DNA of 59,727 nucleotides from the NCBI GenBank assembly GCA_028867275.1, contig JAGWGU010000003.1, forward strand, positions 1 to 59,727, given 5' to 3'. The translations under genes and the position numbers were made by a program. This DNA is from Nitrososphaerota archaeon (GTDB lineage Archaea > Thermoproteota > Nitrososphaeria > Nitrososphaerales > Nitrosopumilaceae). Below are positions 1 through 59,727 of the stretch, one piece after another. Under the pieces are notes generated by a model that saw only the letters and a program-made list of their open reading frames with translations, ran no database searches and had not been told where the DNA came from. The stretch's first letter is position 1; every line of letters begins with the position of its first letter.

Positions 1-43
1 TGAGATCTTTTTTTGATCACCGTCAAAAAAGTAAATGTGTTCC

Positions 44-78
44 ATGTCAACATATTTACCAAATATGTCAATATATTT
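44..78 (+). promoter_or_regulatory. tandem 14-bp direct repeat upstream of small gene
   Basis: Two copies of ATGTCAAYATATTT (44-57 and 65-78, 13 of 14 bases equal) start 21 bases apart, two helical turns, so a regulator would bind the same DNA face twice. The inner bases CATATTT-ACC-AAATATG (51-67) also form an inverted repeat. A TATA-like TGTATACT follows at about 81-88 and the gene start is at 119, so the repeats sit just upstream of the core promoter. Operator function is inferred. Confidence 0.4.
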
Positions 79-118
79 TCTGTATACTACTGAATAAGAA
101 AAATGAAAACTTGCTATC

Positions 119-325
119 GTGCTAGAGGCAAATTCCTTCTTTACAAATATGGTGGATGAGCTTGTTGATTTTTCAGAATATGATCCAGAGCTTGCTGAAG
201 GGCTGAAATGGATTGACAGTGAGGCACAAAAAAGAGGAATCACGTTTTATGAGATGGTGTTTCATGTACTGCACAGACATGACATTGATTCTAAAGCAAA
301 AGACTGGCTTGCAAATAGAAACTAG
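119..325 (+). CDS. small conserved protein, paralog of the 1677 gene
   Basis: A 68-residue acidic protein with a GTG start. I do not recognise a named family. Its central stretch (about residues 39-50, GITFYEMVFHVL) matches GISFYDMYCVVL in the 76-residue protein encoded at 1677-1907, and both begin with a D/E-rich helix containing a FxxMVD motif, so the two are paralogs that flank the citrate synthase gene. No signal peptide or membrane segment is visible. GTG is chosen because the upstream ATG at 103 is in another frame and the promoter spacing fits a short leader. Function unknown. Confidence 0.7.
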   Translation: MLEANSFFTNMVDELVDFSEYDPELAEGLKWIDSEAQKRGITFYEMVFHVLHRHDIDSKAKDWLANRN

Positions 326-382
326 ATTTTTGTATCAATCCTATGACGGCATTTTCTATGAGGTTCTGAAATATTTTTATCA

Positions 383-1555
383 TTAGATTTGTGCCAGGCG
401 TTTCTCAATTGATACATATTCACATCCTGATGGTCCACAATATTTTCCAACATAGACTGCCTTTGGCCTGTAAAGCATTGGCTTTGGTGCGGCTTCTGCA
501 AATTTTTCTTCTATGATGTGAGCCGTCCATCCGGACACTCTAGATATTGCAAATATTGGAGTGTTAAGATCCATTGGGATGCCAAGCATATAGTATACTG
601 ACGCGCTATAAAGATCAACATTTGGAAAAATGTCAGAGCTTTTGATCTTTTTCATCTCTTCTTCTGTAACTTCTTCGACCCTTTTTGTGATGCCATACCA
701 CGGCAGTCCTGTCTTTTCTGCTAACCTTCTTGAAAGTTCTCGGAGAACTTCGGCCCTTGGGTCAAATGTCTTGTATACTGCATGACCCATGCCCATTATC
801 TTTTGACTCTTTGCAAGTTTGTCTTTTATCCACTGCTCAACTTTTGACTCTGAACCAATCTCAAGCAGCATCTTCATCACCTGAAAGTTTGCTCCTCCAT
901 GTAGTTCACCACTTAGTGCACCAACTGCTGCGCTTACTGCTGCATACATGTTGGCACGGGTTGATGCAACCTCTCTTGCTGCAAATGTTGATGCGTTAAA
1001 ACTGTGCTCTGCATGCAATATCAGGCAAATGTCGAAAATTCTTGCAGATTCTGTATCTGGCTCTTTTCCTGTGAGCATGTATAGAAAGTTGCCTGCATGA
1101 TTTAGCTTTTTTGATGGCGTGATTATTTCCTTGTTATTTCTAATCCTGTCCCAACATGCAACAATGATTGGAATCTTTGAAATCATATTGATTGATCTAT
1201 TGTAGTTTGTGATTCTATCATCTGACTTTTCTGTATCATGGACTGCCATCATGGATACCGTAGACTGGAGAACATCCATTGGGTTTGCAGTCTTGGGAAT
1301 ATTTCTTAGGGTCTGCTCCAAACCTTCTGGAATTTCACGGGTTGCTACAAGTTGCTCTGAGAATGACTCCAAGACATCCTTTGTTGGCAGGTCATCGTTG
1401 AGTAAAAGACATGATGTCTCCTCAAAGGTTGATTTTTTTACCAAGTCTAAAACATCATAGCCTCTATAGATCAGCTTTCCATTGATACCGTCTATTGCAG
1501 AAATCTTGGTATCTGCAACTTCGATATTTCGAAGGCCAATATTCTTTGTCTGCAC
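383..1555 (-). CDS. gltA: citrate synthase
   Basis: Condenses oxaloacetate and acetyl-CoA to citrate in the cytoplasm, the entry step of the TCA cycle. The 390-residue length fits the short archaeal/Gram-positive type. The N-terminal motif ISAIDGINGKLIYRGYDV (about 18-35) is diagnostic. Substrate and catalytic residues are visible: H184 in HAEHS, H219 in GELHGGAN, H258 in MGHAVYKTFDPRA and D314 in NVDLYS. The C-terminus carries RPKAVYVG. A 2-methylcitrate synthase role cannot be excluded from sequence alone because the families overlap, but there is no prpB or prpD neighbour. It stands alone, opposite to the small genes on each side. Confidence 0.93.
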   Translation of the reverse strand: MQTKNIGLRNIEVADTKISAIDGINGKLIYRGYDVLDLVKKSTFEETSCLLLNDDLPTKDVLESFSEQLVATREIPEGLEQTLRNIPKTANPMDVLQSTVSMMAVHDTEKSDDRITNYNRSINMISKIPIIVACWDRIRNNKEIITPSKKLNHAGNFLYMLTGKEPDTESARIFDICLILHAEHSFNASTFAAREVASTRANMYAAVSAAVGALSGELHGGANFQVMKMLLEIGSESKVEQWIKDKLAKSQKIMGMGHAVYKTFDPRAEVLRELSRRLAEKTGLPWYGITKRVEEVTEEEMKKIKSSDIFPNVDLYSASVYYMLGIPMDLNTPIFAISRVSGWTAHIIEEKFAEAAPKPMLYRPKAVYVGKYCGPSGCEYVSIEKRLAQI

Positions 1556-1676
1556 GGGTTACAATGGAAAAAATACGTATTAAATTATTGCTAATTTGGA
1601 AATAAAAAATTAAGCAGTTGGTCTAATCTAACAACTTTGGCAATTATAGCAGAATTTATCATGATTTTTAGTATCG

Positions 1677-1907
1677 ATGAGCCATTGGGATGACGAATTT
1701 GTCCGTATGGTGGACAATTTTGTGGTAGAGACAAAAGATCCTAGAATCTTACAAGAGATTTCTGATCTTGACAGAGAGTCTAGACTGCTTGGGATCTCAT
1801 TTTATGACATGTACTGTGTAGTATTACAGGATGTCAAGGGACACCAAACCTTGGTTGCAGAATTTAAAACATATATGAGCTTGAAGAAAGCCAAGCCTGT
1901 TTTTTAG
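1677..1907 (+). CDS. small conserved protein, paralog of the 119 gene
   Basis: A 76-residue soluble protein, predicted mainly helical, with no cysteine cluster or membrane segment. It shares the layout [D/E]xxFxxMVDxxV ... R(L)xGI[ST]FY[DE]M with the 68-residue protein at 119-325. The ATG start lies about 25 bases after a TATA-like AATTATAG near 1642. A DHH phosphoesterase gene begins 34 bases downstream on the same strand, so the two may be cotranscribed. Function unknown. Confidence 0.72.
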   Translation: MSHWDDEFVRMVDNFVVETKDPRILQEISDLDRESRLLGISFYDMYCVVLQDVKGHQTLVAEFKTYMSLKKAKPVF

Positions 1908-1941
1908 TTTAAATGAGGGTTACCAGTCTCGTCAATAATCC

Positions 1942-2922
1942 ATGGCAAGAACTAGAGTTGTTTGTGTCTCTCATAAAGAAGATGCTGATGGAGTTAGCTC
2001 TGCATCACTGATACGCAAGGCATTTGGTGGAGAAACAAAACTGGTTGACTATCCTGGACTGATGAATGAGCTAGAGGCACTAAAAAACGATGAAAAACTA
2101 AAGACATTATACATCTGTGACCTTGGACTGAGCAAATCCAACCAGGACCAGTTCATTGATTTACTCAAGGCGTTAAGAAAAAACAAGGTCTCGATTACTT
2201 ACATTGACCATCACGATATTGAAGAACCAATAAAAAAGAAGATCAAGGCATTAAAGGTAAAACTAATTCATACTATTAACGAGTGCACAACGGTGCAGGT
2301 GTACAATGCATTCAAGTCAAAGCTATCTGACTATGGCTCTTTTCTTGCAGCATGTGCCGCAGTGACTGACTATATGGAAGACAGGCCAATTGGTGCTGCA
2401 CAATTACAACGATTTGACAGACAGTTTGTGCTTTTGGAGGCAACAGTTCTTACATTTACAATTACTAGCCACCAAAAAGATCCAGAATTTTTATTATATT
2501 TGGTGGATGAGCTAAGTGAATCAAAATACCCGCATCAGATTAACAATACGTTTGAGTTTGCAAGAATCCAGGCAGAAAGAATCTCTGGTGTGATACAAAA
2601 AGTCAAAGACAACATGAAGAAGATGAAAAATCTTTCTTACATGGAGGTCACAGACTCTGGCGCAAGTATGGCAGTAAACTTTGTGCTGGGCTTGTCAGGA
2701 AAAGAAGTTGGTGTCTCATACAAATTACGAGAAGAGCAAGGAATCTATGCAGTGTCAGTCAGGGGAGCAAAATCTTGCAAGGTGCATCTTGGCAGAATTA
2801 TAAACCAATTGGCAACAGAGCTTGGTGGCTCTGGTGGAGGGCATGACAAGGCATGTGGCGCCGTCATACCCAAAGAAAAGATTGGCACATTCTTAAAAAA
2901 ATTCAATTCAAAACTTAGCTAG
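1942..2922 (+). CDS. DHH-family phosphoesterase
   Basis: A cytoplasmic manganese-dependent phosphodiesterase or phosphatase of the DHH/DHHA1 superfamily (RecJ, nanoRNase and pAp phosphatase relatives). The metal ligands are visible in order: H11 and the DADG motif (D14, D16), D60 in ICDLG, and the DHH triad at 89-91. The C-terminal DHHA1 domain ends with the glycine-rich GGSGGGHDKACG (about 295-306). At 326 residues it is shorter than RecJ and fits archaeal stand-alone DHH proteins that cleave short oligonucleotides or cyclic dinucleotides. The exact substrate is not decidable from sequence. Its end overlaps the end of the convergent RidA gene by 8 bases. Confidence 0.85.
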   Translation: MARTRVVCVSHKEDADGVSSASLIRKAFGGETKLVDYPGLMNELEALKNDEKLKTLYICDLGLSKSNQDQFIDLLKALRKNKVSITYIDHHDIEEPIKKKIKALKVKLIHTINECTTVQVYNAFKSKLSDYGSFLAACAAVTDYMEDRPIGAAQLQRFDRQFVLLEATVLTFTITSHQKDPEFLLYLVDELSESKYPHQINNTFEFARIQAERISGVIQKVKDNMKKMKNLSYMEVTDSGASMAVNFVLGLSGKEVGVSYKLREEQGIYAVSVRGAKSCKVHLGRIINQLATELGGSGGGHDKACGAVIPKEKIGTFLKKFNSKLS

Positions 2923-3370
2923 TCTCTGCAATCAAATCAATTTCTACTGCAGAGTTTAGTGGTAGGCTTGAAACGCCTAGTGCAATTCTTGTATGTTTTC
3001 CATTTTCTCCAAAGATTTCAAAAAGCAGGTCAGATGCGGCGTTGATTATTTTTGGATGTTCATAAAATTCTGGAGAACTGTTGACAAATCCTGAAACTCT
3101 GACAATCTTTGATATCTTATCAAGTGTTCCAAGTTCTGCTTTTATCTGAGCCAAAACATTTGTTATGCATAACTTGGCTGCCTTTTGGGCATCTTCAACA
3201 GATATGCTTGTTGGTACCTGGCCCTTGAATTGTACCTGTCCATCTTTCATAGGAATCTGTCCTGATACAAAGATCAAGTTGCCTGTCCTCACAACTGGAA
3301 TGTATGAACCGGCAGGCTTGGGAGGTGTTGGAAGTGTGATGCCAAGTGACTCTAGTTTTTCTTCAATCAT
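2915..3370 (-). CDS. RidA/YjgF/UK114 family protein
   Basis: Enamine/imine deaminase family that hydrolyses reactive 2-aminoacrylate-type intermediates made by PLP enzymes. The 151-residue protein belongs to the longer branch (typical RidA is about 130): an N-terminal EEKLESLGITLP extension precedes the core with LIFVSGQIPM and the C-terminal HTRIALGVSSLPLNSAVEID. The arginine in HTR matches the substrate-carboxylate-binding Arg of active members. Longer-branch proteins are less well characterised, so deaminase activity is inferred. It overlaps the convergent DHH gene by 8 bases at their 3' ends. Confidence 0.87.
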   Translation of the reverse strand: MIEEKLESLGITLPTPPKPAGSYIPVVRTGNLIFVSGQIPMKDGQVQFKGQVPTSISVEDAQKAAKLCITNVLAQIKAELGTLDKISKIVRVSGFVNSSPEFYEHPKIINAASDLLFEIFGENGKHTRIALGVSSLPLNSAVEIDLIAETS

Positions 3371-3435
3371 GGTATCATCTCACTCGTGCCTTGATTTTAA
3401 TATATTATTATATTATATTGTTGAACACCAACTCC

Positions 3436-3672
3436 ATGGACAAAAAGCCTCACGGTCAGGATCTCAAAAAAGAACTAGATGTTTTGATATCGAGGATAAG
3501 TGCATTGGAGGCATCATCAACTGATCGAGAAAAAAAATCCTTGATGGGTGTGCTAAAAGCACTTGCAGAAAATCAAAAACACTTTGTTGACGAGTTTGAA
3601 CATCTAAAAAAAGCACTAGATCTGATGATGGTGCAGATCTTCAAAATGGATCAGGCAAAAAATAGACCTTGA
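3436..3672 (+). CDS. small helical hypothetical protein
   Basis: A 78-residue charged protein beginning MDKKPHGQDLKKEL, with heptad-like leucines suggesting a coiled coil (repeated LxxLxxxLE, then HLKKALDLM). I chose the ATG at 3436 because the upstream in-frame extension is a hydrophobic, Tyr/Ile-rich run across the AT-rich promoter of the divergent RidA gene. No family recognised. It lies 68 bases upstream of the membrane-anchored protein gene and may be in the same transcript. Confidence 0.55.
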   Translation: MDKKPHGQDLKKELDVLISRISALEASSTDREKKSLMGVLKALAENQKHFVDEFEHLKKALDLMMVQIFKMDQAKNRP

Positions 3673-3740
3673 CCCAGTATTGGGTATCTTGTATCATTGC
3701 AATAAAAGATTAAATTCAGCCCCCAATTGTTGGGAAACAA

Positions 3741-4760
3741 ATGTCTCATCCTACAGAGCCATCGGGCAGCTCAAAGCCTGTTCTAAAAGACAAGAATCCT
3801 CATAATTATAGAAAAGTTGGCTATTCAATGATTGTAATTTCAGTATCGTTAGTTCTCATAGGCTTGCTAGTCTGGGCAATAGGTGGCAATTATCATTTCT
3901 CGGGAGATATTATGGCAAAACAAGAGATTGATTCTATGACACCGAAAAATGGTTATACACTAGTTGTCTTTGACTATACTCAGCCAATTGGTGCCAAGCT
4001 CAAACTCTTGGGCTCTGCAAGTAACTTTGATGATGCTAAAAAACTACAAGCACAATATGCTCCAGACTATAAAGGTCAAAAAGGTCAAGTCCTAATCTTT
4101 GATAAATCAATTCAAAACAATACAAATTCAGTTTCTCTTGCTGAAGTATATGCAATGACTCCTACCTCTGGGTATGATGTTGTCTCTTTTAACACTGCAA
4201 TGCCTGTTGGTGCAAGACTTGCTCCGCAAACACTAGATCCGTCACTTGGTGCAGCGACAAATGATTCTGCACGATACAGTTCTGCAAATGTGGATACACA
4301 GGTACAGATACTCACCTTTACTTCATCATTTGATGACAACTTGAAGCAGGTACTTGGCTCAAACTATAGTCCTACATTAGTATCTGAAAATATTAATCAA
4401 ATCAAGTCCATGCCAGCAAAAATGATTCCACCACCAGCTCCTGTGGTTCCAGTGGTACAAGTTAATGCTACAAAAACAACTCCAGTTCCACAAAATGTGA
4501 CAGGCGTTACAGCTTCAGTCAATGCCACAATTACTATGAATGCTACTGAAAAAGTAGCGACTAGTACAAGTGTCAAGCAAGCAAATTCGTCAAGTACGAC
4601 ATCTGGTACGGCAACAGGTGAAGATAAAATTTCAATGGCTGCAAATGTAACTGCAACTAGTTCGTCAAATCACACAGCAACCGTGTCAAATCATGCTTCT
4701 AACAATACTAAAACAATATCCCTTTCTGAAAATCTTGCAATAAATTCGACTTCTAAATAA
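3741..4760 (+). CDS. membrane-anchored surface protein with two repeats
   Basis: A 339-residue protein with a short cytoplasmic N-terminus, one membrane helix (about residues 28-48, MIVISVSLVLIGLLVWAI) and a large external part. The external part has two related blocks, about 60-115 and 132-190: each starts [MA]xx[IV]xxMTPxxGY, then [VL]V.F[DN]T..P[IV]GA[KR]L. The last about 110 residues are low-complexity Ser/Thr/Asn/Ala with many N-x-S/T sequons (NAT, NVT, NSS, NHT), a likely glycosylated stalk. The family is not recognised and no enzyme motif is seen. Confidence 0.7.
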   Translation: MSHPTEPSGSSKPVLKDKNPHNYRKVGYSMIVISVSLVLIGLLVWAIGGNYHFSGDIMAKQEIDSMTPKNGYTLVVFDYTQPIGAKLKLLGSASNFDDAKKLQAQYAPDYKGQKGQVLIFDKSIQNNTNSVSLAEVYAMTPTSGYDVVSFNTAMPVGARLAPQTLDPSLGAATNDSARYSSANVDTQVQILTFTSSFDDNLKQVLGSNYSPTLVSENINQIKSMPAKMIPPPAPVVPVVQVNATKTTPVPQNVTGVTASVNATITMNATEKVATSTSVKQANSSSTTSGTATGEDKISMAANVTATSSSNHTATVSNHASNNTKTISLSENLAINSTSK

Positions 4761-4763
4761 AGC

Positions 4764-4916
4764 CTAAATCAATTCGTCGTCAATTTCCTCAATAGGCTCT
4801 AAAAATTGTGTACATGTACAAGTTCTTACAAGACACTTGCCAAATTTTACAAGTGATTTGCTTTCCTGAGATGGTATGTGTGCATCACTTGTGTGGTGGC
4901 ACTTTTTACAATTCAT
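4764..4916 (-). CDS. tiny zinc-binding protein
   Basis: A 50-residue gene: MNCKKCHHTSDAH at the N-terminus, a middle GKCLVRTCTC, and an acidic tail ending EEIDDELI. The CxxC plus a second C-x4-C-x-C cluster makes a zinc ribbon or knuckle likely. Its stop codon lies 4 bases from the end of the convergent gene at 3741. Micro-proteins of this type are common in this phylum. No partner or function can be assigned. Confidence 0.55.
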   Translation of the reverse strand: MNCKKCHHTSDAHIPSQESKSLVKFGKCLVRTCTCTQFLEPIEEIDDELI

Positions 4917-4946
4917 ATTTGAACAATTTTCTAGTTTTATTTAACT

Positions 4947-5831
4947 CTAGTTTCCTGCTTGGATTATGCCTTTTGTGATGAGCCACTGGATGCTTTGCAC
5001 AAACTCATCATCTGTGATTTGACCTTCTGCCCACATTCCAGTGCTATGTTTTAACCATGTTGGAATTTTCTGAGCAGAACTGGCTCCTGACACGCCATGT
5101 GGAACATGCATTACTCCATTTGATATTAAATATTGGATTGCATTGGTAAATTCCGAGTCCTGCAGATCTCCATTAGACCACATTTTTGCAGTGTTTTTGA
5201 CCCATTTTGGTATTGAGATATTGCTAGTCTTGATGGTGTCAGAATCTGAATTTATCATGTTGGTCCCAGTCAACTTGTCTGAAAAATCAACAATCACTGG
5301 GTTTCCATTGATGGTAATGATTGATGAGGAATGCTCTTCTAGTAAAATTCCGGTTTCAATATCGTATACTATTTTTGATGTGCTGTTTTCACTAGAGTGG
5401 AATGCAACTAGACTAGTTCTTTTGAAACCATTAAACTCTGTCACTAGTGGTGTGATTGATGTGTCTGACTTGTTGTAGTCAACTGGAGATGCTAGGACCT
5501 CAAGAAATGGTCTTACTGTACTAGTATCTTGGTCGCTATGTACAAAACCTGTTTCCAAGTTTAGAATTAGAGTAGTGTTTAGAACTTTATTGTTATCTTC
5601 TTGACTTTGTAATACCTTGATGTTGTTTGTATCAACCATGTCGCCAAAACTGTATGTCTGAGAGCTGTTGATGTCTCTTAATGTGATGCTATACTTTAGC
5701 ATGTCCCCGGGGCTCGCACAAATGGTGTGAGGTTTGCACGCGTTATCTTGCTGTGAAAATGCCTGCTCTGCAGATGTTATGATCACCAATACAGATATTG
5801 TCAAAATGAGAAAAACGGCTCTAAATTTCAT
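4947..5831 (-). CDS. secreted protein with two C-terminal Trp repeats
   Basis: A 294-residue exported protein: signal peptide at residues 1-26 ending AFSQQ, a mostly beta-strand domain at about 30-200, then two copies of a 39-residue repeat at about 207-244 and 256-294. Each repeat reads IP.W[VL]K....MW..G.[IL].D.EF...IQ[YW]LI..G[IV][IM]. The same repeat ends the metalloprotease encoded at 8332-9717, with both copies there too. From memory this repeat is widespread in secreted proteins of ammonia-oxidising archaea, probably a cell-surface attachment or protein-binding module. The body domain is not recognised. Confidence 0.75.
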
Positions 5832-5920
5832 TACTTGAATTTGGCATCAAAACCGGTAACATTATTCTTTCTGTTAAAGAGATCAATACAAATACTGTAA
5901 TTTTCTTGTATGATATTGTA

Positions 5921-7948
5921 TTGCCAAACAACCTGATAAAAGAGTCCAGCCCGTATCTTTTACAACATGCCGAAAATCCTGTCCAGTGGTATGCCTGGGG
6001 AAAGGAAGCATTAGAAAAGGCAAGGCAAGAAAACAAGCCAATCTTTCTTAGTGTGGGGTATAGTGCATGTCATTGGTGCCATGTTATGGCCCATGAATCG
6101 TTTGAAAATGAAGAGATTGCAAAGGCTATGAATGAGAATTTTGTTAACATCAAAGTAGATAGAGAAGAAAGGCCTGACATTGATGATATATATCAAAAGG
6201 TCTGTCAGTTGACTACTGGCAGTGGAGGATGGCCACTCAGTGTGTTTTTGACTCCTGATCAAAGGCCGTTTTATGTTGGCACTTACTTTCCACCACTTGA
6301 TAGCTATGGACGTCCTGGATTTGGAAGCCTTGTATTACAGCTTGCACAGGCTTGGAAGGAAAAACCAGAAAATGTAGAGCAAGCGGCAGAAAATTTTGTC
6401 AATACGTTACAAAAAACAGAGTCTGTTACACTTGACTCTAAACTGGAAAGGTCAATCCTTGATGAGGCCGCAGTAAACCTATTGTCAATTGCAGATGATG
6501 CAAACGGGGGATTTGGTCAAGCACCCAAGTTTCCAAATGCATCAAACCTGTCATTCATGCTACGATATTCTAAATTGTCTGGAATTGTAAAATTCCAGGA
6601 GTTTGTCTTTAAGACTCTGACCAAGATGGCAAATGGCGGTATGTATGATCAGCTTGGTGGAGGGTTCCACAGATATTCTACTGACTCTAGATGGCTTGTA
6701 CCACATTTTGAAAAGATGCTCTACGACAATGCATTATTGCCTCCAGTATATGCAGAGGCATACCAGATTTCAAAAGACCCACGATATCTTGAGGTCATAA
6801 ATGATACACTACGATATGTTCTGAGACAAATGACCTCATCTGAGGGGGGATTTTACTCTGCACAAGATGCGGACTCTGAAGGAGAAGAGGGGAAATTCTA
6901 TGTCTGGAAGAAAAAAGAAATTCAAGAGATATTGGGAAAAGATGCGGACATATTCTGCTTGTATTATGATGTAACAGATGGCGGCAACTTTGAGGGCCAC
7001 ACAATCTTGTATAATAGTATGAATTTGTCATCATTAGCATTTCACTTTGGCAAGAGCGAATCTGAGATACGACAAATCCTAAAACAATCACGAGAAAAAC
7101 TCTATGCAGTAAGGGAAAAACGAATACATCCTGGAAGAGATGACAAGATGATGACAAGCTGGAACTCTCTCATGATTACAGCATTTGTCAAAGGGTATCG
7201 TGTTACTGGAGAGCAAGACTTTGTGCAATCTGCCAAAAAATGTATTGAATTTATTGAATCTAGGCTGACAAAAGATGGTGAACTACTTCACACTTACAAA
7301 GATGGCCAGTCAAAGCTTCTGGCATATCTTGACGATTACGCATACTTTGTAAATGCATTGCTTGACTACTTTGAGGTCGAGCCTTCCAAAAAATATCTAG
7401 ACCTTGCAGTATGTTATGCAAATTATCTGCTTGATCATTTCTGGGATGCAAATCAAAAGAACTTTTTCTTTACTGCAGACAATCATGAAAAACTGATCAT
7501 AAGGACAAAGAACATCTATGACTTGTCTCTACCATCTGGAAACTCGGTTGCAGCAGGGGTAATGCTTAGATTGTATCATCTCACACAAGAAAAAAAATAT
7601 CTTGATGTCTCAATCAAAGTGATGGAGTCACTTGCAATGATGGCTGCAGAAAATCCATTTGGGTTTGGGCAGTTGCTAAATACGGTATATGTCTACTTGC
7701 AAAAGCCCGTGGAGATTACAATGATCAATCCAATAAGTGCTGCCGTGAAAAACTATCTCTTGAAAAAATTTATCCCAGAAGCAATTCTTGTCATGATTTC
7801 AAGAAAAGAAGAACTCGAAGATCTAAAAGGCCTTCAGTTTTTTGCGGGCAAGGAATATGATGCTACAAAGACCAAGGTCTATGTTTGCAGAAATTTTACG
7901 TGCTCACTGCCTCTTGAAACTGTACCGGAAATCGAAAAACTGGTCTAG
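5921..7948 (+). CDS. thioredoxin-domain protein, DUF255 / SPATA20-YyaL family
   Basis: A 675-residue member of the DUF255 family. The N-terminal thioredoxin-like domain holds CHWCHVM (CxxC pair) followed by HESFEN and the typical [11 protein letters not shown] long helical-barrel region resembling AGE/N-acyl-glucosamine epimerase-type folds follows, with GGGFHRYS and [12 protein letters not shown] motifs. Length matches the family (about 680). I prefer the TTG at 5921, giving [17 protein letters not shown], because family members begin at that point. A TTG at 5906 would add five residues. It is likely a cytoplasmic redox-linked enzyme of unknown substrate. Its stop overlaps the convergent gene by 4 bases. 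Confidence 0.9.
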
Positions 7949-8289
7949 ATCTTTTTTATGTTTATCTCTAGTCTCTGGCCTACTGCTGGGTTGCCCATTC
8001 TCTCATATCTTCGCTTTGGCATTGTAATTGTAATTGATGTCTGGGCATAACTCTTGATTGCAATCGTTGGCTGGGCCTGAAGTATTGCCTCGATAAACGG
8101 TGCAATCTGGTCTCGTAGTTCTGGGTCTAGTTTCTTGTTTATTGCATCGAGCATGAGCTGCTTTTGTGAGACTGGTTCTGTCTGGACATCCTCTGTCAGT
8201 GTCAACTGGACTGTCTGACCATTATCAACTAGCTGCTGAATCTGATAATGAATTATTTCTGACATCAAGTATGGTTGAAAATGTTTCAA
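7945..8289 (-). CDS. conserved hypothetical protein
   Basis: A 114-residue soluble protein, helical in the first two thirds ([16 protein letters not shown], then [18 protein letters not shown]) with a C-terminal basic strand region [15 protein letters not shown]. No known domain recognised. An internal ATG at codon 9 (MSEIIHYQ) is an equally good start. It is convergent with the DUF255 gene (4-base overlap). Confidence 0.6.
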
Positions 8290-8331
8290 TTTAACTTTTC
8301 ACAAACCTTGTACTCATTGTGTCTTGTTTTT

Positions 8332-9717
8332 CTACTTTGGGACCTGGTTGATTCCATTATCTGTCAAATATTGGAGTCCGCTGACAAACTCTCTGTCTGA
8401 CATCTCTCCTGCTGCCCACAACCATGCATCTGTTTTGATCCAATCTGGAATCTTGCCTGCATGGGCACTATTTGATTGACTGGACGGGATTTTTACTATG
8501 CCTTGATTTACTAAAAACTGGAGCCCGCTAGTAAACTCATCATCTGAGATTAGACCCTGTGACCACCATTTTGCATTGTTTTTCACCCATGACGGAATCT
8601 GTAATGTTGTACTGGTTTTTTGATTTATGTTCTTTGACTGGGAACTTGGGATTTCCATGGTAAAACTTGTAAAATCAAAATCTCCTGTAATGGGGTTGAT
8701 AAGTTCTGCAATATACGTTCCATTTTTCTGATACTTGTCACTTAACAATATTGTCGAATTTAATTTAGAGACCCCAAAATTTTCTATCATGGTATTGTTG
8801 GAGTCAATCACTAGAATCTCTGCAAATGATTTTTCTGTAAATGTTCTAGTGTCTATGTCTAATAGTATGTTCTCATTTGGATGGTATAATTTCTTGTCCG
8901 TATTCAGTTGATGAGTCTGTTGATGTTTTGATTCTGCTTGATTGTCAAACCCTCCATCACCATATGTGGATTTGATTTGGGAAACATCAAGTGGTGTTAT
9001 ATCATAATGTTTTACACCAAGAACTGTTACAGTATCAATCATGATTGACGGCATGTCTTCTAGTCCGTTGATGATATTGTGCAGTCTGTCATATGGCACA
9101 ATATAGTGGCCTAGTCCAAATGAATGACCAATCTCATGTCTAATTGTGGAATCTAGTTGTGTACTTGTTGCTACGAGACCAGTATAGTATGGCATGTCAA
9201 CATAGGTGTAGTAGACTTGGTTGTTTTGGACCCACTCTTTTTTGACCCAGTTTGGCTGAATATCTGAATAGTAAATTTCGATGTTGGTCTTGCCAGTCTC
9301 AAAATTTGGAATTGTCACACCTGTTGCAATAAACCCATTGGGACCTTTTTGGGGCTCTGGAAAGTAGTTTATGGTTATGTCGCATTTTGAATAATCAAAA
9401 CTGTTTTTTTCTGAAATTGAAACCTTTACTAGATTTATGTTCCAAACTGGATGCCTTCCCAAGCCTTCATTTAGCTTCGTCTTCCAGTCAATTACTGCAT
9501 ATTCCGTTTCATCGAGCAACTGTTTTCCAACCGTTGGAAATTTTGGATTTGCCTGTGGCTCAATGGCACAAATTGTTGGGCTGTGCTGGACCCTAATTGG
9601 CATCTGTAGAAAATAACCTGTTGCAAAAGCAGGACTTGGCAAGACTGTGAAACCTAAAAACACTGTCAGGGAAATGATTAGAATTGCCTTTTTCAAAATA
9701 TTAGACCTTGGCATCAA
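8332..9717 (-). CDS. secreted matrixin-like zinc metalloprotease
   Basis: A 461-residue exported protein with a signal peptide (residues 1-32, ending SPAFA). The metzincin zinc site HEIGHSFGLGH places ligands at H194, H198 and H204 with catalytic E195. A Met-turn candidate SIM follows at 224-226, as in matrixins. After the protease domain come a beta-sandwich-like region (about 265-360) and two 39-residue Trp repeats at about 373-411 and 423-461 that match those of the secreted protein at 4947. It probably cleaves external protein at the cell surface. There is no obvious propeptide cysteine switch. Its start overlaps the next upstream gene by 17 bases, indicating cotranscription. Confidence 0.85.
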   Translation of the reverse strand: MMPRSNILKKAILIISLTVFLGFTVLPSPAFATGYFLQMPIRVQHSPTICAIEPQANPKFPTVGKQLLDETEYAVIDWKTKLNEGLGRHPVWNINLVKVSISEKNSFDYSKCDITINYFPEPQKGPNGFIATGVTIPNFETGKTNIEIYYSDIQPNWVKKEWVQNNQVYYTYVDMPYYTGLVATSTQLDSTIRHEIGHSFGLGHYIVPYDRLHNIINGLEDMPSIMIDTVTVLGVKHYDITPLDVSQIKSTYGDGGFDNQAESKHQQTHQLNTDKKLYHPNENILLDIDTRTFTEKSFAEILVIDSNNTMIENFGVSKLNSTILLSDKYQKNGTYIAELINPITGDFDFTSFTMEIPSSQSKNINQKTSTTLQIPSWVKNNAKWWSQGLISDDEFTSGLQFLVNQGIVKIPSSQSNSAHAGKIPDWIKTDAWLWAAGEMSDREFVSGLQYLTDNGINQVPK

Positions 9718-9982
9718 GTATACCGCGCTTAATCTGGGCTGCTCTGATTTTGATCATCTGGGTAAACTCTTGTGTGTCTTCAAGCACTGGCTTTTGTTTT
9801 TGGTTCTGATATGCCTGAAGAAAACCTGAATAAATACAGCCAACTATGATTCCAAATGCGTTTGCATCTACATCTTCGATCTCATCAGAGTATGCCTTTG
9901 CAAGCTGCTTGTATGATGCGGCCTCGCTGATGTAGTAATCAATTAGACTGTCGATGAATTTCTTTGTTGTACTGGGAATCAC
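9701..9982 (-). CDS. small helical hypothetical protein
   Basis: A 93-residue protein, all-helical in appearance, with no signal peptide: IPSTTKKFIDSLIDYYISEAASYKQ then a Gly-containing GIIVGCIYSGFLQAYQ. The family is not recognised. Its 3' end overlaps the start of the secreted metalloprotease by 17 bases, so the two are probably translated from one mRNA. Whether it has a role in export or protection from the protease is unknown. Confidence 0.6.
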   Translation of the reverse strand: MIPSTTKKFIDSLIDYYISEAASYKQLAKAYSDEIEDVDANAFGIIVGCIYSGFLQAYQNQKQKPVLEDTQEFTQMIKIRAAQIKRGILDAKV

Positions 9983-10116
9983 AAACTAGATTTTCTCTGC
10001 ATTGTTTATAATGTTTAATTTTTGTAATTTCCTGTCTTAGATCTGTTGTAATTAGAGTAGTTGCAAACTAAATTTGACCACCTGCATTTTTGAAGAGTTG
10101 GCCCAAGAGGTCCATC

Positions 10117-10260
10117 ATGCCAATTGAAGTAAATCGAGTAAACAAGGAATGCCCCAAGTGTAAGAATCCTACTATATTTAACACTGGAAAAGAGTATTTT
10201 TGTGGCAAGTGTCTTGCAACACTCAAGATAAATCAGGTAGCAGAAAAAATTACAGCATAG
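10117..10260 (+). CDS. 47-residue zinc-ribbon protein
   Basis: A small protein MPIEVNRVNKECPKC...EYFCGKCLATLKIN with two CxxC pairs (C12-PK-C15 and C30-GK-C33), a classic zinc ribbon. It ends 5 bases before the following gene at 10265, so the two form a pair. The opposite strand is also open here, but that reading lacks any motif and I regard it as a shadow. The role may be nucleic-acid binding, not determinable. Confidence 0.65.
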   Translation: MPIEVNRVNKECPKCKNPTIFNTGKEYFCGKCLATLKINQVAEKITA

Positions 10261-10264
10261 TATC

Positions 10265-10720
10265 ATGTGGACAATCGACCAAGAAGACGAATATTTCAAG
10301 ATCTACGATGAGCGCAAGACACTTGCTGGCTATTTTGCCCCAGAATATGGTGATATCCAGCCAGAGGACAAGGCACACCAAGTCATACAAGAGATGCTAA
10401 AAAAGCATGATCCGATAAAAGGTGGTTACATGATGCTACCTCTTGTCAAATTTGGCATATTCGAAGACGGCAAGGAGATGAGTCTTGATTATATCGAACA
10501 GCAACTCCGCGAGGTCCACAACAGAATTCTTGCCTGGAAAAACCTGCTTACTGAAAAAGAGATTGCACATCATAAAATATTGATATCTCATACAGATCAT
10601 GACATGCTAAGTATTACACTAGGGATAATTTTCCCATCTCCTGTTCCGCTTGAGAAAAAAGAGATTCTTGGCAATCTTGGAAGCATCTTGGATTTTGCAC
10701 ATCAAAAAGGTCTACTGTGA
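10265..10720 (+). CDS. conserved hypothetical protein
   Basis: A 151-residue soluble protein starting MWTIDQEDEYFKIYDERKTLAGYFAPEYGD. There are no membrane segments and no cysteine cluster. A His-rich middle (about 108-119, AHHKILISHTDHD) could bind metal but matches no motif I know. It follows the 47-residue zinc-ribbon gene by 4 bases and overlaps the 3' end of the convergent gene at 10712. Confidence 0.65.
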   Translation: MWTIDQEDEYFKIYDERKTLAGYFAPEYGDIQPEDKAHQVIQEMLKKHDPIKGGYMMLPLVKFGIFEDGKEMSLDYIEQQLREVHNRILAWKNLLTEKEIAHHKILISHTDHDMLSITLGIIFPSPVPLEKKEILGNLGSILDFAHQKGLL

Positions 10721-11221
10721 GCCGCTAGATTTTGCACTCTCATAGGACTGGAGAGCGCTCATTTCATACTGGAATGATTGCTGCAACAACTGGTCAGACT
10801 TGGCACTTGTTGCATTGTTTCCGGTCACCACCCATTCTCTTAGGGTCTGGTCGCTTTCAATCTGTGTCTCAGTTGATAGTTTGAATAACTGCAAAGATGG
10901 TTTGAATGACTCTGGGGCTTTTAGGTCCTCATACCTTGGAAGTATTTTTTTGACTGCCAGTATGTGCTCATCAGTTATCTTTAGCATCTGGTCTTTTGAA
11001 ATCTGACCGTTCTTGTACAGGGTGAGCTGTTCATCAAAACTCTTGGTCTCGTTTTTCAGATCAGATTGGATCTGTGCTAATTGGTCGCCAAACTGCTGGC
11101 CTGACAGACTTGTCTGGTCAAGATAATAGTTGACAAGTATTACGATGGCTACTATTGTAATGCCGGAGCCAATTGCTATTGGCATGACATGGCTTTTGCC
11201 TGGAGCCTTTTTTCGTCTCAC
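10712..11221 (-). CDS. membrane-anchored helical protein
   Basis: A 169-residue protein with a basic N-terminus (MRRKKAPGKSH), one membrane helix (about 13-33) and an external helical domain with a Q/S-rich pattern. The external part resembles a four-helix sensor-type bundle (repeated LTLYKNGQISKDQML, then LKAPESFKPSLQLFKLSTETQ), but no cytoplasmic signalling domain is attached. Family not named. It may be a surface lipobox-free anchor or an accessory protein. Confidence 0.62.
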   Translation of the reverse strand: MRRKKAPGKSHVMPIAIGSGITIVAIVILVNYYLDQTSLSGQQFGDQLAQIQSDLKNETKSFDEQLTLYKNGQISKDQMLKITDEHILAVKKILPRYEDLKAPESFKPSLQLFKLSTETQIESDQTLREWVVTGNNATSAKSDQLLQQSFQYEMSALQSYESAKSSGSQ

Positions 11222-11288
11222 AACAAAGCCAGAGTTTGATCTGAAATAAATCTATTTGAAAATTGACCTGTAAAATCTATTTGAATTT

Positions 11289-11879
11289 TTATTGTGTAGG
11301 CACACTTTTTTCAATAGATTCTTTTCGTGTGACAACAAAACTAACAATTCCGATTATGGCAATTGCTACAATCTCAAATAATACCCAGTCTTCTCTTGGG
11401 AATTGAATTATTTTATTTACAAATGGTGTAAAGATTGGAAATCCATATTCTGTTGAAAATATGTCATATGATACGTGGGTAAGTATGCTTGTTCCAACTA
11501 TTGCGCCAAGGCGATAGTCATTTTTATGAAACACTAGCATTAGAACAACCACTGCAACGATTGCAAATGTGATAGAGTGACCCATTCTTGGTATGCCTTC
11601 AACGTGCAACAGGCCAATCAGGTGATCCGAGTCTATCAGAACTGCAAGAAATCCTCCAAGCAGTATGTATCTGACCCTGAGTGTCACTATGGCAGCAACG
11701 ACACCCCATGCAAAGTGTCCTGTAATTTCTTTCAAGCTTAGGCTGCCGTATTCTATTGGATTTGTCAAAACCATCTTGTCAGGGAGTATTGTACTGACAA
11801 GTGAGAAACCTGCAGCTAGAGAACAATAGACAGCCGAGACTCCAATTACAAACAAGACATCCTTTTTTTCTAGTTTCAA
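11289..11879 (-). CDS. YdjM/DUF457 family membrane-bound metal-dependent hydrolase
   Basis: A 196-residue integral membrane protein with about five helices. It carries the family pattern GHFAWG, D-x-D-H (DSDHLIG), GHSITFA and THVSYDIFS, the His/Asp residues expected to bind metal within the membrane region. Bacterial YdjM is LexA-regulated and inner-membrane located. The reaction is not firmly known. It is single, with an AT-rich promoter upstream, and lies between unrelated small genes. Confidence 0.82.
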   Translation of the reverse strand: MKLEKKDVLFVIGVSAVYCSLAAGFSLVSTILPDKMVLTNPIEYGSLSLKEITGHFAWGVVAAIVTLRVRYILLGGFLAVLIDSDHLIGLLHVEGIPRMGHSITFAIVAVVVLMLVFHKNDYRLGAIVGTSILTHVSYDIFSTEYGFPIFTPFVNKIIQFPREDWVLFEIVAIAIIGIVSFVVTRKESIEKSVPTQ

Positions 11880-11973
11880 TTATTGGTAAATAGAACCTGT
11901 TTGGCTACTTATGCGTTTGAATTCTGATGTGTGATAATGAATTGAAACATGAGATGACCGTTTTATGTAAAGT

Positions 11974-12261
11974 CTAGTCTATGTATTTTCCTTCTGAATC
12001 TGCCTTTAGCTCTATTATCATTATGCTGCCGCTTATGTAGGAATCATTTCTTGTAGTCCTTACTCGCCCAACCTCAATGTGGTATGGATATACATCCACT
12101 ACAACAGTTCCAACCTTTACATCAGATGGGGCATCTGTAATCGTAATGTCTTCTTTTTTTACTCCATGATCAACTAGCTTCTTTATGCAGTGATCAAGTA
12201 ATGGTTGAGGCAGGCCATGGTTTATTGCCCAAACAGTGCCTTCGTATTCAATCTTGTCCAA
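11974..12261 (-). CDS. conserved hypothetical protein
   Basis: A 95-residue soluble acidic protein (MDKIEYEGTVWAINHGLPQPLLDHCIKKLVDHGV...). It has alternating strands and helices, no cysteine cluster and no signal. I do not recognise the family. The regular pattern of a short beta-alpha-beta core followed by VVVDVYPYHIEVGRVRTT would fit a small ligand-binding or regulatory domain, which is a guess. Confidence 0.6.
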   Translation of the reverse strand: MDKIEYEGTVWAINHGLPQPLLDHCIKKLVDHGVKKEDITITDAPSDVKVGTVVVDVYPYHIEVGRVRTTRNDSYISGSIMIIELKADSEGKYID

Positions 12262-12324
12262 CTAGTAACACTCTGGTCTACTAGTATAATTATCATACTC
12301 TTGGGTAAAATTGCGAAAAATGTT

Positions 12325-12555
12325 TCAAGTTGTGGCCTTGAGGGTCATGGTACTCATTACCTGTGACAGCGAGCGGATTTTTTGAGACAATATGGTGTCA
12401 AACTCCTGAGAATTTTTTGCCTGTATCTCTGCTATCACATCATAGGCTCCAAATGTGACATGGGCATTTTTTACCTGTGGTATGGTCTTGAGCTCTTCAA
12501 TTATGTAATCCTCTGCCCCTAGTTCGCAGTTGATTAGAACAAATCCCTTTTCCAC
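12325..12555 (-). CDS. stand-alone Lrp/AsnC ligand-binding (RAM) domain protein
   Basis: A 76-residue protein consisting only of the RAM effector-binding domain of Lrp/AsnC regulators: GFVLINCELGAEDYIIEELKTIPQVKNAHVTFGAYDVIAEIQA, then the helix and last strand VMSTMTL. There is no helix-turn-helix. Such free RAM proteins form decamer-like rings, bind amino acids, and may modulate full-length Lrp proteins. Two relatives occur in this window: an intact one at 23140-23391 and a frame-shifted one at 48117-48358. Confidence 0.86.
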   Translation of the reverse strand: MEKGFVLINCELGAEDYIIEELKTIPQVKNAHVTFGAYDVIAEIQAKNSQEFDTILSQKIRSLSQVMSTMTLKATT

Positions 12556-12592
12556 TCTGCTTTCTTCTTGTTTACGTTACTTAACTTTTTGT

Positions 12593-13519
12593 CTATTTCT
12601 CAGTGATATTCTGTTTTACCCAGTTCTGGATTCTTGGGTCATAGCATACTGGAAAATATGGCTTGAGGTTACTATTGCAAGAGTCATTGATGATATTTTG
12701 CGAGTCAAGACACTCTGTTTGATTTAACATTTTACTATAACACTTGTCTAGGATAGTCTGGAGTCTACTGTTTAGTTCGTCTATCTTTGATATTATGACA
12801 GAATTTAGGCCCATGTTTGCTATCTGTTGCAACCTGTCATCACTGCACGCAGAGACGGGACTAGAGTGGCACAGGCTCATCACCTGTCTTGCAGTGGTAG
12901 CACATGTAGTAATAGAATCATTTCCGCCTGCCTTGGAACATGTGTCAATAAATGACAAAACCTGGTCTTGGAAATAATCTGAATTGATGGCACTATAATT
13001 GATGTTTTTTGAAATTATTTTATCAATTCTTGGGTCTGCACACGCCTGGATCTCATCTAATTTTTTGGTAGAACATTCTTGTTTTAATTCCATCATGGTT
13101 GACTGACATGAAGAAATATCTGATTGGGAGCATAGGTTGACCAAGTGAGAAATTGAACTGTTCAGATCAGATGACACTTCATTAATTTGATTCTGGGCAG
13201 AGACTATTTTGAAGTCTACCGTATTTAGAAACTGGTCAATTCTTGGGTCTTTGCAAATTTCTGCATCAGGATAATCTGGTCTTTGACACTCTTGCTTTAG
13301 GTTGGAAATTGATGCCTTGCAGCTTGTAAGGCTGTCAAGGCTCTGAAACTGCATACAGTCATTTACAAGATTTAGATTCTGTACGTTATACTGTGAAGCA
13401 GATTTTACAATGGCAGATTTCTCACCTTGTCCAGTCATATAGTAAAATTCAATGTCTCCGACAATTGCAATCACAAAGACTGCAACGGCAGCTGATATCA
13501 AATACATAATTTTGCGCAT
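12593..13519 (-). CDS. exported protein with four Cys-rich repeats
   Basis: A 308-residue protein starting MRKIMYLISAAVAVFVIAIVG, a signal anchor. The rest is four copies of a repeat of 45 to 75 residues, each with about four cysteines: [LI][VI][ND]xC, then C, then an EC or LC, then a final C followed by the signature [AKYS]DxR[IL], with DPRI in three of four. The even number of cysteines per repeat suggests internal disulfides outside the cell. The further upstream TTG at 13579 gives an unlikely Cys-rich leader, so I chose ATG 13519. No family recognised. Confidence 0.7.
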   Translation of the reverse strand: MRKIMYLISAAVAVFVIAIVGDIEFYYMTGQGEKSAIVKSASQYNVQNLNLVNDCMQFQSLDSLTSCKASISNLKQECQRPDYPDAEICKDPRIDQFLNTVDFKIVSAQNQINEVSSDLNSSISHLVNLCSQSDISSCQSTMMELKQECSTKKLDEIQACADPRIDKIISKNINYSAINSDYFQDQVLSFIDTCSKAGGNDSITTCATTARQVMSLCHSSPVSACSDDRLQQIANMGLNSVIISKIDELNSRLQTILDKCYSKMLNQTECLDSQNIINDSCNSNLKPYFPVCYDPRIQNWVKQNITEK

Positions 13520-13617
13520 ACTATGATCATAATGCTGTGATATATTGCAATTTGCACTTGATGTCATAAAACAACACAAATCTATACGAATAAAACCCTA
13601 GAAAAGAAAAATGACAC

Positions 13618-14181
13618 TTGAGCAATTCTGATGGCAAAGACACTAAAGAATATCCGTGCATTTCATGTCATACGAACTGCTGCAAAGAATATACAATATT
13701 TGTTAACGCGCACGATATTTACAGACTTGTGACAGGGCTTGGAATGGAACCACAGAGTTTCCTTGAGATCTATGGGGCAAAGGATTTTGATCTTGGGATA
13801 AAGGTAAAAGAAGGTCTGGTAGACCTTGCCTTGAAACAAAAAAATGGTGCATGTATGTTTCTTGTAGAATCAAAAGATGTCTTTAGGTGTACCGTGAATG
13901 AATTCAAACCTGGAGTGTGCAAATCATATCCATTTCAGATATTGGATGGTAAATTGATTCAGATGGATAGTAAAATGTGTCCTGTTGACTGGGATACAAA
14001 AGAATTTGATGCAATGATGTCAACTCACATCAAAAAAGACGAAGCTGAATGGAAGTTCTACAATGATCTTATTTTGGAATGGAATAAAAAACACTGGATA
14101 AAAAAACCGCTTGATGCATTTCTAAAATTTATTCTTGATAAAGTAGAATCTTCTTTAAAATTTGATTCAAATGTTGTTTAA
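13618..14181 (+). CDS. YkgJ-family cysteine cluster protein
   Basis: A 187-residue cytoplasmic protein with the YkgJ / CxxCxxxCC pattern: CISCHTNCC at about 14-22, then a CMFL...FRC pair and GVCKSYPFQI. The conserved cysteines probably hold zinc or an Fe-S cluster. The start is TTG at 13618, because the overlapping ATG at 13611 leads to an immediate stop in another frame. The family is widespread in archaea, and a metal-handling or oxidoreductase role is suspected but unproven. Confidence 0.82.
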   Translation: MSNSDGKDTKEYPCISCHTNCCKEYTIFVNAHDIYRLVTGLGMEPQSFLEIYGAKDFDLGIKVKEGLVDLALKQKNGACMFLVESKDVFRCTVNEFKPGVCKSYPFQILDGKLIQMDSKMCPVDWDTKEFDAMMSTHIKKDEAEWKFYNDLILEWNKKHWIKKPLDAFLKFILDKVESSLKFDSNVV

Positions 14182-14223
14182 GGCTTGATTTTATTAAAAT
14201 TATATTTTAAATAAAAAATAGGT

Positions 14224-15000
14224 TTAGGGTGAATAAGTCACACTAAAGCTGGATGTTGTACCAGAGTCCGTCAATGTAGATGGATTCGAGTTACCTCCAT
14301 TTGGATCATGCATTGTAATCTGATCGTATGTACCAGTGCCTTTACCATCAATAGCAATTGCATTGCCTGTTGAATCAGTAAACTGTGCATTGGTGAAATT
14401 CGTTGTTCCAAAGTTTGCAAGTGGTAACACTCCGCCTGAATATGGTGCTTCAACTACCCACTCTGCTGATGAACGTTGGGCTTTTGCTTTGAATGTGTTG
14501 GTATATGATTTGCCTGTTGTTACATCAGTTATTGACAGTTGGAATTTATTATTTCCAACATATGCAACCTTTGCGTTGAATACATCTCCACTACGCACTG
14601 TTATGCCAGTGATCTTAAAGGATGGATGTGGGTACATTTCAAACCAAGCATAGTTTTGCTGTGCTCCGTTTGAACAATCCTGTTCTGTGCCTATTTGCTC
14701 TACGGAATTGTCAGAATATCCATCTATTCCAACCCATGCAGAAGAATATGTTGTGCTTGAACCACAGGTAAGTGTAGGAACGGTCCAACTACCTTGTGCT
14801 GTTTTTACATAGTTACTGGCAGGCGAAGATATGTTGGAAACTGATGCATATCCACTCCAGTTTGAGCTGGTTCCCTCTTTCAACTTTATCCTGGGTGCAG
14901 AATGAACACTGTCAGCAAACGCAGAAAGTGGAGTTGTTACTATAACTGCTACAATTAAGATTGATGCCAAGGCTGCGATTGTCTTGTTGTGATAAGTCAT
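14224..15000 (-). CDS. secreted G1 (eqolisin) glutamic peptidase
   Basis: A 258-residue exported endopeptidase of the Peptidase_A4/G1 family, which works at acid pH with a Gln-Glu dyad. A signal peptide (1-30, ending AFA) precedes the fold: SNWSGYA (about 46-52), SWTVP, AWVGIDGYSDNSVEQIG containing Q102, then SSAEWVVEAP with E184. These match the catalytic Gln and Glu contexts of scytalidoglutamic peptidase. Length is close to the fungal mature enzymes, with no long propeptide. ATG 15000 is chosen because longer reading enters the tRNA-Thr gene. It suggests an acidic outside environment, which is inference. Confidence 0.88.
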   Translation of the reverse strand: MTYHNKTIAALASILIVAVIVTTPLSAFADSVHSAPRIKLKEGTSSNWSGYASVSNISSPASNYVKTAQGSWTVPTLTCGSSTTYSSAWVGIDGYSDNSVEQIGTEQDCSNGAQQNYAWFEMYPHPSFKITGITVRSGDVFNAKVAYVGNNKFQLSITDVTTGKSYTNTFKAKAQRSSAEWVVEAPYSGGVLPLANFGTTNFTNAQFTDSTGNAIAIDGKGTGTYDQITMHDPNGGNSNPSTLTDSGTTSSFSVTYSP

Positions 15001-15046
15001 TGATTTGTACCTTGGAAAACAAGTATTTAGGAGTTGAGTAGAATGA

Positions 15047-15120
15047 GCCAACGAAGGGATTTGGACCCTCGACCTTCTGATTACAAGTCAGATGCTCTAG
15101 CCAGGCTGAGCTACGTTGGC
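15047..15120 (-). tRNA. tRNA-Thr (anticodon TGU)
   Basis: A 74-base cloverleaf read on the minus strand: acceptor GCCAACG / CGTTGGC, D arm GCTC...GAGC, anticodon stem TCTGA / TCAGA around loop CTTGTAA (anticodon TGT, Thr), and T arm GAGGG-TCCAAAT-CCCTT. No intron, and CCA is not encoded. It lies just upstream of the G1 peptidase gene on the same strand. Confidence 0.95.
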
Positions 15121-15217
15121 ATTAGGTTATGGACTTTGGAAGGTGGTTTAAAATGTTATCAAACTTGCAAAACGTTCCGATCCTGTTCTTGATCTACCAC
15201 TTGGGTATCCAACGAAA

Positions 15218-15224
15218 TTTATAT
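15218..15224 (+). promoter_or_regulatory. TATA box for the C2H2 membrane protein gene
   Basis: TTTATAT centred 25 bases before the start at 15246, the spacing expected when transcription starts at the start codon (leaderless mRNA). This supports the short start over the longer upstream reading. Confidence 0.5.
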
Positions 15225-15245
15225 CCTGATCTGCTGATTTTGGTG

Positions 15246-15881
15246 TTGGCAGACACAGAAAAAAAATGTAATATCTGTGGAAATAAATTTGAAAATTTCG
15301 ATAAACTAGAGCAACATAAAAAAGAATCACATCAAGAAAAATCTAAAGAAAAACAACATGTTTCAAAATCATCACGATACAAGGCTACTGGAATTGCTGC
15401 TGCCATTGCAGTGGCAATCATACTTGTTGTATATTTTTCTGACAGTACTGCTCCTGTTGGAACTATACAGGGGGTAGAATGCGACCCAACAGAGGGTACC
15501 ATCTTTCATGTTCATGCACACCTTGACCTGATTGTAGATTCAAAATCAGTTACAATTCCTGCAGGCATTGGAATAAAGCCAAACGAGTGCCTCTATTGGC
15601 TGCACACCCATAACACATCAGGTGTCATACACATAGAATCACCACAACAAACTACCTTTACTCTTGGCCAGTTTATTCAGGTCTGGGATAATACACCAGA
15701 CATCTCACCCAAGTTCGAAGATATAACACACGGTGATAAGAACATCAAGGTCTTTGTAAATGGTGTTGAGGTAAAGGACAGCTATGAGAACATAAAACTA
15801 GCTGCACATGATGAAATTGCGTTAGTGTCTGGAAACGTACTGCAATCAATTCCGTCGTCTTACGAGTTTGGTGGGCTGTAG
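15246..15881 (+). CDS. membrane protein with cytoplasmic C2H2 zinc finger
   Basis: A 211-residue protein. Residues 8-29 form a single C2H2 finger (C8-x2-C11-x12-H24-x4-H29), followed by a charged linker, one membrane helix (about 47-64) and an external domain of about 145 residues with HVHAHLDLIVD, ECLYWLHTHN and a beta-grasp-like C-terminus. The clustered His residues in the external part suggest metal binding. The start is TTG 15246 (or GTG 15243) from the TATA box position. The combination of a nucleic-acid-type finger with a surface domain is unusual. A cupin gene follows after 14 bases. Confidence 0.75.
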   Translation: MADTEKKCNICGNKFENFDKLEQHKKESHQEKSKEKQHVSKSSRYKATGIAAAIAVAIILVVYFSDSTAPVGTIQGVECDPTEGTIFHVHAHLDLIVDSKSVTIPAGIGIKPNECLYWLHTHNTSGVIHIESPQQTTFTLGQFIQVWDNTPDISPKFEDITHGDKNIKVFVNGVEVKDSYENIKLAAHDEIALVSGNVLQSIPSSYEFGGL

Positions 15882-15895
15882 GGAGTTGTATTGAA

Positions 15896-16357
15896 ATGCA
15901 AAAAATTAACACTCAAAAACTAAGACCTGATGCATCTCTTGTCAAAAGCAAAAAAAGATACTTTATGGGGGATGCATGGTTGAGTGACATTTCAGTCAAA
16001 TTAAAAATCAAGGGAGAAAAAGCATACCTTGCAAACTTCAATAACGGAGCAAAAACCAAGGTACATTATCATCAAGGCGGACAAATACTTGTAGTGACAA
16101 GAGGGAAAGGAATGCTTGTTGTCTACAAAAAAGCCAACATAAACAAGGGCACTGTCAAGATAAAAAAACTCTCACAGACAAGTCTTGGAGAAGGTGATGT
16201 GGCTTTTATTCCAAAAAATACGCTGCACTGGCACGGCGCTCTAAAGGGAAAAAACTTTGCTCATATTGCACTTAACATATTTACAGAAAAAGCAAAAGAG
16301 GCAGAGACAATATGGTACGAGTCTGACTTTGTATCATATGCTACAAAAATAAAATAG
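15896..16357 (+). CDS. cupin-domain protein
   Basis: A 153-residue single-domain cupin. Motif 1 is visible as KVHYHQGGQILVVTRGKG (metal ligands H, H, Q/E) and motif 2 as GDVAFIPKNTLHWHGA. Small cupins of this type bind one metal and act as isomerases, dioxygenases or ligand sensors. The substrate cannot be read. The gene follows the C2H2 membrane protein gene by 14 bases and ends 1 base before the convergent methyltransferase gene. Confidence 0.85.
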   Translation: MQKINTQKLRPDASLVKSKKRYFMGDAWLSDISVKLKIKGEKAYLANFNNGAKTKVHYHQGGQILVVTRGKGMLVVYKKANINKGTVKIKKLSQTSLGEGDVAFIPKNTLHWHGALKGKNFAHIALNIFTEKAKEAETIWYESDFVSYATKIK

Positions 16358-16358
16358 T

Positions 16359-17222
16359 CTAGTGATTAAAACCTGATGCAACTAGAACAGTCCAGGGAAA
16401 AACAATATTGCCATCTTTTTCATATCTTGACGCATTTTTCTGTGCATCTTGCTTTATCTTGTCCATTGTCTCTTTACCATGACTTTCTATCTTGGACCGA
16501 ATGGAATTGGCAGTAGAGTGCATGTAATCTTCCCAATATTCCTCAAAGGTTCCTGGCTTGTAGACAAAGTCATGTCTTACAACTGAGACATTCACAAACC
16601 CTGCCTTTGCTATCTCTGACTCTAAATCTTTGAGATTGCCAAACCTGTGCACGGTAGGCGTCCCATCTGGCCTAATGTCTGGAATGTGCTCTAGGATGGG
16701 TTTCATTATGGTACTAAAGTATGGCACATCTTCTGCTAGTCCATGCACTGCCACAACCAGCATACCTCTATGATTTAGAATCTTTCTGATTGATTCTAAA
16801 ACTTTTTGCGAGTCTGGAAAAAACATCAACCCGTACTGGCATGTAACTTTATCAAACTTGAAATTAAATCCAATATTTTCTGCATCCATTTCTAAAAATG
16901 TGGAATTTTCAAAAGCAATTGATCCTCTTGCTATATTCAGTGCTGTTCTTGATAGATCAATTCCAACCAAGAGGCCGTTTGGACCTAGAAACTGTGAAAT
17001 CTCTTTTGAAACAACGCCTGTTCCGCATGCAACATCTAGTATCTTATCATCAGGTTTGATGTTTGCCAACTTGGCAATCTCTATGGTAGACCTGAACGGC
17101 CCAATTTTTTTGTCTGCCCAATTGTAATGATACTCTGAAGCTACAGTATTCCAGTTTGCCTTGGTGGTTATCTTGTACTGGGTTGGATCAAAAACTGGTT
17201 TCATTTTCTTGTACTTGCTCAA
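16359..17222 (-). CDS. class I SAM-dependent methyltransferase
   Basis: A 287-residue cytoplasmic methyltransferase of the UbiE/COQ5-like group. Motif I is ILDVACGTGVVSKEIS, then the acidic loop LVGIDLS and MDAENIGF, and motif post-I VTCQYGLMFFPD. The C-terminal part is long for this family, with a helical region ending PWTVLVASGF. The substrate (quinone, lipid or small molecule) is not decidable. It diverges from purS, the two starts being 31 bases apart. Confidence 0.85.
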   Translation of the reverse strand: MSKYKKMKPVFDPTQYKITTKANWNTVASEYHYNWADKKIGPFRSTIEIAKLANIKPDDKILDVACGTGVVSKEISQFLGPNGLLVGIDLSRTALNIARGSIAFENSTFLEMDAENIGFNFKFDKVTCQYGLMFFPDSQKVLESIRKILNHRGMLVVAVHGLAEDVPYFSTIMKPILEHIPDIRPDGTPTVHRFGNLKDLESEIAKAGFVNVSVVRHDFVYKPGTFEEYWEDYMHSTANSIRSKIESHGKETMDKIKQDAQKNASRYEKDGNIVFPWTVLVASGFNH

Positions 17223-17223
17223 A

Positions 17224-17250
17224 GCTTAAATTGATTATGCGTAAACGCAT
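17224..17250 (+). promoter_or_regulatory. purS core promoter with inverted repeat
   Basis: CTTAAATT at 17224-17231 is a TATA box about 26 bases before the purS ATG at 17254. Between them lies ATGCGT-AA-ACGCAT (17237-17250), a perfect 6-base inverted repeat over the predicted transcription start. That position fits a repressor site. The repeat was not seen at the purQ, purC or purE starts. Confidence 0.45.
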
Positions 17251-17253
17251 TTT

Positions 17254-17514
17254 ATGCCTTCCTTTAAAGTCAATGTAATAATTGAAAACAAGCCTGAAAT
17301 TGTAGACCCAGAGGGTGATACAATCTTGAATGACTTGATCCTAAAGGATAAAAAGACAAGTATCAAAAAGGTCCGCTCAGCCAAGATGCTCAGGTTTGTA
17401 ATTGATGCAAAAAACAAGGAATCTGCAGAAAAAACAGTACTTGACATATGTAATCAATTTAGAATATTCAATCCTCTTGTAAGCAAGGTATCAGTTGAGA
17501 CGCTGGGCGCCTAG
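17254..17514 (+). CDS. purS: phosphoribosylformylglycinamidine synthase subunit PurS
   Basis: An 86-residue small subunit of the three-part FGAM synthase, converting FGAR to FGAM in purine biosynthesis. It shows the ferredoxin-like PurS pattern: VIIENKPEIVDPEGDTIL near the N-terminus, the central VRSAKMLRFVID and the final NPLVSKVSVETLG. PurS bridges PurL and PurQ as a dimer. Here it is separated from purQ-purL by a CBS gene and a rhomboid gene on the other strand. The overlap of 4 bases with the convergent CBS gene is only at the 3' ends. Confidence 0.88.
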   Translation: MPSFKVNVIIENKPEIVDPEGDTILNDLILKDKKTSIKKVRSAKMLRFVIDAKNKESAEKTVLDICNQFRIFNPLVSKVSVETLGA

Positions 17515-17951
17515 CCGCTCTTTATTACTTTTCTATTGAGGGCTGTAACATCATCTAATGCCCCATCTATGAGCAGCTTGCTTCTCAAGTATTTTGCAAG
17601 GTCAGTCTCCGTTATGATTCCTACGAGGTTGTTGTTGTCTAGAACCAATAACCTTCGCACATTCTTGTTTAGCATCTTTTGAACAGCGTCCTCGATTTGT
17701 GTCATTGGCTCTACCCACCTAAAGTTTGGTGACATTATCTCTGATAGCAAAACTTCAGCACTTTTTCTATCCGTTGTGGAGACCTTGCGAGCAAGATCTC
17801 TCTCAGTCACAAGTCCAATTGGCTTGCCATTCTGTACCACAACAAGTGAGCTTATTCCTTTTTCTGCAAAAAGCAATGCAACATCCTTTGCAGTCTTGTC
17901 ATGTTCTATGGTAATTACAGTTCGAACCATGATATCGCGAACTAGACCCAT
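17511..17951 (-). CDS. CBS-domain pair protein
   Basis: A 146-residue protein with two CBS domains (about 5-60 and 75-135). Marks are MVRTVITIEHDKTAKDVALLFAEKG and a second IEDAVQKMLNKNVRRLLVLD, with a GxxTErDL signature in each (GLVTERDLA, GIITETDLA). CBS pairs bind adenosine nucleotides and sense energy state. The start is ATG 17951 (MGLVRDIMV). Adjacency to purine genes may be meaningful because ligands are adenylates, but it is convergent with purS. Confidence 0.88.
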   Translation of the reverse strand: MGLVRDIMVRTVITIEHDKTAKDVALLFAEKGISSLVVVQNGKPIGLVTERDLARKVSTTDRKSAEVLLSEIMSPNFRWVEPMTQIEDAVQKMLNKNVRRLLVLDNNNLVGIITETDLAKYLRSKLLIDGALDDVTALNRKVIKSG

Positions 17952-18093
17952 AGCTAGTACCAACGAATATTGGAATAAAAACGATTCCACTCTTAAAAAT
18001 AAAATCACCTGAAAATGTGTTTGAACTATTTTTCTGAACTTGATTGTATTTTTTGATTATTTTATGATTTAATAAAAAAATTACAAAATTACA

Positions 18094-18699
18094 TCAAGGT
18101 AAGTTTCTATATGGACTTCGCTTGCGGCGCTCTAGCTCGATCAAAAGTTTGGTCAGTACAATTCCTGTGATAAATCCACCAACATGGGCTGCAAATGCTA
18201 TTGAAAGTGATGCAACAGAGCCGATGAATACATAGAGCACCTGGATTGCAAGCCAGTAGTACCCTCTGATGTCTCCTAACGCTGCTGAAATTCCAAGAAT
18301 GCCTGAGATTGCCCCTGATGCTCCAATGAGTATAGAATATCCGTTTCCAAGTATGTATGACGCAATGATCCCATGAAATAGTGCTCCTCCAAGTCCTGCC
18401 AATAGGTATAGTGTGATAAATTTTGGTTTGCCAATTGATCTCTCAGCAAATCCTCCCATGTATGCCAAAGCAAACAGATTGAATGCAATGTGAGCAATGC
18501 CTGCATGGATGAACATTGACGTAAACAATCTCAAAATACTATCGAGAAGATTGCCTTCCTTGAACAAGTCGTTTGGAACAAACCCGTAATTAGAAATTAT
18601 GGAATTCTGGGTGTTGCCAAGTATCCCGTATGCAAAAACCAGAATATTTACAACAACTAGGGTGGTTGTAACAGGAGGCAGAGTTTCTAACCTTAACAT
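18094..18699 (-). CDS. rhomboid-family intramembrane serine protease
   Basis: A 201-residue polytopic membrane protease with six predicted helices. The catalytic pair is S128 in GASGAISG and H172 in AAHVGG; H70 and N74 form the HxxxN stabilising motif in IHAGIAHIAFNLF. The Arg-containing L1 region and short C-terminal basic tail match minimal archaeal rhomboids. It cleaves transmembrane segments of unknown substrates. It lies between purS and purQ, transcribed against them. Confidence 0.88.
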   Translation of the reverse strand: MLRLETLPPVTTTLVVVNILVFAYGILGNTQNSIISNYGFVPNDLFKEGNLLDSILRLFTSMFIHAGIAHIAFNLFALAYMGGFAERSIGKPKFITLYLLAGLGGALFHGIIASYILGNGYSILIGASGAISGILGISAALGDIRGYYWLAIQVLYVFIGSVASLSIAFAAHVGGFITGIVLTKLLIELERRKRSPYRNLP

Positions 18700-18846
18700 C
18701 CTTTTTTTGAGAACAAGTTAGCATAATAAAACGATAAGGACAGAAATTAGTCCACATCTTGATCGCTATGTAAAACATGCGATCACCATATCTACATAAA
18801 ATAGGCGCAATCCTAATTTAGTTTTAAAAAATTATTGCCGATTCAA

Positions 18847-18854
18847 TTTAATAT
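18847..18854 (+). promoter_or_regulatory. TATA box of the purQLF transcript
   Basis: TTTAATAT centred about 26 bases before the GTG start of purQ at 18876, consistent with a leaderless transcript for the purQ-purL-purF run. Confidence 0.5.
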
Positions 18855-18875
18855 CTCTGAAAAGTAATGTAATCT

Positions 18876-19556
18876 GTGAAGGTTGCAGTAATAGTCTTTC
18901 CCGGAAGCAATTGCGATCGTGACATGCATCATGTACTAACTGATGTCTTTCACCTAGAATCTCAACTTGTGTGGCATACTGATGAGTTGCCCAAGAATAT
19001 AGACGCCATAGTATTGCCAGGCGGTTTTTCATATGGAGACAGACTGCGGGCAGGAGTGATTGCAGCCCATAGCCCTGTCATAAAAGATATTAAAAAGATG
19101 GCAGAAAGGGGCATGCCTATTCTTGGGGTGTGTAATGGTTTTCAAATACTAGTCGAGTCTGGTCTCTTACCAGGGGCTCTTCTCAAAAACACATCGTTAA
19201 ATTTTATGTGCAAGTGGACTGAGATAATTGTCAAAAACAACAAGACTCCATTTACAAATAAACTCAAACTGGGCCAAAGAATTCCGATTGCAATAGCAAA
19301 TGGTGAGGGACGGTACTATGCAGATGACAAGACACTTGCATCATTGAAGAAAAATAATCAAATTGTGTTTACTTATGCTGAAGAAGTTAATGGTGCATCC
19401 CTTGATATTGCTGGTATCTGCAACAAGGCAGGAAACGTTGTAGGAATGATGCCACATCCTGAAAGGTCTGCTGAGCAGATAATTAATCCCAACAATTCAA
19501 AACCTGCATCACTAATTTTTGAATCACTTCTAAATACTCTGGGCGTAACCGCATGA
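18876..19556 (+). CDS. purQ: phosphoribosylformylglycinamidine synthase subunit PurQ
   Basis: The glutaminase subunit of FGAM synthase, 226 residues, class I glutamine amidotransferase. It shows VIVFPGSNCDRD at the start, the nucleophile loop GVCNGFQ and the catalytic His-Glu in PHPERS. It supplies ammonia to PurL. GTG start. Its stop overlaps the start of purL in an ATGA, so the subunits are translationally coupled. Confidence 0.95.
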   Translation: MKVAVIVFPGSNCDRDMHHVLTDVFHLESQLVWHTDELPKNIDAIVLPGGFSYGDRLRAGVIAAHSPVIKDIKKMAERGMPILGVCNGFQILVESGLLPGALLKNTSLNFMCKWTEIIVKNNKTPFTNKLKLGQRIPIAIANGEGRYYADDKTLASLKKNNQIVFTYAEEVNGASLDIAGICNKAGNVVGMMPHPERSAEQIINPNNSKPASLIFESLLNTLGVTA

Positions 19557-21718
19557 GCCTTACTCCACAGGAGTTTGAATATCTTGAAAAAAAAATAGGC
19601 AGAAAACCAAATCCGTTGGAATTACAAATTGTTGCAGCCGAGTGGTCAGAGCATTGCTCCTACAAGTCCTCAAAAAAACACCTCAAGATTTTGCCAAAAG
19701 AAGGAAAACGTGTGATATCTGGTCCAGGCTATGATTCGGGGGTGCTCGATGTTGGAGATGGCTATGTTGTTACAGTTCACATTGAAAGTCATAATCATCC
19801 ATCTGCAGTGGAACCATATGGAGGTGCAGCAACAGGTGTTGGCGGGGTAATCCGGGATATTTTGTCTGCGGGAACAAGACCCATTGCCATCTTGGATGGG
19901 CTGCGTTTTGGAAATATTGAACAAGACAAACATGCTCTATGGCTCTTCAAAAATGCAGTACGTGGAATTGCAGACTATGGCAATTGTCTTGGCATACCAA
20001 CAATTGGTGGAGAGATAGAGTTTGACAAGTGTTTTACAAATTATGCGCTAGTTGATGTTGCATCGATTGGCTTTGGAAAAAAAGAGAATCTGATAAGAAA
20101 CAAGGCAGAAAAAGGTGATTATGTTGTTCTAATAGGTGGTTCCACAGGACGAGATGGAATTGGTGGCTCGCAATTTGCATCTGACAAACTTGAAGCAGAA
20201 AATCGCTCTGCAGTCCAGATTCCTGACCCGTTTATTGAGAAACTGGTAATTGAGGTAATACTAGAGGCTAGAAATCAAAAATGCATCAAGGCAATGAAGG
20301 ATCTAGGAGGTGGAGGGTTGTCATGTGCCATATCTGAGACTGCTGATGCACTTGGTGTGGGCATTGAACTTGACCTGTCACTTGTGCACAAGAGGGAACA
20401 AAACATGTCGCCATCTGAACTAATGGTATCTGAATCTCAGGAAAGAATGCTTGTCGTAACTGATCTGAAAAAACTTGGTACACTAAAAAAAATCTGTGAA
20501 AAGTTCAGAGTTCCATATTCTGTAATTGGTAAAGTAAAAAATGACAACCTGATGGAAGTAAAATTGGACAAAAATACTATTGCAAAACTTCCTAGTCCGA
20601 TAGTTGCAAATGCGCCACTACTTGATAGACCATCATCTAAACCCAAGTACCTCCACAATATTGAAAAAATAAAAAAACCAAAAACTCCAAAAAACTTGTC
20701 CCAGACACTCTTGAGGATGCTGTCAAACCCAAACATTGCAAGCAAACAGTGGGTCTATACACAATATGACCATGAGGTCGGAATACGAACAGTTGTAAAA
20801 CCTGGCAGTGATGGCTCTGTATTGCGACTGGACAATGGCAAGTTTCTGGCTGCAAAAATTGATGGAAACTCTAAACATTGTTACATAAATCCGCGAGATG
20901 GCGTAATAGGATGCTTTGATGAGGCCTGCAGAAATGTTGTCTGCACAGGAGCAAAACCCATAGGGATGGTTGACCACCTCCAGTTTGGAAATCCTGAGGA
21001 CCCTGAAATATTTTGGACATTCAAAGAGTCAGTCCAGGCAATCACTGACTATGCAAAGTATTTTGAAATTCCTTGCGTTGGAGGCAAAGTCAGCCTATAC
21101 AATGAAACTGATAAGGGGCCAATCAAGCCAACTCCACTTATTGGAGTGTTGGGCCTAATTGAGAGAAAACCGCTGATTCCGCAAAAAATTGAAGATGGCG
21201 ACCTGCTTGTCATGCTTGGAACTACAAAAGACGAGCTTGGCGGATCTGAATATTATGAATACATCCATGATTTGGTTGGTGGCAAATGTCCTGCAGTTGA
21301 CATGAAATCATCCAAGAAAACACAAGATGCAGTATTGGATCTCATCGAGAAGGATATGGTCAAAGTTGCACATGATTGCTCAAAGGGCGGTCTTGCAGTT
21401 GCAATATCAAAACTGTGCATCACAAATAACATTGGATGTACAGTTTCACTTGAAAAAATTCCTTCAGAAAAATTACATCATGATGAACTAATATTCTCAG
21501 AATCACATTCCAGATTCTTGCTTGTGATAAAGCCTGAGGATGAAAAAAAGACAATGTCTATTTTAAAACAAAGTGGAATCATACATGCACGTGTTGGCAT
21601 ATTTTCAGGCAAAGACATTGTATTCCAAGAAAAATCGAGTGCTGTAGTTAGGGTAAGGGTTGATAAAGCACAAGAAAAATGGTTAAACTCGTTGGGGGCA
21701 CTTGTAACTCATGGTTAA
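19553..21718 (+). CDS. purL: phosphoribosylformylglycinamidine synthase subunit PurL
   Basis: A 721-residue ATP-dependent synthetase subunit of the small (archaeal/Bacillus) PurL type. It has EWSEHCSYKSSK near the N-terminus, the HIESHNHPSAVEPYGGAATGVGG nucleotide-binding loop (split here as HIESHNHPSA and EPYGGAATG), then DGIGGSQFAS and a second AIRS-like half with GGSEYYEY and HDCSKGGL. The length is in the normal range for this type. It is coupled to purQ (ATGA overlap) and overlaps purF by 8 bases. Confidence 0.95.
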   Translation: MSLTPQEFEYLEKKIGRKPNPLELQIVAAEWSEHCSYKSSKKHLKILPKEGKRVISGPGYDSGVLDVGDGYVVTVHIESHNHPSAVEPYGGAATGVGGVIRDILSAGTRPIAILDGLRFGNIEQDKHALWLFKNAVRGIADYGNCLGIPTIGGEIEFDKCFTNYALVDVASIGFGKKENLIRNKAEKGDYVVLIGGSTGRDGIGGSQFASDKLEAENRSAVQIPDPFIEKLVIEVILEARNQKCIKAMKDLGGGGLSCAISETADALGVGIELDLSLVHKREQNMSPSELMVSESQERMLVVTDLKKLGTLKKICEKFRVPYSVIGKVKNDNLMEVKLDKNTIAKLPSPIVANAPLLDRPSSKPKYLHNIEKIKKPKTPKNLSQTLLRMLSNPNIASKQWVYTQYDHEVGIRTVVKPGSDGSVLRLDNGKFLAAKIDGNSKHCYINPRDGVIGCFDEACRNVVCTGAKPIGMVDHLQFGNPEDPEIFWTFKESVQAITDYAKYFEIPCVGGKVSLYNETDKGPIKPTPLIGVLGLIERKPLIPQKIEDGDLLVMLGTTKDELGGSEYYEYIHDLVGGKCPAVDMKSSKKTQDAVLDLIEKDMVKVAHDCSKGGLAVAISKLCITNNIGCTVSLEKIPSEKLHHDELIFSESHSRFLLVIKPEDEKKTMSILKQSGIIHARVGIFSGKDIVFQEKSSAVVRVRVDKAQEKWLNSLGALVTHG

Positions 21719-23147
21719 GGAAAACTGTGGTGTAGTTGGAATCTTTAGCCTGGATGGAGCAAATGTCATCCCGATGGTTATTGATGCACTACGTGCACTT
21801 CAGCACAGGGGCCAGGAGGCATGGGGTGTTGCCATACCAAAAAAACAACCATACAAGCAACTAGGGCTTGTATCTTCAGCGGTCTCCGAGTTTGACAAGG
21901 TTACACGTGAGTACGAATCTCCTGCCGCAATTGGTCATGTGCGATATTCTACAATGGGAAAAAGTAACCTCGAAAATGCCCAACCGCTAAAGGTAAAGGA
22001 TCTGTGTATTGCCCATAATGGTACAATTTCAAACGTAGAAGAGCTAACGGGAATGGTTGGTGGGTGTACTTTTACTCCTCAAAATGTCAGTGATACATTG
22101 ATTGCAGCACAGAGGCTTGTTACGTTAATGGCCGAGAATGGCAAGCTTGGAAATGCACTCTCTATTTTAAAAAATGAAATGGTTGGCTCGTTCTGTTTTA
22201 CATTTGTGTCTGATGATAATGCAGTCTATGCTGCACGTGATCCAAAGGGGTTTAGACCGATGGTTCTGGGATATAGAAAAGATAACAATACCTATATCGT
22301 TGCTTCAGAGTCTGCAGCACTTTCCGCAGTAGGGGCACAGCTTGTCCGGGATGTAAAGCCCGGAGAACTGCTCAAGATTAGTAATGCTGGATTAGAGTCT
22401 GAAATGTTTTCAGAAGAAAAAAGACCAGCTCACTGTTCGTTTGAATTTACGTATTTTGCACACCCATCAAGTGTGATGGAGGGCTCTAACATTTACTTGG
22501 CAAGAAAAAAAATTGGACAATTTCTTGCCCGCAAGTTTGCAATAAAAGATGCAGACATTGTTATTCCAGTTCCTGATTCTGCAAGACCTGCTGCATTAGG
22601 CTATGCACAAGAGCTTGGCGTACCATTTGAGGAAGGACTGCTCAAGGACAGATATAGTAGAAAAGGTCCACTGCGCAGTTTTATCGAACCGCACCAAGCA
22701 GACAGGGTAGAGATAAACCGCTGGATTATTCCAATCACCCAAGTCATTTCGGGGAAACATGTAGTTGTAGTCGATGACAGTCTTGTCAGAGGTACAAGCT
22801 CAAAGGCAATCATCAAAGCCCTGCGAAGGGCAGGTGCAAGAAAGATAAGCATGGTGATTACATTTCCACAAATTCAATTCCCGTGCTATGCTGGAATAGA
22901 CTTTCCATCACAAGACGAACTTGTGACATACGTGGGAGACGGCAAGAAATACACAGAAGATGAGATTACAGAAAAAGTAAGACAGCTCATTGGGGCTGAC
23001 TTTCTTGGCTACAACGATGCAAAGAACTTGGCAGCTGCAGTAGGAATGGATGCTGATTCTATGTGCTTTACTTGTTCAAGTGGAGACTATACTACGCTGG
23101 GAATAAAGCCTATGTTTAAAACAAGGGCAGAAATCAAGGGTGAATGA
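21711..23147 (+). CDS. purF: amidophosphoribosyltransferase PurF
   Basis: Committed step of purine synthesis: PRPP plus glutamine gives phosphoribosylamine. The 478-residue protein begins MVKENCGVVGIF, where C6 would be the N-terminal nucleophile after removal of a short propeptide. The PRPP-binding loop is VVVDDSLVRGTSSK. The C-terminus keeps cysteines (CFTCSSGDY and the earlier FPCYAG), which in related enzymes bind a 4Fe-4S cluster. It overlaps purL by 8 bases and the following RAM gene by 8 bases. Confidence 0.95.
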   Translation: MVKENCGVVGIFSLDGANVIPMVIDALRALQHRGQEAWGVAIPKKQPYKQLGLVSSAVSEFDKVTREYESPAAIGHVRYSTMGKSNLENAQPLKVKDLCIAHNGTISNVEELTGMVGGCTFTPQNVSDTLIAAQRLVTLMAENGKLGNALSILKNEMVGSFCFTFVSDDNAVYAARDPKGFRPMVLGYRKDNNTYIVASESAALSAVGAQLVRDVKPGELLKISNAGLESEMFSEEKRPAHCSFEFTYFAHPSSVMEGSNIYLARKKIGQFLARKFAIKDADIVIPVPDSARPAALGYAQELGVPFEEGLLKDRYSRKGPLRSFIEPHQADRVEINRWIIPITQVISGKHVVVVDDSLVRGTSSKAIIKALRRAGARKISMVITFPQIQFPCYAGIDFPSQDELVTYVGDGKKYTEDEITEKVRQLIGADFLGYNDAKNLAAAVGMDADSMCFTCSSGDYTTLGIKPMFKTRAEIKGE

Positions 23148-23391
23148 TATGGAACTCTCATTTGTCTTAGTAAAAAGCAAGATGGGTCATGAAATGGATG
23201 TCATGAATGATATTCTCAAAATTGATGGCGTAAAAGAAGCAACAGGAACATTTGGTCAGTTTGATATATTTGTCAAAGTTCAGGCCCCTACAAGATCCGA
23301 ACTTGATAAGATAATTACAAAAAAAATCCGTATCGTACCAAACGTTCTTTCAACTACTACGTTACCTGCACTTCCTGGCAAGAAAAATTAA
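23140..23391 (+). CDS. stand-alone Lrp/AsnC ligand-binding (RAM) domain protein
   Basis: An 83-residue free RAM domain: ELSFVLVKSKMGHEMDVMNDILKIDGV, GTFGQFDIFVKVQAPT, and the last strand VLSTTTLPALPG. No DNA-binding domain is attached. Its start overlaps the end of purF by 8 bases (ATG 23149 is an alternative start), so it is coexpressed with purine synthesis. An amino-acid or nucleotide ligand is plausible. It is related to the genes at 12325 and 48117. Confidence 0.85.
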   Translation: MNDMELSFVLVKSKMGHEMDVMNDILKIDGVKEATGTFGQFDIFVKVQAPTRSELDKIITKKIRIVPNVLSTTTLPALPGKKN

Positions 23392-23608
23392 TTAATTTTA
23401 AGTGTTAATTCCTGAACGCCATCTCAAATATGGCTATCCTTGAGTCTTTAGTTTGAATCGGGCCGGAATGTACCGTATAGTGCATTTTTGCATTACATTT
23501 GTGTCTGTTTTCTATGTTTATTATGCTATTTCCAATTGTGGAAATGTGTCTTTTTGATAAATTACATGCTACTCTAGAATAATGATATCTTGTCAATATG
23601 ATGATAAT

Positions 23609-24046
23609 ATGAAGACTCGGAAAGCATTGAGTAGTATTATTGCAAGTGCAATCTTGCTTACAGCTACTACCATGATTGGAACTGGAATGGTTACTTGGTC
23701 AAACTCAAGCCTCTCTTCATACGAGACAGCATTATCCAACACCTTTTCTACGAACGTCAATAAACTCAGCGAAAATCTATCTATTGAGAATGTTTGGTTT
23801 GGAAGTAACCCCAAGTTTCTTAATGTGACTACTACAAATATTGGAACAATAGGTGTTAACGTTACCAATATCAGTCTAAAAAATTCTACAACTACTACTG
23901 ATATACCATTTACTCATTCTGGTATCATGCCTCAGAAACAAAATAGTGCTAAAATAATGTATAACTGGCAGAGTGGTAATCCAATCCAAATTACAATTAC
24001 GACTGCACGTGGTACGATTTTCACTACTCAAGTGATGCCGCCATAG
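23609..24046 (+). CDS. pilin-like exported protein with class III signal peptide
   Basis: A 145-residue type IV pilin or archaellin-like protein. The N-terminus MKTRKALSSIIASAILLTATTMIG is a class III signal: a short positive region, processing site after RKA, then a 20-residue hydrophobic helix. The external part is Asn/Thr/Ser-rich with several sequons. ATG 23609 gives the typical short n-region; the earlier ATG at 23582 would not. Its stop overlaps the next gene (ATAG), implying a coupled pair. No pilus assembly ATPase is in the window. Confidence 0.72.
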   Translation: MKTRKALSSIIASAILLTATTMIGTGMVTWSNSSLSSYETALSNTFSTNVNKLSENLSIENVWFGSNPKFLNVTTTNIGTIGVNVTNISLKNSTTTTDIPFTHSGIMPQKQNSAKIMYNWQSGNPIQITITTARGTIFTTQVMPP

Positions 24047-25326
24047 CCTCCAATAGAAGAGCACTCAGTACAATTGTTGGTACTGTTTTTTCTATAATTG
24101 CAATTACTACAACTATTGGATATATCACATATAGCATGCATCTGTTAGATAACTATAGTCAATCATTTATTGTGACAAATCAACAAAGAGTCGATGCTCA
24201 ACGTGAGCAATTTAAAATCTCTAGTGTGTCTATTGCAAATAATAATAAATTCAATATCACCGTTCAAAATACCGGTCAAATTCCAATCAATATTACAAGA
24301 ATATGGATTCAAGATACCACCATTTCGACATCACCTGCAAAATATAATGTAGGTCAATCCGTTGCACCAAACGGAATTTTGAAAAATATTGGGCAAGGTA
24401 GTGCCTTCCCTACTGCATCATCACAAGATACGTATTCCATGCAACTTGTAACCAGTAGGGGTAATACTCAACAATTTTCTGTAAATTCCGTTGGCACTGC
24501 TCCATTAAACATCCAATTTTACGCCTTCCCATCTACAATTGCTAGCGATTTTACAACTGAGCTAGTCATGGTGGTGACCAATAATCAGACAGGGACATTG
24601 GCCAATCTTGTTCCCACTGTTACTAAGACAGCGTCAACTGCCGCATGTAATCTAAGTGCGACTCCCATCCCACCAAGTGTTAGCACTTTGGCACCTGGCA
24701 GTACTGCAGTCTTCAAATGGGATCTAAAAGTCACAGGATCCGATGGTAAATTTTGTACGTATTCTGCATCCCTTACAAATGGATTTCCAGGTAATATGGC
24801 TTCAACTACTGCCACTATAAATGCCATAACTGCGACTTCAAGTAATTGGTCTACAACATGGGGCATTATATCTATTAATTATACTTCATTAAAATGGGCC
24901 CAGAATGGTGGAACCAATTGGAATACTAACTGGGCAATACCTTGTGGATCGGGTTGTGGTAACACAGATGTTTGGAGGATGGACGTTACTAATAACGATC
25001 CAACTAGATCATTTGTAATCAATGGAAACACTACTTTGGTTCTTTTTGGTTCATCACCAGGAAGCAATGCCGCAACACAATTCTACGTTATTAAGAATGA
25101 TTATGCACCAATGCATGGATATCTCATAAATGGTCAAACCATTGGACCTAATTCCACTGGTACACTTTACTTTGGATCAAAGAATGTTGGAACAGCTGAT
25201 CCACAGTCAATAAGCAAGACTGGCCAATATGCCGTATCGATTTTGATATTTGGGTATTGGAATACCGTACAATCTAATAACTTCTTTGGGCAAAACATTC
25301 CATACGAAGGTATAATCGTCTCCTAA
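24043..25326 (+). CDS. large pilin-like exported protein, apparent AUA start
   Basis: A 427-residue surface protein. In frame, residues from 24043 read xASNRRALSTIVGTVFSIIAI, a class III signal peptide like that of the preceding gene (RRA then LS). The external part is beta-rich with a repeated immunoglobulin-like fold (NNQTGTLANLVPTVT... and later NIPYEGIIVS) and only a few cysteines. No ATG, GTG or TTG lies in frame before residue 32 (24136), so starting there would delete most of the signal. The ATA at 24043 overlaps the upstream stop as ATAG and is the best start. Confidence 0.65.
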   Translation: MASNRRALSTIVGTVFSIIAITTTIGYITYSMHLLDNYSQSFIVTNQQRVDAQREQFKISSVSIANNNKFNITVQNTGQIPINITRIWIQDTTISTSPAKYNVGQSVAPNGILKNIGQGSAFPTASSQDTYSMQLVTSRGNTQQFSVNSVGTAPLNIQFYAFPSTIASDFTTELVMVVTNNQTGTLANLVPTVTKTASTAACNLSATPIPPSVSTLAPGSTAVFKWDLKVTGSDGKFCTYSASLTNGFPGNMASTTATINAITATSSNWSTTWGIISINYTSLKWAQNGGTNWNTNWAIPCGSGCGNTDVWRMDVTNNDPTRSFVINGNTTLVLFGSSPGSNAATQFYVIKNDYAPMHGYLINGQTIGPNSTGTLYFGSKNVGTADPQSISKTGQYAVSILIFGYWNTVQSNNFFGQNIPYEGIIVS

Positions 25327-25339
25327 TTTGGAGACGATT
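25314..25339 (+). terminator. hairpin overlapping the stop codon
   Basis: AATCGTCTCC (25314-25323) pairs perfectly with GGAGACGATT (25330-25339) around a 6-base loop, and the stop TAA of the pilin-like gene lies in the loop. A short T-rich stretch follows. Probable transcription terminator or mRNA 3' stabiliser. Confidence 0.6.
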
Positions 25340-25808
25340 GTTTTATCTATAATTCAAAATGGTTTGAACATGCATGTAGAATTAAAATCAGATTGTTTTT
25401 GAATCATATCTGTACGGAGTTGTTCGCAAGCAGATGAGATCTCTGACCCTTTCTCAACCCTTGCAGTACAGTTAACACCCCATCACAAAATATTTGCTGA
25501 AATGCAAGTATTCTCTTCCTAATGGGACAAGAAAATCATCAGCTGTTGGATTCATTGGAATCGGGTTCACATGTGCATATTACCTTTCAAAAGTTGTGCA
25601 AGTTCCAATGCTGCTGCATTTGAATCATTTTCGTGTCTCAGATGCCCTGACTGATTCTTCATAGTTTGTCAGGGCTTTAGGCATGATATGTTGTGAATAC
25701 CGTATCTATTAACCCTGAGAAATCAAGGTAGTAACACAAAATAAGTAAAAACCCAGTTTCGGGCCTAAAACGTTGCTTGGTATATCAGTTTAAATCCAAG
25801 CCTGTTCA
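25340..25808. other. 469-base intergenic region without a supported gene
   Basis: No convincing gene on either strand. It holds an 8-base inverted repeat GCCCTGAC / GTCAGGGC (25644-25651 and 25668-25675, 16-base loop) and a TATA-like GTTTAAAT just before the purC start. A 33-codon ATG frame at 25522 has no motif. A small non-coding RNA around 25640-25690 is possible. Confidence 0.4.
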
Positions 25809-26648
25809 ATGACCGCCTGTTTGAAGTTTTTACGCTCAGGCAAGGTAAAAGACATTTACGAACTTCCAGACGGAAACATTCTTTTTCATTTTTCAGATAG
25901 GGTATCAGCATTTGATGTAAAATTTCCAACTCCCATTCCAAAAAAAGGGGAGGTGTTATGCAGGTTTGCTGAGTTTTGGTTCAAAAAACTGCCAATCAAA
26001 AATCATTATGTACGAACCGAGGGCAAGGACAAAATTGTGGTAAAAAAGATGCAAATGATTCCAATTGAATGTGTGGTAAGGGGATATTTCTATGGAAGCC
26101 TGGTCCAAAGATGGAAAGATGGTCAGGTCAAGTTGCCAGATGGCTTGATTCCACAACTAGCGGCAAAGCTGCCAACGCCAATCTTTGATCCTACGACAAA
26201 ATCTGAGACACATGATGTTCCAATATCAAAACAAGATGCAATTGACAGAAATCTTGTAACCAAAACGGAGTACGAATGGCTGGAAAATGCGTCTCTTGAG
26301 ATTTATCGCCAGATGTTTCAGGCTGCAGATAATGCGGGATTTGTATTGGCTGACTTGAAGCTAGAGTTTGGCAAGATAGGAAACGATATTGTTCTTGGTG
26401 ATTCTATTGGGCCTGATGAATATCGTCTATGGCCAAAAGAGTCTTACCAAGTTGGAAAGATTCAGGAAAGCTTTGATAAACAACTGTTGCGTGACTGGCT
26501 TGCAGCAAACGGATACCAAAAAAAGTTTGAAGATGACAGAAACGCAGGAAAAGAACCTGTTGCGCCACAATTGTCTGATGATTTGTGTAATGAACTGTCG
26601 TCAAGATACATCACTGCATACGAAAAGATAACTGGAATCAAGTTTTAA
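25809..26648 (+). CDS. purC: phosphoribosylaminoimidazole-succinocarboxamide synthase
   Basis: SAICAR synthetase, joining aspartate to CAIR with ATP, 279 residues. It starts with the ATP-binding RSGKVKDIYELPDGNILFHFSDRVSAFD, then ECVVRGYFYGS, and the C-terminal DSIGPDEYRLWP with the DKQLLRDWL helix. The longer C-terminus and the LSSRYITAYEKITG end match the archaeal/eukaryotic-like size. It is a single-gene unit, separated from purQLF by the pilin pair. Confidence 0.95.
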   Translation: MTACLKFLRSGKVKDIYELPDGNILFHFSDRVSAFDVKFPTPIPKKGEVLCRFAEFWFKKLPIKNHYVRTEGKDKIVVKKMQMIPIECVVRGYFYGSLVQRWKDGQVKLPDGLIPQLAAKLPTPIFDPTTKSETHDVPISKQDAIDRNLVTKTEYEWLENASLEIYRQMFQAADNAGFVLADLKLEFGKIGNDIVLGDSIGPDEYRLWPKESYQVGKIQESFDKQLLRDWLAANGYQKKFEDDRNAGKEPVAPQLSDDLCNELSSRYITAYEKITGIKF

Positions 26649-26985
26649 CTCGAATTTCTAATTTGGGCCTTCTGTATTTCTTGCACCCTGCTGCCCATTT
26701 GACCTCCAAGGTCGTCAGGTTTTTTCCATTTTTTTATTTTTTTAAAATTTTTGGCATTTTTTGTACCGGTACGATGATACTAGTAATGGTATGATGTTGA
26801 TACAACTGTTATTGATTTGGTACCAGCATTATGATTCCGCTCAATATGTAATATCGTATATGGTATCATGACTAGAAATGTTGCTGTGGGTTAACCAAAC
26901 TTGGAGCATAAAAAAAAATTACGTAATGGACAAAAAAATGTGATCTCTTGATCTTTTAGGAAAACTAGAAAAGTAAACTCTGAAA
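26649..26985. other. 337-base intergenic region, T-rich then palindrome-rich
   Basis: After purC comes a T-rich run (26720-26760) that fits an archaeal terminator. Then GTACCGGTAC (26763-26772, a perfect palindrome), TACTAGTA and several ATGGTAT/ATACCAT-like pieces crowd the 200 bases upstream of the winged-helix regulator gene, perhaps its autoregulatory sites. No gene seen. Confidence 0.4.
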
Positions 26986-27522
26986 ATGTCTACACTACTA
27001 CAAAAGGAACTCAAAATAAGCAAAATACTTAGCACAAATGCAGATCAAGCAAAAGCCCTTGATGATGTTGCAAGAATAAAGATTCTACAAATCCTGTATC
27101 ACAAGCAACTTGCCACAGAACAAATTGTTGAAGAACTAAATAAAATAGGATACAAAAAAGCAACCACGACAATAAGACATCACATCGATGTTCTAAAAAA
27201 TGCCGGGCTGATTGAAATTGTAAAAATGGAAGAAGTTCGAGGGGCTGTCATGAAATATTATGGAACATCTGTTAGAGTCATGGGAACAAAACTTCCGGCA
27301 AACTTTGAATCCGAATTTTCAAAGACAATTGCAGATACTTCGGTCAAGCTGGAAAAAGTGATAAAAAATATTGTCGAAAACGCGGGACACAAAATAAAGA
27401 AAAAGAGCTCAAAGAACGCTTCACCAGAATCAAATTATGAAGAGCACATTATGATGGAAATTGTTAACAGGGCAATGGCCAAGGTGTTTGAAAACAACGG
27501 CCAGTTGCTTGTACAAAAATAA
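26986..27522 (+). CDS. ArsR-like winged-helix transcriptional regulator
   Basis: A 178-residue DNA-binding protein. The N-terminal winged helix (about 25-95) reads ALDDVARIKILQILYHK..ATEQIVEELNKIGYKKATTTIRHHIDVLKNAGLIEI, with recognition helix TTIRHHIDVLKNAG. The C-terminal part is helical and lacks metal-binding cysteines, so the effector is unknown. The gene is preceded by a stretch of small palindromes that could be its own operators. Confidence 0.8.
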   Translation: MSTLLQKELKISKILSTNADQAKALDDVARIKILQILYHKQLATEQIVEELNKIGYKKATTTIRHHIDVLKNAGLIEIVKMEEVRGAVMKYYGTSVRVMGTKLPANFESEFSKTIADTSVKLEKVIKNIVENAGHKIKKKSSKNASPESNYEEHIMMEIVNRAMAKVFENNGQLLVQK

Positions 27523-27528
27523 ATTTCC

Positions 27529-27945
27529 TCATTTTACTTCGATTCTAAAAATTCCTTTGGTCTCTGGATTCTGTAATGCCTTTACTATCTGACGAGGAAT
27601 TGAATCTGATGCAATATCGCATCCAATTGACAAAGTTCTCGGGCATGTGAAATTGCTTTTCCTAATTACAATATCGTGTGGGTTTTTCATGGTGAGTTTC
27701 TCGCTACCTCTGCCAGTTATCTTGTATGAAAAGTCCCCGACCAGTATTGTGCAAGTAATCTCTGATTGAGGTTTTTGCAACAATGTTTTCATTTCATCTG
27801 GAATTCCGAGACAACCACATGAAGCTCTGACACCAACTATGCAATCTCCGTTTACTGTAAGTTCAGAGTCTGTTGTAATCTCGATTGATTTTGGATGAAG
27901 TGATCTTACATTTTTGTGACCATGAAATGAGATCTCAAAACGCAT
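27529..27945 (-). CDS. DUF371 family protein
   Basis: A 138-residue archaea-specific protein of the DUF371 family: FHGHKNVRSLHPKSIEITTD, GVRASCGC, SEKLTMKNPHDIVIRKS, and the final SDSIPRQIVKAL. The cysteines in SCGC and in FTCPRTLSIGCD could bind metal. Function not established. It diverges from the proteasome alpha gene: the two starts are about 40 bases apart. Confidence 0.8.
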   Translation of the reverse strand: MRFEISFHGHKNVRSLHPKSIEITTDSELTVNGDCIVGVRASCGCLGIPDEMKTLLQKPQSEITCTILVGDFSYKITGRGSEKLTMKNPHDIVIRKSNFTCPRTLSIGCDIASDSIPRQIVKALQNPETKGIFRIEVK

Positions 27946-27984
27946 GATCTCAAGTTGTATAAACTTAAATTAAACCTTCAAAGG

Positions 27985-28734
27985 ATGAATTTTGAAATGC
28001 TACCAGCAGCTGCAGGTTATGATAGAGCAATTACAGTCTTTTCTCCTGATGGTAGACTTTACCAAGTTGAATATGCTATAGAGACAGTACGAAGAGGTAC
28101 TCTTGCAATAGGCGTCAAAAGCAAGGATGGCATCATACTTGCAGTGGAAGAAAAGCCACGAAAACTACAAAATTCTGATATTACACAAAAAATATTTCAA
28201 GTGGATGATCACATTGGAGTAGCAGCAGCAGGATACATTCCAGATGCAAGATCTCAAGTAGACAATGCAAGATTCTTTTCACAAAGTAACCGAATGATAT
28301 ACGACGAGCCAATTGAGGTAGAGGCAGTTGCAAAACACTTGGCAGATCAAGCCCAGCAATATACTCAATATGCAGGTGTAAGACCATTTGGTGTTGCACT
28401 TATCATTGCAGGAATTGACAAGAGTGGCAGTACCATATACCTGACTGATCCAAGTGGGACATACATCTCATATGATGCAGTGGCAATTGGTGCAGGCGCA
28501 GATCAAGTTACAGAATTTCTAGAAAAGAATTACAAAAAGGATATGACAGTTGAGGATGCAGCAGCCATGGCAATTGAGTCTATCTATCTAGTCAGCGAAG
28601 AAAAAGAAGGTGTAAAGCACATCAAGATGGCACAAATCCCACTTGCAACAAAACAATTGACTAGAACAAATGAGAAAGACATTGAGCATTATGCTGTCAA
28701 GGCAAAAGAAAACATTGCCAAGAGACCAAAGTAG
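27985..28734 (+). CDS. psmA: proteasome alpha subunit
   Basis: A 249-residue ring subunit of the 20S proteasome that gates entry of unfolded proteins. It shows the alpha-type N-terminus GYDRAITVFSPDGRLYQVEYA with the conserved YDR gate, the RGTLAIGVKSKDGI strand and the CAP/TDPSGTYISYDAVAIG core. ATG 27985 fits a leaderless start 26 bases after a TATA box; ATG 27997 (MLPAAAGYD) is also possible. No beta subunit is nearby. Confidence 0.94.
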   Translation: MNFEMLPAAAGYDRAITVFSPDGRLYQVEYAIETVRRGTLAIGVKSKDGIILAVEEKPRKLQNSDITQKIFQVDDHIGVAAAGYIPDARSQVDNARFFSQSNRMIYDEPIEVEAVAKHLADQAQQYTQYAGVRPFGVALIIAGIDKSGSTIYLTDPSGTYISYDAVAIGAGADQVTEFLEKNYKKDMTVEDAAAMAIESIYLVSEEKEGVKHIKMAQIPLATKQLTRTNEKDIEHYAVKAKENIAKRPK

Positions 28735-28772
28735 CATCTAATATTTTATAGCACAATAATCTAGGACAGACA

Positions 28773-29588
28773 TTGAAAATTTCAATAGCCATTCCGGATT
28801 CATCACTTTCTGAAGAACCTACTCCGCTTGACAAGGCAATGAAGATATCTCAGATTGCAAGAGCTTGTTCAATATTTCATGTAAATACAATTTACATCTA
28901 CAAAGAGTCAAGCGGTTCAGACCGGGACAGATCATTGCTTAGAAATCTTCTTCGTTATCTTGAAACGCCGCAATATCTACGCAAGATACTTTATCCAATA
29001 AGTGACGAGTTCCAGTTTGCAGGAAGTCTGAGCCCGCTCAAGATACCATCACATGTGCAAACATCCGATCCAAAAAAGATCAGGGCAGGAGATGTAAGAG
29101 ACGGAGTTGTGGTGCAATACAAAGGAAAAAAATTTGTAAATGTCGGCTTTGAGCAACTGATTCCATTTTACAGCAAAGACGATGACGGAAAAAGGATCAT
29201 AGTCAAATTCAAGGAGGGCTATCCAACTCTATCCGTAAAGCAGATCGAAAAAGAAGAGATCTCACAATATTGGGGATATGATGTGAAAGAAGTCTCAAAC
29301 CTTAACACGTTTCTTACCACATGGGGATCTGCTATCATACTTACATCACGAAGGGGCAAACCAATTCACAAGACGCAAAAATACTTTGATGAGATCTCGC
29401 GTGAACCTGTCTTGCTTGTTTTTGGCGCTCCTAAAAAAGGAGTCCATGAGATCTTGGGAAAAAACATTGGAAACATTCCACGATCTCAGGTGCTGAACTT
29501 TTTTTCAGATCAGGCAACAGAAACTGTTAGACTTGAAGAAGCAATCCTTGGAACACTTGCAGTACTCAATACTCTTACCCGTAACTAG
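28773..29588 (+). CDS. putative RNA methyltransferase, SPOUT/DUF171 family
   Basis: A 271-residue protein of the archaeal DUF171 group (Methyltrn_RNA_3, putative RNA uridine N3-methyltransferase). It shows the SPOUT-type C-terminal region LLVFGAPKKGVHEILG, where a trefoil knot would bind SAM, plus the RAGDVRDGVVVQYKGKKFVNVG OB-like insert. The gene is placed directly before the uL3 operon, as in many archaea, which supports an rRNA target. The methylated base is inferred from family naming. Confidence 0.82.
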   Translation: MKISIAIPDSSLSEEPTPLDKAMKISQIARACSIFHVNTIYIYKESSGSDRDRSLLRNLLRYLETPQYLRKILYPISDEFQFAGSLSPLKIPSHVQTSDPKKIRAGDVRDGVVVQYKGKKFVNVGFEQLIPFYSKDDDGKRIIVKFKEGYPTLSVKQIEKEEISQYWGYDVKEVSNLNTFLTTWGSAIILTSRRGKPIHKTQKYFDEISREPVLLVFGAPKKGVHEILGKNIGNIPRSQVLNFFSDQATETVRLEEAILGTLAVLNTLTRN

Positions 29589-29619
29589 TTTTAATACGGG
29601 AATCTGATGGCAAGAAACA

Positions 29620-29739
29620 TTGGATAAGAAAACGCTTGATAAAAAGAAGTTTTTACTTTTTGGCATTATCGCAGGTGCTGTAGGGGTGATAATTGGTGGC
29701 ATGCTGATGGTAAATGGCATAATGCATTTTCTGCATTAG
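29620..29739 (+). CDS. 39-residue single-helix membrane peptide
   Basis: A very short gene with TTG start: a Lys-rich N-terminus (MDKKTLDKKKF) followed by one hydrophobic helix (LLFGIIAGAVGVIIGGMLMV). It sits between the SPOUT gene and rpl3 with no other gene in that strip. Conservation cannot be tested here. It could be a real micro-protein or chance. Confidence 0.4.
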   Translation: MDKKTLDKKKFLLFGIIAGAVGVIIGGMLMVNGIMHFLH

Positions 29740-29783
29740 GATCTAATTTTTCAAAATAAAACTTGGTATTCTCTAATTATAGA

Positions 29784-29791
29784 CTTATAAT
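29784..29791 (+). promoter_or_regulatory. TATA box of the ribosomal protein operon
   Basis: CTTATAAT about 30 bases before the uL3 start at 29818, predicting a leader of only a few bases for the whole operon. Confidence 0.5.
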
Positions 29792-29817
29792 GGGCTTTTC
29801 GACAAATTTGCTTAACA

Positions 29818-30810
29818 ATGGGTCATAGGAAACATAGTCAACCTAGGAGGGGAAGCCTTGCATATTTGCCAAGGGGTAGAGCGAAGAGCATGGAAGCCCG
29901 AATCAGAACATGGCCTGATGTAAAAGCAGAGCAACCAAAACTTCTCGGTTATGCTGGTTTCAAGGCTGCTTGCATGCGCATAGCAAGTATTGATGATCGT
30001 GAAAAGACACCCAACTTTGGAAAACAGCTTGTTGGACTTGGTACCGTAGTAGTTACTCCTCCAATGTCGATAATTGGAATAAGGGGTTATTCTAAGGACA
30101 GGTATGGAATAGATTCTACTTTTGATGTTTATGCTAAAGATTTACCAAAAGAGCTTTCAAGACTCTTCAAAACAAAACCTGATGAGAAAGGAATTGAAAA
30201 GGCAGAAAAATTACTTGTTCAAATTGATGAGCTTTATGCAATTGCAGCTGTTCTTCCACGCAAAGCAGGACTTGAACAAAAGAAACCATATGTTTTTGAA
30301 GTTGCAGTAAAAGGTGGAGACATCACAAAACAATTTGCATTCTTAAAAGATCTTTTAGGAAAAGAAGTAAAGATAGATCAAGTCTTCCAAAAAGGAGTCG
30401 AGGTTGATGTTGCTGCAATTACAAAAGGAAAAGGTATCGAAGGCCCAATCACAAGATGGGGTGTCAAGAAGAAACAACACAAATCAAGAAAAAGTGTTAG
30501 AGCACTTGGTACACTAGGTCCAATCAGTCCTGCAACAATCATGTACTCTGTTCCAAGAGCAGGTCAAAGAGGATTCCACCAAAGAACACAATACAACAGC
30601 AGAATTATGATAGTAAGCAATACTCAAAATGATGAATTAAAAATTAATCCACCTGGTGGTTACAAACACTTTGGTCTAGTTGAAGGCGACTATGTTGTAA
30701 TACGCGGTTCAATTCCAGGTACTTATCGTAGACTAGTAAAACTTCGTGCACCAGTCAGACCAAAATTGACAAAGGTCACACAACCCAAGATCTTGGAGAT
30801 TATGATATGA
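29818..30810 (+). CDS. rpl3: 50S ribosomal protein uL3
   Basis: A large-subunit protein near the peptidyl-transferase centre, 330 residues, archaeal/eukaryotic-length. The N-terminus MGHRKHSQPRRGSLAYLPRGRA and the internal GVKKKQHKSRKSVRALGTLGP, RAGQRGFHQRTQYN are diagnostic. First gene of the operon; the stop overlaps uL4 in an ATGA. Confidence 0.97.
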   Translation: MGHRKHSQPRRGSLAYLPRGRAKSMEARIRTWPDVKAEQPKLLGYAGFKAACMRIASIDDREKTPNFGKQLVGLGTVVVTPPMSIIGIRGYSKDRYGIDSTFDVYAKDLPKELSRLFKTKPDEKGIEKAEKLLVQIDELYAIAAVLPRKAGLEQKKPYVFEVAVKGGDITKQFAFLKDLLGKEVKIDQVFQKGVEVDVAAITKGKGIEGPITRWGVKKKQHKSRKSVRALGTLGPISPATIMYSVPRAGQRGFHQRTQYNSRIMIVSNTQNDELKINPPGGYKHFGLVEGDYVVIRGSIPGTYRRLVKLRAPVRPKLTKVTQPKILEIMI

Positions 30811-31622
30811 AAGTTCCAGTCTTTACAACAACAGGTTCTAAAGATGGCGAATTAGAATTGCCACTTGTATTTTCTACTCCTGTTAGAAATGAACTAATTC
30901 ACAAGGCGTATGTACATTTAGAATCTCACTCTTTCCAAAGACAGGGAAGATATCCAAATGCAGGCATGGATGTAGTTGCAGAATCTAACAGCCCTCCAAC
31001 AGGTCACCACCAAGCAAGAGTTGCAAGAATGGCAGGCGGTGGAGGTGGAAGACAAGGCCAAGCTGGTGGAGTTGCAATGACACGAAAAGGAAGACAGGCA
31101 CATCCTCCTACATCTGAGAGAATCATACACAAAATGCTGAACAAAAAAGAAAACCGTCTTGCTCTTTGTTCCGCATTGGCAGCAACAACCTCTGCTACAT
31201 TGGTAAAACTTAGAGGACACAAAGTAGACAAGATTGAATCATTCCCAGTTGTTGTATCTGACCAAATTGAATCCGTAGTAAAATCAAAAGATCTAGTCAA
31301 AGTTTTAGATGCATTAAATCTGTCCCAAGACGTGGATAGACTACGAAGCAGACTGAAAGGTCGTTCAGGAAAGCCTCTGCTAAGAGGTAGAAAAACCAAA
31401 GTAGGCAAGAGTGTCTTGTTTGTAGTAAAGGACTCAAAGAATCTCTCCAAGGCATCAAGCTCACTTTTGGGTGTTGATGTAGTATCTGCAAAAAGTCTTA
31501 GTGTGCTTGACTTGGCTCCTGGTGCAACACCTGTAAGATTAACAGTATTTTCCAAAGGTGCAATTGAAGAGATTTCAAAAATAAAATCTCCACATCTTGA
31601 AATCATGGTGACTAACAAATGA
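30807..31622 (+). CDS. rpl4: 50S ribosomal protein uL4
   Basis: A 271-residue large-subunit protein lining the exit tunnel. It has the extended loop GHHQARVARMAGGGGGRQGQ, with Gly-Arg residues reaching into the tunnel, and the C-terminal domain IKSPHLEIMVTNK. Archaeal length. ATGA overlap with uL3 before it and a 4-base overlap with uL23 after it indicate one transcript. Confidence 0.97.
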   Translation: MKVPVFTTTGSKDGELELPLVFSTPVRNELIHKAYVHLESHSFQRQGRYPNAGMDVVAESNSPPTGHHQARVARMAGGGGGRQGQAGGVAMTRKGRQAHPPTSERIIHKMLNKKENRLALCSALAATTSATLVKLRGHKVDKIESFPVVVSDQIESVVKSKDLVKVLDALNLSQDVDRLRSRLKGRSGKPLLRGRKTKVGKSVLFVVKDSKNLSKASSSLLGVDVVSAKSLSVLDLAPGATPVRLTVFSKGAIEEISKIKSPHLEIMVTNK

Positions 31623-31885
31623 ATATTGAAGAAGCAAACCACATCATTCTAAAACCGTATATCACTGAAAAGACATTTGCGCTAGTTGAAAATGAAAGCA
31701 GAATTTGTTTTCTGGTAAGAGAAGAAGCAACCAAGCCAAAGATTGTTGAAGCCATCAAGCTTCTCTACAAAGAAGATCCAATAGGACTAAACGTATGTAG
31801 AACCGTATACGGCAAGAAAGCGTTTGTAAAATTCCAGACAGTTGAAAAGGCAAGAGACTTGGCTACAAAGATAGGAATGCTATAA
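31619..31885 (+). CDS. rpl23: 50S ribosomal protein uL23
   Basis: An 88-residue protein at the exit tunnel rim, docking site for SRP and chaperones. It reads ILKPYITEKTFALVENESRICFLV...PKIVEAIKLLYKE, matching archaeal uL23. The next gene is uS19, not uL2, which normally lies between the two in archaeal and bacterial operons. Confidence 0.95.
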   Translation: MNIEEANHIILKPYITEKTFALVENESRICFLVREEATKPKIVEAIKLLYKEDPIGLNVCRTVYGKKAFVKFQTVEKARDLATKIGML

Positions 31886-31926
31886 TATGGTCAGTCATGA
31901 ATCTACTAAAGTAATGGTGAGCATAA

Positions 31927-32322
31927 TTGGTTAAAGAATACAAGTATCGCGGACTTGCAATGGAAGAGATCCGAAATCTTTCACTAGAAAAACTCTTTGA
32001 ACTTTTGCCATCACGAGCACGAAGATCACTTACAAGGGGTATCACCGACGGCAAGCGAAAACTCTTGGAAGAAATAAAATCTGCCAATGCAGGAAAATCC
32101 AACACACAAATCAAGACCCACCTAAGAGATGTCATTGTTCTTCCGTATTTTGTAGGACTCACAATTCATGTTTATTCAGGAAAAGAATTCTTGCCAGTTA
32201 CAATCAGGCCAGAAATGGTTGGACACTATCTGGGAGAATTTGTACGAACCAACAAGAGAGTTATACACGGTGCACCTGGTGTAGGAGCATCCAGGTCTAG
32301 CTTGTACGTGCCATTAAAGTGA
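31927..32322 (+). CDS. rps19: 30S ribosomal protein uS19
   Basis: A 131-residue small-subunit head protein with the archaeal N-terminal helix EYKYRGLAMEEIRNLSLEKLFELL and the core VLPYFVGLTIHVYSGKEF, HYLGEFVRTNKRV. The TTG start at 31927 gives the family N-terminus. It is 41 bases from uL23, leaving no space for uL2. Confidence 0.95.
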   Translation: MVKEYKYRGLAMEEIRNLSLEKLFELLPSRARRSLTRGITDGKRKLLEEIKSANAGKSNTQIKTHLRDVIVLPYFVGLTIHVYSGKEFLPVTIRPEMVGHYLGEFVRTNKRVIHGAPGVGASRSSLYVPLK

Positions 32323-32327
32323 TATCT

Positions 32328-32783
32328 ATGCATTTTAGCTACGCTTTCCAAAATTATGATAAAACAAGACACGTTCGTGCTGCATTGAGAGAGAAAACAA
32401 TCTCCCACAAGCATGCAAGAGAAATTGCACATAAGATAAAAGGAATGTCAATTGAATCTGCAAGAAGCTATCTCCAATCTGTTGTTAACTTGGAACGTGC
32501 AGTTCCATTCCAAAGGTACAACAACGAAGTAGGTCACAAGTCAGACACTGGCGTGATGGCAGGAAGATATCCAGAAAAAGCGGCATCAGAATTTATCAGA
32601 CTGCTTGACAATTTGGAATCAAACGCAGAATACCGTGGAATGGATCTTGATAGATTGAAAATAATTAATGCCACAGTGCATAAGGGCAGAAAACTTGAAC
32701 GATTTACTCCACGTGCAATGGGACGTGCAACTCCAAAAATAGATATTCTTACTCATGTTGAGCTGGTAGCTCAGGAGCTATAA
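32328..32783 (+). CDS. rpl22: 50S ribosomal protein uL22
   Basis: A 151-residue protein reaching the exit tunnel with its long beta-hairpin. Features are [28 protein letters not shown], then [15 protein letters not shown] and [22 protein letters not shown] 32328 preferred over GTG 32319 because it follows uS19 directly and starts MHFSYAF. Confidence 0.95.
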
Positions 32784-32784
32784 C

Positions 32785-33543
32785 ATGTCTTCAGTAAAAA
32801 ATGTCATAAATGATAGTTACAAATTGATGCTCTTGAAAGATTATCTCCGGGAAGCAATCAAGGAAGCAGGTTTTTCAGAAGTTGATATTCAAAAAACTCC
32901 AACAGGAACCAGAGTTGGATTGCATGTAACACGACCTGGTATTGTAATTGGAAGAAAAGGAAGTGGAATAAGGGATCTCACAAAGGTTTTGGAGACAGAC
33001 TTTGATCTAAAGAATCCACAGATATCGGTAATTGAAATAACAAAACCCGAACTTGAACCGAGTGTAATGTGCAACAGGATGTCACAACATCTTGCAAGGG
33101 GTACAGCATTCAGACGTGCAGTCATGTGGACAATGCAGACTATAATGGAGGCAGGTGCAATGGGTGTACAAATCACAACCTCTGGCAAACTAAGAGGTGA
33201 CCGTTCAAGCTTTGAAAAACACAGCAAAGGCATACTGCCGCGCGCAGGACACCAAGCTACCGTTATAGTATCAGAAGATATCGTTCACGTCCAAACAAAA
33301 ATGGGCCTTATTGGAGTTAGAATCAGAATTGCAAGAAAAGAGCGATTCATACCAGAATTTGAACTAAAGGTAATGAAGAAAGAAGTAAAGCCAAAACTTG
33401 ATGTTCCGGAAGAAATTGAGATTGTCGAGGAAACCCAGATTGATCCAACCAAGCCACGTACTGAAAGTGAAGTAATAGAACTCGAAGAGAAATTGATAGA
33501 AAAAGTGGAAACATTTGAAGAAGTAGAGGAGGAGCTCAAGTAA
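32785..33543 (+). CDS. rps3: 30S ribosomal protein uS3
   Basis: A 252-residue protein at the mRNA entry site. It has a KH domain with [18 protein letters not shown] and the C-terminal domain [14 protein letters not shown]. The last about 45 residues are very acidic (VEEVEEELK), an extension often seen in this phylum. Its stop overlaps the start of uL29. Confidence 0.96.
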
Positions 33544-33746
33544 TGGCCCGAATCAAGATGAAAACAGTCCGAGAGTTCAATGAGACTGATCTTAAAGACA
33601 GACTGGGACAATTGCGTTCAGAACTGACTAAACTAAAGATTGAAGCATCTAAAGGGACATTGAGAAAAGACAGCGGAAAGGTAAAGCCTCTTAGAAGAGA
33701 TATCGCAAGAGTATTAACTAGACTAAATGAGATGAAATCTAAATGA
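33543..33746 (+). CDS. rpl29: 50S ribosomal protein uL29
   Basis: A 67-residue two-helix protein at the tunnel exit: [36 protein letters not shown], then KVKPLRRDIARVLTRLNE. Overlaps uS3 by one base and the Rpp29 gene by 4. Confidence 0.93.
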   Translation: MARIKMKTVREFNETDLKDRLGQLRSELTKLKIEASKGTLRKDSGKVKPLRRDIARVLTRLNEMKSK

Positions 33747-34009
33747 TTACCGCAGAAAATATCACACGTCATGAATTAATTGGACTTGACACCTTGATTG
33801 TAAAATCTACCAATTCTCAAATGATAGGCATACACGGAAAAATAATTGATGAAACAAAATCCATGTTTGCAATTGAAACTGCAACTGGAATAAAGACAAT
33901 ACCAAAACACAATTCTACATGGCAGTTCACTTTCAATGGCACATCTGCTCTTGTAGATGGAAATACCATCACAAAAAGATCCTTTGAAAGAATGGGAGCA
34001 AAAGCATGA
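33743..34009 (+). CDS. rnp1: ribonuclease P protein component 1 (Rpp29/Pop4)
   Basis: An 88-residue protein of RNase P, which trims tRNA 5' ends. It pairs with Rpp21 and supports the specificity domain of the RNA. It shows the Sm-like [46 protein letters not shown]. The position between uL29 and uS17 is the usual archaeal one, with 4-base overlaps on both sides. Confidence 0.9.
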
Positions 34010-34329
34010 CTCGAAACATAGGACTCCAAGTCAAAGCACCAAAATCCGAATGCCAAGATGATCTCTGTCCATTCCACGGTACTCTAAGTATTAGAGGCAA
34101 GCTAGTTCAAGGAAAGGTAGTCAGTGCTAGAGCGCCAAAGACAATTGTCGTACAACAAGAATTTCCAAGACTTGATATTAAATACAAAAGATATGCACGT
34201 AGTCAAAGCAAATTGCATGCACACAGGCCACAGTGCATTGACGTAAAAGAAGGAGATGTTGTTCTTACTGCAGAATGCAGACCTATTTCAAAGAGTGTAT
34301 CTTTTGTCGTAGTTGAGGTAGTATCCTAA
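34006..34329 (+). CDS. rps17: 30S ribosomal protein uS17
   Basis: A 107-residue OB-fold protein of the small-subunit body. Reads [30 protein letters not shown], then [27 protein letters not shown]. Archaeal length with an N-terminal extension containing cysteines ([11 protein letters not shown]). Overlaps its neighbours by 4 and 1 bases. Confidence 0.95.
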
Positions 34330-34766
34330 TGGCAGCAACAAAGAGTCGTGCAGTTTCGGCAAAGGGCGTTCAAGAATTTAGGCCATATGTAACAAGAGCG
34401 CTTCCACTTGGAGCCCAAGTAATATGTGCAGATAATACTGGTGCAAAGATCTTGGAAATTGTAATGGTTCAAAAAACAAAGACTAGAGTTGCTCGTTATC
34501 CATCTGCAGCTGTTGGTGACTTTTGTAACGTTGTAGTCAAAAAAGGTCCTGGTGAACTAAGAGGGCAAATATTTGGTGCAGTTATTGTTAGGCAAAAATA
34601 TGCTGTAAGAAGATTAAGCGGAATAAGAGTAACATTTGAAGATAATGCTGCAGTGCTTGTAACACCAGAAGGTGAAATCAAGGGCACTGAAATCAAGGGA
34701 CCTGTAGCAGTAGAAGCAGCAGAAAAATATCCAAGAATCGCAAACTTGGCATCAATGGTGGTATAA
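34329..34766 (+). CDS. rpl14: 50S ribosomal protein uL14
   Basis: A 145-residue intersubunit-bridge protein. The core motif ADNTGAKILEIVMVQ, VVVKKGPGELRGQIFGAVIVRQK, and RLSGIRVTFEDNAAVLVTPEGEIKGTEIKGPV match the archaeal family. Confidence 0.96.
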   Translation: MAATKSRAVSAKGVQEFRPYVTRALPLGAQVICADNTGAKILEIVMVQKTKTRVARYPSAAVGDFCNVVVKKGPGELRGQIFGAVIVRQKYAVRRLSGIRVTFEDNAAVLVTPEGEIKGTEIKGPVAVEAAEKYPRIANLASMVV

Positions 34767-34767
34767 T

Positions 34768-35289
34768 ATGAAGCCAACAACAATACGAAAACGAATGTTA
34801 TATTCTGCTTCACAACACCTACTTAGCAAACAACTAGGCTCTCATTTAGCAAAGGATCTTAAAGAAAAATATCATTGCAAAAGCTTGCGTGTTGTAGAAG
34901 GCGACAGCGTAAAGGTATTGCGTGGAGAGTTTAAGGGAATAGAAGGCAAGGTCACTCGGGTATCCACTGAAAAGCGGGGTATTGCAATAGAGGGCATCAA
35001 GCGTGAAAAACTCAAGGGCGGAAATGTCGACATTTACATTCATCCATCGAACGTTATAATCACTTCATTGAATCTTGAAGACAAGTGGAGACAAAACAGA
35101 TTGGAAGGACAAAAGCCAAAGGCTGCAAAAAGCACTTCATCACAAGAAACAAAAGATACAAAACAAAAAGAGTCAAAACCAAAAGAACAAAAAGAGGCTA
35201 GCAAGGAAAAACCAAAGGAAACAAAGAAGGAAGCAAAACCAGATGATAAAAAAGACAAATCTACAACTGAAAAAAAGGGGACTAAATAA
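34768..35289 (+). CDS. rpl24: 50S ribosomal protein uL24 with Lys/Glu-rich tail
   Basis: A 173-residue protein. The first about 115 residues are the usual KOW-type fold (VVEGDSVKVLRGEFKGIEGKVTRVS, then KLKGGNVDIYIHPSNVIITSLN). The rest, from about residue 110, is a long disordered charged tail rich in K, E, T and Q (KESKPKEQKEASKEK). Overlaps eS4 by 1 base. Confidence 0.93.
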   Translation: MKPTTIRKRMLYSASQHLLSKQLGSHLAKDLKEKYHCKSLRVVEGDSVKVLRGEFKGIEGKVTRVSTEKRGIAIEGIKREKLKGGNVDIYIHPSNVIITSLNLEDKWRQNRLEGQKPKAAKSTSSQETKDTKQKESKPKEQKEASKEKPKETKKEAKPDDKKDKSTTEKKGTK

Positions 35290-36005
35290 TGGTTAGCATA
35301 GCGGGTAGTAAAAAACTAAAAAGACAAATGGCTCCACTTTTCTGGGGAATTACAAGAAAAGACAAGAGATTTGTGGTTACAGTAAAACCAGGAGGTCACA
35401 AAAAAGACATCTCAATTCCAACTGCAGTATTTATTCGTGATACGCTAAAACTTGCTACCTCTCTAAGAGAAGCAAAATCTGTAATCTATGGTGGCAAAGT
35501 CAAAGTAGATGGTGTTGTAAGAAACTCACTTCACCATGGAATTGGTTTGATGGATGTAGTAGAACTTGACGGAGTCTCTGATGTATACAGACTTGTTCCA
35601 AAAGATTTGACCGTATTAAAACCAATCAAGATAAACTCTGCTGAAAAATCAAAGAAATTACTCAAAGTAACCAAAAAAGTAACAATCAAGGACAAGAAAA
35701 CCCAACTCGGATTCCATGATGGCAGAACACTGATCTCTGACACCAAGGTAAATGTTGGGGATACATGTGTAGTTGAAGTACCAGTGACCAAAATTCTTAA
35801 TGTTATACCTCTTGAAAAAGGAGTCCAAGTCATAATTACAAGCGGAGTAAACGCAGGACGTATGGGTAAAGTCACAGAACTCAAGCCAGGTACATTCATC
35901 TTGCCAAAAAGAGCAGATGTTGACTTTGGTGAAAGAGAGATTGAAATCCCAGCAGACCTAGTAATGGCAGTAGGAAAAGACAAACCTGTCATACAAATCC
36001 AGTGA
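35289..36005 (+). CDS. rps4e: 30S ribosomal protein eS4
   Basis: A 238-residue archaeal/eukaryotic-specific protein with an S4 RNA-binding module (KLATSLREAKSVIYGGKVKVDGVVRNS) and a KOW-like region (EKGVQVIITSGVNAGRMGKVTELKPGTF). Overlaps uL5 region starts in a GTG/ATG overlap. Confidence 0.95.
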   Translation: MVSIAGSKKLKRQMAPLFWGITRKDKRFVVTVKPGGHKKDISIPTAVFIRDTLKLATSLREAKSVIYGGKVKVDGVVRNSLHHGIGLMDVVELDGVSDVYRLVPKDLTVLKPIKINSAEKSKKLLKVTKKVTIKDKKTQLGFHDGRTLISDTKVNVGDTCVVEVPVTKILNVIPLEKGVQVIITSGVNAGRMGKVTELKPGTFILPKRADVDFGEREIEIPADLVMAVGKDKPVIQIQ

Positions 36006-36010
36006 TAGAT

Positions 36011-36532
36011 ATGGCACAACAAACAGTATCACCAATGAAGAAAATTTCAGTTGCCAAAGTAGTATTGAACATGGGTGTAGGTAAATCTGGTGAACCCGTT
36101 GAAAAGGCAAAACGCGCACTAAAACACATTTCAGGTCAACAACCATCTCCAAGATTTGCTAAAGCAACTCAACGTGACTGGGGTGTACACAAGGGTGAAC
36201 CAATAGGTGTTGCAGTCACAATAAGAAATGAACCTGCAATTCAGCTTATCAAGAGATTGTTTGCAGCAAAGGGCAATCAGATGAAAGGCTCATCTTTTGA
36301 CAACTTTGGAAATCTTTCATTTGGCATTAAAGAACACATCGATATTCCTGGAGTAAAGTATGATCCACAGGATGGAATCTTGGGTCTTGATGTTTCTATA
36401 TCTCTTACACGACCAGGTTTTAGTATCCGAGTGAGAAGCAAACACAAAGCAAGCATTGGACGTACTCATATCATTACAGCTGAAGATGCAAAAGCATTTC
36501 TAACCCGTGAGTTTGGGATTCAGGTAGTATAA
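36011..36532 (+). CDS. rpl5: 50S ribosomal protein uL5
   Basis: A 173-residue 5S-rRNA-binding protein. Reads [57 protein letters not shown] and [27 protein letters not shown] 36011 (MAQQTVSP) is preferred over the GTG at 36002. Confidence 0.95.
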
Positions 36533-36533
36533 T

Positions 36534-36710
36534 ATGAAGAATCGTGATTACAAGGTAACTGGAAGAACTGTCCATAAATTTGGAAAAGGCTCCAGATGGT
36601 GTAAAAGATGTGGCGATTATAATGCAGTTATTCAAAAATATGATCTTGATCTTTGCAGACGGTGCTTCAGAGAAGTTGCAGACTCGTTAGGGTTTAGGAA
36701 ATTCAAGTGA
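36534..36710 (+). CDS. rps14: 30S ribosomal protein uS14, zinc type
   Basis: A 58-residue protein [30 protein letters not shown]...[20 protein letters not shown]. It has CxxC and CxxC pairs (WCKRC, LCRRC) that bind zinc. Sits between uL5 and uS8 as usual. Its start codon is 1 base after the uL5 stop. Confidence 0.95.
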
Positions 36711-36716
36711 TAAGAT

Positions 36717-37109
36717 ATGCCAGCAACTAATATTCTAGCAAACATGTTTGTAACACTATACAACACTGAGGCAAGAAGAAAAGGGGAATGTGTTGTATTG
36801 CCTACATCAAAACTTGCAACAGATGTACTCAAGACTCTACAAAATCATAATTACATTGGGGAATTTGAGCACGTTGATGACAAGAAGGGTGGCAAGTTTA
36901 AGATTCAACTATTGGCAAAAATCACAAAATGTGGTGCAATCACGCCTAGATTCAAGGTAAAAAAAGACGGTTATGCCAAGTGGGAGCAGCAATATTTGCC
37001 ATCATATTCACGTGGCATGCTTATTGTAACCACAAATCAAGGAGTGATGTCTCATCATGAGGCAATAAAGAGTGGCTTGGGAGGGCTATTGATAGGATTT
37101 GTCTACTAA
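36717..37109 (+). CDS. rps8: 30S ribosomal protein uS8
   Basis: A 130-residue central-domain protein. It has NILANMFVTLYNTEARRKGECVV near the N-terminus, then the C-terminal SRGMLIVTTNQGVMSHHEAIKSGLGG. Ends 11 bases inside the start of uL6. Confidence 0.95.
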   Translation: MPATNILANMFVTLYNTEARRKGECVVLPTSKLATDVLKTLQNHNYIGEFEHVDDKKGGKFKIQLLAKITKCGAITPRFKVKKDGYAKWEQQYLPSYSRGMLIVTTNQGVMSHHEAIKSGLGGLLIGFVY

Positions 37110-37653
37110 AACTGAGATACACGAAGTAACAATACCAATTCCTGATGCAGTCAAGGCATCTATAACCCACAAGATATTGCATGTCCAAGGACCACTAGGT
37201 AAAACAAGAAAGACATTCAAAAAAATTCCAGTAGAAGTACAAGTTGAAGGGAAAAATGTCATCTTAAAATCAATAGGAATTCGTAAAAGAGATTATGCAA
37301 TATTCAAGACTGCAGAATCTATAATCAATACCCTGTTCAAGGGTGTCCAGACTGGATATACATTCAAGATGAAAGTTGTATATGCACACTTTCCAATCAC
37401 TGTCAAGGTAAAAGATGGACACATTCATGTGGAAAACTTTCAAGGCGAACGTGCAGCACGTGTCTCAAAAATATTTGGCGATACCAAGGTAGTTGCAAAA
37501 GGTGATGATGTGATAATCACCGGTCCTGTATTGACTGATGTATCACAGACTGCTGGAAGTCTCCAACAAAACACCAAAGTCAAAAACAAAGATCACCGAG
37601 TTTTTCTTGACGGTCTTTATCTTTTTGAGAAACTTGACAAGATCGAAAAATAG
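37099..37653 (+). CDS. rpl6: 50S ribosomal protein uL6
   Basis: A 184-residue protein at the factor-binding region. Reads VQGPLGKTRKTFKKIPVEVQ, VQTGYTFKMKVVYAHFPITVKVK and DHRVFLDGLYLFEKLDK. TTG start overlaps the uS8 end. It is the last ribosomal gene here; the usual archaeal followers eL32, eL19, uL18, uS5, uL30 and uL15 are absent, and a tRNA follows. Confidence 0.95.
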   Translation: MSTKTEIHEVTIPIPDAVKASITHKILHVQGPLGKTRKTFKKIPVEVQVEGKNVILKSIGIRKRDYAIFKTAESIINTLFKGVQTGYTFKMKVVYAHFPITVKVKDGHIHVENFQGERAARVSKIFGDTKVVAKGDDVIITGPVLTDVSQTAGSLQQNTKVKNKDHRVFLDGLYLFEKLDKIEK

Positions 37654-37697
37654 ATTCAGCAAAGAATAAATCCGCTTATCCTACGAACAAGTCTGTT

Positions 37698-37770
37698 GCC
37701 GCCCTAGCTCAGCGTGGTAGAGCAGCTGGCTGTTAACCAGCGGGTCGCCAGTTCAAGTCTGGCGGGCGGC
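37698..37770 (+). tRNA. tRNA-Asn (anticodon GTT)
   Basis: A 73-base cloverleaf: acceptor GCCGCCC / GGGCGGC, D arm GCTC...GAGC, anticodon stem GCTGG / CCAGC around CTGTTAA (GTT), T arm GCCAG-TTCAAGT-CTGGC. No intron, no encoded CCA. Follows the ribosomal operon by 44 bases. Confidence 0.96.
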
Positions 37771-37775
37771 GCTTT

Positions 37776-37805
37776 AATATTTCTAAATTCGAATTATGAA
37801 ATATT
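37776..37805. repeat. palindromic element, copy 1
   Basis: A near-palindrome built as AATATTTC-TA-AATTCGAATT-AT-GAAATATT. The 22-base core (37780-37801) recurs at 37862-37883, 40444-40465 and 42284-42305 with the same arm spacing. Intergenic, after tRNA-Asn. Confidence 0.65.
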
Positions 37806-37861
37806 TGTTTTTGATTATCGTAATTCCAAAATTCAAAAATTACGTGTTTGTAGATATGATG

Positions 37862-37883
37862 TTTCTAAACTCGAGTTATGAAA
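37862..37883. repeat. palindromic element, copy 2
   Basis: TTTC-TA-AACTCGAGTT-AT-GAAA. The two base changes from copy 1 in the centre (T to C and A to G) are symmetric, so the palindrome is kept. It lies 82 bases after copy 1 and about 92 bases before the start of the zinc-ribbon gene at 37975. Confidence 0.65.
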
Positions 37884-37960
37884 TATTGTAATGCGATCAC
37901 ATGTTAGTGTATTCTATTAGACAATATGGATCTAATACGGATCATATTATGATGATACAT

Positions 37961-37967
37961 GCAGGAG
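37961..37967 (+). promoter_or_regulatory. strong ribosome binding site
   Basis: A clear purine-rich site (GCAGGAGGTCC) ends about 7 bases before the TTG start at 37975. It is notable because many genes here look leaderless, and it decides the TTG start. Confidence 0.6.
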
Positions 37968-37974
37968 GTCCGCA

Positions 37975-38241
37975 TTGGCCAGAACAAGACGCGCAAATAG
38001 ATATTGCGTGGATTGTGGGGGTAGACTAGTTTACTATCCTCGCCTTTCAAACCCTAAAGCTCCCAACGAATACAGGGTTCTGGTTTATGCTTGTCCCGAC
38101 TGCACTAAAGATTTTGATAAACCAAAGATGTTCTCCATTAAACGAAATGTGGTAGACGAGCCAATAGAAACAGTAGAGATAGAGATTGTCCAAGCCCGGG
38201 AAAAAATCCCTGAAATGGTAAAAACATCTACCACCAGCTGA
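37975..38241 (+). CDS. zinc-ribbon protein
   Basis: An 88-residue protein with a zinc ribbon: YCVDCGG at the N-terminus and a second pair ACPDC at about residue 40. The C-terminal half is charged, EPIETVEIEIVQAREKIPEM. TTG start fixed by a good Shine-Dalgarno-like site. Family function unknown. It is the first gene of a small group with the genes at 38273 and perhaps 39070. Confidence 0.7.
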   Translation: MARTRRANRYCVDCGGRLVYYPRLSNPKAPNEYRVLVYACPDCTKDFDKPKMFSIKRNVVDEPIETVEIEIVQAREKIPEMVKTSTTS

Positions 38242-38272
38242 CAAAAATACTAGAGTACGACTAGAAAATATT

Positions 38273-38518
38273 TTGAAAATTGTGAGAGTATTTCACACAC
38301 CAAAATTAGGTGACCTTTTGGGCAAGATTGAACTTTCAGACTGGAGACAACGTCTAAGAGGACCCTTTACAAGTGCAGAACATATCATGTCCGATAATTG
38401 GAAATCTTGTGCGCTGGAGAAAGAATGGAAAAAGAATGCACGGGATCTTGACCGGATAAAAGATCTGCCACCTGAGACAGTAAATATGGGATTTGAGTTT
38501 TCTACTGTAAAAAGGTGA
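38273..38518 (+). CDS. conserved hypothetical protein
   Basis: An 81-residue soluble protein starting with TTG: MKIVRVFHTPKLGDLLGKIELSDWRQRLRGPFTSAEHIMSDNW. No cysteine cluster. Basic and tryptophan-containing. It follows the zinc-ribbon gene by 31 bases. No family recognised. Confidence 0.6.
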   Translation: MKIVRVFHTPKLGDLLGKIELSDWRQRLRGPFTSAEHIMSDNWKSCALEKEWKKNARDLDRIKDLPPETVNMGFEFSTVKR

Positions 38519-38559
38519 CAGTACTGTTACCATTGAAAAATAGAACAACTTCCCACAAT

Positions 38560-38814
38560 ATGGCGCAACCACCAAAGATTTCTAACAATCTACACTTTCT
38601 AGTTTTGTCATTTTTTGCCAAACTTTTGGCTCTAAACCCCCTGGTTTTGGGACATAAACTTGCCAAGTTTCTGGATTTTTTCATGCCTGGATATGGCGGT
38701 AATCTTTTACATTATTTCCTGGCCAGGAAATTTGGTCTAAAAATCCAGGGTTTAGCTTTTGTTCATGACGCCAAAAGAAAACAAGACTCTAACTGGGTAA
38801 TGGGGGTGTTTTGA
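38560..38814 (+). CDS. doubtful small protein in G/C-run region
   Basis: An 84-residue frame starting MAQPPKISNNLHFLVLSFFAKLL with hydrophobic stretches. The stretch is unlike its neighbours: runs of C and G, and inverted pieces such as TAAACCCCCTGG versus CCAGGGTTTA. A frame on the opposite strand is equally open over part of it. It may be a real small membrane protein or a non-coding repetitive stretch. Low confidence. Confidence 0.25.
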   Translation: MAQPPKISNNLHFLVLSFFAKLLALNPLVLGHKLAKFLDFFMPGYGGNLLHYFLARKFGLKIQGLAFVHDAKRKQDSNWVMGVF

Positions 38815-39069
38815 CCCTTGGCTGTTATTAGTACGCTCAAGTGTTACACCCCCCCTAAAATTGGTCATTTTTGAAAAAATCACATTATGCCTGATTGGCT
38901 GAAAATAACAGGGGGTTTAACTTTCAAGCATAAACTGGAAAAAATGGATATTTTTAAAATCGACCATTTTAGACCGTTTTTTGGGCAAAAATTGGACCAT
39001 GATCAGGCAAGTTTTGGTGGTAATAGGGGGGTAGAAATAGACCATAATACCATAAAGAATTGTATTTCT
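38815..39069. other. G/C-run region without a supported gene
   Basis: Contains C7 (near 38849), G6 (near 39023) and other homopolymer runs, and pieces such as ATTGGTCATTT and CGACCATTTTAGACC that resemble each other in inverted orientation. No motif-bearing gene was found until the zinc protein at 39070. Confidence 0.4.
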
Positions 39070-39204
39070 ATGGTTTTATGCTACAAATGTTTTGAAGAAA
39101 AACACCACGACTGTATGGGTAAGCAGGGCCTATTTGTTTGCGAATGTGAACTCTGCAAGAAAGATGCAAAAGCAATCAACAATGTAATCACTCCAAACAA
39201 GTAA
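39070..39204 (+). CDS. 44-residue cysteine-rich zinc protein
   Basis: A small protein MVLCYKCFEEKHHDCMGKQG then LFVCECELCKKDAKA. It has three cysteine clusters, CYKC, HHDC and CECELC, fit for one or two zinc ions. ATG 39070; a longer frame upstream exists but lacks conserved features. Function unknown. Confidence 0.6.
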   Translation: MVLCYKCFEEKHHDCMGKQGLFVCECELCKKDAKAINNVITPNK

Positions 39205-39238
39205 ATCTAAAGAAAACTATCAAAATTCTAGATGAAAT

Positions 39239-39790
39239 CTATGGTTTACCTGCATCTTCCCAATACTTGAGCCAATTGCTTGCAATTTCATTTTGTGCAG
39301 TTTTTAGAGATAATGCACCAGCGCAAACCTGCTTGTGTAGATAGTTTTCAAACTTGTCTTTATCATAGGAATTCGGGTCTGTATAGCGTGATTCTGGCCA
39401 TAAATTACGAACATCTGCTGGAGCTCCTCCTATTTCAAGAGGGATCAAATGGTCCAATTCATAGTTCTTTGGAGAATCGGTAAATCCATAGGCCTGCATG
39501 CGTTCTTGTTTTATTGGGTCTGTCACAGAAACTGGAGGTCTTACTGTCTTTGTATATCCACTAACACAGATGGTAGAATCTATGTTATCCTGTGTTACTG
39601 ATGGATCAGCTGCCCCTGGAGTACACTTGGGATCTGGTAAAACACCGTTGACTGTTTGACATGTTGATGTTGTAGTAGAAATCACATTATTGCTTCCAGT
39701 CTGCGTTGTATTGTGACTAGTTTGAGAATATGACATGACTCCAATTATTGCCAAGATTACCGGAATTACGATGATTACAGATTTTTTCAT
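39239..39790 (-). CDS. secreted HNH-like nuclease fold protein
   Basis: A 183-residue exported protein: membrane-spanning signal (residues 1-21), a Thr/Ser/Asn-rich linker, then the motif YELDHLIPLEIGGAPADVRNLWPE (about 111-134), the HNH-type core DH...N seen in bacterial surface proteins of this kind. Three more cysteines (TC, KC, IC) and a later VC suggest disulfides. It may degrade external DNA for nutrient use. Activity is inferred. Minus strand, tail-to-tail with the zinc protein at 39070. Confidence 0.75.
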   Translation of the reverse strand: MKKSVIIVIPVILAIIGVMSYSQTSHNTTQTGSNNVISTTTSTCQTVNGVLPDPKCTPGAADPSVTQDNIDSTICVSGYTKTVRPPVSVTDPIKQERMQAYGFTDSPKNYELDHLIPLEIGGAPADVRNLWPESRYTDPNSYDKDKFENYLHKQVCAGALSLKTAQNEIASNWLKYWEDAGKP

Positions 39791-39863
39791 AAAATGTGGC
39801 TCAAATAATTGGCCCTTTAATCTTTATGTTGAATTTTTGATCCAGTCTTTAATAAAGTAAATT

Positions 39864-39894
39864 ATCGTGAGAGAGGCACAAAAACCCTCACGAT
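39864..39894. repeat. hairpin in the gap upstream of the HNH-like gene
   Basis: ATCGTGAG (39864-39871) pairs perfectly with CTCACGAT (39887-39894), 15-base loop. It lies between the gene at 40006 and the HNH-like gene, both on the minus strand, and could be a terminator or attenuator. Confidence 0.4.
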
Positions 39895-40005
39895 TCTAGG
39901 CCTGGTCAGTTATGGGTAGCCATTTAGTGAATTGTTCTGATGATATCTTAAGTCTCCAGTAGAACTTTGTGGATGTTTTAGCTAGATTTTTTTTAAACTC
40001 CGGTG

Positions 40006-40302
40006 CTAGACATGTACCGTATGATCGTGTCTATAATTGCACGATGGACATTGAAATACCTGATGCATATCTCCAATGATGTCTTTTTCTGTCTTGGAAA
40101 TCAGTTTGTCCATGGCAAGACCGTTTCTTGGGCAGTCATAATTTGGACAAGGCATGTCGTAATCTAGTATGTGATCAAGACAAAAATATCCTAGTTTTGA
40201 TGAATAGATGCCTTCATTATTGCACTGGGTTTTTTCACATCTCCTTTTCTTGTGCAAAAAACCCTTCGGAATTCTATTTGCACGAATATCTTTTTCATCC
40301 AT
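40006..40302 (-). CDS. cysteine-rich zinc protein
   Basis: A 98-residue protein with several metal-binding clusters: RRCEKTQCNN, a YFCLDHILD, MPCPNYDCPRN and FQCPSCNYRHDH. The spacing suggests two or more zinc sites. Nothing suggests export. The N-terminal IPKGFLHKKRRCE is very basic, so a nucleic-acid role is possible. No family assigned. Confidence 0.6.
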   Translation of the reverse strand: MDEKDIRANRIPKGFLHKKRRCEKTQCNNEGIYSSKLGYFCLDHILDYDMPCPNYDCPRNGLAMDKLISKTEKDIIGDMHQVFQCPSCNYRHDHTVHV

Positions 40303-40443
40303 GTGTTAAATTACAATGTCTGTAATTTAAGAATCATTGATTGGTACACCCGTTAGTTTCCTTGGAATTGAATGTATTGTAGCTTTGCCTTGTGACATTT
40401 TAAACCAAAAGAGCGATTTATTCTATCCTGATTATACATAATA

Positions 40444-40465
40444 TTTCAAAATTCGAATGTGGAAA
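40444..40465. repeat. palindromic element, copy 3
   Basis: TTTC-AA-AATTCGAATG-TG-GAAA. One symmetric position is lost compared with copies 1 and 4, but the arms TTTC/GAAA and the TTCGAA core keep the spacing. Intergenic, upstream of a candidate small gene at 40539. Confidence 0.55.
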
Positions 40466-40538
40466 GATTTGAAGTAAATGTTCTGATATCACAAGCAACT
40501 GATGCAGAAATTTAAAAAAATCATAGACTTTAACGTGA

Positions 40539-40643
40539 GTGTCTCTTGAAAAAATCCTAGAAGAGTTAAATTTTACAAAAAACGGATGGCTAAAATTGTT
40601 GTCTGGGAATTATCTTTTTTTAAATACTAATATCAAATCCTAG
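40539..40643 (+). CDS. candidate 34-residue protein
   Basis: A frame reading MSLEKILEELNFTKNGWLK then LLSGNYLFLNTNIKS. GTG start about 25 bases after a TATA-like TTTAAAAAA (40511-40519), which would make it leaderless. Amphipathic helix then Gly-Asn-rich strand pattern. Without conservation data it is a guess. Confidence 0.3.
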   Translation: MSLEKILEELNFTKNGWLKLLSGNYLFLNTNIKS

Positions 40644-40667
40644 GGGTGAAATAAAAAGATCATTGAT

Positions 40668-41027
40668 TTACTTGAGCAGCAAAGTTAACTCTGAAGATAA
40701 TTCGTTCAAATTGTATGGTGGATCTGATAAAATATGTGATTCATGCTTTGGTAATGCATTAATCATTTCTTCCAGTTTCGTATCATTTGATTTTTCTGCT
40801 TGAATTATTGAAGATGTCGTTTTGTCCATGGCAACGTTTCTCATTTTTATGATCATCTCATCATTGTCTTGCTCCGCCTTGGCAAATACGTCGGCAACTT
40901 TCTGAGATAAAATCTGTAGATCATGTATTTTGTCTTGAGATGGATCTTTTTTTATGGAACTTTGTTTTATTCTTGACTGATTAATTTTGGTTGTAATGCG
41001 CCCATTCTTTCCTTCTTGTATTGACAT
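40668..41027 (-). CDS. hypothetical helical protein
   Basis: A 119-residue acidic/basic mixed protein without membrane segment: QSRIKQSSIKKDPSQDKIHDLQILSQKVADVFAKAEQDNDEMI. It has a coiled-coil-like centre (about 37-75). No recognisable family. Divergent from the gene at 41191. Confidence 0.5.
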   Translation of the reverse strand: MSIQEGKNGRITTKINQSRIKQSSIKKDPSQDKIHDLQILSQKVADVFAKAEQDNDEMIIKMRNVAMDKTTSSIIQAEKSNDTKLEEMINALPKHESHILSDPPYNLNELSSELTLLLK

Positions 41028-41190
41028 GATGAAATGTATATGTTGGAATGCTATATTATGGACTAGCGCGTAACATCATAAACTGACACATTTCCAAAGT
41101 TGGAAATATTACCTAAGGAGAAAAAATGTCTATTTCTAGTTTAGACGAGCCTCACTTCATGTTTAATAATTACATTTCTAAAGAATTCGT

Positions 41191-41532
41191 ATGGACAAGC
41201 ACGAGATTAAGATTTTGATATCCCAGAAACCCACTGAAATACAAATGAAAAAGTTGCAAGAATATTTCAATGAAATGCCATTTGATGAGATTCTAACAGG
41301 TTTGAATTTTGCAAAAAACAGGTGGACTGCAAAGGATGCAGGAGTGCTCAAAGTGGGTAGAAAGAGCATAATAAACAAGGAAATCCATTCCGTTACTTCA
41401 GAGCAGGCCCAGTGGAGGCTAAAAAACTGGAAGATGATGATTGCAAATTACAGAAAACTAGGGTACAGCTATCCGACCATATCTAGAATCAAGAAGCACT
41501 TTGTAGAATTGAGTAAAAAGCGCTCTAGATAG
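41191..41532 (+). CDS. basic conserved hypothetical protein
   Basis: A 113-residue basic protein: MDKHEIKILISQKPTEIQMKKLQEYFNEM, TLxx...NFAKNRWTAKDAGVL, and the C-terminal KLGYSYPTISRIKKHFVELSKKRSR. The RRW-like aromatic and basic residues suggest nucleic-acid binding. Overlaps the convergent CdvB-like gene by 8 bases. Confidence 0.55.
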   Translation: MDKHEIKILISQKPTEIQMKKLQEYFNEMPFDEILTGLNFAKNRWTAKDAGVLKVGRKSIINKEIHSVTSEQAQWRLKNWKMMIANYRKLGYSYPTISRIKKHFVELSKKRSR

Positions 41533-42163
41533 GCTCTGGCGCTTTTGTTGTGGAACCAAGTGTTGGAGGAAGATCTGGAATGTTCTGTCTTACATGTCCC
41601 TCCAATATGGCATGTGCCTCTTCCAATATCTGGTTTGTCTCTGAGTTTGATGTCTCTGTGACAAATGAGTTGTCGCCGTTTACAGATGCTCCAGACATTA
41701 TCTCTCCTAGTATGTTTGACAAGTCTGACATGGATGAATCTGCTGCTGGCATTAGTCCATTCAGGCCTGCTCCAAGTCCCTTTATTATTGACATGCAAGG
41801 ACTGAGTGTCACTACAACATCTCCAAGCTCTGATATTGTGTTCAGTCTTAACTGAATCTGTTCCATGGCTAGTTTTGCGCCTGTAACCATGTTGTTCATC
41901 TTTCTAATCTCGTGCAATTCAGTAGCATAAGCGTTAGAGTATGCCTTGTTGTGTGATCTAACTGCCTCTACCACTTTTTTAAAGATAAACTCATCCTTTT
42001 CCTTTAATTTTTTTGAAATAGAATCAAGTTTTATGATTTGTAACTGTAATTTCTTTTGAGCCTCATCAATCTTGGGCTTTAATGGGGCATCTGGTTTTAC
42101 CTTGTCGATTACCTTTTGAGAGATGCTCTCTTTCTGTACATTCCATTTGTTTGTAAAGTTCAT
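41525..42163 (-). CDS. cdvB: CdvB, ESCRT-III-like cell division protein
   Basis: A 212-residue ESCRT-III/Snf7-related protein of the Cdv division system, which assembles filaments at the division site. The core (about 30-125) has KPKIDEAQKKLQLQIIKLDSISKKLKEKDEFIFKKVVEAVRSHN and EIRKMNNMVTGAKLAMEQIQLRLNTISELGDVVVTLSPCMSIIKGLG. The tail NIPDLPPTLG is a MIM2-like proline motif that could bind the MIT domain of the ATPase CdvC. No cdvA or cdvC in the window, so it may be one of several paralogs. Confidence 0.86.
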   Translation of the reverse strand: MNFTNKWNVQKESISQKVIDKVKPDAPLKPKIDEAQKKLQLQIIKLDSISKKLKEKDEFIFKKVVEAVRSHNKAYSNAYATELHEIRKMNNMVTGAKLAMEQIQLRLNTISELGDVVVTLSPCMSIIKGLGAGLNGLMPAADSSMSDLSNILGEIMSGASVNGDNSFVTETSNSETNQILEEAHAILEGHVRQNIPDLPPTLGSTTKAPEPI

Positions 42164-42280
42164 TTTTTTACTGTGCCTTGATTTGAAATATTGTTTTAAA
42201 CAACCATGTTCTTACTTGATGTGTAACCATAGTGACAGCAGTGCGGGGTTACAGTAAAATACTGCACTGATTGATTTTAT

Positions 42281-42308
42281 ATGTTTCTAAATTCGAATTT
42301 AGAAACAT
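42281..42308. repeat. palindromic element, copy 4 (perfect 28-bp palindrome)
   Basis: Built as ATG-TTTC-TA-AATTCGAATT-TA-GAAA-CAT, it is a perfect palindrome over 28 bases (42281-42308), centred between 42294 and 42295. It starts 11 bases downstream of the end of the DipZ-like gene (minus strand) and about 120 bases upstream of the CdvB start. It fits a dimer-binding operator or cruciform-forming terminator. Confidence 0.7.
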
Positions 42309-42318
42309 TGTGTCTTGA

Positions 42319-43467
42319 TTATCCGAAGGTAAACGTGTAGATTTCAAAGCCTGGATGAGCTGTAATGGTAAGAGTGTGAGAGCCTGCTTGCTTTGTTGAT
42401 ATGATATTGTACAGCCTATGTTCTGAAATCATGGCTGTGCCATTTTTGGTATCTTGACCTGCATCATTGCTTGTAACTGGTTTACCGTCAAGGAGTATCT
42501 GTATTCCAGTTCCAGGTCCTGATGCCACGATGTGTACATCTTGTGCTGTATATGGCAGAATTATTTTACCATTATCTGATGATAACTTCATGCTGTCATG
42601 AAGGTTCTGCCACTGACCATCAAGATAGAAGTGATCTTTTTGCAAGTCTGATGGAATTGTATAACTGACTATTTTTTCTGGCTCAAATCCTTCCGAATTT
42701 CCAAAATAGTTTCTTCCATCTGCAAAGTCATATCCGAAATAAAGTTCTGGTGTCTGGTACAATGAAAATTCATGTGCATGCAAATTAACAAGGCTTTGAT
42801 CTACCGTTGTATTTAGTCCAAGTCTTTTTGCTCTCTGATCAAGTAGCTGTTGAATTACCTTTTCTGTTTGATCATACTCTCCTTCTCCAAAGTGAGTGTG
42901 TCGGATGTGTCCAAGATCATCTGTGATATATTCTGCAGGCCAATATCTGTTTGAAAATGCATCCCATGTCATGTGATCACTGTCAAGTACTATTGGATAT
43001 GTCAGTCCATATTTTTGTGCGGCCATCTTTACATTGTTTAGATCTTTTTCAAACTCAAACTCTGGAGAGTGCACTCCGATTATCAACAAACCCTTGTCTG
43101 CATATTTGTCATTCCATGCTTTAAGATATGGAAAAGTTCTGATACAGTTGATACAGCTATAAGTCCAAAAATCATACAACACTACCTTATCTTTGATCTT
43201 TGCCTGCAATTCTTCTGGTGTGGTGTTGATGTACCCTGCAATGCCTACTAAATCTGGGGCTTTTGGATAACTGCTTTCATCAGGATATGAAGCAAGATTT
43301 GTACTTGTATTGTTTCCGGTATTTGTCTTGTCTGCAAGTATTTGACTTCCTGTGCTTGCAACTGTCTTGTCAAGTGACATAAAAAATGCCCCTATTCCTC
43401 CCAATGCTATAGCTATGATTATCGCACCAATTATTGCGGTTTTGATCTCTTTTCTCATTATTATCAT
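42319..43467 (-). CDS. membrane-anchored thioredoxin-like protein, DipZ/TlpA type
   Basis: A 382-residue protein with one N-terminal membrane helix (about 9-29) and an external TlpA-type redoxin domain. The active site is FWTYSCINCIRTFPYLKAW (C105, C108), then VIGVHSPEFEFEKD and a cis-Pro-like AEYITDD. A C-terminal domain (about 240-382, with LDGQWQNLHDS and a CBM-like fold) matches the DipZ family C-terminus. It would relay electrons from CcdA to external thiols. Overlaps ccdA by 4 bases. Confidence 0.87.
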   Translation of the reverse strand: MIIMRKEIKTAIIGAIIIAIALGGIGAFFMSLDKTVASTGSQILADKTNTGNNTSTNLASYPDESSYPKAPDLVGIAGYINTTPEELQAKIKDKVVLYDFWTYSCINCIRTFPYLKAWNDKYADKGLLIIGVHSPEFEFEKDLNNVKMAAQKYGLTYPIVLDSDHMTWDAFSNRYWPAEYITDDLGHIRHTHFGEGEYDQTEKVIQQLLDQRAKRLGLNTTVDQSLVNLHAHEFSLYQTPELYFGYDFADGRNYFGNSEGFEPEKIVSYTIPSDLQKDHFYLDGQWQNLHDSMKLSSDNGKIILPYTAQDVHIVASGPGTGIQILLDGKPVTSNDAGQDTKNGTAMISEHRLYNIISTKQAGSHTLTITAHPGFEIYTFTFG

Positions 43468-44195
43468 CCTAATAGTATATTATTTAGCAACGGAAAGCTT
43501 GCAATGGCAGCTAGCTGGTTTGTGTATACTAGAACTCCCAATATGATGATGAATGATCCCATTATTATGGAATAATACTTCAAATGCTTGCTCATTGATT
43601 TGATGAATCCTGTGAATCTTGAAAAGAATACTCCTAACAAGATAAACGGAATTCCAAGTCCTAGTGAATAGCTAAGAAGTAAGATGAATGCATGGCTTGG
43701 TGTTGTTGCAGCAAGAGTTAGAATACTTCCAAGGATTGGTCCAATGCATGGAGTCCAGCCGGTTGCAAATGCAAGACCAAATAGAAATGAAAGTGGATAA
43801 CTTGACTTGGTCCTGTTTGGCAAAATCTTTTTTTCAAAATTGAGTTTTGAAATCTTGGATGATAATAGCATGAAAACTCCAAATGCAATTATTATGATTC
43901 CGCCAACATGATTAAATCCTGCAAGCAAAGATCCTACAGATGTAGAAAGTACGCTATTTAGAATCACACCAAGTATTGAAAAAACAATTGTAAAACCTGC
44001 AACAAAAAATAATGTGTTTAATATGATGTTTAGTCTGCTTGCAACAAGGTTTACTGTACCGTTATTTTTTTGAAGATCTGTCAGCGTGGTACCGGAAATG
44101 TATGCAATAAACGCCGGAATCATTGGTAGTATGCATGGTGCAAGAAAAGAACCAAGTCCTGCTACAGCTGCAATGCCTATGGTGAGTTCTACCAT
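43464..44195 (-). CDS. ccdA: CcdA-type cytochrome c biogenesis / thiol transporter
   Basis: A 243-residue, six-helix membrane protein that carries reducing equivalents across the membrane. Two membrane cysteine sites fit the family: FLAPCILPMIPAFIAY and FATGWTPCIGPILGS. It is the membrane half of a DipZ system, here split from the redoxin half at 42319 (start and stop overlap by 4 bases), unlike the fused bacterial DipZ. Confidence 0.88.
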   Translation of the reverse strand: MVELTIGIAAVAGLGSFLAPCILPMIPAFIAYISGTTLTDLQKNNGTVNLVASRLNIILNTLFFVAGFTIVFSILGVILNSVLSTSVGSLLAGFNHVGGIIIIAFGVFMLLSSKISKLNFEKKILPNRTKSSYPLSFLFGLAFATGWTPCIGPILGSILTLAATTPSHAFILLLSYSLGLGIPFILLGVFFSRFTGFIKSMSKHLKYYSIIMGSFIIILGVLVYTNQLAAIASFPLLNNILLG

Positions 44196-44254
44196 GAATC
44201 GATTGACGCTGTTTTTTTATTAATACCTTGTTCCAAATCTCTTCCAGATTCGAG

Positions 44255-45382
44255 TCATGTGACACCAAACTTTTTTCCTGCTTTTTCAAATACATCAAGT
44301 GATTCTGATATGATGTCTTCCGTAAGCCAGTCTGTGACAGATATTCGTATTCTTGCAGAACCTAGGTTCACGGTTGGGTAACGTATTGGCTGGGCAAATA
44401 TGCCATTATTTCTCAGGTATCTGCCAAACTCAAGTGTCTTTTTCTCGTCTCCTATTATGATGGGTATTATCTGGCTTTGAGACTCGATTGTATACCCTAT
44501 TGACTTTAGACCCCTGCTGAACAGTTCTATCTTTTTCCATAATTGGAGTCGTTTCTTTTCTCTGTTTGACAGAAATCGTTTCAGGGCTAACTCTGCCAAA
44601 AAGCCTGGCAATGCTGATGTGTAGATAAACGGGCGCGAAGTATTTATTGCAAGATCAACTATCTCTTTTTTTGCAGCAATGTAACCCCCAAATGCTCCAA
44701 GTGCCTTGCTCAGACTGCTAATGTATACATCAACATTTTTTGCAACCCTGAAATGGTCTGCCGATCCTTTTCCATCACTACCAGCTACAAAATCCCCGTG
44801 TGCATCATCAAGCAAGAGAAATGCATTGTTTTCTTGACACAGTTTTGTTATTTCATCCAGTCTTGCATAGTCGCCGTTCATTGAAAATATTCCTTCTGTT
44901 ATGACAAATTTTCTTTGTGCTTTTTTGCGTAGTTTTTTTTCCAAATCTGAAATATCATTGTGTTTGTACACTGTTTTTTTTGCATGAGATAGCCTACATG
45001 CATCAATTATGCTTGCATGGTTTAGCTCATCACTTAGGATGAGATCATTTTTTTGTGCTAGGATGGAAATTGTACCAAGATTTGCCATGTATCCTGTTGG
45101 AAATACCAATGCGGAACTTTTTGATTTGTGATGTGCAAGACTGCTTTCAAGTTTCTTAAATGATACATCATTTCCTGAAATCAATCTTGAGCTTGACTGG
45201 ATCTGTGAAAAATGATATCTTGAATCAAGACCAAGGTAATCATTTGATGATAAATTGACTAGCTTTTTCCCTTGAATTGTAATGTATGGGCCTGAAATTT
45301 TATTGTACACAAGTCTTCGATATAGATTTGCCTTCTTTATCTGCCTTAATCGTTCACTGATAAAATCAGTTCTAGGCTTCAA
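44255..45382 (-). CDS. bioF: 8-amino-7-oxononanoate synthase
   Basis: The first enzyme of biotin ring formation: pimeloyl-CoA (or pimeloyl-ACP) plus alanine. PLP-dependent, 375 residues. The PLP lysine is K226 in YISSLSKALGAFGG, and the Asp-x-x-His motif is in LLLDDAHGDF (D193, H195). It has the family N-terminus with SSNDYLGL. Ends near ccdA and overlaps bioB by 11 bases. Confidence 0.92.
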   Translation of the reverse strand: MKPRTDFISERLRQIKKANLYRRLVYNKISGPYITIQGKKLVNLSSNDYLGLDSRYHFSQIQSSSRLISGNDVSFKKLESSLAHHKSKSSALVFPTGYMANLGTISILAQKNDLILSDELNHASIIDACRLSHAKKTVYKHNDISDLEKKLRKKAQRKFVITEGIFSMNGDYARLDEITKLCQENNAFLLLDDAHGDFVAGSDGKGSADHFRVAKNVDVYISSLSKALGAFGGYIAAKKEIVDLAINTSRPFIYTSALPGFLAELALKRFLSNREKKRLQLWKKIELFSRGLKSIGYTIESQSQIIPIIIGDEKKTLEFGRYLRNNGIFAQPIRYPTVNLGSARIRISVTDWLTEDIISESLDVFEKAGKKFGVT

Positions 45383-46352
45383 GGCCTATTTTTGATATCA
45401 TCTGAAAGTCATCTGATGGTTTGTTTCCGCCAATTGTTAGGTATCCTCCTGTGATGATTCCGTTTGCACCCCCAAGAAGCACTTTTTCCTGGTCATTTGA
45501 GAGGTAAACTTCTCTTCCTCCTGCAATCTTGAGTATTGTCCTTGGCATCAAAAACCTGAAAACTGCTATTGTTCGTAGTATCTCAGATATTGAGAGTCTA
45601 GTCTGAATCTCAAGAGGCGTTCCTTTTTGTGGTACCAGCATATTGATTGGACATTCTTCGGGGCTGAGTCCTGCAAGATCAAGTCCTAGCTCTAGTCTCT
45701 GCATTCTTGTCTCTCCCATGCCAATTATTCCTCCGCAGCACAATTCTAGGCCTACGCTCTTGACAATGTGGTTTGTTTCCATCCTGTCATCGTATGTGTG
45801 AGTTGTGCATATCTTTTCAAAAAAGCTTCTTGGCGCCTCTAGATTGTGGTTGTAGCGTTTCACTCCAAGATCTTTTAGTTTCATCGCCATGTCCTTGTTG
45901 ATAAAACCAAGTGAACAGTTGACCTCTATTCCGACCTCTTGGTTTATTTTTTCTATGATGTTAGAAATTTGCTCAAAATCTTTCTCTGTTGGACCACGCC
46001 ATGCACAAACAAGGCAAAAGCTCTTCACTCCATCCTCTTTTGCAAGCATTGCATTTTGTACTATTGTCTCTGGCGGTAACAACTTGTATGTATCAATACC
46101 TGTCTTGAAAAATGCAGACTGGGAGCAAAATGAACAGTCTTCTTGGCATTTGCCTTTTTTTGCATTTATCAAAGCTTCCACATCTACCATGTCACCGCAC
46201 AGTTTTCTAGTAATTTCGTTAGCTGCATTAGATAATGCCTGCAGAGAATCATCAGATACATTAATGAGTTTTTCAGATTCTTCTTCTGAAATTCTATGTC
46301 CTGCTAGTACCTTGTCTCTGCACAAAATTATAAAATCAGTCTCACTTGTCAA
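45372..46352 (-). CDS. bioB: biotin synthase
   Basis: The last step: inserts sulfur into dethiobiotin. Radical-SAM enzyme of 326 residues. The SAM-binding cluster is C69-x3-C73-x2-C76 in GKCQEDCSFCSQS. The second-cluster residues are present in the FCLVCAWRG and NCSLG regions, with GIIGMGET and the final GGREVYL motifs. TTG start, about 26 bases after a TTAATTAA box. Overlaps bioF by 11 bases. Confidence 0.93.
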   Translation of the reverse strand: MTSETDFIILCRDKVLAGHRISEEESEKLINVSDDSLQALSNAANEITRKLCGDMVDVEALINAKKGKCQEDCSFCSQSAFFKTGIDTYKLLPPETIVQNAMLAKEDGVKSFCLVCAWRGPTEKDFEQISNIIEKINQEVGIEVNCSLGFINKDMAMKLKDLGVKRYNHNLEAPRSFFEKICTTHTYDDRMETNHIVKSVGLELCCGGIIGMGETRMQRLELGLDLAGLSPEECPINMLVPQKGTPLEIQTRLSISEILRTIAVFRFLMPRTILKIAGGREVYLSNDQEKVLLGGANGIITGGYLTIGGNKPSDDFQMISKIGLEA

Positions 46353-46393
46353 TGTCTACCCTGTTTTAAATCCATTAATTAAGATTATTTTAA

Positions 46394-46425
46394 CCGTAAA
46401 CCGGGTATGGGGAAACGGTTTACAT
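46394..46425. promoter_or_regulatory. BirA-type operator upstream of bioB
   Basis: CCGTAAACC-N14-GGTTTACAT: the half sites GTAAACC (46396-46402) and GGTTTAC (46417-46423) are exact inverted repeats 14 bases apart. This matches the consensus TTGTAAACC-(N14-16)-GGTTTACAA known for biotin repressor BirA in bacteria and archaea. It sits immediately upstream of the TATA-like box of bioB. Confidence 0.72.
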
Positions 46426-46439
46426 TGAATCTGGATAAA

Positions 46440-46595
46440 CTAGATTCTTGTTGGACAAATATGTGGCCTTGATTTCAGGTATCTTTCACCACACTTTTCA
46501 CATGTAGCATACTCTGAGATTGTATTGGAACACCTGTGTATCTCACCAGTTTGTAAGACTTTGTTACATGTTGGACATATTCGAATTTGTGGCAT
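46440..46595 (-). CDS. 51-residue zinc-finger protein between bioB and bioA
   Basis: MPQIRICPTCNKVLQTGEIHRC then TCEKCGERYLKSRPHIC: two CxxC pairs plus two HxxC/HxC ligands, enough for two zinc ions. Both fingers have the CxxC...HxC form. It sits between bioB and bioA on the same strand, and lies upstream of the BirA-like box. Possible DNA- or RNA-binding regulator; no family assigned. Confidence 0.65.
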   Translation of the reverse strand: MPQIRICPTCNKVLQTGEIHRCSNTISEYATCEKCGERYLKSRPHICPTRI

Positions 46596-46657
46596 GATGT
46601 GTAATCTATTATGTCAAAGGTAGTTATAGCATTTCATTCCAAAATTGTGCCATGTTC

Positions 46658-47980
46658 TCACACTTGGGATGAGACATTTTTGATTGTCTTTATGGTCCCG
46701 TCTAGCAAAAAGTCCAATTCTTGTTCTGATATGGCAAGTGGTGGGACGACCATGACTATGTGCCCCAAGGTTCGTTGATAGATCCCATGTTTTTTTGCCT
46801 CGATGAAGACCTTTTGGGGTAATCGTTTTTGAGGAGATATCGGGGTTTTTGCCTTTTTGTTTGATACTAGTTCTATTCCCATCAACATTCCCTTGTGTCT
46901 TACATCTCCAACCAGATCCAAGTTGGATATTTCTTCTATGTGAGACTGGATCTGAGTTTCACGTTTTTTTATCTTTGACATTAAATTGTATTTTTTGTAT
47001 AGTGAGATATTTGTAAGAGCTGTTGCACATGCTAGAGGATTTCCAGTAAATGTATGTCCATGGAAGAAATGTTTCATGTCTTTGTATTCTCCAAGAAAAG
47101 AGTCATAGACTTTTTTGTTTGCAAGTGTTGCAGCAAGCGGGAGATATCCTCCTGATAGCATCTTGCCAAATGATACAATATCTGGCGTGCTTTCCTGGTT
47201 TTGGTATTCCATAATTGACCCTAGTCTTCCAAAACCTGTTGCAATTTCATCAAGTATGAACAAGATGTTATGCTTTTTGCATATTTTGCTAATTTTTTTC
47301 TGGAATCCTTTTGGATATATCACAACGCCTCCAGCTATTTGTGCTCCGCTTTCCATTACAAATGCTGCAATGTCATCATTTTTTGAAAATGTCTGTTCAA
47401 TTTTTTCAAGACAAAACTCTTGATAGCATTCAAACGAGTAACCTTTTGGGATTCTGTATCTGTTGGGTGTTGGAGTTCTTAAAACCGGAAACAATGCAGA
47501 CTTGAATTTTGAAAAGAAGAGTGGCACATATCCTAGAGACATGGCACCTATGGTATCCCCGTGATATCCATTTTCAAGTGAGACAAATTTTGTCCTTTTT
47601 TCACCGATGTTATTCCAGTACTGTAATGCCATTTTTGCAGAGATCTCCATTGCAGTAGAGCCATCATCAGAGTAGAATACTCTGTACATCTCGGGGGCTA
47701 GTTTTACTAGTTTTTCTGCTAGCTCTTCTGCCTTGTCATTTGTCAGATTGAACAACGAGGAATGTTGCAGCTTTTTTGACTGTTTTATAATGGAATCTGT
47801 CAATTCCTTGTTGGAATGGCCCCATACATTACACCACATGCTTGCAACTCCATCCATCATGGCATTACCATGTGAATCATAGAGCCACATCCCTTTTCCT
47901 TTGGAAATTACGTCAAATTTTTTCCAATCATTCATCTGCGTATAGGGATGCCAGACAAAACTGTGCATGGAGTTTTTCAA
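46658..47980 (-). CDS. bioA: adenosylmethionine-8-amino-7-oxononanoate aminotransferase
   Basis: Converts KAPA to DAPA with SAM as amino donor. Class III PLP aminotransferase of 440 residues. It shows the family N-terminus SFVWHPYTQMND, the PLP Lys K273 in SFGKMLSGGYLPLAAT and D244 in FILDEIATGFGR. It transcribes with the zinc-finger gene and bioB-bioF on the minus strand, but the gap of 62 bases to the zinc-finger gene allows a separate promoter. Confidence 0.94.
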   Translation of the reverse strand: MKNSMHSFVWHPYTQMNDWKKFDVISKGKGMWLYDSHGNAMMDGVASMWCNVWGHSNKELTDSIIKQSKKLQHSSLFNLTNDKAEELAEKLVKLAPEMYRVFYSDDGSTAMEISAKMALQYWNNIGEKRTKFVSLENGYHGDTIGAMSLGYVPLFFSKFKSALFPVLRTPTPNRYRIPKGYSFECYQEFCLEKIEQTFSKNDDIAAFVMESGAQIAGGVVIYPKGFQKKISKICKKHNILFILDEIATGFGRLGSIMEYQNQESTPDIVSFGKMLSGGYLPLAATLANKKVYDSFLGEYKDMKHFFHGHTFTGNPLACATALTNISLYKKYNLMSKIKKRETQIQSHIEEISNLDLVGDVRHKGMLMGIELVSNKKAKTPISPQKRLPQKVFIEAKKHGIYQRTLGHIVMVVPPLAISEQELDFLLDGTIKTIKNVSSQV

Positions 47981-48075
47981 CGGGTCGGATTAATAACAAT
48001 AGTCTAATCGTTCTGTTTTGTAAATTGAAATTCAGATTTTTCGTTCTTAGGATATTTCCAGAAAACATACCGTTA

Positions 48076-48113
48076 CCACTAACATGTCTGGAAGACCGTC
48101 ATTTTGTTAGTGG
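48076..48113. repeat. 8-bp inverted repeat CCACTAAC / GTTAGTGG
   Basis: Exact arms at 48076-48083 and 48106-48113 with a 22-base loop, just downstream of the broken RAM gene (minus strand). A hairpin terminator for that gene is likely. Confidence 0.4.
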
Positions 48114-48116
48114 AAT

Positions 48117-48358
48117 CTATAAATTTTTTGCATAGATTATGGTAGTGGTACAGTGAATATTCTTGATTTTACGTATGGTTGCTATTGTGTCTCTTGTATG
48201 TTCTATTGTTGGCGTTTCTATCTTTGCCAAAATGTCATAATTTCATATACTCCCTGTACCTCTTTCACATAGTCAATTGATTTTAGTTCATCAATTATGG
48301 AATCTTCTGAGCCAACTTCGCAGTTCATCATTATGTAAGATGTCTCTTTTTGATCCAT
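48117..48358 (-). pseudogene. frame-shifted Lrp/AsnC RAM-domain gene
   Basis: From ATG 48358 the frame reads MDQKETSYIMMNCEVGSED, then DELKSIDYVKEVQGVYEI, and runs into a stop after MTFWQR. In the other frame the rest of a RAM domain continues as YDILAKIETPTIEHTRDTIA then NIHCTTTIIYAKNL, ending at 48117. A RAM protein would read GVYDILAKI, so an 8-base extra (GAAATTAT, about 48246-48253) has shifted the frame. It may be a pseudogene or a sequencing error. The intact versions in this window are at 12325 and 23140. Confidence 0.75.
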
Positions 48359-48419
48359 TGTATAATATTACATTCGTAAACTAAAAAGAATTACAAAATT
48401 ATGTGGAAAACTTGTGGTG

Positions 48420-50540
48420 TTACAGGGTGCAAGGAATGGTAAACGTAAAAGTTGCACCGTTCCCTTCGGTGTTGTTCTCGGCCCACATGTTTCCTCCGTG
48501 GGCCTCTATAATGTTTTTAGAAATAAATAATCCCAAACCTGTACCTGTCTCTGATTTTATTGAGAACTTGGTGAATAGATGTGGTAATACTGTACTGCTT
48601 ATTCCTGTTCCGGTGTCTTTTACCTTTACCAGGACGGTATCATTCGTCTTTTCAATGGAAATGGCAATTGTTCCTTTATCTGTAAATTTAATTGCATTAT
48701 GAAACAGATTGATCATGACTTGGGTTAATCTTGCCCTGTCTGCAGTGACAAAAATGTCTTCTTTTGCTAGAATTTGTATTTGTACATCTTTTTCCTTGTA
48801 ATTGGATTGTAGATGATATTGAAAATCTTGGAATAGATCATAGATCATTTCACGTAAGTTTATCATCTCTTTGTGAATTTTTAATGTGTTACTTTCTATT
48901 TTTGTGACATCCAAAATATTTTCTGATACTCTTTGAAGCCTTTTCCCGCTTTTGATTATGATGTCAATCAAATGAGTCTGTGATGATATGTCTCCTTTCT
49001 TACACCTGAGTGCTTCTGCTAGGCCTATGATTGGTTGTATGGGAGTTCTTAATTCATGTGCTGCCACATTGATGAATTCTTTCTGCATTTTGTCTTGTAT
49101 TTCCAATTTTTTATTTAGTATTTTCAATTCCTCAAACTGCTCCTTCAAGCGCGCTTCCCGTTCCTCGATCTTCAATCTTGCCTTGTGCATCTCAGTCAAA
49201 TCTGTTAGTGCAAGCGTTCTCCCAATTAAATTTCCGTGTTCGTCAAATAAGCTTGTACCGGTTAGCAAACTTGGAAATGTGACACCATCTTTTCTTTTTA
49301 ACCAAATTTCGATTTGTGGGACATTGTGAGTTTTTTTCCATTCTGACATATTTTGTTTCATATCTTCTATGCTTCTTTCTGCAGTATGATCATAAATTGA
49401 CATTCCAATGGCTTCTTCTTTGGAATAACCTAATGCATTTGCATATGCGTTGTTACAATCGATCAATATCCCTTCTGTTGTAATACTTCGCAACAGACTT
49501 GGAGAGTTTTCGTACAAGTTTCTATATTTTTTTTCAGTTGCAACAAGAAGTTCATGTGATTTTTCAAGTTGTCCATATTGCTGCTGTAATCTAGTTCCTC
49601 GTTCCTCAATCTTCAATCTTGCCTTGTGTATTTCAGTCATATCCAACAATGCCACTGTTCTCCCAATCAATTTTCCATACTCATCAAGCAGACTTGTCCC
49701 TGTTAACAGAGTTGGAAAAATCATTCCATCCTTTCTCTTCATCCATATTTCCATATGTGAAATCTGTTGTGTCTCTTTCCATTTTTCAAGATCATTTTTT
49801 AAATCTTCTATGCTTCTTTCTGCAGTATGATCATAAATTGACATTCCAATGGCTTCTTCTTTGGAATAACCTAATGCATTTGCATATGCGTTGTTACAAT
49901 CGATCAAGATCCCTTCTGTTGTAATACTTCGCAACAGACTTGGAGAGTTTTCGTACAAGTTTCTGTATTTTTTTTCAGCCATTGATAACTGAAAGTTGGA
50001 TTGATGCAACTTTTTGTTTGATTCCTTTATGTTTTCGTGTAGCTCAAGTGTAATCCAAAGACTCTCAAATATGGAAACATATGAGGAAACACTTGCTGTA
50101 CTGTCTGAATATAGTGAAATCCCCATGGCATCATGAGATGTCTCTTTTAAATCATCCTTTAATTCTACTATTAATGAATAAATTTTATCAACAATTAGAA
50201 TTGATATTTTACTTTGAAGAACGGGCTGCATGAATCTGATATTGAATCTGTCACACTCTTTGTTTATTTGACCTGATAATTCTTTTATTGTGTCGTCTTT
50301 TGGAGTAAGAATTCTTATTGATATGTTTTTTTCTTTTGCTATTTTTTTCAACAGATTTATCATACCCATCTTTTCTTGGCGGTGAAATGCGTTGGGTGTA
50401 TAAAACATCACCAAAACCTCCTTCTCTGCTGATTCTATGAGATCAACTCCAACTTTTAGTGCCTTGTGTGGGTCCTCAATGATTTTTATCATGTGTTGAG
50501 ATCTGTCTGTCTGATTAATTCTATGTCTCCTTGATATCAT
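48420..50540 (-). CDS. PAS-PAS sensor histidine kinase with TrmB-like N-terminus
   Basis: A 706-residue soluble histidine kinase. Residues 17-180 resemble the PLD-like effector domain of TrmB regulators (VGVDLIESAEKEVLVMFYTPN). Two PAS domains follow (about 188-306 and 335-453), 147 residues apart, and identical over more than 50 residues (KKYRNLYENSPSLLRSITTE...). Then HisKA with H495 in NVAAHELRTP, N box and the GTGLGLFIS ATP motifs. Its start overlaps the cyclase-receiver gene stop as ATGA, so they are translated together and probably signal together. Confidence 0.9.
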   Translation of the reverse strand: MISRRHRINQTDRSQHMIKIIEDPHKALKVGVDLIESAEKEVLVMFYTPNAFHRQEKMGMINLLKKIAKEKNISIRILTPKDDTIKELSGQINKECDRFNIRFMQPVLQSKISILIVDKIYSLIVELKDDLKETSHDAMGISLYSDSTASVSSYVSIFESLWITLELHENIKESNKKLHQSNFQLSMAEKKYRNLYENSPSLLRSITTEGILIDCNNAYANALGYSKEEAIGMSIYDHTAERSIEDLKNDLEKWKETQQISHMEIWMKRKDGMIFPTLLTGTSLLDEYGKLIGRTVALLDMTEIHKARLKIEERGTRLQQQYGQLEKSHELLVATEKKYRNLYENSPSLLRSITTEGILIDCNNAYANALGYSKEEAIGMSIYDHTAERSIEDMKQNMSEWKKTHNVPQIEIWLKRKDGVTFPSLLTGTSLFDEHGNLIGRTLALTDLTEMHKARLKIEEREARLKEQFEELKILNKKLEIQDKMQKEFINVAAHELRTPIQPIIGLAEALRCKKGDISSQTHLIDIIIKSGKRLQRVSENILDVTKIESNTLKIHKEMINLREMIYDLFQDFQYHLQSNYKEKDVQIQILAKEDIFVTADRARLTQVMINLFHNAIKFTDKGTIAISIEKTNDTVLVKVKDTGTGISSTVLPHLFTKFSIKSETGTGLGLFISKNIIEAHGGNMWAENNTEGNGATFTFTIPCTL

Positions 50541-51652
50541 TTTGCGTCGAGACCGAGTGTTGTTTTTACGGTCTCCACAAAATATTCTTTGCTCACAGGC
50601 TTTCTTAATATGTGACTTTTTCTTACTCCTGGTAACACACTTACAATCTCGTCAATTCCATCAAGTGCTGATACAAAAAGCATCTTGATTGATGGTGATA
50701 ATTCTCGAATTCTATTATACAGTTCCAAACCATTGACAGGTGACATTCGTATGTCTGACACTATCAAGTCATAATGGGAAGGGGTGGCAGTGATAAAATT
50801 GCGAATAGCATCATCTCCGTTTCCAAATGTAGTAACATTATAATTTTCATCACCCAAGATTGTACTGAAGGTGGTACGAGTTTCAAGATCATCATCAACT
50901 AGCATAATGTTAATTTTGGATTTTTGTTTTTGATCCTGATCTAGATCTGGTTTTGAACCGTAGCGTGCCAAACGTTTTGATGTTCGCTTAAATGGGTTTA
51001 CAAGATTTGGCGTTTTCTCTCTCAACGTATAGACTGGATATGGGAATTTATGGCCAGATGAATATGTTCCTAATTCAGTTAACTGGTATTCATTTTTGTC
51101 AATATGTAGATATCGTAATACATGATACAGATCACCTCCAAGTACAGTACCGTTTATGGGTGCAAACTGATTAATTTTAGAACACATGTTCATTGTTGCA
51201 CCAAATAGATCATCATCTTTTGAACTCAACGATTTTGCAACTTCTACCTTTCCATAGTCTGCACTAATTCTGTAGTTGATGGCAGGCAAGCCCTCTTGAT
51301 ACAATTTCGTGTTAATGATTGGCCTTGCATCCATCAAAGCCTGCAAGCAATCAAGAATGTCATCCCATTCTTCTTTATCTGTAGAATCCGAAGATTCAGG
51401 AAAATAGAATATTATCGAGTCTCCCACGTTTTTTACTATCTTGGCACCAAAGCTTCTAGATATTACAGCCATGGAATTGAGAAATATTGAATAGTATTTT
51501 CTTACTTTGGTAGCGCTAAAAATTTTAGATACCTCTTCAGTAGAATGTACAACATCTACAAAACAGACACAGTAATTTCCTGATGATGAAAAATGTATTT
51601 CTTCATATGGGATGTTGTTTGGAAATTCTATGTCATGTTCGTCATGGTTCAT
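50537..51652 (-). CDS. class III nucleotide cyclase fused to a response receiver
   Basis: A 371-residue protein with an unusual order: cyclase domain first (about 24-215), receiver last (about 245-370). Cyclase marks: metal site D33 in FVDVVHST, K74 and GD (77-78) in KIVKNVGDSI, D148 and N155 in DLFGATMNMCSKI; the expected Arg is K159. Receiver: D253/D254, phospho-acceptor D300 in IVSDIRM, S328, K351. It probably makes or senses a cyclic nucleotide under control of the coupled histidine kinase, or the receiver is regulated by it. Substrate unknown. Confidence 0.85.
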   Translation of the reverse strand: MNHDEHDIEFPNNIPYEEIHFSSSGNYCVCFVDVVHSTEEVSKIFSATKVRKYYSIFLNSMAVISRSFGAKIVKNVGDSIIFYFPESSDSTDKEEWDDILDCLQALMDARPIINTKLYQEGLPAINYRISADYGKVEVAKSLSSKDDDLFGATMNMCSKINQFAPINGTVLGGDLYHVLRYLHIDKNEYQLTELGTYSSGHKFPYPVYTLREKTPNLVNPFKRTSKRLARYGSKPDLDQDQKQKSKINIMLVDDDLETRTTFSTILGDENYNVTTFGNGDDAIRNFITATPSHYDLIVSDIRMSPVNGLELYNRIRELSPSIKMLFVSALDGIDEIVSVLPGVRKSHILRKPVSKEYFVETVKTTLGLDAK

Positions 51653-52086
51653 CTATGACATGATCATAATAGTCGTTAATAAAATTTATCGATCTACTTG
51701 AATATTTATGTATAATTTATACAAGTATATGGTCTAACTGTAGAAATTATAAAGAAAGATCGCATATAATTGATATATTTTACATGTGGAAAAACATCAT
51801 TAAATATGCTTGACTCACTTCCAGTTTCAATCTTGTGATTTTGTTCCAGCTCTATCTTCCATGTTTCTCATATGTGATGTCTAGGTAGAACGATGTATGC
51901 TAAAAACTACATTGTTGCTGTTCTCATATGGCTTTTCTACTAACCATATATGATATTCAAAAACGACCGAAGATTCATGAATTGGTTGTCATGATAGCAG
52001 AATTATTCGTTGTAAAATAGACGGTCTAGTCATCTCTTTGTAACGATAACGATCTGATTATTAAATAACATTAGGGAGTATCTCTT
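51653..52086. other. 434-base intergenic region between divergent genes
   Basis: Divergent promoters for the cyclase-receiver gene and bioD. No gene found. It holds a 15-base palindrome TGTATAATTTATACA (51709-51723) near the cyclase promoter and a TATA-like ATTATTAAATAAC about 27 bases before the bioD GTG. No BirA-type box was seen here, so bioD may be regulated separately. Confidence 0.4.
51709..51723. promoter_or_regulatory. 15-bp palindrome near the cyclase-receiver promoter
   Basis: TGTATAA-T-TTATACA, a perfect inverted repeat about 57 bases upstream of the cyclase-receiver start. Candidate operator, AT-rich so chance is possible. Confidence 0.35.
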
Positions 52087-52779
52087 GTGAAATCGTATTT
52101 TATAACTGCAACTGATACTGGTGTTGGCAAGACAACAATCACTGCTGCACTTGCGGTATCTATAAAAAAATCAGGAATTGACGTTGGTATAATGAAGCCT
52201 GTTGCAACAGGAGTATTGCAAAAAACTGGCTTTAGGTCGTCTGATGTTTCCGTTTTGCATCATGCTACCAAAGTAAATGATCCTGAGAATGAGGTAAATC
52301 CAATATTCATGCCTCTGCCTGTTTCTCCATATGATGCAAGTAAGATACTTGATCTAAAGTTTGACAAAAAAATAATCTTTGAACAATTTGCAAAATTAAA
52401 AAATAAACACAAAATGATGCTTGTTGAAGGCATAGGGGGAATATTGACTCCACTGACAAGGGATTATTTTGTTGCTGACTTGATAAAAGATCTAGGTCTT
52501 GAAACAATAGTTGTCACACGATCTACTCTTGGAACTCTGAATCATACCATGATGACAATCAAGACATGTCGTGATTATAAAATTCCAGTAAAAGGGATTC
52601 TTGTAAATAATTATGATGAAAATGGTGGACCTGCAGAAAAAAATGCTCCAACAACAATTCATGAAATAACAGGTGTTCCAATCCTGGGGGTGATACCGTT
52701 TATCCGAGATTATGAGAATCTTGAGGAGATGGTTTCATGTGTTGAAAAAAATGTTGATTTGAAGTCTCTTATATCTTGA
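52087..52779 (+). CDS. bioD: dethiobiotin synthase
   Basis: Closes the ureido ring of dethiobiotin from DAPA, CO2 and ATP. 230 residues. The P-loop is TGVGKTT (residues 11-17), then MKPVATG and a VEGIGGILTP region. GTG start. It is on the plus strand, away from bioF-B-A, separated by the cyclase and kinase genes. It overlaps the convergent gene at 52769 by 11 bases. Confidence 0.9.
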   Translation: MKSYFITATDTGVGKTTITAALAVSIKKSGIDVGIMKPVATGVLQKTGFRSSDVSVLHHATKVNDPENEVNPIFMPLPVSPYDASKILDLKFDKKIIFEQFAKLKNKHKMMLVEGIGGILTPLTRDYFVADLIKDLGLETIVVTRSTLGTLNHTMMTIKTCRDYKIPVKGILVNNYDENGGPAEKNAPTTIHEITGVPILGVIPFIRDYENLEEMVSCVEKNVDLKSLIS

Positions 52780-53359
52780 AAATTTTCAACTTGGATTGTT
52801 TTTTGCCTGATGTAAAACCAATCAAGTCGTTTAGCATGTTTGCAAATGTCATAGACCCCTTGAGAGTATATGTCTTGGTATCAAGTTTCATGTCGTCCTC
52901 AAGAACAACCCATATGTTGTCTGGATTTGGTTGCACTTTCTTCATGCTCTCAATCTGAGATTTTATGACGTTGATATCATTTGTTTTTGGAAAAGAAATT
53001 ACAATGACATCCTGTGGTGATGTCCCAAGTGTTATAGTATCTGGAACGGCAATGTCGATTTCAACTGACTGGAATGTGGTCTTTCTCTTGCTTGGAATCA
53101 TGGCCATTGTAAGCAAATAGTGTGACAATCCCTCTGCAATTGTGACACGAGTATCAGGTTTTATCTCGCCAATTTTTTCTATTTTTGATATGCATTTCTC
53201 AAAAATACTTTTTATGATCTCTGCGCTTTCGCCCTGTACTATATCTGAAAGTATCCTTTGTTCTTCGTATTCTGAAATGACACTGTATAGAATATCACTT
53301 GGTTCCAAGAGATCACTGCTTGGTTTATTGTAAATTAAAGTTGTGATTAAAAATGGCAT
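52769..53359 (-). CDS. conserved hypothetical protein
   Basis: A 196-residue soluble acidic protein with mixed helix/strand pattern: KPSSDLLEPSDILYSVISEYEEQRILSDIVQGE, IEKIGEIKPDTRVTIAEGLSHYLLTMAMIPSK, then DVIVISFPKTNDINVIKSQIESMKK. ATG 53359 chosen; TTG 53362 would add one residue. No domain assigned. Divergent from the PII-cyclase gene, starts 60 bases apart. Confidence 0.6.
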   Translation of the reverse strand: MPFLITTLIYNKPSSDLLEPSDILYSVISEYEEQRILSDIVQGESAEIIKSIFEKCISKIEKIGEIKPDTRVTIAEGLSHYLLTMAMIPSKRKTTFQSVEIDIAVPDTITLGTSPQDVIVISFPKTNDINVIKSQIESMKKVQPNPDNIWVVLEDDMKLDTKTYTLKGSMTFANMLNDLIGFTSGKKQSKLKIFKI

Positions 53360-53418
53360 CAAATGTAAATTAAAAAACTAGTTTAAATTACTATGTGTAA
53401 TAAATAGTCTAGACTAGG

Positions 53419-54696
53419 ATGATACGAATCGAGGCCGAACTGCCAAGAAATGACCTCACTGCTGTAACTGATGCGCTTGGCATGATGGGAATTAACGTGA
53501 ATATTGTCAAGGTAAAGAGTCGTAGCAATACTGTCGGCTCTGAAGTCCATGCTGCAAAGGGCACTGGCATGTATAGATCTGAATTTAGGGACAAGTTCAT
53601 ACTGCAAACAACTGTGTCTGCTAACTCCGAACATGACGTAATTGAGGTAATACGATCAAACTCAAACACTGGTAAAATCTCAATATTTCCAATCTCTCGC
53701 ATAATTGACATTAGTTCCGGAGTTGAAAATGAACAAGGCCTAGCACTGAGTGAATATGATAGTGTTATACTTATTGCTGCAAATAAACAAAAAACATCTT
53801 TTCCTTTTGGGCTTACAACAAGCAAAGTAAAACTTGAGCCACAGGCAGTAGAGGGAGAAAAGGGATACTATGATGTCATAGAAAAGAAATTTGTTCCTCT
53901 TGATAATTTGGAATCTGTAATTGCTCAGGTAAAGCCTGTTGAAAAATTTCAAATCCTGACCCCTGATGATGAGTTTTTGATTCAAAGTCTAACTAGGATA
54001 CAGAGAAACTTTTCATTATACAAGAGAAAGCAAAGTGATTCTTATTCTCAAGCATTTCTCAAGTACATTTCAAACAGATTCTTGAGCCTGTGGCCTGAAA
54101 ACGAGATCAATACCGCTGTTCTATATGTGGATATAGTAGGGTCTACCAAAATTGCAACAACGTTAAACTCTGACGATCTCTCTGGTTTGATAAAGGTCTT
54201 CTCTGAAGAAATGTCTGTTGTGGTATCAAAACACGCAGGCTTTGTCTTGAAATATACTGGTGATGCAGTTATTGCATTTTTCCCAGAATTAAAAGACTTT
54301 GGAAACATGGCAGAAAATGCTGTACGCTGTGCTAGATCCATGAACATGCTGATAACACATTCACTAAATCCCATGTTTGCAAGTTTTGGATTGCCAAAAA
54401 TCCATATACGAATTGGAATTGATGTTGGCAAGAACCGAATTGTAGTCCTTGGCTCAGAGCCTGATTTGATAGGACACAGCATTACAATTGCTTCAAAAAT
54501 CTTGCCTCTTGCGCAACCAAACCAGATGACAATAGGTGAGGAAGCCTACAAGATGCTGTCACCTGAAATGGCTTCACAGTTTATGAAAATTGATCCTCAA
54601 GACAAGAGATGGAACTATAACCACCCGACTACTGGCAAAATATATCCAATTTACTTTTCAATTCCTGTGATGCAGATATCAAATAGGGAAAGCTAG
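53419..54696 (+). CDS. PII-like domain fused to a class III nucleotide cyclase
   Basis: A 425-residue soluble protein. Residues 1-112 follow the PII (GlnB) pattern: MIRIEAELPRNDLTAVTDALGMMGI, a T-loop-like insert with HAAKGTGMYRSEF, FILQTTVSANSEHDVIEVIR, and TGKISIFPISRIIDISSG. A linker (about 113-225) follows, then a cyclase domain (about 230-400): D238 in VDIVGST, K278 and GD (281-282) in KYTGDAV, D349 in DLIGHSITIASK. The usual Asn and Arg are T356 and K360, so activity may be weak or changed. It would link nitrogen/energy sensing to a cyclic nucleotide. It ends 2 bases from the convergent purE. Confidence 0.8.
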   Translation: MIRIEAELPRNDLTAVTDALGMMGINVNIVKVKSRSNTVGSEVHAAKGTGMYRSEFRDKFILQTTVSANSEHDVIEVIRSNSNTGKISIFPISRIIDISSGVENEQGLALSEYDSVILIAANKQKTSFPFGLTTSKVKLEPQAVEGEKGYYDVIEKKFVPLDNLESVIAQVKPVEKFQILTPDDEFLIQSLTRIQRNFSLYKRKQSDSYSQAFLKYISNRFLSLWPENEINTAVLYVDIVGSTKIATTLNSDDLSGLIKVFSEEMSVVVSKHAGFVLKYTGDAVIAFFPELKDFGNMAENAVRCARSMNMLITHSLNPMFASFGLPKIHIRIGIDVGKNRIVVLGSEPDLIGHSITIASKILPLAQPNQMTIGEEAYKMLSPEMASQFMKIDPQDKRWNYNHPTTGKIYPIYFSIPVMQISNRES

Positions 54697-54697
54697 G

Positions 54698-55270
54698 CTA
54701 TTTCTTGAATTTCTTGCTTGTAAATCTAGCAAGGCCAAGTTTTTTCATCTCGTCTGATTCTTTTAGAACTGATTTGTGTTGTACTTCTTTGTGTTTTTTT
54801 AGTTTATTTTTTAATTCTGAAAATTCGTTTGCTAGAATCTTTACTGCGTATAATCCAGCATTTGCGGCCTTGTTTACACCGACTGTTACAACAGGAGAGC
54901 CTGTTGGCATTTCAGATATTGAAAGCAATGCATCAAGTCCCCCAAATGCTGAAAACTTGAACTTGTCAGAATTTCCTTTGTCGTTGTAAACCATTATTGG
55001 AACTCCTATGACAGGAATTGTAGTGTGAGATGCAATCATTCCTGGTAGGTGGGCAGAACCCCCTGCACCTGCAATTATAACCTTGAATCCTTGTTTTTCT
55101 GCATGTTTTGCATAATCTAGTAACCTTGTTGGAGTCCTATGGGCAGAGACAATCTGATCTTCATGTTTTATTCCAAATTCATCTAATGCTGCGGCAGCAG
55201 AATGCATTACTTTGCTGTCAGAACTTGAACCCATTATAATTCCAACAAGAGGTTTTTTAGAATAACTCAT
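54698..55270 (-). CDS. purE: N5-carboxyaminoimidazole ribonucleotide mutase
   Basis: Class I PurE, 190 residues from ATG 55270 (ATG 55285 adds five). It moves the carboxyl group on N5-CAIR to make CAIR. Motifs: GIIMGSSSDSKVM, IVSAHRTPTR and AGAGGSAHLPGMIASHTTIPVIGVPI. There is a longer C-terminal basic tail (from about 155, LKKHKEVQHKSVLK...) than in bacteria. purK is not in the window. Confidence 0.93.
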   Translation of the reverse strand: MSYSKKPLVGIIMGSSSDSKVMHSAAAALDEFGIKHEDQIVSAHRTPTRLLDYAKHAEKQGFKVIIAGAGGSAHLPGMIASHTTIPVIGVPIMVYNDKGNSDKFKFSAFGGLDALLSISEMPTGSPVVTVGVNKAANAGLYAVKILANEFSELKNKLKKHKEVQHKSVLKESDEMKKLGLARFTSKKFKK

Positions 55271-55384
55271 AAAATTATGGAACATTGAATTTTAATAAAT
55301 CTTCGTGAAATTCATCTGATATTTTATTAATTGGATTGATCTAACTGGGATAAATTGGAGTTGAAGAGTTCCAATGAGTGTGTT

Positions 55385-56251
55385 TCAATAACAGACTTCT
55401 GAACTATCCCATGAATACTCGAACAAGTTGTACAGTGACGTAATAAGAGATTTTGATTCTGCCCATAATGCAAACATGGTATGGGAAGGATGGGTTGCAT
55501 TTCTTAATAAGAACAATACCTCGTCATTATCCTTTAAAACAAAACACTGGTTGTCTTCTTTGCTGTTGGGCATTACCTTGATTATTTTTTTATCTATTCC
55601 GGCAAGAAAACGAGGCATTCTTTGTGAAGGTGAAATGATTATTCTTTTCTCAATGTGAGAATCCGACAAGATTTCAAGAATGTCGGAATGATAAAACCGT
55701 GAAAGATCTTTTTCTGACCCTATGATCAAAATTTCCTCTTTTGCACTTTTGATCATTTCCTTTATTTTGCTATGAATCGATGCACTTCCATTAATCATTT
55801 GAATTTTTTCAGTTTTACTCTCGTTAGTTTCTATGGCAAATGCTGGAATGCCATCCCACAATTGGTTTAGTTCGCTTTCAAGCTTGGCTAGCGTTTCAAG
55901 TTTTTCCTTTTCTGTATTTACAAGTGTTAGTATGGCCTTGCCTACTGGCACGGCAGAAAATTTTTGGGGCGATGAAAGCTCAGCAGTGACTATGCCACGG
56001 GTTTGTAGAGTGTTGAGAATAAAGTAAGTTTCAGTCCTTGGCAAACCTAGAGCCCTAAATACTTCGGGCGCAGATTTTGGGCCAAACTTTCCTAAAAATA
56101 CGTATACCTTTGCTTGGTTTTGTGTTAAACCAAATTTCAATAGTTGTTGTTTTAGGTGTTCAAGTTTTGATTTATACTCGTACATGTTAGAGTCTGGTTC
56201 GGCATCAAACAAGTCTAAATGCAATTCCGAGTACTGTTTTTTCTTCATCAT
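55385..56251 (-). CDS. TrmB-family transcriptional regulator
   Basis: A 288-residue regulator. A winged helix (about 30-100) with LLKFGLTQNQAKVYVFLGKFGPKSAPEVFRALGLPRTETYFILNTLQ, a coiled-coil linker and a PLD-like effector domain (about 160-280) with IKEMIKSAKEEILIIGSEKDL. Sugar-binding in classical TrmB; ligand unknown here. Its effector domain resembles the N-terminus of the histidine kinase at 48420. Confidence 0.87.
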   Translation of the reverse strand: MMKKKQYSELHLDLFDAEPDSNMYEYKSKLEHLKQQLLKFGLTQNQAKVYVFLGKFGPKSAPEVFRALGLPRTETYFILNTLQTRGIVTAELSSPQKFSAVPVGKAILTLVNTEKEKLETLAKLESELNQLWDGIPAFAIETNESKTEKIQMINGSASIHSKIKEMIKSAKEEILIIGSEKDLSRFYHSDILEILSDSHIEKRIIISPSQRMPRFLAGIDKKIIKVMPNSKEDNQCFVLKDNDEVLFLLRNATHPSHTMFALWAESKSLITSLYNLFEYSWDSSEVCY

Positions 56252-56460
56252 TATCGCGATGCTGTACTATGCTGTTATAGGTTATATCCTTTGTGTCATT
56301 GGCTTCTATGGTGTTATGATATTTGTGAAAAATACACTTTAATCTGTAGATCTTCACAAAATATTGCAATATTTTAAAAATCTTGTAATTTTCTTACCTT
56401 TACACATTGTTTGGATTTTTCAAACTTTTAAATTATATCTGAAAGGTCATCTCTTTATTA

Positions 56461-57024
56461 ATGCAAAACTCTCACTTGGAAGTAAGACGAGCGTTTGGGC
56501 TACTCTTTGTTGGAGTTGCAATATTTGTAGGCACTGCTTCAATTCTTAGTGAGGTTGTATTTGAAAGCAAGGGCCCAACATATTACTATGCCATAATTTG
56601 GATTGGAATACTTGCAATCACATTTGGAATCATATTTAGAAAATTCAAAAAAATAATCCCTTCAATTCGTGGAAGAATGAAAAATAGTGTAAAATGGCCG
56701 ACTCTTGTAAAGGCAATAAATGGATTATGTTGGGCAGCCCCATTTGCGGCAATAGGTATCTTTCCTTCGTTGTATCAATACTTGATATTGCTAGGAATTG
56801 GTCTTGGTAATGCCTCGACTTATATTTTCATGAAAAAGTTTAGCGGTCTTGTTAATAATGAGCAAATAATTGTTGGAGGACTATCTTTATTTGCAATTCC
56901 TTTGGCCATATTGATTGATACTTCCTTTGTATCAAATCAGACTGTTGCCGTAATCGTTTCAAGAATCATGATTGCAGTTGCATATGGTGCAGGCGGAATA
57001 TTTGCTTTATTGGCAAAAAAATAG
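56461..57024 (+). CDS. integral membrane protein
   Basis: A 187-residue protein with about six hydrophobic helices (for example 12-32, 43-60, 88-104, 106-125, 135-152, 160-182) and short charged loops. It is not a transporter I recognise. ATG start at 56461, with TATA-like TTTAAATTATAT upstream. Confidence 0.65.
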   Translation: MQNSHLEVRRAFGLLFVGVAIFVGTASILSEVVFESKGPTYYYAIIWIGILAITFGIIFRKFKKIIPSIRGRMKNSVKWPTLVKAINGLCWAAPFAAIGIFPSLYQYLILLGIGLGNASTYIFMKKFSGLVNNEQIIVGGLSLFAIPLAILIDTSFVSNQTVAVIVSRIMIAVAYGAGGIFALLAKK

Positions 57025-57049
57025 TCAGTTGTTTTTAAGATTGAGTCTC

Positions 57050-58597
57050 TTACGATAAAGATGCTATGATGTAATTAGCCAATTTTTTCAAATCATTTGC
57101 TTGATCCGTGCTCAAAGGTTTTCCATCGGTGCCACAACATTTGGCATCAACTTCATTTTTGAAAGCATTGATTGTATTAACTTGGTTTGCGTTTCCAGTA
57201 GTTGTAATAAATTGTGATATTTTTACATACAAACTATTGGTAAGTCCATAGGAAAGATTGATGCTGTCAAGGTGAATTTTTAGTTGTTGTGTTATATCGG
57301 ATGTAGTGTACACTTGGACATTGAATGTTTTTGTTACAGAGCTAGTTGAATCTGTAGCAGTACATGATACAGTAGTTGTACCCATTGGGAACAATGAACC
57401 TGATGCATGGTCACAAGAAGGCACGCCAATATTTCCGCTTCCTCCGCTAGTCGTTGGAGCCGTATACACAACATTTGCACCCAGATGGTTTAATGGATAT
57501 GCAGGGGGTGGGGGATAAACAGTTAGTGATAATGGTGGAGGTGGAGGGGGTGGTGGTGTAGTTCCTCCGGAACTTCCTGTGGCTGGATCTAATACTTGAA
57601 TTATGCCTAGACCAAGGTATGAAACAAAGATCTTTCCAGTTGATGGATCATATGTAACACCAAATGGATCTTGTAATCCAGTGAAGGTGGATGTCACAGT
57701 ATTGGTATTGCCATCTATTATAGAAACTGTGGTATCATGAGAGTTTGCAACGTAAATTGTATTTTGCCCCGAATTGAATGTTATACCTAGAGGAGTATTG
57801 CCTACTGGTATGTCTGATCCAATCTTTGCATTTGTGGAAGTATTAATTACTGAAACTGAATTTGAATCACTGTTTGCAACGTAAATACATCCATTTGTAG
57901 AATCAAATACCAGATTCTGAGGGTTTGTTCCGACTGATATGTTTGCCACTATATTATTTGTGGATGCATCGATAACTGCAACTCCTCCACTATCTGCAAC
58001 ATAAATTCTGTTATGCGTTTTATCGAAAGCCAATCCGTATGGCACTCCTCCTACATGTATCCCCGTCCCACTTATCGTATCTGTATGAGGATCAATGACT
58101 GAAACTGAACCTGAACCTGTGTTTGCAACATATATCATATTATTTGTACTATCAAAAACTATTCCAGTTGGAGAGTTCAAACCATTGATTGGTGTAGTTG
58201 CAATATTTGTACTAGGATTTATCACTGAAATTGAACCGTCTCCAGAATTGGTGACATAAACTTTGTTATCTACACTGTCATAAGCTATTCCATATGGTAA
58301 AGCACCTACAGGAATAGGACTATCAACTATCGCGTAAGTAGAACTGTCAATAACAGTGACTGTATTCGAAATGGGGTTTACGGAATAGATGTAATTTATA
58401 GTTGGAGTGAGATACCCTGGACCATTACTTACTGTGATTGGTGCAATGACAGAGTCTGCGTAAGAATTTCCAAAAGAACTGAGTGTTATTATTCCAACTA
58501 TTATGATTGGAAGAAGGTAAATTAATCTAATTCCATGGGAAGATCTAACCCTATCTGAATTATTCTTCGATATCTCTATCGTACTAACTGGATCCAA
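57050..58597 (-). CDS. secreted YVTN-type beta-propeller surface protein
   Basis: A 515-residue exported protein. It has an N-terminal signal anchor (about 24-48), then about seven propeller blades of about 42 residues: each has VYV.[ND]S....[SV][SI][VI]I[DN]..T..[IV]. A proline run (TTPPPPPPPP, about 344-353), an HYR-like domain (VPSCDHASGSLFPMGTTTVSC.ATD) and a C-terminal helical part follow. Similar proteins are abundant on the surface of these archaea; binding role inferred. Confidence 0.85.
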   Translation of the reverse strand: MDPVSTIEISKNNSDRVRSSHGIRLIYLLPIIIVGIITLSSFGNSYADSVIAPITVSNGPGYLTPTINYIYSVNPISNTVTVIDSSTYAIVDSPIPVGALPYGIAYDSVDNKVYVTNSGDGSISVINPSTNIATTPINGLNSPTGIVFDSTNNMIYVANTGSGSVSVIDPHTDTISGTGIHVGGVPYGLAFDKTHNRIYVADSGGVAVIDASTNNIVANISVGTNPQNLVFDSTNGCIYVANSDSNSVSVINTSTNAKIGSDIPVGNTPLGITFNSGQNTIYVANSHDTTVSIIDGNTNTVTSTFTGLQDPFGVTYDPSTGKIFVSYLGLGIIQVLDPATGSSGGTTPPPPPPPPLSLTVYPPPPAYPLNHLGANVVYTAPTTSGGSGNIGVPSCDHASGSLFPMGTTTVSCTATDSTSSVTKTFNVQVYTTSDITQQLKIHLDSINLSYGLTNSLYVKISQFITTTGNANQVNTINAFKNEVDAKCCGTDGKPLSTDQANDLKKLANYIIASLS

Positions 58598-58726
58598 CTA
58601 ATCTCTACTCGTAGTCTTTTGTATGTGACTTTCTGATAAAAGGGTTTTCTGCCAAACTTGGAAATATATACTCAGCCGTGCGTGTTTAAGTTTCGTTTTT
58701 TCCTTAATGATGAGAAATCGCAAAAC

Positions 58727-59401
58727 TTACCACCAGGGAGGTATTTTTCCATGCTCTAAAACATATGCATTGTATGTCGCACATAGTCTACGCGAATCAA
58801 GTATTTGAAAAGCATACAGTCCGAAATACCCTCCAATCAAGGTTGGAATAAAATAAGCATGTAGAATTGGAGGAATTGAATCTTTTATTATTCCTAACAG
58901 GTATAGACCAGAGAGAATGAAAATGCTCAAAGACAGAACAAGGAGTCCTATGCCTTTTGCAATTTTGCGAATGTAAATATGTCCAATTCCATGTAATGAA
59001 ACCAGACCTAGGACAACTGAAAATAAGAGAGTTGTATCTTCGCTTTTGGTCCGTACAACTTTTTCTTTATTGACTTGAGGTGTTTTTGTTGACTCAATCT
59101 GTTTGACGCTTACACTGTCTGTTATCTTTTTCTCATTTCTTGCCTTGTCCTGTAAAATCTTTTCAAGTCTTAAATTTATGTCTCTAAGATCTTTTTCTAG
59201 GTTTACAGCTGGTGATTCTGTAACTGGGGGTTTGTTTATGGCATATTCATTTGTACTTAACAGGTTTTCCAGATATCTTTGATCTGACAAGTAGACGTAT
59301 TTTCCACTTTCAAGACGATCTAAAATGTGACCAAGTCTGGTGACATCCCCTACTCCGGATTCTATTAGTTGACGAACTGATCTTATCACATCATATGACA
59401 T
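58727..59401 (-). CDS. membrane protein with N-terminal helical and C-terminal TM region
   Basis: A 224-residue protein from ATG 59401. The first 110 residues are charged helices with a short SHOCT-like LIESGVGDVTRLGHILDRLESGKYVYLSD, the remainder holds three to four membrane helices (about 128-200) with the motif HGIGHIYIRKIAKGIGLLVL that resembles TM2/NINE-type domains (small, often paired with SHOCT). A longer TTG/ATG start at 59449 seems less likely. Confidence 0.6.
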   Translation of the reverse strand: MSYDVIRSVRQLIESGVGDVTRLGHILDRLESGKYVYLSDQRYLENLLSTNEYAINKPPVTESPAVNLEKDLRDINLRLEKILQDKARNEKKITDSVSVKQIESTKTPQVNKEKVVRTKSEDTTLLFSVVLGLVSLHGIGHIYIRKIAKGIGLLVLSLSIFILSGLYLLGIIKDSIPPILHAYFIPTLIGGYFGLYAFQILDSRRLCATYNAYVLEHGKIPPWW

Positions 59402-59486
59402 GTTATCACCTGATGATTTTGTAACTGACAAGATGTAAAGTTTAGCCAAGTATGATATTTTTTATAACTTCTCATGATTAGCCACG

Positions 59487-59727
59487 TTATTTTAAAATCA
59501 TCGCGTCCAAGTTATTCTTAAGTCTAGATATCTCAGCATTGAGCAACTTCACAGTGTTTTCATATTGTATGTCTATAGGCTGTGATCTGATTTTCTTATA
59601 TTCAGCAAGCTCTGCTTTCAATGAATCTATTTGATTTTGCTGATTTCTCTCAGAGCTTAACAGTTCCATTTTGTTCCTGTATTCAGCAAGCTCTGCTTTC
59701 AATGAATCTATTTGATTTTGCTGATTT
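59487..59727 (-). CDS. coiled-coil repeat protein, cut by the window edge
   Basis: The minus-strand reading is open to the window end: the visible 80 residues read NQQNQIDSLKAELAEY twice, 26 residues apart (78-base DNA repeat at 59609-59649 and 59687-59727), with heptads typical of a long coiled coil and a C-terminus ending LKNNLDAMILK. The true start and length lie outside. Confidence 0.65.
   Translation of the reverse strand, partial: NQQNQIDSLKAELAEYRNKMELLSSERNQQNQIDSLKAELAEYKKIRSQPIDIQYENTVKLLNAEISRLKNNLDAMILK

Follow-up and report, generated by a model that had tools for sequence, protein, structure and literature searches.

PII proteins are known to use their T-loop to act on targets that are separate proteins. 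The GlnK1 and GlnK2 proteins of the Nitrosopumilaceae are free-standing members of this superfamily of about 110 amino acids, and the same ammonia-oxidising archaea (AOA) contain class III nucleotide cyclases of a Lys type that consist of a linker module and a cyclase domain. A modular arrangement of sensor and cyclase is found in CyaB, CyaC and the photoactivated cyclases. Within the PII superfamily a link to cyclic nucleotides has been described for SbtB, a PII-like protein that binds cAMP in cyanobacteria (PMC10117731); SbtB receives cAMP and has no cyclase fused to it. The gene analyzed here joins a PII domain to a class III cyclase. It resembles Nitrosopumilaceae GlnK1/GlnK2 in sequence (33–43% identity), in its short B-loop, in the HA(A/S)KG motif and in an Asp in place of R101, but its PII domain is followed by a linker and cyclase and groups in a separate clade (99/97). 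The linker module, the cyclase domain and a D-K-D-D-T-K active site are shared with the Lys-type AOA cyclases, which lack the PII domain. CyaB, CyaC and the photoactivated cyclases share the modular layout and were the top hits by sequence in the PDB (E = 5e-10 to 1e-9), whereas the sensor in the fusion is PII and Thr and Lys replace Asn and Arg. No description of a PII-cyclase fusion was found in the open-access literature, in searches of which several were loose; both domains are of known kinds and their union was not found in open-access papers, but, the genome records being public, domain databases may show the architecture.

The window, a stretch of 59,727 nucleotides, contains the fusion gene at 53419–54696 on the forward strand as a single open frame of 425 amino acids plus stop. 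The GlnK-type PII domain (aa 1–108; 53419–53742, +) carries an altered T-loop motif, VHAAKGT(G/E), together with K59 (equivalent to K58) and G85-K86 (equivalent to G89-K90). It is followed by a linker module (aa 109–205; 53743–54033, +) with the pattern FPFG...GYYD...KKF and then a helix, which is common to PII-less paralogues, and by the class III nucleotide cyclase domain (about aa 206–413; 54034–54657, +), in which D238, K278, D282 and D349 are kept and T356 and K360 stand for Asn and Arg. Upstream, an AT-rich gap of 56 bp (53363–53418), read directly from the sequence, separates the fusion from the divergent gene u197, and TTTAAATT, ~30 bp upstream of the fusion ATG, is a possible TATA box. 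The left border of the fusion site is formed by u197 (52769–53362, −), a conserved 197-aa ORF with no significant Pfam family, and the right border by a convergent purE-like gene (PF00731; 54698–55285, −). A bioD-like gene of the dethiobiotin synthetase type (52087–52779, +) also belongs to the conserved neighbourhood. The purE gene adjoins the fusion in every relative examined, and bioD and u197 usually occupy the opposite flank; five genomes have an intact u197-purE junction that lacks the fusion gene.

The window also contains a class III cyclase-like-REC gene (50537–51652, −) beside a PAS histidine kinase gene (48420–50540, −). The encoded cyclase-REC protein keeps the catalytic Asn and has Lys for Arg, and the pair is a possible two-component-controlled cyclase. 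These two genes were rejected as operon partners of the fusion since they were not seen at the syntenic loci of relatives, where the cyclase-REC matches lie within the fusion gene itself.

Candidatus Nitrosotalea comprises ammonia-oxidising archaea of acid soils. The fusion, full-length or partial, was present in 24 of 37 Ca. Nitrosotalea genomes and in none of the 363 genomes sampled elsewhere in the order. The survey of relatives proposed in the first-pass annotation, run in the order Nitrososphaerales, thus placed the architecture in Ca. Nitrosotalea only. Named Ca. Nitrosotalea records, including Ca. N. devanaterra LN890280, also contained it in a scan with two short peptide patterns, which is biased to close relatives. 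An assembly artefact was excluded by a full-length fusion ORF in 22 further genomes, with a disrupted copy in one draft genome. In the draft of Nitrosotalea sp. TS (L057:3400-4740) the ORF is interrupted by frame changes, reflecting either a pseudogene or a sequencing error. Viral spread was likewise rejected, with no relative in viral contigs. Twenty orthologues were 71–97% identical to the window protein, and PII, linker and cyclase each had a dN/dS of about 0.03, based on partly saturated dS values near 0.9–1.2. These ratios point to strong purifying selection across all of the fusion.

The presence of a PII domain and a class III cyclase in one ORF, as first annotated, was confirmed, and both domain identities proved right. 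The Pfam check did not by itself establish the first of them: the isolated N-terminus (aa 1–112) matched PF00543 at aa 4–99 with E = 0.01 and 16.6 bits, below the cut-off of 25, and the whole protein scored 13 bits against the same cut-off, so that other tests were needed. Residues 1–112 share 43% identity with GlnK2 and 33% with GlnK1 of the same genome, which are tandem PF00543 members (GlnK1, E = 6.8e-14; GlnK2, E = 6.4e-13) adjoining an ammonium transporter gene (amt1; PF00909, E = 7.6e-114); by this comparison the fusion PII is a remote PF00543 member linked to the family via GlnK2 as intermediate. In profile-profile comparison the fusion N-termini matched canonical PII of deeper relatives with a probability of 97.3% (E = 1.6e-11), and the fusion linker, used as a control against the same profile, gave 0.1%. 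The predicted model had a mean pLDDT of 42 over the whole protein and 74–86 in the PII core; it is trustworthy for the PII core only, the cyclase part being of low confidence. All 50 matches shown for this model in a Foldseek search of the PDB were PII-family (E from 5e-6), and the model, these matches and the profile comparison gave a ferredoxin-like beta-alpha-beta-beta-alpha-beta PII fold. Seven fusion PII domains formed one clade (99/97) within the Nitrosopumilaceae GlnK clade of a maximum-likelihood tree, which does not settle their exact sister group there, and this placement points to descent shared with Amt-linked GlnK. With GlnK2 identity, profile comparison, Foldseek and tree in agreement, the N-terminus was assigned to PII. 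Another ferredoxin-like or ACT domain, the outcome that would have contradicted the annotation, was excluded by the tree, the profile comparison and the Foldseek search, in which PII structures were returned instead among the matches shown.

The distribution of the fusion follows that of GlnK1/2. Among near-complete genomes (at least 90% complete, n = 19), both were present in 15, neither in four, and there was no mixed case (Fisher p = 2.6e-4, uncorrected for kinship). Mixed cases were restricted to three incomplete assemblies (G007, G029, G033); purE was not found in G007 and G029, so the fusion site itself is probably missing from those two. The four near-complete genomes without the fusion (G012, G014, G021, G034) lack GlnK1/2 and keep AmoA, and loss of ammonia oxidation was therefore rejected as the cause of the joint absence. 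Each of the four has one Amt, of a 515-aa type, which indicates that the Amt1 genes were lost as well; the position of this type near amoA suggests that it is Amt2. For N. devanaterra, a low-affinity role has been described for amt1a and amt1b and a high-affinity one for amt2 (PMC4836417). The four genomes would have lost their low-affinity ammonium module on several independent occasions. A tree built from neighbouring genes requires four label changes to account for genomes without the fusion, at least three of them forced by well-supported branches, which suggests that absence arose at least 3–4 times. A distance of roughly 70–130 kb separates the fusion from the GlnK locus where they share a contig, and the purE site is intact in genomes that lack the gene, so one deletion would not explain the joint absence, which could come from shared ecology and not from physical coupling. 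Repeated loss together with the low-affinity ammonium uptake genes suggests that the fusion responds to an ammonium signal by making a second messenger. The original proposal that nitrogen or energy state is converted into a cyclic nucleotide gains from this repeated joint absence with the Amt1-GlnK module; the conversion itself is a step that we infer.

With a probability of about 0.55, we consider that the fusion works in signalling within the low-affinity ammonium system of Ca. Nitrosotalea, as a PII-regulated cyclase. The PII domain would read ammonium or nitrogen status through a ligand of its own, through mixed trimers with GlnK1/GlnK2 or by docking to Amt1, and the class III cyclase domain would receive its change of state by way of the linker and helix. 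The cyclase, which needs to be a dimer to function, would thereby be switched in its formation of a cyclic nucleotide, most likely cAMP because of the Lys/Asp base-selecting pair. We infer what ligand is bound, in which direction the cyclase is regulated, and what the product and receptor are. PII proteins are trimers and class III cyclases are dimers, so the complex must reconcile three-fold with two-fold symmetry; two PII trimers could be bridged by three cyclase dimers, or mixed trimers could form with GlnK. Weighing against a PII-regulated cyclase are the changed Asn and Arg, the lack of PF00027 in 25 Nitrosotalea genomes, the altered PII ligand residues and the low-confidence cyclase model.

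Alignment with canonical PII showed that the fusion PII lacks Q39, R101 and R103 and has a B-loop ~4 residues shorter, while equivalents of K58 (K59) and G89-K90 (G85-K86) are kept. Only the K58 and K90 equivalents therefore remain of the canonical ATP/2-oxoglutarate set (Q39, K58, B-loop with K90, R101, R103). The first-pass annotation had the domain sensing ATP/ADP and 2-oxoglutarate, and with Q39, R101, R103 and four B-loop residues lost, the residues lend this no support. The uridylylation-position Tyr51 is absent from the fusion T-loop, with Met in that column; the adjoining Tyr52 is His in one orthologue. Nearly the same altered site was present in all Nitrosopumilaceae Amt-type GlnK sampled, and RxR and GDGK are retained in the PII of deeper members of the order. 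The Amt-type GlnK proteins themselves (L032:3899-4228 and 4268-4606, among others) have a short B-loop, have lost R101/R103 and carry the T-loop motif HA(A/S)KG(T/S); judged by these residues, the group is an unusual PII subfamily. Since most canonical ligand residues are missing and the T-loop HAAKGT is kept, the fusion PII might instead serve for docking or localisation and have no ligand itself; it would bring the cyclase to the membrane through mixed trimers with GlnK1/2 or binding to Amt1. Joint absence with amt1-glnK1-glnK2 would also fit such a role. The K58 and K90 equivalents are, however, invariant and the same altered site occurs in the GlnK relatives, and we regard a purely docking PII as rather unlikely.

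The cyclase half matched PF00211 (Guanylate_cyc) at aa 231–389 (E = 2.9e-10; 40.5 bits against a cut-off of 21.9), and the residue positions first given for it (D238, K278, D349, T356 and K360) were correct, as was D282. Class III cyclases depend on residues for metal binding, base selection and the transition state. The metal Asp residues D238 and D282 and the base-selecting K278 and D349 were invariant in 20 orthologues. At the transition-state positions, T356 and K360 are found instead of Asn and Arg; K360 was invariant in the 20 orthologues and T356 nearly so, with Ser in one. In the search across Nitrososphaerales, cyclases fell into two sets, one with the canonical Asn...Arg and the other, the Lys type, with D-K-D-D-(N/S/T)-K. 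Members of the Lys type invariably carry Lys for Arg; several keep Asn, and Ser or Thr often takes its place. The fusion cyclase is a member of the Lys-type set. Metal and base residues are kept in the Lys-type AOA cyclases at L061-L068, L099-L104 and L168-L181. Conservation of all but the Asn and Arg, with Lys for Arg, argues for a variant active site. Given Thr for Asn and Lys for Arg, catalysis by the fusion is no more than plausible.

A PII-less paralogue in the window genome (G000 C43, L033:6154-7068) is 52% identical over aa 126–418, which comprise linker and cyclase; it lies beside a KaiC/GvpD-like ATPase gene (L033:7075-8484). Relatives that have this linker and cyclase but no PII domain are more widespread than the fusion, so the PII part was probably joined to the N-terminus of an existing linker-cyclase.

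A CRP-type receptor for the cyclic nucleotide was rejected, as no CRP-type cNMP-binding domain (PF00027) was found in 25 Nitrosotalea genomes. The window genome contains an SbtA-SbtB pair, a bicarbonate transporter with its PII-like regulator (L112:4208-5311 and 5317-5634; G000 C54). As SbtB was found in only 3 of 37 Nitrosotalea genomes, it was rejected as a general cAMP receptor. Neither type of receptor thus occurs wherever the fusion does. The missing CRP-type receptor and the replacement of Asn by Thr and Arg by Lys in essentially all orthologues would both be expected if the cyclase were dead or nearly so and served as an NTP-binding, dimerising regulatory domain acting by contacts, for example with GlnK/Amt1 or another cyclase. 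We think this unlikely, because no variation occurs in the metal Asp pair, the base-selecting Lys and Asp or K360, and because D-K-D-D-(N/S/T)-K runs through many AOA cyclases, several of them with Asn, and resembles a conserved variant and not decay. A chance or neutral joining of uncoupled halves would suit a gene that is confined to one genus, dispensable and lost several times, but is very improbable given a dN/dS of about 0.03, invariant residues in each half and losses that coincide with those of the GlnK module.

Returning to the PII-regulated cyclase, a fuller version, to which we would give somewhat less than even odds, has a Lys-type cyclase gated by a domain that derives from GlnK and whose ligand site is non-canonical, so that Amt1/GlnK status would pass through a cyclic nucleotide to a non-CRP receptor. 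To our knowledge, little is understood of ammonium sensing by ammonia-oxidising archaea, and their cAMP signalling is essentially uncharacterised. The fusion, as one gene in a cultured genus, makes both questions testable, and the repeated joint absence of the fusion, Amt1 and GlnK1/2 provides a concrete functional hypothesis. If it is true, Amt1/GlnK ammonium status would be linked directly to a cyclic nucleotide in ammonia-oxidising archaea.
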